Of a stretch of DNA of 20,208 nt, positions 1-20,208 are shown piece by piece. This stretch comes from Alphaproteobacteria bacterium (GTDB lineage: Bacteria; Pseudomonadota; Alphaproteobacteria; ATCC43930; CGMCC-115725). The stretch spans positions 1 through 20,208 of the forward strand of contig JASHUX010000424.1 of NCBI GenBank assembly GCA_030039775.1. The letters run 5' to 3'. Position 1 is the first letter of the stretch. Every line of letters begins with the position of its first letter. Made by a program: the position numbers and the translations under genes. The notes under the pieces were generated by a model. That model saw only the letters and a program-made list of their open reading frames with translations, was not told the origin of the DNA and did not search any database.

Positions 1-1877
<1,877 letters not shown>

Positions 1878-1885
1878 GGCTCAAG

Positions 1886-1890
1886 CCCTC
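1886..1890 (-). promoter_or_regulatory. Ribosome binding site supporting the ftsH TTG start
   Basis: On the minus strand GAGGG lies eight bases before the TTG at 1877-1875. Together with the in-frame TGA at 1883-1881, this fixes the uncommon TTG as the ftsH start. Confidence 0.6.
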
Positions 1891-1930
1891 ACAGGGATTC
1901 AACAAATAGAAGATGGTGGTGCCATACCCA

Positions 1931-3244
1931 TTAAACAACTTTAATCCCGGCTCCGGTCACCGGTCGAGAGGCGCGTAGCAGCACCGCATCCGACGCAACT
2001 GTACCGCGCGCGCCATCGCGGCAATAGCCCAGCCCCGGCACCGCCATAATACCACGATCGTCACGAAATGCGGCGGTCCCAATGCGCGCCGCCGCGGGCA
2101 AGGTCCGTGCCGCTTCGTTAATTTTAACCGGGCCGAGCGCGCCCAAAATCAAGCCGCTCGGCGCGTCGGCAGGCAGGGCGACCCTGAATCGGCCATCCCA
2201 ATTAACTTTTGTACCGGGACCCACGGGCACGGACGCCGCCAGCGCCTTCCCTTCCCGGCAAAGCAATAAGCGGCCCCGATGGGGCACAATCCGGCATCCG
2301 CCGAGTGTGCGCCCGCGCGTCAATCCGGTCACAACTTCTTGATACAGGTGCTCAAGCCGTTCCATCCGCGGCGCGTAATCCGCGCCGCCGACCGCCATCA
2401 GCATGGCCGCCAGCGCCCGCAATCCGACCTCCTCGGGCGCCGCAGCCAAAGGCGCCGGGTCGAACTCGATGAAACCGGCAGGATCGGGCGTCGCAGAGCG
2501 GGCCAAGAGTTGCGCCAGCGGTCGTTCGAGTGCCTGACGCGCGCGAGCCAAGCGCCGGGCCGTCGCCGCAAGGCGTGCCGCGCTCAATCCTTCGCGGGCC
2601 AAGATAGCGCGGCCGTGCCGCAGTCGGACACGCGCGAACTTGTCGTTACGATTGCTCTGATCTTCGAACCATGTCTGGCCAAGTGCGGTGAGCGTCGCGA
2701 CCAGACGGGCGTGTGGAAACGACAACAACGGCCGCAGCAAACGGCAGGAGGGTCGTTCGGCGATCGCCGCCATCGCCGCCAACCCATCAAGGCCGCTGCC
2801 GCGAGCGAGGCGCAGTAAGAACGTCTCGGCTTGGTCGTCCTGGTGGTGCGCGAGCAATAGGTGAAAAACCCCCGCCTCCGCGCACCATTCTTCAAGCAGG
2901 CGGTAACGGGCCGCGCGCGCCGCTGCTTGGATGCCCGCCGTTGGTTTCGGACCGCCCCAGCGCAACGTATGATGCGCGATGTCGTGGGACGCCGCCCATA
3001 CGCCAACCTGCGCCGCCTCCGCACAAGATTCCGGACGCAGCCCGTGATCGACAGTGAGTGCGATGACAAGCCCTTGTCGTGCCGCCGCCCATTCTTGGGC
3101 CAGCAACAGCAACGCCATGCTGTCGGCGCCGCCCGAAACCGCGACTGCTACGCGCGGCGCGCGCTCGAACGAACCGAGCGCCGCCATCGCCGCGCCGAAT
3201 TCCACGGCCGTTAGCGGCCTCGCTCGCGCCGGCCGGGCGCTCAA
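1931..3244 (-). CDS. tilS: tRNA(Ile)-lysidine synthase TilS
   Basis: Attaches lysine to C34 of the tRNA-Ile with anticodon CAU, using ATP, so that it reads AUA and is charged with isoleucine. The 437 residues match the E. coli length (about 430). The PP-loop SGGADS is at residues 37-42, VDHGLR at 65-70, and the conserved AHHQDDQAET at 132-141. These mark the N-terminal adenylation domain; the C-terminal half is more divergent. The start is uncertain: TTG at 3244 keeps the longest N-terminus and leaves ten bases after the cpoB stop, but GTG at codon 14 and ATG at codon 20 also lie before the PP-loop and no strong ribosome site decides. The gene sits between cpoB and ftsH, probably co-transcribed with both. 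Confidence 0.94.
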   Translation of the reverse strand: MSARPARARPLTAVEFGAAMAALGSFERAPRVAVAVSGGADSMALLLLAQEWAAARQGLVIALTVDHGLRPESCAEAAQVGVWAASHDIAHHTLRWGGPKPTAGIQAAARAARYRLLEEWCAEAGVFHLLLAHHQDDQAETFLLRLARGSGLDGLAAMAAIAERPSCRLLRPLLSFPHARLVATLTALGQTWFEDQSNRNDKFARVRLRHGRAILAREGLSAARLAATARRLARARQALERPLAQLLARSATPDPAGFIEFDPAPLAAAPEEVGLRALAAMLMAVGGADYAPRMERLEHLYQEVVTGLTRGRTLGGCRIVPHRGRLLLCREGKALAASVPVGPGTKVNWDGRFRVALPADAPSGLILGALGPVKINEAARTLPAAARIGTAAFRDDRGIMAVPGLGYCRDGARGTVASDAVLLRASRPVTGAGIKVV

Positions 3245-3254
3245 GACGGCATGC

Positions 3255-4076
3255 CTAGCGGCATGATGCCTTGCGCTTCTCGTCGGCTTCCTTAGCCTTC
3301 AGGTTAGCCGGCGCGATCGGAAAGTCGCGATCAAGCTGCGCGAAAGAACGACAGGCGTCGGCTCGGCGACCGAGCATCGACAAGGAGCTGCCGAGCTTCA
3401 ATAGATCGTCGGCGGCCTTGGGCCCCTTCGGATAGCGCTGATAACCCTCGGCGAACGCCGCGGCGGCGGCCTGGAAATTGCGCCGCACATAGTAGGTTTC
3501 TCCGAGCCAATACTGGGCATTGCTCGACAAGCGGTTGTCGGGATAGCGATGGATAAAGTCGCGCAGGGCGCGTTCGGCCGCGGCATAGTTCGCATCGCGC
3601 AACAGACCGAACGCATAGTCGTACTGCTGCTGCGGCGAGCCGTTCGGCAGGGTTCCGGTATCGGCCGCGGGCGGCTCGCCCGCCATCGCCGTCTGGTTCG
3701 ATGGCGGCGCACCGGCATTGCGATTGCGCTGCGGCGGCGTCAGAACCGGCGTCTGACTGTTCATCGCGGTTGGAGGGGGATTACCGCCCAAGGTGGCGCC
3801 CCCATTCGCCTGCTCGAGTGCCTGCAAACGCCCGTCATAGTCGGTTTGCATCTTGTCGAGACGCTGGTTCAGTACCTCGACCGTATGCTGCAAATCCTCA
3901 ATGCGCCCGGTCATTTCGCGCATCTGGTCGCTCAATTGGTCGAATCGCATCTCGTCCCTAGCCGCGGGCGGCTGCGGAGCGCCCATATCTGCGTCTTGGT
4001 CCTGCTGCGCGAACGTGCCTTGCGCGCTCGTCGCCAACGCGATGCTGGTGAAGGCGACTAGAAACAATTTTTTCAT
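3255..4076 (-). CDS. cpoB: Tol-Pal system coordinator CpoB (YbgF)
   Basis: Periplasmic protein that couples the Tol-Pal machine to peptidoglycan synthesis during outer-membrane constriction. The 273 residues start with a Sec signal peptide (MKKLFLVAF, hydrophobic core, cleavage near residue 24 after TFA). A heptad-like coiled coil at about 42-90 fits the trimerisation segment of the family. A Pro/Asn-rich linker follows, and then three TPR units over about 145-270, with the characteristic YPDN, YWLGETYY and YPKG signatures. The ATG at 4076 is preferred over an upstream in-frame start at 4148 because it begins the signal peptide. The gene lies downstream of pal, as is usual, but the gap is 153 bases and contains a strong hairpin, so its expression may be partly uncoupled from pal. 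Confidence 0.93.
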   Translation of the reverse strand: MKKLFLVAFTSIALATSAQGTFAQQDQDADMGAPQPPAARDEMRFDQLSDQMREMTGRIEDLQHTVEVLNQRLDKMQTDYDGRLQALEQANGGATLGGNPPPTAMNSQTPVLTPPQRNRNAGAPPSNQTAMAGEPPAADTGTLPNGSPQQQYDYAFGLLRDANYAAAERALRDFIHRYPDNRLSSNAQYWLGETYYVRRNFQAAAAAFAEGYQRYPKGPKAADDLLKLGSSLSMLGRRADACRSFAQLDRDFPIAPANLKAKEADEKRKASCR

Positions 4077-4133
4077 GGTGCCTGGCCGGAATGAGTTCAG
4101 GCGGCACGACCGTGACAGCCCGCCGCCAAACGA

Positions 4134-4162
4134 ATTCTTAGCCAACAATGCCGGCGAAACAA
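4134..4162 (-). promoter_or_regulatory. Possible weak promoter for cpoB
   Basis: Minus-strand TTGTTT and AAGAAT are separated by exactly 17 bases, just downstream of the pal/cpoB hairpin and about 60 bases before the cpoB ATG. Both hexamers are imperfect (3/6 and 4/6 against the sigma-70 consensus). The position after a likely terminator is what makes it worth noting. Confidence 0.28.
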
Positions 4163-4201
4163 GGGCGCCGGCTCCACCCTCATATGGCGAAGCCGGCGCC
4201 C
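4163..4201 (-). terminator. Hairpin between pal and cpoB, probable intrinsic terminator or attenuator
   Basis: A perfect 11-base-pair GC-rich stem (GGGCGCCGGCT with AGCCGGCGCCC) closes a 17-base loop, 28 bases after the pal stop codon. On the minus-strand transcript it is followed by CUUGUUU. The T-rich tail is short, so it may terminate only partly or act as a 3' end stabiliser for the abundant pal message. Confidence 0.6.
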
Positions 4202-4229
4202 ATCGGTAACGTTAAGCCGGGCCGAGTCG

Positions 4230-4715
4230 TCAGTTGATGACGGTGATGCCGACGCGGTTCTGTGCCCAGGCCTGTTCGTTATCGCCGACGACGATCGGCC
4301 GCTCCTTCCCGTAGGAGATGACGGCGACCCGGTTGCCTGCGACGCCGAGGCTGACCAGCATCCGCTTGACCGCATTGGCGCGGCGATTGCCGAGCGCGAG
4401 GTTGTATTCGCGGGTGCCGCGGTCGTCACAATGACCTTCGATCGTGACGGTCACGTTCTGATAGCGCTTCAGCCAGTCTGCCTGCTTCTGCAACGTCGCC
4501 TGGCCCTCGGGCGTGATGTCGCTGTGGTCAAACTCAAAGAACACGCGATCGCCGACGTTCTGCACGAAATCCTGGCGCGAACCGGGAACCGCCGTGTTCG
4601 TCTGCATTGTCTGCGTTTGACCGCCGCCCGCGGTTCCGCCGCCGGTAGTCGGCGTCTGTGAACAGGCGGCGACGAGCAATAGCGCTGCGAGCAAGGCAAA
4701 TGGACCCAGATTCAT
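4230..4715 (-). CDS. pal: Peptidoglycan-associated lipoprotein Pal
   Basis: Outer-membrane lipoprotein that binds peptidoglycan and TolB and is gathered at the division site by the Tol complex. The 161 residues start with a lipoprotein signal ending in LLLVAAC, with the lipidated Cys at residue 18. A short Thr/Gly/Gln linker follows, and then an OmpA-like domain with the family signatures FEFD, EGHCDDRGTREYN and LGNRRA. The start is ATG 4715 with GAGGAG nine bases upstream; an in-frame TTG three codons earlier overlaps the region between that ribosome site and the ATG and is unlikely. It follows tolB by 136 bases, has its own likely promoter, and is followed by a terminator-like hairpin. Confidence 0.97.
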   Translation of the reverse strand: MNLGPFALLAALLLVAACSQTPTTGGGTAGGGQTQTMQTNTAVPGSRQDFVQNVGDRVFFEFDHSDITPEGQATLQKQADWLKRYQNVTVTIEGHCDDRGTREYNLALGNRRANAVKRMLVSLGVAGNRVAVISYGKERPIVVGDNEQAWAQNRVGITVIN

Positions 4716-4770
4716 CGTTCTCAACTCCTCGAAGGTGCGGCTGGATTACTCACGATAGAAACGACGGGCT

Positions 4771-4797
4771 GAACCCGCACGTTCCGGGTTTGGGTTC
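4771..4797 (-). other. Nested inverted repeat in the pal leader
   Basis: GAACCC at 4771-4776 and GGGTTC at 4792-4797 are inverted, and an alternative inner pair AACCCG/CGGGTT (4772-4777 and 4785-4790) closes a seven-base loop. The two pairings are mutually exclusive. No U-run follows on the transcript, so this is not an obvious terminator; it lies in the untranslated leader expected from the promoter at 4835-4863. Confidence 0.35.
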
Positions 4798-4834
4798 GCA
4801 TTATCGCCTATGGTGAGGTCCGAAGACGCGCGGG

Positions 4835-4863
4835 ACTATAAGTGCGAGAATCTAGGGAATCAA
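4835..4863 (-). promoter_or_regulatory. Likely sigma-70-type promoter for pal
   Basis: On the minus strand TTGATT (4863-4858) and TATAGT (4840-4835) are separated by 17 bases. They match the consensus in 4/6 and 5/6 positions. The -35 box is inside the last codons of tolB. The start point would be near 4828, giving a leader of about 112 bases before the pal ATG. An internal promoter would let pal exceed tolQRAB in output. Confidence 0.5.
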
Positions 4864-6189
4864 GGGGGACCATGCCGGATCAGACGCATCTTGCGGTGTC
4901 ACGACCTCGCGTTCGTTGTAGCCGGTAAGATCGATGGTCCACAGGTGGCTATGGCCGCCGCTGCCGTTCGACTGGGCGGGGGTACTTTTGAAGTACATCA
5001 GTACCCGCCCGTTAGGCGCCCAGGTCGGCCCTTCGACCGAAAAGGCGCTGGTGAGGAGTCGTTCGCCCGTACCATCGGGATGCATGACGCCGATATAGAA
5101 TTGGCCGCCTTCGATTTTGGTGAAGGCGATCTGGTCGCCGCGCGGCGACCAGATCGGCGTGCCGTAAGCCGCTTTACCCTTGCCGAAGGTGATGCGGTGA
5201 ATATCGGTGCCGTCGGAATTCATCACGTAGAGCTGCTGCGATCCGCCCCGGTCGGAATTGAAGACGACTTTGGCGCCGTCAGGCGAATAGCACGGCGACG
5301 TATCGATCGCGGACGTGTCGGTGAGCCGCACCGCACGCCGCGTCCGCAGGTCGAGCGTGTAGATATTGGTGGCGCCGCCGACCGCGAGACTCATGATCAC
5401 CTTGTTGCCGTCGGGCGAAAAGCGCGGCGCGAAGGTCATGCCCGGGAAATCGCCGAGCACCTCTTGCTGGCCGGTATCGATGTTGAATAGGTAGACGCGC
5501 GGCGCTCCGCGCGCATAGGAGAGATACGTGATCTCTTGCGAGGTCGGCGAAAAGCGCGGCGTCAGCACCAGGTTGTGACCGTCGGTTAGATAGCGGTTGT
5601 TGGCGCCGTCCTGGTCCATGATAGCCAGGCGCTTGATGCGATGCTGCAGCGGTCCGCTTTCCGACACATAGACGATATGCGTGTTAAAATATCCGTCTTC
5701 GCCGGTGATGCGCTTGTAAATCGCGTCGGCGACGATATGCGCGATCTGCCGCCAGCGATCCCTCGTCGCGGTGTAGCGCAGGCCGGTAAGCTGCTGCTCG
5801 GCGAAAATATCCCAAAGCCGGAATTCGACCGCGAGCCGCCCGTCCGGCTGGACCGTGACGTTGCCGGTGACCAGCGCCTGTGCATTGAGGATCCGCCAGT
5901 TGGCGTAATTGGGCGGCGTGCGGGTCGCCGTGTCTTTATCGACAAACGCGCGCTGATCCAGCGGCTTGAAGAGGCCGGATCGCTCGAGATCCGCAGACAG
6001 CACCTCCGTGATGTCGTGGCCGATCTGCGTGCCCTCGTCTGTGCCGGCGAGATCCGGAATCGCGATCGGCAGCGGCTGAACCTGGCCGTGCGTCAAGTCG
6101 AGATGGAGCTCGGCGCGCGCCACGGGAGCGGCGAACGTCACCACGAGCGCGATCACGGCGACGACGGGAGCGGAAGCAAAACGAATCAT
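4852..6189 (-). CDS. tolB: Tol-Pal system periplasmic beta-propeller TolB
   Basis: Periplasmic protein that binds Pal and TolA and regulates Pal mobility and peptidoglycan binding. The 445 residues begin with a signal peptide cleaved after ARA at residue 26. The N-terminal alpha/beta domain (with the DLERSGLF signature) is followed by a six-bladed propeller with repeated FSPDG, YSPDG and SPRGDQI type motifs. The ATG at 6189 overlaps the tolA stop as ATGA, which fixes the start; a longer in-frame ORF from 6234 would place the signal peptide internally and is rejected. The last codons carry the -35 box of the pal promoter. Confidence 0.97.
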
Positions 6190-7097
6190 CCAGCGATATC
6201 CTTGGGGTCGAAGGTGATGGTGAAGGTTTGCCACTCGTTATATTTGTCCAGCGGCAATTTGAGGGGCGAGCAAGCCGGGTTCAGCAAGGCACGGCGCGCG
6301 GAATCCGCGGCGGCGCGGAAAAACGGATCGCCGTAGCGGTCGGTATTGAGCAGCTGAACCCCGCGTACGGTCGCATCGGGATTCATCGTGACGCGGAATT
6401 CGGGCGTCAAGTCGGCTGCGCCCTGCGCGCCTGCTGGAACGTTCCAGCATTGCTCGATCTGCTGTTTCACGAGATCGAGCTCGCTCGCGGTCAATTGCGC
6501 GCCAAGTGGGGCGATGGGTTGCGACGACGTCCGTACTTGTTGGTTGGCCGGCTTAGGCTGGGGCGGCTGATTCCGCGTCGGATCGTTCTTCGCCAAATTT
6601 TTTAGCAGCGAATCGAACTGCTGAGTCTGATCGGGCTGTTCCTTCGGCGGTTGCGGTTTCGGCGGCGGCACCGTCACGTTCACCGGTTTTACATCCGGCG
6701 GCGCCTGCGGCTTTATCGCCGGGATCGGCGGGATCGGAGTCGGCGGCATCGGCTTCGGCTGGGGCGCCGGCGGCGTCGGCGTCGCAAGCTGTGGTTCAGG
6801 GGGCTTCACCACCGGCGGCGGCACAGGCTTCGGCTCCACCTTGGGGGGCGTCGGCATCGGCGGTTCCGGCTTCGGCGGCGGCACCGCTTCGGCGACTTCA
6901 GGCTTGGCCTCGGGTGTCGGCGGTGTTTTGGTCAGTTGGGTGGCGCGCGTCTCGGGCCCGATCTTCACCAACTGCACCACCAGCGGCGTCTCTTCGGGCA
7001 GCGGATGACGGAACAGGTTCGGCAGACCCACAAGGAATATCAGCACCAATCCCAGGTGCAGAATCCCCGACGCGATATACCCGCTGCGTTCCGGCAT
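6186..7097 (-). CDS. tolA: Tol-Pal system protein TolA with proline-rich spacer
   Basis: Inner-membrane protein that transduces proton-motive force from TolQR to TolB and Pal across the periplasm. The 303 residues show one N-terminal membrane helix (about 7-25) with the SxxxH pair (S10, H14) used to contact TolQR. A very proline-rich region follows at about 50-165, then a TolA/TonB-like C-terminal domain at about 205-303 containing [17 protein letters not shown] and the final [10 protein letters not shown]. The spacer is made of PPKPEP-type repeats and not the Ala/Lys/Glu-rich helical rod of E. coli TolA, so it looks more like a TonB linker. ATG 7097 is chosen; a TTG at 7106 overlapping the tolR stop is an alternative. 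The gene overlaps tolB by four bases. Confidence 0.93.
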
Positions 7098-7102
7098 TGC
7101 AC

Positions 7103-7582
7103 TCAAGGTTGTTTCGGCGCACTCGTTTGGTTCGGTGCCGGGGGCGTAGCACCGGATTGTGTCGGTTCGGTGATCAACGAAACCTTGTCGAAGCCCGCTG
7201 CACTGACCATACCCATGATCTGCATGACGCGGCCGTAATTGATGGCGCGGTCGCCACGGACATAGATGTCGGCGTTGGGGTTGGACTTGGTGATTGCTTG
7301 CAGCCGCGGAACGAGTTGATCGTCTGAGATTGCGTCGTTTTGGATGAACATTTGGCCTTGGGCATTGACGGTGATGACCAACGGCTCTTGCGGTTGGTTA
7401 ATTGCCGGCGCCTGAGTCTGCGGCAAATCGACCGGCACGCCGACCGTCAGCAACGGCGCCGCTACCATGAAAATCACCAAGAGAACGAGCATCACGTCGA
7501 CCATCGGCGTGACATTGATGTCGCTCATCGGGCGATAGCGGTGATTGCTGCCCCTTTTGGTTTGCTGAAGGGTAACGGCCAT
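7103..7582 (-). CDS. tolR: Tol-Pal system protein TolR (ExbD family)
   Basis: Inner-membrane partner of TolQ in the proton-driven motor. The 159 residues have a short cytoplasmic tail, a single membrane helix at about 28-46 with the proton-carrying Asp at residue 29 in VTPMVDVMLVLLVIFM, and a periplasmic domain with IYVRGD, a typical ExbD/TolR signature. ATG 7582 lies three bases after the tolQ stop. Neighbours are tolQ upstream and tolA downstream. Confidence 0.96.
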   Translation of the reverse strand: MAVTLQQTKRGSNHRYRPMSDINVTPMVDVMLVLLVIFMVAAPLLTVGVPVDLPQTQAPAINQPQEPLVITVNAQGQMFIQNDAISDDQLVPRLQAITKSNPNADIYVRGDRAINYGRVMQIMGMVSAAGFDKVSLITEPTQSGATPPAPNQTSAPKQP

Positions 7583-7584
7583 GG

Positions 7585-8322
7585 TCAGGCTTTCTCGTCG
7601 AGCTGCCGCGACAGGATCGCGCTGAATTCGGTGGCGAAACCCTCGAGCCGCCCGGCATAGCGGCTGAAATCGGTCGAGTACTTGTTATAAGCAATGACCG
7701 CCGGAATCGCGGCCACCAAACCGAGCGCGGTCGCGAACAATGATTCGGCGATGCCCGGCGCCACCACGGCGAGGCTGGTGTTTTTGGCGGCGGCGATCGA
7801 CTGGAAGCTGTTCATAATGCCCCAGACCGTGCCGAACAGGCCGACGAACGGCGCCGTGGCGCCGACCGTGGCGAGAAACGGCATGAAGCGCTCGAGCCGA
7901 TCCATCTCGCGACCCAGCGTCACCTGCATGACGCGCTCGATGCGTTCCTGGAGACCGGTCTTGGTGCCGGTATTGGGCACCCTCCCGCGTGCCGCGGTTC
8001 GCCGCCACTCCCGCATCGCGGCCGCGAAGACTGCGGACATCGGGTCCGCCGGGCGGTTGCCGATGCGGTCGTAGAGATCGTCGAGCGAACCGCCCGACCA
8101 AAACGTTTCCTCGAAGCTTTCGGCGTCGCGGCGCAGGCGGCGGAGCTTGGTGAGCTTGTCGAAAATCACCGCCCACGACCAGAACGACGCGAGCAACAGC
8201 AGCACGCAGACGATCTTCACGACAAGGTCGGCTTGGAGAAACAGCGTCACGATCGACAAATCGTGCGGTACCGCGCCCGCCCCCGCGAGCGCGACCTGAC
8301 TGACGGCGTTTGAACCTTCCAT
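7585..8322 (-). CDS. tolQ: Tol-Pal system protein TolQ (MotA/ExbB family)
   Basis: Proton-channel subunit of the Tol motor in the inner membrane. The 245 residues contain three hydrophobic helices: about 33-54, and two more in the second half within the family signature VGATAPFVGLFGTVWGIM and in the segment ending in GLVAAIPAVIAYN. The cytoplasmic loop between helices 1 and 2 is large, as expected. ATG 8322 lies two bases after the ybgC stop. Length is close to the 230-240 residues of the family. Confidence 0.97.
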   Translation of the reverse strand: MEGSNAVSQVALAGAGAVPHDLSIVTLFLQADLVVKIVCVLLLLASFWSWAVIFDKLTKLRRLRRDAESFEETFWSGGSLDDLYDRIGNRPADPMSAVFAAAMREWRRTAARGRVPNTGTKTGLQERIERVMQVTLGREMDRLERFMPFLATVGATAPFVGLFGTVWGIMNSFQSIAAAKNTSLAVVAPGIAESLFATALGLVAAIPAVIAYNKYSTDFSRYAGRLEGFATEFSAILSRQLDEKA

Positions 8323-8324
8323 GT

Positions 8325-8747
8325 CTACTCTTCCGTTGAGTTACCGTTGTGGAGCGAAGCGAACGCGGCGGCGATCGCGGCCGGCAAGCGCCGCGGCTTG
8401 GCGTCCCGGCCGAGACAGGCAATGCGCAGGGCGAAGCGCACAAGCGGTCGGTCGCCGCGCCGAACCTCTTGATCCAGCTCGAGCGACGCGCCACGGAGAT
8501 GCGTCACTTCCGTCGCCACCGCCAACTCGTCGTCAAGCCGTGCCGGCTGCAGATATTCCGCGACGAGCCGGCGCACGACGAACAGCAGACCGGCTTCGCC
8601 GCGCAATTTTTCCCGCTCGATGCCGAGATGGCGCAACATTTCGGTACGCGCACGCTCCGCGAACTTCAGATAGTTGGCGTGATACACGAGGCCGCCGGCA
8701 TCGGTATCTTCCCAATAGACGCGGAGATTGTAGAGGTGCGCGGTCAT
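8325..8747 (-). CDS. ybgC: Acyl-CoA thioesterase YbgC, Tol-Pal operon
   Basis: Hot-dog-fold thioesterase, cytosolic, that hydrolyses acyl-CoA or acyl-ACP; it heads the tol operon in many Gram-negative bacteria. The 140 residues match the family length. The 4-hydroxybenzoyl-CoA thioesterase-type signature [15 protein letters not shown] at residues 13-27 holds the expected catalytic Asp16. The ATG overlaps the ruvB stop as ATGA, and the stop is two bases from the tolQ start, so translation is likely coupled on both sides. The natural substrate is not visible from sequence. Confidence 0.94.
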
Positions 8748-9796
8748 CCCGCTTCCGCTTCGTCGTCGAGAAGATCGAGCTGCGCGGACGGCGTCCGCAG
8801 CGGCACCAAACCCAAATGGCGATAGCCGCGATCGGTCAAGAGACGGCCGCGCGAGCTGCGCTGCACCAATCCTTCCTGCATCAAATAGGGTTCGATCACT
8901 TCCTCGATCACGTCGCGCTCTTCCGACAGCGCCGCCGCCAGCGTCTCGGCGCCGACCGGCCCGCCGCCGTAGCTCTCGGCGATGCAGGTCAAATACCGCC
9001 GATCGATGGCGTCGAGGCCGCTCTTGTCGATATCGAGCCGCACTAATGCGGCATCCGCCACCTTCGCGTCGATCTTTTTCGCATTCGATACTGCGGCGAA
9101 ATCGCGCACGCGCCGTAAGAGCCGCACCGCAATCCGGGGCGTACCGCGCGCCCGCGACGCGATCTCCGCCGCGCCGTCGAGCTCAAGCGGCATGCCCAGC
9201 AAGCCCGCGCCACGCGACACGATCTGACGCAGTTCCTCAGCCGTGTAGAAATCGAGGCGCAGCGGAATGCCGAAGCGTTCGCGCAGTGGTCGCGTGATCA
9301 AGCCCGAGCGCGTCGTCGCCCCGACGAGGGTGAAGGGCTGAAGGTCGATGCGCATCGAGCGGGCCGCCGGACCCTCGCCGATAATAATATCGAGTTGGAA
9401 ATCCTCGATCGCGGGATAGAGCACTTCTTCGACCGCCGGGGCCAGGCGATGAATCTCGTCGATGAACAACACGTCATGCGGCTGCAAATTAGTCAGCAGC
9501 GCGGCAAGGTCGCCGGCGCGCTGGATCACCGGACCGGATGTGGCCCGGAACCCGACGCCCATTTCGCGGGCGACGATTTGAGCCAGCGTCGTCTTGCCAA
9601 GACCCGGCGGTCCATGGAGCAGCACATGATCGAGCGGTTCACGTCGCGCCTTGGCGGCGGCGATGAAGACGCGCAGATTCTCGCGCTGCTTGGCCTGGCC
9701 GATGAAATCGCCGAGCGATTGCGGCCGTAGGCCGACTTCGGCGGCATCCTCCGCCTCGGGCTGCGGCGCCACCGCGCGCTTGCCGTCAGCACTCAC
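8744..9796 (-). CDS. ruvB: Holliday junction branch migration helicase RuvB
   Basis: AAA+ motor that, with RuvA, drives branch migration of four-way junctions in recombination repair. The 350 residues fit the family. Walker A GPPGLGKT is at residues 62-69, Walker B DEIH at 113-116, and the sensor-1 segment GATTRSG follows; the C-terminal winged-helix domain includes [14 protein letters not shown]. The start is GTG at 9796, overlapping the ruvA stop as GTGA. The gene is fused by overlap to ybgC, linking the recombination and Tol genes into one transcription unit. Confidence 0.98.
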
Positions 9797-10386
9797 CGTC
9801 CCAGCTCCCGCAAGCCCGCACGCACCAGGGCGTCGATCTTGGCGTCACCGCCGAGGCGCTTCGCCGCGTCCATCACGGCACCATAGGCGGCGCTCTTGGC
9901 GTAGCCGAAATTCACCAGCGCCGAGACCGCATCGGCGACCGCACCCGACGGTGTTACGACGCCGCTGGCAACCGGCGCAGCGACGTCGCCGACCTTGTCG
10001 CGCAATTCCATGACAATGCGTTGACCGAGCTTCGGCCCGACGCCGTCGGCGCGCACGAACGCAGCTTTGTCTTGCGCCAGAATCGCCGTCGCCATCGCAC
10101 CGGGATCGAGCACCGACAGGATCGCCAGCGCGACTTTGCCGCCGACGCCTTGCACGGTTGTCAGCAAGCGGAACCAGGATCGTTCCGCGGCATCGACGAA
10201 ACCGAACAATTGAATCCGATCCTCACGGATTTGCGTTTCGACCAGCAGCTTCAGCGGCTGACCGATCTTCGGCGCACGGCTTAATGTCCGCGATGAGGCA
10301 TAGACAAGATAACCGACGCCGTTGCAGTCGAGCACCACCGTCTCGTCGCCGATCTGATCGACCAGGCCCGAAAGCATCGCAATCAT
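9793..10386 (-). CDS. ruvA: Holliday junction DNA-binding protein RuvA
   Basis: Tetrameric junction-binding subunit that positions RuvB rings on the DNA. The 197 residues show the N-terminal OB-fold start (MIAMLSG), two helix-hairpin-helix elements containing [14 protein letters not shown] and [12 protein letters not shown], and a C-terminal RuvB-contact domain with [11 protein letters not shown]. The ATG overlaps the ruvC stop as ATGA. Nothing departs from the family except a short linker of Ala/Val/Gly character before domain III, which is normally variable. Confidence 0.97.
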
Positions 10387-10883
10387 GATACGGCTTCCGC
10401 CTTGTCCCAGATGCGATTGGTCTGAATGTGATGCGCGTGACAGATGGCGACGGCGAGCGCGTCGGCGGCATCGGCAAGTGCCTGTGTGCCGGGCAAGAGC
10501 ATCCGCACCATCACCTCGACCTGATGCTTGTCGGCATGACCGGCCCCGACCACTGCCTTCTTGACCAGATTGGTGGAATACTCCGCAACGGAAATGCCTT
10601 TCAGCGCCGGCGCAAGCAGCGCCACGGCCCGCGCCGAGCCAAGCTTCAGAGTCGAACCCGGATTCTTGTTGAGGAAGGTCTCCTCCACAGCCGCCGCATC
10701 GGGATTATAGGCGGCAAGGACTGCGCCCAGCCCCTCGAACAATTCGACCAGCCGCTCCGCTAGCGTGCCGCCGGATCGCGTGTGGATCGCGCCGTCGGCG
10801 ACGTGGCGCAAACGATTGCCGTCGACGGCAACCACGCCCCAGCCGGTATGCCGCAGACCCGGATCGAGACCGATGATGCGCAT
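10383..10883 (-). CDS. ruvC: Holliday junction resolvase RuvC
   Basis: Dimeric endonuclease that cuts four-way DNA junctions. The 166 residues match the family. The four acidic metal ligands are all present: D7 in GLDPGL, E67 in AVEETF, D138 and D141 in the C-terminal helix ahead of [12 protein letters not shown] 10883 is chosen because it starts directly at the first strand MRIIGLDPG; an upstream in-frame GTG at 10910 would overlap the yebC stop and add nine unconserved residues. A minus-strand AGGTGG lies about ten bases upstream. yebC ends 27 bases before this start. Confidence 0.97.
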
Positions 10884-10910
10884 TTCCCCGTTCCACCTAC
10901 CCGCGCGCAC

Positions 10911-11660
10911 TCACGCGCTCAACCGTGCCATGGCCTCGTCGGTCATGTCGAAGTTGGCGTAGACGTTCTGGACATCATCATTGTCTTCGAGCGTTTCGAG
11001 GAGCCTTATCAGCGACTCGGCCATCTCGCCCTCGACCGCTGTAAGCGATTTCGGTTTCCAAACGAGCTTGGCCGACGTCGCGGGACCCAAAGCCTTTTCC
11101 AAGGCGTCGCACACCGCATTCAGGTCGTCGGGAGCGCACATCGTCCGATGCCCGTCGGCATCGCTTTCGACATTGTCGGCACCAGCCTCGACCGCCGCCT
11201 CGAACATGGCATCAGGGGTAGCGGCCGCCGCGGGGTAAACGATCTCGCCGACATGGTCGAACATGAAGCTGACGGAGTTGCTTTCGCCGAGATTACCTCC
11301 GGACTTGGTGAAGGCGGCGCGCACCTCGCTGGCGGAGCGGTTGCGGTTATCCGTCAGCGCCTCGACGATGACGGCGATGCCGCCCGGGCCGTAGCCCTCA
11401 TAGCGCACTTCTTCGTAATTCTCCTGGCCTTCGCCGCCGGCGCCGCGCTTGATCGCGCGCTCGACCGTGTCCTTCGGCATGTTGGCCGACCGCGCGGCAA
11501 TCACGGCGGCGCGCAATCGCGGGTTGGCCGCAGGGTCGGGAAGGCCGCTGCGGGCCGCCGTCTTCAATTCTCGGATCAGCTTGGTGAAAACCTTGGCGCG
11601 CTTTTTATCCTGCGCGCCCTTGCGGTACATAATATTCTTGAATTGCGAATGGCCAGCCAT
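10911..11660 (-). CDS. yebC: YebC/PmpR-family protein (TACO1-like)
   Basis: Cytosolic three-domain protein. Family members have been described as transcription regulators, and TACO1 as a translation activator; newer reports link YebC to translation through difficult, including proline-rich, stretches. The 249 residues start with the signature [20 protein letters not shown] and contain the conserved RYEGYGPGG at about 105-113. ATG 11660 is clear. It precedes ruvC, an arrangement common in proteobacteria. Its 160-base leader holds a large inverted repeat ending 11 bases before the ATG. The presence of a polyproline TolA downstream is suggestive but proves no functional link. Confidence 0.96.
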
Positions 11661-11671
11661 GGCAATCAGCT

Positions 11672-11777
11672 AAATCCTGAAGATTGGAGCGCGGCACGAT
11701 ACCACATGTGGGGAATCGGCCGAAACCCCGCCAATTCCGGTCGATGCGGCTGTTACCGCTCCAATATGGCAGGATTT
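11672..11777 (-). repeat. Long imperfect inverted repeat in the yebC leader
   Basis: The arms are 11672-11690 and 11758-11777. Each consists of two perfectly complementary 8-mers (aaatcctg and attggagc on the left arm) around a 3- or 4-base internal loop. The enclosed 67 bases contain a perfect 10-base palindrome CCACATGTGG at 11702-11711 and a GGGG/CCCC hairpin around TCGGCCGA. As RNA on the minus strand this folds into a long stem just before the yebC start. It has no U-run, so a classical terminator is unlikely. It could be a leader regulator, or a small element with imperfect terminal repeats; no target duplication is visible. Confidence 0.55.
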
Positions 11778-11820
11778 GGGTGATTCTTTCGCAAAAATTG
11801 CGGGCGAACGCACCGGGTCC

Positions 11821-12075
11821 TCACCGTTCGCGCCGGCCGACTTCGTCGTCGTAACCTTCGCGGTTGCTGTAGAACAAGAGGCTCATCAGCCCGACCCCCA
11901 GCACCAGCGTCAGCACCACGCCGCCGGCAAGAGCGATCACGGCAATGACGCTCATGTCGGAATCGCGCAGCGTGAACCAGCCATAGATGACGATGGCCAC
12001 CAGACATACGATCAAGACGGCGACGGCGATCCAGAAGCTGCGACGCACGTTCGCGCGTCCCCGGGTCTCGGGCAT
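11821..12075 (-). CDS. Small two-helix membrane protein of unknown function
   Basis: Not a named family that I recognise with certainty. The 84 residues have a short basic N-terminus (MPETRGRANVRR), a membrane helix at about 14-34, a short loop with LRDSDMS, a second helix at about 43-68 rich in Gly, Val and Leu, and a charged tail with YSNREGYDDE. Both termini are predicted cytoplasmic. The ATG at 12075 overlaps the ymdB stop by one base (TAATG), so translation is probably coupled; a longer ORF starting at 12201 lies inside ymdB and is rejected. Similar small membrane proteins follow ymdB in other alphaproteobacteria, from memory. Confidence 0.8.
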   Translation of the reverse strand: MPETRGRANVRRSFWIAVAVLIVCLVAIVIYGWFTLRDSDMSVIAVIALAGGVVLTLVLGVGLMSLLFYSNREGYDDEVGRRER

Positions 12076-12911
12076 TACGCGGCCGGCACCGGCTGCATGG
12101 CCGGAAGCGGCCACACCGGCGCGAGTTTGCCGCCGACCCGTAACGGCGCGATCCATTTGGTGAAACCAGTGGCGTCGTCGGTTTCGACGAAGATAGCGCA
12201 CAACGTCGCCTCGCCTTCCGCCACCTGCATGCGTTCACCGGGCATCATGGTTACGAAGCGCGCAATCACGCCTTCTTTCTTCATGCCGATGACGGAATCA
12301 TAGTCGCCGCACATGCCGGCATCGGACTGATAACCAGTGCCGCCTGGCAATATGCGGTGATCCGCGGTGGGGACGTGCGTATGGCTGCCGACCACGGCCG
12401 AGGCGCGGCCGTCGCAGAACTGGCCCATCGCGACTTTCTCGGAGGTCGCGTCGGCATGGAAATCGACCAGGATTGCGGTGACCGAACCGAGGGGATGTTG
12501 GCGCAACAAGCCATCGACGGTGCGGAATGGATCGTCGATCGCGTCCATGAACACGCGGCCCATGGCGTTGATGACAAGGATGGTACGGCCGTCCTTGAGT
12601 TGGTAGGTGCCGTGGCCGTTACCGGGCGTTCCCGGCGGATAGTTGATCGGGCGGAGCAAGCGCGGATCACCGCCGATATAAGGAATGATTTCGCCCTTGG
12701 CCCAGGAATGATTGCCGCCGGTGACGACGTCGCAACCCGCCTCGTAGAACTCGGCGCAGATTTCCCTGGTGATACCGAACCCGTGCGCAGCGTTCTCGCC
12801 GTTTACTACTACGAAATCGAGCGACAACTCGCGCCGCAGCCGCGGCATGTTCTTGGTGACGACCTCGCGGCCGGTCCGGCCCACCACATCGCCGCAAAAA
12901 AGAATCCGCAT
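12075..12911 (-). CDS. ymdB: YmdB-family metallophosphoesterase (TIGR00282)
   Basis: Calcineurin-like phosphoesterase with a two-metal site; the Bacillus YmdB hydrolyses cyclic nucleotides and affects RNA decay and cell fate. This is not the E. coli macrodomain YmdB. The 278 residues carry the expected ligands: D8 in FCGDVVG, E39 and N40 in NGENAAHG, N67 and H68 in GGNHSW, and later histidines in DFHADATSEK and GSHTHVPTAD. The C-terminal 20 residues are Pro-rich and variable. ATG 12911 lies downstream of the 6S RNA region. It is followed with one base of overlap by the small membrane protein. Confidence 0.95.
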   Translation of the reverse strand: MRILFCGDVVGRTGREVVTKNMPRLRRELSLDFVVVNGENAAHGFGITREICAEFYEAGCDVVTGGNHSWAKGEIIPYIGGDPRLLRPINYPPGTPGNGHGTYQLKDGRTILVINAMGRVFMDAIDDPFRTVDGLLRQHPLGSVTAILVDFHADATSEKVAMGQFCDGRASAVVGSHTHVPTADHRILPGGTGYQSDAGMCGDYDSVIGMKKEGVIARFVTMMPGERMQVAEGEATLCAIFVETDDATGFTKWIAPLRVGGKLAPVWPLPAMQPVPAA

Positions 12912-12989
12912 CGCTACCTCTGTTTACTTGCGCCGGCCAGGTCGGTGGGCGGCGTGTGGTTTCCTTGCGTGGACTGCCGCCTAACCAAC

Positions 12990-13163
12990 CCGGCCGCGCG
13001 TATAGGTTGGCGTGGCGGCTACGAGCGCGGACAAAAGCAAGTGGATGGAGCCGCGACGGCCGTCGGTATGCTTACCCTCGCGGCCCGCTTTCGCAGGTCG
13101 GGGGCAATGTACCGAAGCCACGGCTCCGGCAGGGACAGCCCCCTCGAGGTGAATATCGGCCCC
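12990..13163 (-). ncRNA. ssrS: 6S RNA (SsrS), approximate ends
   Basis: RNA that mimics an open promoter and binds sigma-70 RNA polymerase. Evidence is position and structure: it fills the 302-base gap directly downstream of zapA on the same strand, the classical place for ssrS. On the minus strand GGGGGCU can pair with AGCCGCC (one mismatch) as a closing stem. GUCCCUGCC and an unpaired stretch ending UUUUGUCCGCGCU form a central bubble, and GGAGCCG pairs with CGGCUCC as the upper stem. The 5' side GGCUGUCCCUGCCGGAGCCG resembles the E. coli CAGUCCCCUGAGCCG. CCAACC/GGUUGG near 12984-13010 may be the 3' hairpin. Ends are estimates, and a covariance search would be needed to set them. Confidence 0.72.
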
Positions 13164-13213
13164 GGGGTATCTGCGACCTAACGCGCCGCGCAGCCCCATC
13201 CATTCTGTCCGAC

Positions 13214-13519
13214 CTATATCTTGGCGCCCTCGAGCCGTTCGGCAACGGTTTCGATGCGCTTCGCCAGCGCCTTGATACCGTCGGCGAAGGCGTCCGGGCT
13301 ATGCCCGTTCATGCCGCCTTTTGCTTCGGCGAGTTCGTCCGCCATGGTCAGCAGCGTCATTACCAAAAGACGGGACTCGCCAGTTTGGCCTGCTTGTGCG
13401 CCGAATTTCCGGATACGGCTGTCAACGCCGCGCGCCAACTCTCGGATTCGCGCTTCCTCGCCCGGCCCGCAGCCGATCGAGTACTCGCGGCCGTTCAGCG
13501 AAATAGAGACTTGTGCCAT
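13214..13519 (-). CDS. zapA: Cell division protein ZapA
   Basis: Small cytosolic protein that cross-links FtsZ filaments at the division ring. The 101 residues begin MAQVSISLNGREYSIGC, the typical start of alphaproteobacterial ZapA, followed by the globular segment with VDSRIRKFG and a C-terminal helix at about 50-100 suited to the coiled-coil tetramer (VMTLLTMADEL...AKRIETVAERLEG). ATG 13519 overlaps the stop of the upstream small gene by one base (TGATG), which indicates coupled translation. The 6S RNA gene follows. Confidence 0.94.
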   Translation of the reverse strand: MAQVSISLNGREYSIGCGPGEEARIRELARGVDSRIRKFGAQAGQTGESRLLVMTLLTMADELAEAKGGMNGHSPDAFADGIKALAKRIETVAERLEGAKI

Positions 13520-13698
13520 CAGTCTTCCAGGATACGGTCGAGCCGCGCGATCGTTGCGTCGAGCCGCGCCGCCACTTGCGCCGCCGTCTGCGCCAGCACG
13601 CTGTTCTGAGCCGGACGCGCCGCTCCTTTACCGACCACCTTCTCAAGACGGCCGATCGCGCCCTCCAGATGCTTCATCGCTTCGTCGACATTCGCCAT
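13519..13698 (-). CDS. Small coiled-coil protein upstream of zapA (DUF4164-like)
   Basis: A 59-codon gene whose product starts MANVDEAMKHLEGAIGRLEK and ends in ARLDATIARLDRILED. Spaced Leu and Ile residues and abundant Ala, Glu and Arg point to two amphipathic helices that could form a coiled coil; no Cys or Trp is present. A ribosome site AGGTGG lies about five bases before the ATG at 13698. Its TGA overlaps the zapA ATG by one base. Alphaproteobacteria often have a short DUF4164 protein in this position; family membership here is inferred from place and shape. A role with ZapA in division is a reasonable inference and not shown. Confidence 0.8.
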   Translation of the reverse strand: MANVDEAMKHLEGAIGRLEKVVGKGAARPAQNSVLAQTAAQVAARLDATIARLDRILED

Positions 13699-13741
13699 AG
13701 TGCCACCTTTAAACCAAGCTTACCGGGGCGCCCGGGCAAAC

Positions 13742-14518
13742 TCAATCGGTTGGTGGCGCCGCCGATTCCGTCGCGGCGGCTTCGATCTGGCGGGCGCGGA
13801 TGATTTGCAAGCGACGGTGCATCAGCGCACGGGCGCCCTCGGCGTCGCGCGCTTCGATCCGCGCCAGCAGCGCGGCATTCGACGCGATCACCCGCGCCGC
13901 CACCTCGTCGTTGAGGCGGCGGGCGTAGAGCGGTTCGAGTACGAACCGTAGCGCTTTGAATTGCGCGATCATGGCGCGATTGTGCGACGACGCCACCACC
14001 GTTTCGTGAAAACGCAGCGACAGCTCGGTGAATTCCGGTTTCGAATGTCGGTGCTCGCGCAGCGCGCGCAAAATCTCGCGCAGAGCGGCGAGATCGTTCT
14101 CATCCGCATTGCGCGCCGCGAGCTCGGTCGAGTTCACTTCGATGGCGATCTGCGCATCGAAAATCTCGGCGAGCGTAACGCCGATCAACTTGAGCTGAAT
14201 CGCGAGCGCGTCGGCGAACCGCTCGATGTTGCCACCCGCAATGAAGGTGCCGCCTTTGGCGCCGACACGAATCTCCACAATGCCGGCGGCCTCCAAGGAA
14301 CGAAGCGCGTCGCGGATCGCCATGCGGCTGACGCCGTAGCGCCGCGCCAGCTCGATCTCGCCGCCGAGCCGTTCGCCACTCTTGAGGTCGCCGTCGAACA
14401 GCATCGCTCTAATCTGCCGGATGATGCGCCACGACAACGTGCCGTCGCGCACCGGCTGCCACGGTGCGACGTCGCCCGACTTGTCGGCTTCACGGAGTGT
14501 GGCGGTCGCGCGGGCCAT
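13742..14518 (-). CDS. GntR-family regulator, FadR/FCD subgroup
   Basis: Transcription factor with an N-terminal winged helix and a C-terminal ligand-binding FCD domain that usually senses small organic acids. Of 258 residues, about 20-90 form the DNA-binding domain (SGERLGGEIELARRYGVSR, then AIRDALRSLEAAGIVEIR and the wing GAKGGTFI). About 100-240 form the all-helical FCD domain with FHETVVASSHNRAM and MHRRLQIIRARQ. ATG 14518 begins at MARATATLRE; a longer ORF to 14740 is a shadow of the upstream gene. It starts four bases after the stop of the methyltransferase gene and is probably its co-transcribed regulator. Confidence 0.92.
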   Translation of the reverse strand: MARATATLREADKSGDVAPWQPVRDGTLSWRIIRQIRAMLFDGDLKSGERLGGEIELARRYGVSRMAIRDALRSLEAAGIVEIRVGAKGGTFIAGGNIERFADALAIQLKLIGVTLAEIFDAQIAIEVNSTELAARNADENDLAALREILRALREHRHSKPEFTELSLRFHETVVASSHNRAMIAQFKALRFVLEPLYARRLNDEVAARVIASNAALLARIEARDAEGARALMHRRLQIIRARQIEAAATESAAPPTD

Positions 14519-14522
14519 GAAA

Positions 14523-15635
14523 TTACTTCGCCGAGCCCCAGATCGCGACCGCAGTCTCGACGCACAATGCCAGCTTGCTCCGCTCGATGTCTTCCGTGAC
14601 GGGGTTTCCTTGGTAACCGGAGGCAAAACCGCATTGCGGCGATACGCCCATGTTCTCGACGGGCATGAATTTGGCCGCGTCATCGACGCGGCGCCTGAGC
14701 ATGTCTTTGGTTTCCATCTCTGGCACTTTTGAACTGACAAGACCTAGAACCACGCGCTTGTCCTTGGGCATGAAACGCACCGGCTCGAACCCTCCGGCGC
14801 GCGCCGATTCATATTCGAGGAAATAGCCGTCGACATTGAGGTGCGCGAACACCGGCTCCGCGATGGGCTCGTAGCCGCCCTCGGCCGCCCAACGCCCAGC
14901 CATGTTGCCGCGGCACAGATGAATCGCGATGGTCACGCCCGCCGGCTTTTTCGCGATCACCGCGTTGATGAGCTTGACGTACCGATGGGGCAGCGCATCC
15001 GGGTCCTCGCCCCGGTCACGCATCGCCTGGCGCATCTTCTGATCGCAAAGATAGGCGAAATTCGTGTCGTCGAATTGGACATAGGTGCAGCCCGCGTCGT
15101 CCAGGGCCTTCAATTCGGCCACGTAAACCGCAACCACGTCTTCGACGTAGGCGTCGAGATCGGGATAGGCGCTCTCGCTGACGGCGCCGCGCCCGCCGCG
15201 CAGCAGCATAGTCGGCGACGGGATCGTGAGCTTCGCGGTCTGTTTGGTTGCGGCCTTGGTGAATTTGAAGCCGTCGACTTCGATGTTTTGGCTGTGGCGG
15301 ATCTTGCCGACAATCTTTAGCCGCGGCGGTTGGAACGCTTGGCCCGGCGCGTTGGCGTCGGGCGCCCGGCCCAGCACCGCCGACACACCCTCGATCTGCC
15401 CCAGGAAATCGAAATGGAACGAGGTTCGGCGGAACTCACCGTCGGTAACACTCGCAAGGCCAACAGATTCTTGAAGCGCGACAGCCTCGCGGATGGACTT
15501 GTCCTCAAGCGCGTGCAACGCCGCGGCATCGAACTTGCCGTCGAGAAATTTCTCGCGCGCGGACCGCAACGGCGCCGGACGCAACAGGCTACCGACATGG
15601 TCGGCGCGAAAAGGAGGTTTCACCGAACCGGGCAT
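14523..15635 (-). CDS. MetE C-domain-type (cobalamin-independent) methyltransferase
   Basis: Resembles the C-terminal catalytic barrel of methionine synthase MetE and the YxjG-type single-domain proteins (COG0620), which move methyl groups to a thiol. The 370 residues contain all expected zinc ligands: H239 and C241 in IHLCRGN, E274 in FLEYES, and C335 in VSPQCGFASG. The N-terminal half with FRADHVGSLLRP is typical. The folate- and homocysteine-binding N-domain of full MetE is absent, so it may serve another methyl donor or acceptor. No strong ribosome site precedes ATG 15635. It sits with a GntR/FCD regulator and a broken amidohydrolase, which suggests a catabolic methyl-transfer role more than biosynthesis. 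Confidence 0.88.
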   Translation of the reverse strand: MPGSVKPPFRADHVGSLLRPAPLRSAREKFLDGKFDAAALHALEDKSIREAVALQESVGLASVTDGEFRRTSFHFDFLGQIEGVSAVLGRAPDANAPGQAFQPPRLKIVGKIRHSQNIEVDGFKFTKAATKQTAKLTIPSPTMLLRGGRGAVSESAYPDLDAYVEDVVAVYVAELKALDDAGCTYVQFDDTNFAYLCDQKMRQAMRDRGEDPDALPHRYVKLINAVIAKKPAGVTIAIHLCRGNMAGRWAAEGGYEPIAEPVFAHLNVDGYFLEYESARAGGFEPVRFMPKDKRVVLGLVSSKVPEMETKDMLRRRVDDAAKFMPVENMGVSPQCGFASGYQGNPVTEDIERSKLALCVETAVAIWGSAK

Positions 15636-15676
15636 GAGTTACTCACAGCTTGATGCGTTTGGAAACCGGGAAGGGC

Positions 15677-15832
15677 TCCGATTTCCTTGGCATTCAGCGC
15701 CGTATTAATGTCATCATCGCTGTCTCGCACGCCCGGGCCACGGCCGTGCGAGCCTCGGTGGGACAAGAGCAATGATTTGTACGCCCACAGCGCGGGGGGC
15801 GCGCTGACATGGCCGTGACAGTCGATGATCAT
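15677..15832 (-). pseudogene. 5' remnant of an amidohydrolase gene
   Basis: The reading frame starting at ATG 15832 encodes MIIDCHGHVSAPPALWAYKS and goes on through SHRGSHGRG and DDINTALNAKE, which matches the N-terminus of amidohydrolases of the oxalomesaconate-hydratase-like group (metal-binding HxH is H6 and H8). After about 52 residues the similarity ends and the frame runs on to a stop at 15620, inside the 5' end of the methyltransferase gene. Intact relatives have about 300-380 residues, so most of the gene is gone. The extent given is my estimate of the recognisable part. A functional short peptide cannot be excluded but is unlikely. Confidence 0.7.
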
Positions 15833-16025
15833 TCATGCACTCCCGAGCCCGACTCGGATGCCGTAACGTGGAGCCAAGCGAGTCGCATCACGATTTGCCT
15901 TTTTTCGTCCGGCATCGGCGTCGAACGGATTTGTATGATATTTGAAAAGTTCAGCAATAGCCTTGGATTGTCAAGGGGCCGGGCAAATGCGCGATGACTC
16001 TTCTTCGCATTTCCCTTGCACTCCC

Positions 16026-16031
16026 TATAGT
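16026..16031 (+). promoter_or_regulatory. Possible -10 box for the plus-strand gene pair
   Basis: TATAGT lies 29 bases before the TTG start at 16061. No good -35 hexamer is visible 16-18 bases upstream (CTTCGC is the nearest). The surrounding intergenic region 15833-16060 holds nothing else I can support beyond an AT-richer segment at 15925-15975 and, on the minus strand, an isolated TTGACA at 15974-15969 without a convincing partner. Confidence 0.3.
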
Positions 16032-16060
16032 CGATTTCTGCCTGGCGGGAGAGAGGTGGC

Positions 16061-17260
16061 TTGAGCAACTGGCAACTCGACCGGCTTCCGGGGGACGTAC
16101 GTCTGGAAGCTGAAAATGCCGCGCAGCGGGACGGTCTGCCGCTGCATCGTTGGCTGGGACAACTGATTCGTTTGACTTGCGACGAGGAGGGTGTGCCGCT
16201 GGCGCGCGAATTGACGCGCGGGGCGTCGGGCCAGGCCGCAGGCAATGGACATCGTCAGCAGCCCGTCATGCCGATTCGGCTGCCCGTCGAACCGATCCGC
16301 ATTCCGCCGCAGGCACGCGCAATCGACCCCGCTGAACAGCGGACGGCGGCTCGCGCTGATATCGGGCATCGCACCGGCAACGGTCAGGCCACATCGATTC
16401 CTGAGGACCCAGCGCGCGCGCCAGAACTGCCTCGAAGGCCGCCGGAACGCATCGCGCTGGTCGCTCGCGACGAGAGGTCCGATCAACTGGAGGCCGCGCG
16501 GACGGTGGGGCAATCGCCGCGGGCCATGAGCGCCCGGGAAAAACTCGCGGCGGCAGCCGCTCCAATTGCCCGATCGAGCGAGCCTGGCCGCTCCTATCAG
16601 CCGCCGCGTCAATCCGCCCCCGTGTCCCGCGAGAGCGGCGAGCGCGAGCCGCTTGTTCGGGAAATTCCTCAGCCCACAGCCGCGCCGGCCCCCTCGCAAA
16701 TTTACGTGCAACGGCCTGCGGCTCGGTTATCCACTATATCCTCGTTATCCATCACCCCGAATCCTGTCGCGCCGCCGACGCCGCGCGGGATGCCGCCGAT
16801 CTTGCCGGTGCAGTCGGCATCCGTGCCAAGCCGGTTCGCGGAAACGGCACCGCCGGCCCGGCAGGAGCGTGTCGCGCCGTCGATCTCAGCATCGGCTGCA
16901 TCGCCGCCACCGGCGTCAACGGTGCCGGCAGCCGTGCGCTCCGATGAACGGTTGTCGGCGTTGGCGAAGCTAGTTCAGGGGCTTCGGCGAAACGAATTGT
17001 CGCCGATCGGCGAGGCGCGCCTGTTCCTGAAGCTGATGACCGAGCAGATGGCGCCGATTGGCGACATCACCGTCGTGACCGGCCGCACCAAGGAGCAGGT
17101 CGCGCGGTCGCTTCGGCTCTTGGGTCTGTCGGACCGCCTGCGCGATCTGATCGACCGCGGCGCCCTGTCTCGCGAGCAAGCTTTCGCGCTCCTCGACACC
17201 GACGATCCGGACACAACCAAGCCCGTGATACCGCCGAGCGGTGGACATCGTACGCCATGA
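16061..17260 (+). CDS. ParB/KorB-HTH-like protein with N-terminal PodJ-like motif
   Basis: Not a named family. The 399 residues have three parts. Residues 4-37 form a helix-turn-helix-sized motif (LPGDVRLEAENAAQRDGL, then HRWLGQLIR) like the start of PodJ-type polarity proteins. Residues 40-290 are Pro/Arg/Ala-rich and probably disordered. Residues 298-379 look like the central DNA-binding domain of ParB/KorB: LVQGLRRNELSPIGEAR, then VVTGRTKEQVARSLRLLGL, then RGALSREQAFALLD. The ParB CTPase domain with its GERR motif is absent, as are membrane segments. The start is TTG at 16061, with GAGAGG about five bases upstream. Its stop overlaps the next ATG as ATGA, so the two products are likely made together. 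DNA binding is an inference from similarity. Confidence 0.72.
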   Translation: MSNWQLDRLPGDVRLEAENAAQRDGLPLHRWLGQLIRLTCDEEGVPLARELTRGASGQAAGNGHRQQPVMPIRLPVEPIRIPPQARAIDPAEQRTAARADIGHRTGNGQATSIPEDPARAPELPRRPPERIALVARDERSDQLEAARTVGQSPRAMSAREKLAAAAAPIARSSEPGRSYQPPRQSAPVSRESGEREPLVREIPQPTAAPAPSQIYVQRPAARLSTISSLSITPNPVAPPTPRGMPPILPVQSASVPSRFAETAPPARQERVAPSISASAASPPPASTVPAAVRSDERLSALAKLVQGLRRNELSPIGEARLFLKLMTEQMAPIGDITVVTGRTKEQVARSLRLLGLSDRLRDLIDRGALSREQAFALLDTDDPDTTKPVIPPSGGHRTP

Positions 17261-19089
17261 GCCTCGACTCCGACACCGACGATCCAAGACGGAACCTTTC
17301 AGCACTTCGCTGGGACGCCGCCTGGATTGATCCGGCGTTGCGGCGGATGGCGGAGGCGGCGGCGGAACGCGCGGGTATCGGTGTCGAGTCATGGATCGAG
17401 CGCGCTATCCGCAAGCAGTGCGGCATGCCGGAGGCGCGCTATCCCGCCCAGCCGGCGGTGGCAGCGCCTGCGAATTTCTCCGCCGCACTCAGTGGTGCAA
17501 GGCGCAATGTCGCCCAGGAGCCCGTCGCGCCGCAGCTCCGCGCGCCGCCGCGCAGTGCAGCGCAGTCGGGTCCGCGTCGCGGTGTCGAGGACGAGGAACC
17601 CCTGGCGCTGACGGAGTTGGTCGACCGTGTCCCCGACCGCCTGCCACGACGTCCGCCGCAACCCCGACCGCAGCCGCAACCGCAACCACGCGGCATGTCG
17701 GTGTTCTGGGCCGCGGGCATCGCCGCGGTACTAGCGTTTCTCGCCGTGATGGCGGTGCGCGACCCGGGCTTGTTGGAGGGACGTTTCCTTACCGCCGACA
17801 ATCAGACCGACCGTATCGGCGCGCCGGCGACCGATGCGGACAAAGAGGCGGTGCCATTGCATGTGACGACCGCGAAGCCGGCGGACAATCCCACCCGCGT
17901 CGCCATTCTGCCGCCGCCGTCGGCGATCACGACGCTGCCCGGCGACAACGCCGGCCCGACGGTTGCCCGCGCGACGGATCTCCCGCCGCCGATCGCGAAG
18001 TCGCCAAGCAATGTGGCGGTGCAGCCAGCCTCACCCGGCATGGTCGCCGAGATTCCGCCACCGCCGACCGTGACCGTACCGGAGACCAACGCGCCGTCGA
18101 CGCAAACCACGGCCGCGGCGCCGGGTCCGGTACCGGTAATGCCGCCGGAGCCAGTAAAGAAGACAGCACCACCGGTGCAAATGGCCGCGCTACCCTCACC
18201 ATCGCCGGCGCCTTCTCCTGGACCGGACGCGTCGGTAGCTGCAACGGCGCCGCAGCCTCTGGTGGTTGCGCCGCCCGAAACAACGCCACCCGCGCCCGCG
18301 TCATCGTCAGTCGCGGTGCAACCGCTGGCCCCAGTTGTGGCACCGGCCTCGGCGCCGGCGACTGCCGCTACGGCGTCAGGGCCGCAATCGGTCGCCACCG
18401 AGGCGCCAAGCCAAGTGGCGATGGCCCCGGCCGCCGTCCCGGCACCGCCGCCCGCGCCCGCGCATCAAGACGGACCTGCCGCCGACGCGGCCGCCGATGC
18501 ACGGTTGGCCGCCGACCTCGAGGCGAAAGTCCGCGCGGGCGATCATGTCGCCGAGTATCGGCTTGGCATCCTGTACGCCTTGGGCAAGGGCGTGACGCGA
18601 GACTATGACCGTGCCGCGAAGCTGCTGCGGGCCTCGGCGGAATCCGGTTTGGCCGAAGCCGAATACGATTACGGCGTGCTGTGCGATAAGGGCCTTGGCG
18701 TGCCGCGCGACGCGGCGGAGGCCGCTCGCTGGTACGGCAAGGCGGCGCAGAAAGGGCATCCGCCGGCGGCGCTCAATCTTGGCTATGCCTATGCTGAAGG
18801 CTTGGGCGTCACGCGCAATCTGCCGGAAGCCGCACGCTGGTTCCGTCGTGCGGCCGAGGCTGGCCTGATCAACGCCCAATTCAACCTCGCCTATATGTAC
18901 GAACAAGGCGCGGGCCTGACCAAGTCGGCAATCGACGCCTATGCTTGGTACAGCATCGCGGCGGAAAGAGGCGACCAGGGCGCACAGCAAGCATTGGATC
19001 GCATCGCGGCAAAATTGACGCCGCGCGAACTGCAGACGGCCAAGGCGCGAATCAAGGCGATGAAGCGCTCGATCCGGGTCCAGAGCTGA
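17257..19089 (+). CDS. Single-pass membrane protein with PodJ-like N-motif and periplasmic Sel1 repeats
   Basis: The 610 residues show, in order: the same kind of N-terminal motif as the preceding gene (residues 23-54, WIDPALRRMAEAAAERAG, VESWIERAIRKQ); a basic Pro-rich stretch (PRPQPQPQPRG); a membrane helix at 149-167; a Pro/Ala/Thr/Val-rich region at 170-415; four Sel1-type repeats at about 429-572 (LGILYALGKGV, YGVLCDKGLGV, LGYAYAEGLGV, LAYMYEQGAGL); and a short helical tail. Positive charge before the helix predicts an inside N-terminus and periplasmic repeats. This layout recalls PodJ and other Sel1 localisation factors of alphaproteobacteria, although the long coiled coil is missing. 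ATG 17257 overlaps the previous stop, and the 3' end overlaps ispE by 38 bases. Confidence 0.85.
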   Translation: MSLDSDTDDPRRNLSALRWDAAWIDPALRRMAEAAAERAGIGVESWIERAIRKQCGMPEARYPAQPAVAAPANFSAALSGARRNVAQEPVAPQLRAPPRSAAQSGPRRGVEDEEPLALTELVDRVPDRLPRRPPQPRPQPQPQPRGMSVFWAAGIAAVLAFLAVMAVRDPGLLEGRFLTADNQTDRIGAPATDADKEAVPLHVTTAKPADNPTRVAILPPPSAITTLPGDNAGPTVARATDLPPPIAKSPSNVAVQPASPGMVAEIPPPPTVTVPETNAPSTQTTAAAPGPVPVMPPEPVKKTAPPVQMAALPSPSPAPSPGPDASVAATAPQPLVVAPPETTPPAPASSSVAVQPLAPVVAPASAPATAATASGPQSVATEAPSQVAMAPAAVPAPPPAPAHQDGPAADAAADARLAADLEAKVRAGDHVAEYRLGILYALGKGVTRDYDRAAKLLRASAESGLAEAEYDYGVLCDKGLGVPRDAAEAARWYGKAAQKGHPPAALNLGYAYAEGLGVTRNLPEAARWFRRAAEAGLINAQFNLAYMYEQGAGLTKSAIDAYAWYSIAAERGDQGAQQALDRIAAKLTPRELQTAKARIKAMKRSIRVQS

Positions 19090-19921
19090 GCACACTGGCG
19101 GCGACCCACCAAGACGGATGAGCCTCGCGCAGTCGGCGTGCCGCGGTCGCGGCTCCGTCGGATGCGGCGAACAATGCGAAGCATGTTGCGCCGCTGCCGG
19201 ACATGCGAACCAACAGCGCGCCATCGATTGCCGCCAAGGCGCGGAGCACCGTCCCGATCTCCGGCAAGAGCGCGATCGCGGCGCCGGTTAAATCATTGTT
19301 TCGCTCGGCAAGGCTCCTGGCGAACGCGGGGGTGCCATCCGGGATGGGAAATCGCGCCGGCGGCGAGAACGGGCCCTTGAATGCGCGGTAGACCGACGCG
19401 GTCGGCAACGCGACGCCGGGATTGACCAATACAACGCCGCACCGCGGCAATGCGCCTGCGCGGTCTATGCGATCGCCGACTTCACTTATCCACACCGGCC
19501 GCGCCTCTAAACACGCCGGGACGTCGCTGCCGAGCATGCCGGCGATCGATGTTAGGGTCTTCACATCATCGCAGTGCCACAGCCTGGCCAGCGCCTTGAG
19601 GCAAGCGGCCGCATCGCTCGAACCGCCGCCGATGCCCGATGCCACCGGCAGGTTCTTGGTGAGTGAGATCGCGACATCGGGCCGCCGCGCCAACCCGGCG
19701 GCAAAAAGTTCTGCCGCGCGCCAAACCAGGTTGCCGCGGGCGTCGCCCTCGAGCGCGGCCGCGAACGGACCGTCGATGGCAAGGCTTAAATCCGTGGCCG
19801 GCGCGACCGTGACTTCGTCGCCGATCGACGCGAACGCGACCAGTCCGTCGAGTAGATGAAAACCGTCATCCCGCCGGCCGGTAATGTGGAAATAGAGATT
19901 GAGCTTGGCGGGCGCGAAAAT
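19052..19921 (-). CDS. ispE: 4-diphosphocytidyl-2-C-methylerythritol kinase IspE
   Basis: GHMP kinase of the MEP pathway to isoprenoid precursors; it phosphorylates CDP-methylerythritol with ATP. The frame encodes FAPAKLNLYFH at the N-terminus, the nucleotide loop PVASGIGGGSSDAAA at about 92-106, GSDVPACL with the catalytic Asp at about 133, and the C-terminal MSGSGATCFALF. From ATT at 19921 it has 289 residues, the usual family length. The start is odd: a TGA lies in frame nine bases upstream, and between it and the AP(A)K motif there is only CAC CAC ATT TTC. The first standard codon, TTG 19693, would remove the substrate-binding N-terminus. Either ATT is used, or one base is extra near 19916. 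The 3' end overlaps the Sel1 gene. Confidence 0.9.
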   Translation of the reverse strand: MFAPAKLNLYFHITGRRDDGFHLLDGLVAFASIGDEVTVAPATDLSLAIDGPFAAALEGDARGNLVWRAAELFAAGLARRPDVAISLTKNLPVASGIGGGSSDAAACLKALARLWHCDDVKTLTSIAGMLGSDVPACLEARPVWISEVGDRIDRAGALPRCGVVLVNPGVALPTASVYRAFKGPFSPPARFPIPDGTPAFARSLAERNNDLTGAAIALLPEIGTVLRALAAIDGALLVRMSGSGATCFALFAASDGAATAARRLREAHPSWWVAASVLSSGPGSSASSP

Positions 19922-19927
19922 GTGGTG

Positions 19928-20208
19928 TCACCCACCCTTGGCTTGCGGAGCGGCTGGCGATTGCCCCAGCCCGTGTTCGAGTTTGCTTTCGATCTTTGGG
20001 ATTTCGCCCGCCTCGGGCTTGAACAGCAGGGCCCGGTTCCACTGGAACCGCGCCTCGAGATGACGTCCGGTGGCCCAATAGGCGTCGCCGAGATGGTCGT
20101 TGATGGTTGGGTCTTCCGGCACCAGCTCGATCGCGCGTTCGAGATTCTGGGTCGCCTTGCCGTAGTTGCGGAGTCGGAAATAGGCCCAGCCCAGACTGTC
20201 GACGATGT
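19928..20208 (-). CDS. TPR-repeat protein, C-terminal part (5' end beyond window)
   Basis: The C-terminal 92 residues of a longer tetratricopeptide repeat protein. Seen: DSLGWAYFRLRNYGKAT, LERAIELVPEDP, NDHLGDAYWATGRHLEAR and WNRALLFKP, making two full TPR units and part of a third helix, then a charged tail ending QAKGG. This is the usual C-terminus of the large TPR protein found upstream of ispE in alphaproteobacteria, from memory; its role is not established here. Its TGA (19930-19928) is in the same frame as ispE and only six bases before the presumed ATT start of ispE. Confidence 0.9.
   Translation of the reverse strand, partial: IVDSLGWAYFRLRNYGKATQNLERAIELVPEDPTINDHLGDAYWATGRHLEARFQWNRALLFKPEAGEIPKIESKLEHGLGQSPAAPQAKGG

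Follow-up and report, generated by a model that had tools for sequence, protein, structure and literature searches.

The window (the whole 20,208-nt stretch of DNA that we analyzed) carries two genes on the forward strand, P1 (16061..17260) and P2 (17257..19089), which overlap at an ATGA where the stop codon of P1 lies over the start codon of P2 (17257..17260). P1 starts with a TTG and encodes a 399-aa protein made of an N-terminal box (N-box) of predicted ribbon-helix-helix (RHH) fold, a Pro/Ala/Arg-rich linker and a ParB-type helix-turn-helix (HTH). A purine-rich, Shine-Dalgarno-like stretch on the same strand (16048..16056) precedes the TTG and may function as such. P2 starts with an ATG and encodes a 610-aa protein with the same kind of N-box, a transmembrane (TM) segment, a Pro-rich linker and Sel1 repeats. 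Both reading frames and their overlap are present as a preliminary description of this DNA had given them. The genome (G000) is a draft assembly, 71% complete and in 476 contigs, and is probably a MAG. No ParA was found among the window genes scanned, which were a subset of the ORFs.

P1 ends in a ParB-type HTH

The sole Pfam match of P1 is to HTH_ParB (PF17762; E=8.2e-9; 36 bits, cut-off 22.6) and covers residues 312–387 (16994..17221). When the last 107 residues were searched against PDB sequences, ParB/Spo0J/Noc chains led (best E=2.7e-6) and KorB matches were weak (E=0.62 and 1.1); of the ‘ParB/KorB-type’ HTH named in the preliminary description, the ParB half is significant in both searches and the KorB half only weakly matched. 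P1 had also been described as lacking a CTPase domain, which agrees with our finding no ParB_N (PF02195) match up to E=1; ParB_C likewise gave no Pfam match. By alignment and composition, a low-complexity linker (about residues 51–295; 16211..16945) lies where some relatives have the ParB CTPase domain.

Among 31 database homologues of P1, ten align over 98–100% of its length at 40–64% identity; two of the 31 carry the source name ‘Stellaceae bacterium’. As a query in a genome scan, window P1 gave no match. Compared with the genus-mate G003, P1 is best conserved in its HTH (dN/dS = 0.075); against the more distant G001 the HTH gives dN/dS = 0.38. The linker has the highest dN of the three parts of P1. 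The HTH is under purifying selection, as seen against G003 and less clearly against G001. Chance likeness of P1 to ParB is excluded by the HTH matches, the full-length homologues and the relatives with a whole ParB core described below.

P2 has the architecture of a PodJ-like protein

The single-pass Sel1 protein of the preliminary description is what we find in P2: one strong hydrophobic segment (residues 149–167, 17701..17757; mean Kyte-Doolittle 2.51) and PF08238 Sel1 matches in four stretches (E=7.6e-36) that make up a region of four repeats at about residues 416–600 (18502..19056). Between them lies a Pro/Ala-rich linker (17764..18471) that is expected to be periplasmic. The 15 residues before the TM segment hold two Arg and no acidic residue, and the 15 after it hold two Arg, two Asp and one Glu; these flanking charges weakly favor the predicted orientation, in which the N-terminus is likely inside and the Sel1 repeats outside. 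Pfam gave no match to a C-terminal peptidoglycan-binding domain in window P2. By its architecture, P2 groups with PodJ-like proteins.

P1 and P2 share an N-terminal domain

Both proteins start with the same domain of about 45 residues (P1 residues 4–43, 16070..16189; P2, 17299..17427). The P2 copy matches the box profile at E=2.2e-17 with its own sequence in the profile, and separate profiles of the P1 and P2 boxes cross-match in relatives. In a predicted model, the box has an extended start followed by two helices, with no strand called in the monomer, and its PDB fold matches are led by RHH proteins (best Arc, CopG and PutA), many of the best being repressors and antitoxins. Matches to curated families are weak (best E=2.8e-4 and 5.7e-4) and mostly RHH-type (NikA-like, HicB, FitA-like_RHH, PSK_trans_fac, TacA1); for the single members with a listed cut-off, the matches fall short of it. 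Aligned with the FitA RHH, the N-box profile scores 17.5 versus a maximum of 9.8 over 49 shuffles of its columns, at an hhalign probability of 5%. The best PDB sequence hit, TssA (E=0.0028 and 0.027 over 21 residues), was treated as a chance match, given that the fold search led to other proteins. The fold of the N-box is, by prediction, ribbon-helix-helix. RHH proteins form two-chain dimers, and their fold is mostly a DNA-binding one. The preliminary description had overlooked this common domain, as well as the P1 relatives that still have a CTPase domain.

The two genes stay together in relatives

Ten of the 20 loci fetched from homologue matches hold a boxed P1 followed by P2 (in G001, the start of P2 is at a contig end), and P1 and P2 overlap by 1–4 nt in all 11 genomes of the window's family (f1) that have both, the window included. 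The order comprises 43 genomes, 40 of them with ispE, and we scanned 36 ispE loci, leaving out G015, G030, G031 and G033. The pair is present at 11 (in G001 on two contigs) and a fusion of P1 with a second box at one (G012). Four loci have a Sel1 gene without the box and without P1, one of which (G005) encodes a secreted-like protein with a hydrophobic segment at residue 17; at one more (G008), the Sel1 gene is cut by the contig end. Neither gene is found at the remaining 19, although absence is weak at four of these because only 0.5–1.1 kb lie past ispE. Across the scanned loci of the order, then, an N-box P1 always comes with P2, bar the one genome with the fused P2-type box; the separation of the two genes in most relatives that would have spoken against a unit was not seen, and overlap and co-occurrence across relatives rule out accidental adjacency.

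In the G012 fusion, P1 ends in a second, P2-like box and has neither TM segment nor Sel1 repeats. Database proteins P0032–P0034 have this layout, P0032 being identical to the G012 protein; an AF2 model of P0032 (pLDDT 69.8, pTM 0.47) holds no docking information. As sequence evidence that the two boxes may work jointly, the fusion is the best we have; the joint absence of P1 and boxed P2 is thin and helps less.

P1 is related to complete ParB proteins

In two other families (f115 and f18), P1 orthologues are complete ParBs behind the same box, with GERRWRA and ENxQR motifs. PF02195 is matched in all four P1s scanned outside f1 and in six of ten scanned within it (E from 3e-19 to 1e-15). TIGR00180 is over threshold in G155 (173 bits) and G056 (175 bits), and ParB_C is over its cut-off in G155 and G257, unmatched in G056 and just below the cut-off in G047 (family f9). 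The core is full in f18 and f115 and degenerate in f9 and in genera g8–g10 of f1, where at this locus the CTPase domain is kept between box and HTH with altered motifs. In g7, the CTPase domain is gone and P1 is 173 aa long (start codons were chosen by the analyst), and in the window's genus the Pro/Ala/Arg-rich linker stands in its position.

Long N-box ParBs were found in six of 385 genomes of the class (G155, G257, G421, G056, G047, G012) by a scan that scored five candidates per genome and would miss short forms of the window's type. The six match at E=6e-111 or better and align from model position 1–6; the next match has 1e-93 and aligns from position 53. With the G155 P1 as query, 20 loci came up: the MAG it comes from, a single close relative (92%, from residue 19) and 18 whose alignment begins no earlier than residue 52. 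Among 17 genomes chosen mostly for having an N-box ParB, 12 encode a separate ParB besides the N-box one, and in G003 and G056 the N-box ParB is the only one seen. In G000, a further ParB lies on contig 151 and has ParB_N and every one of the eight parS contacts listed below, so that P1 was rejected as the ParB of the chromosome itself.

In a tree of ParB cores (36 rows, six core-less P1s left out), N-box ParBs do not group with their genome's other ParB. With its bootstrap unsettled and long branches for G047 and G012, the tree fits one origin of N-box ParBs or two, and these cannot be told apart. Given that the f115 and f18 orthologues are complete behind the same box, P1 of the window's lineage is, on sequence comparison, a ParB paralogue that has lost the CTPase domain and most parS-contact residues.

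Possible DNA reading by P1

Caulobacter ParB contacts parS through Q162, G170, K171, S172, R173, N178, G201 and R204 (PMC7383237). Among 25 separate ParBs, 22 keep all eight contacts and three keep seven, and the four N-box ParBs from f115 and f18 each have the full set. The 13 N-box ParBs of f1 and f9 keep none to two, window P1 retaining just G170; Arg stands at position 171 in 11 and at position 178 in 10 of 12 f1 P1s. With seven of the eight contact residues lost, window P1 is not expected to read parS; it may read some other DNA site. Binding to centromere-like DNA, which the preliminary description associates with ParB-type domains, cannot be assumed for window P1, as it keeps one of the eight contacts.

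The window holds no parS-like site with three or fewer mismatches, the best having four. Near other loci we saw nothing convincing for parS or NBS: a parS-like site with three mismatches in L039 and an NBS-like site with one in L130, a locus without an N-box ParB. No shared palindrome was found upstream of P1 in 14 loci.

The wider box family

In a scan of the same 385 genomes with 17 candidates scored per genome, the box profile matches 97. P1 is not a fixed part, because the box occurs in 97 genomes but a long N-box ParB in just six by the scan that would miss short forms. We hand-picked 20 box clusters from the 97 genomes, favoring strong or clustered matches: 13 have at least two box ORFs, 13 adjoin ispE, 15 combine box and Sel1 within a single ORF, and five have the box with ParB_N, four of them with an HTH match as well. 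Small box proteins of roughly 55–260 aa occur in many of the fetched clusters. Four of six box-Sel1 relatives tested end in PG_binding_1, and JGI often gives close relatives of the L134 protein the name ‘localization factor PodJL’ (among the best 120 of 927 matches). Replacement of PopZ by P1 is unsupported, PopZ (PF10691) being present in 34 of 37 genomes searched (absent in G005, G047 and G056); since G000 is among the 34, P1 and P2 would be an addition and not a substitute.

Discussion

Window P1 shares its HTH with ParB/Spo0J, and its f18 and f115 orthologues share even the full core. It differs from ParB/Spo0J in giving no ParB_N or ParB_C match, in its changed parS contacts, in the RHH domain in front and in lacking a ParA among those window genes that were scanned. 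Noc, which is ParB-type and forms membrane-associated nucleoprotein complexes by means of CTP and an amphipathic helix within Noc itself (PMC8429893), is like P1 a proposed bringer of DNA to the membrane; P1 has no CTPase domain and would act through a partner membrane protein. P2 resembles PodJ and ‘localization factor PodJL’ proteins in its N-box, disordered part, single TM segment and Sel1 repeats, with the sides of the membrane predicted, but is shorter than PodJ and has no match to a peptidoglycan-binding domain, although some relatives end in PG_binding_1. The N-box has the predicted fold of Arc, CopG, PutA, MatP and ParG, yet unlike these it heads both a ParB paralogue and a membrane scaffold.

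PodJ influences ParB-parS placement through PopZ (PMC10127582), and the relevant passages of that paper describe no ParB paralogue in PodJ's own operon. A 2025 survey of ParB-fold proteins gives a general account of domain fusions and of orphan ParBs (PMC12704722); ‘ribbon’, ‘Sel1’ and ‘PodJ’ are absent from its main text. Neither a ParB-Sel1/PodJ pair nor an RHH-ParB is described among the literature matches listed (open-licence; titles and abstract starts), in keeping with the earlier statement that no such system was known. As far as could be seen, the parts are of known kinds and their combination is undescribed.

We give a probability of about one half to the reading that P1 is an RHH-ParB adaptor docked on the PodJ-like scaffold P2 as a tether between DNA and envelope; homology, synteny and fold were computed, and pairing, DNA binding and localization are what we infer from them. 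The RHH domains of P1 and P2 would pair with each other (or form mixed dimers), a step on which all else depends, and would dock cytoplasmic P1 on inner-membrane P2. Such pairing is not required, because RHH domains often homodimerize on DNA. Counting further against the tether are the single parS contact left in window P1, the lack of a parS-like site in the window and of a shared palindrome upstream of P1, the HTH dN/dS of 0.38 against G001, the rarity of long N-box ParBs among genomes with the box, the thinness of the joint absence and the presence of PopZ in G000. The coupled start would keep the amounts of the two proteins matched, and the HTH, by holding DNA, would tether a chromosome region to the envelope at a place marked by Sel1. 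Where P1 is a complete ParB, as in other families of alphaproteobacteria, it could tether as a CTP clamp loaded at parS. The clamp domain would have turned into a flexible linker in the window's lineage, with some other and probably weaker DNA preference; given this exchange of clamp for linker, the tether would be CTP-independent. The preliminary suggestion that the pair connects a DNA-bound factor to an envelope landmark is strengthened, as a suggestion, by the N-box that begins ‘localization factor PodJL’ proteins and by the complete ParBs among P1 orthologues outside the family.

What is understood of how alphaproteobacteria tie the chromosome to envelope landmarks centers mainly on PopZ, the known ParB anchor, and on its partners. 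One might speculate that the pair is a second centromere-to-envelope route, in which neither ParA nor PopZ takes part and an RHH-headed ParB paralogue sits directly, head to head, on a PodJ-type scaffold by the RHH tail of the latter, and which the window's lineage rebuilt as a CTP-free tether with a disordered linker for the clamp domain. We think this less likely than not.

The degeneration of P1 could also mean that it has given up DNA. As a ParB-derived structural subunit, it would govern how P2 assembles, or how much of it there is, by RHH pairing alone and use its HTH for protein contacts. Consistent with this are the contacts lost (seven of eight in the window, six to eight in all 13 f1 and f9 P1s), the lack of CTPase and ParB_C matches in window P1 and the lack of a conserved DNA site near the locus. 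However, conservation within P1 is greatest in the HTH when G003 is compared (dN/dS 0.075, or 0.38 against G001), and Arg occupies the DNA-contact positions 171 and 178 in most f1 P1s; we judge a structural subunit rather unlikely.

Transcription regulation, with RHH and HTH binding operators and controlling P1's own operon and P2 in the style of RHH antitoxins, seems improbable: the same box sits on the membrane protein P2 and on PodJL-named scaffolds, most of the clusters (13 of 20) have at least two box ORFs, and P1 genes have no shared upstream palindrome. This is so despite a fold that mostly binds DNA, the repressors and antitoxins among its best structural matches, and the position of P1 as first gene of the pair. 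More improbable still is a Noc-like nucleoid-occlusion factor that would bind scattered sites and bring DNA to the membrane via P2, keeping division off the nucleoid without marking a pole. Noc is a membrane-binding, DNA-binding CTPase and a ParB relative (PMC8429893, PMC7383237), zapA lies nearby, and P1 scores higher with the Noc model (TIGR04285) than with parB_part (36.5 versus 25.8 bits), as do the P1s of G056 and G155 (205 and 207 versus 175 and 173), all below the Noc cut-off of 315. Yet P1 has K, S, G and E in place of the Noc specificity set Q173/K179/K184/R201, and the architecture of P2 is PodJ-like.

For the preferred reading of P1 as an adaptor on P2, the coupling of a ParB paralogue to a PodJ-like protein, with one dimer-type domain common to both, suggests that the link between the two is direct and physical. 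Within one gene neighborhood, the CTP switch of ParB can be seen to be lost step by step, and the N-terminal box of PodJL-type proteins gains a possible role.

Gene neighbourhood of the pair

On the minus strand of the window, a 6S RNA gene (13044–13199; Rfam, 58 bits) adjoins a ZapA gene (13214–13519, also minus strand) and YmdB, the RNA and ZapA genes together spanning 13044–13519. In three other loci (L034, L035 and L036), 6S RNA is likewise present close to the same pair. Envelope and recombination genes are also located near the P1/P2 pair: a minus-strand run at 1931–11660 comprises tilS, ybgF/cpoB, pal, tolB, tolA (a weak match), tolR, tolQ, a ybgC-like thioesterase, ruvB, ruvA, ruvC and yebC. 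A 594-aa ORF at 150–1934 gave no Pfam match up to E=1 and no NCBIfam match up to 0.01.

In the ispE frame (19052–19928), homology starts directly after the stop (19928) of the preceding gene. Yet no ATG, GTG or TTG occurs in the frame before 19693, and either the start is of an unusual kind or there is an error in the sequence.

Box proteins in relatives

A more divergent ParB_N protein carrying the N-terminal box is encoded in genome G120 (L127, 2616–5012), followed by a 1166-aa protein with the order box, TM, Sel1 and PG-binding; the HTH of this ParB_N protein gave no score. In three genomes of family f2 (G037, G039 and G040), a FitA-like RHH gene lies ~1.7 kb from a Sel1 protein, a synteny that may be due to chance. 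None of the four small RHH-box proteins scanned had a Pfam match over the cut-off. These proteins, roughly 55–260 aa long and numbering at least one per cluster (L119, L120, L122, L126, L131 and others), form a family that adjoins ispE in many alphaproteobacteria.
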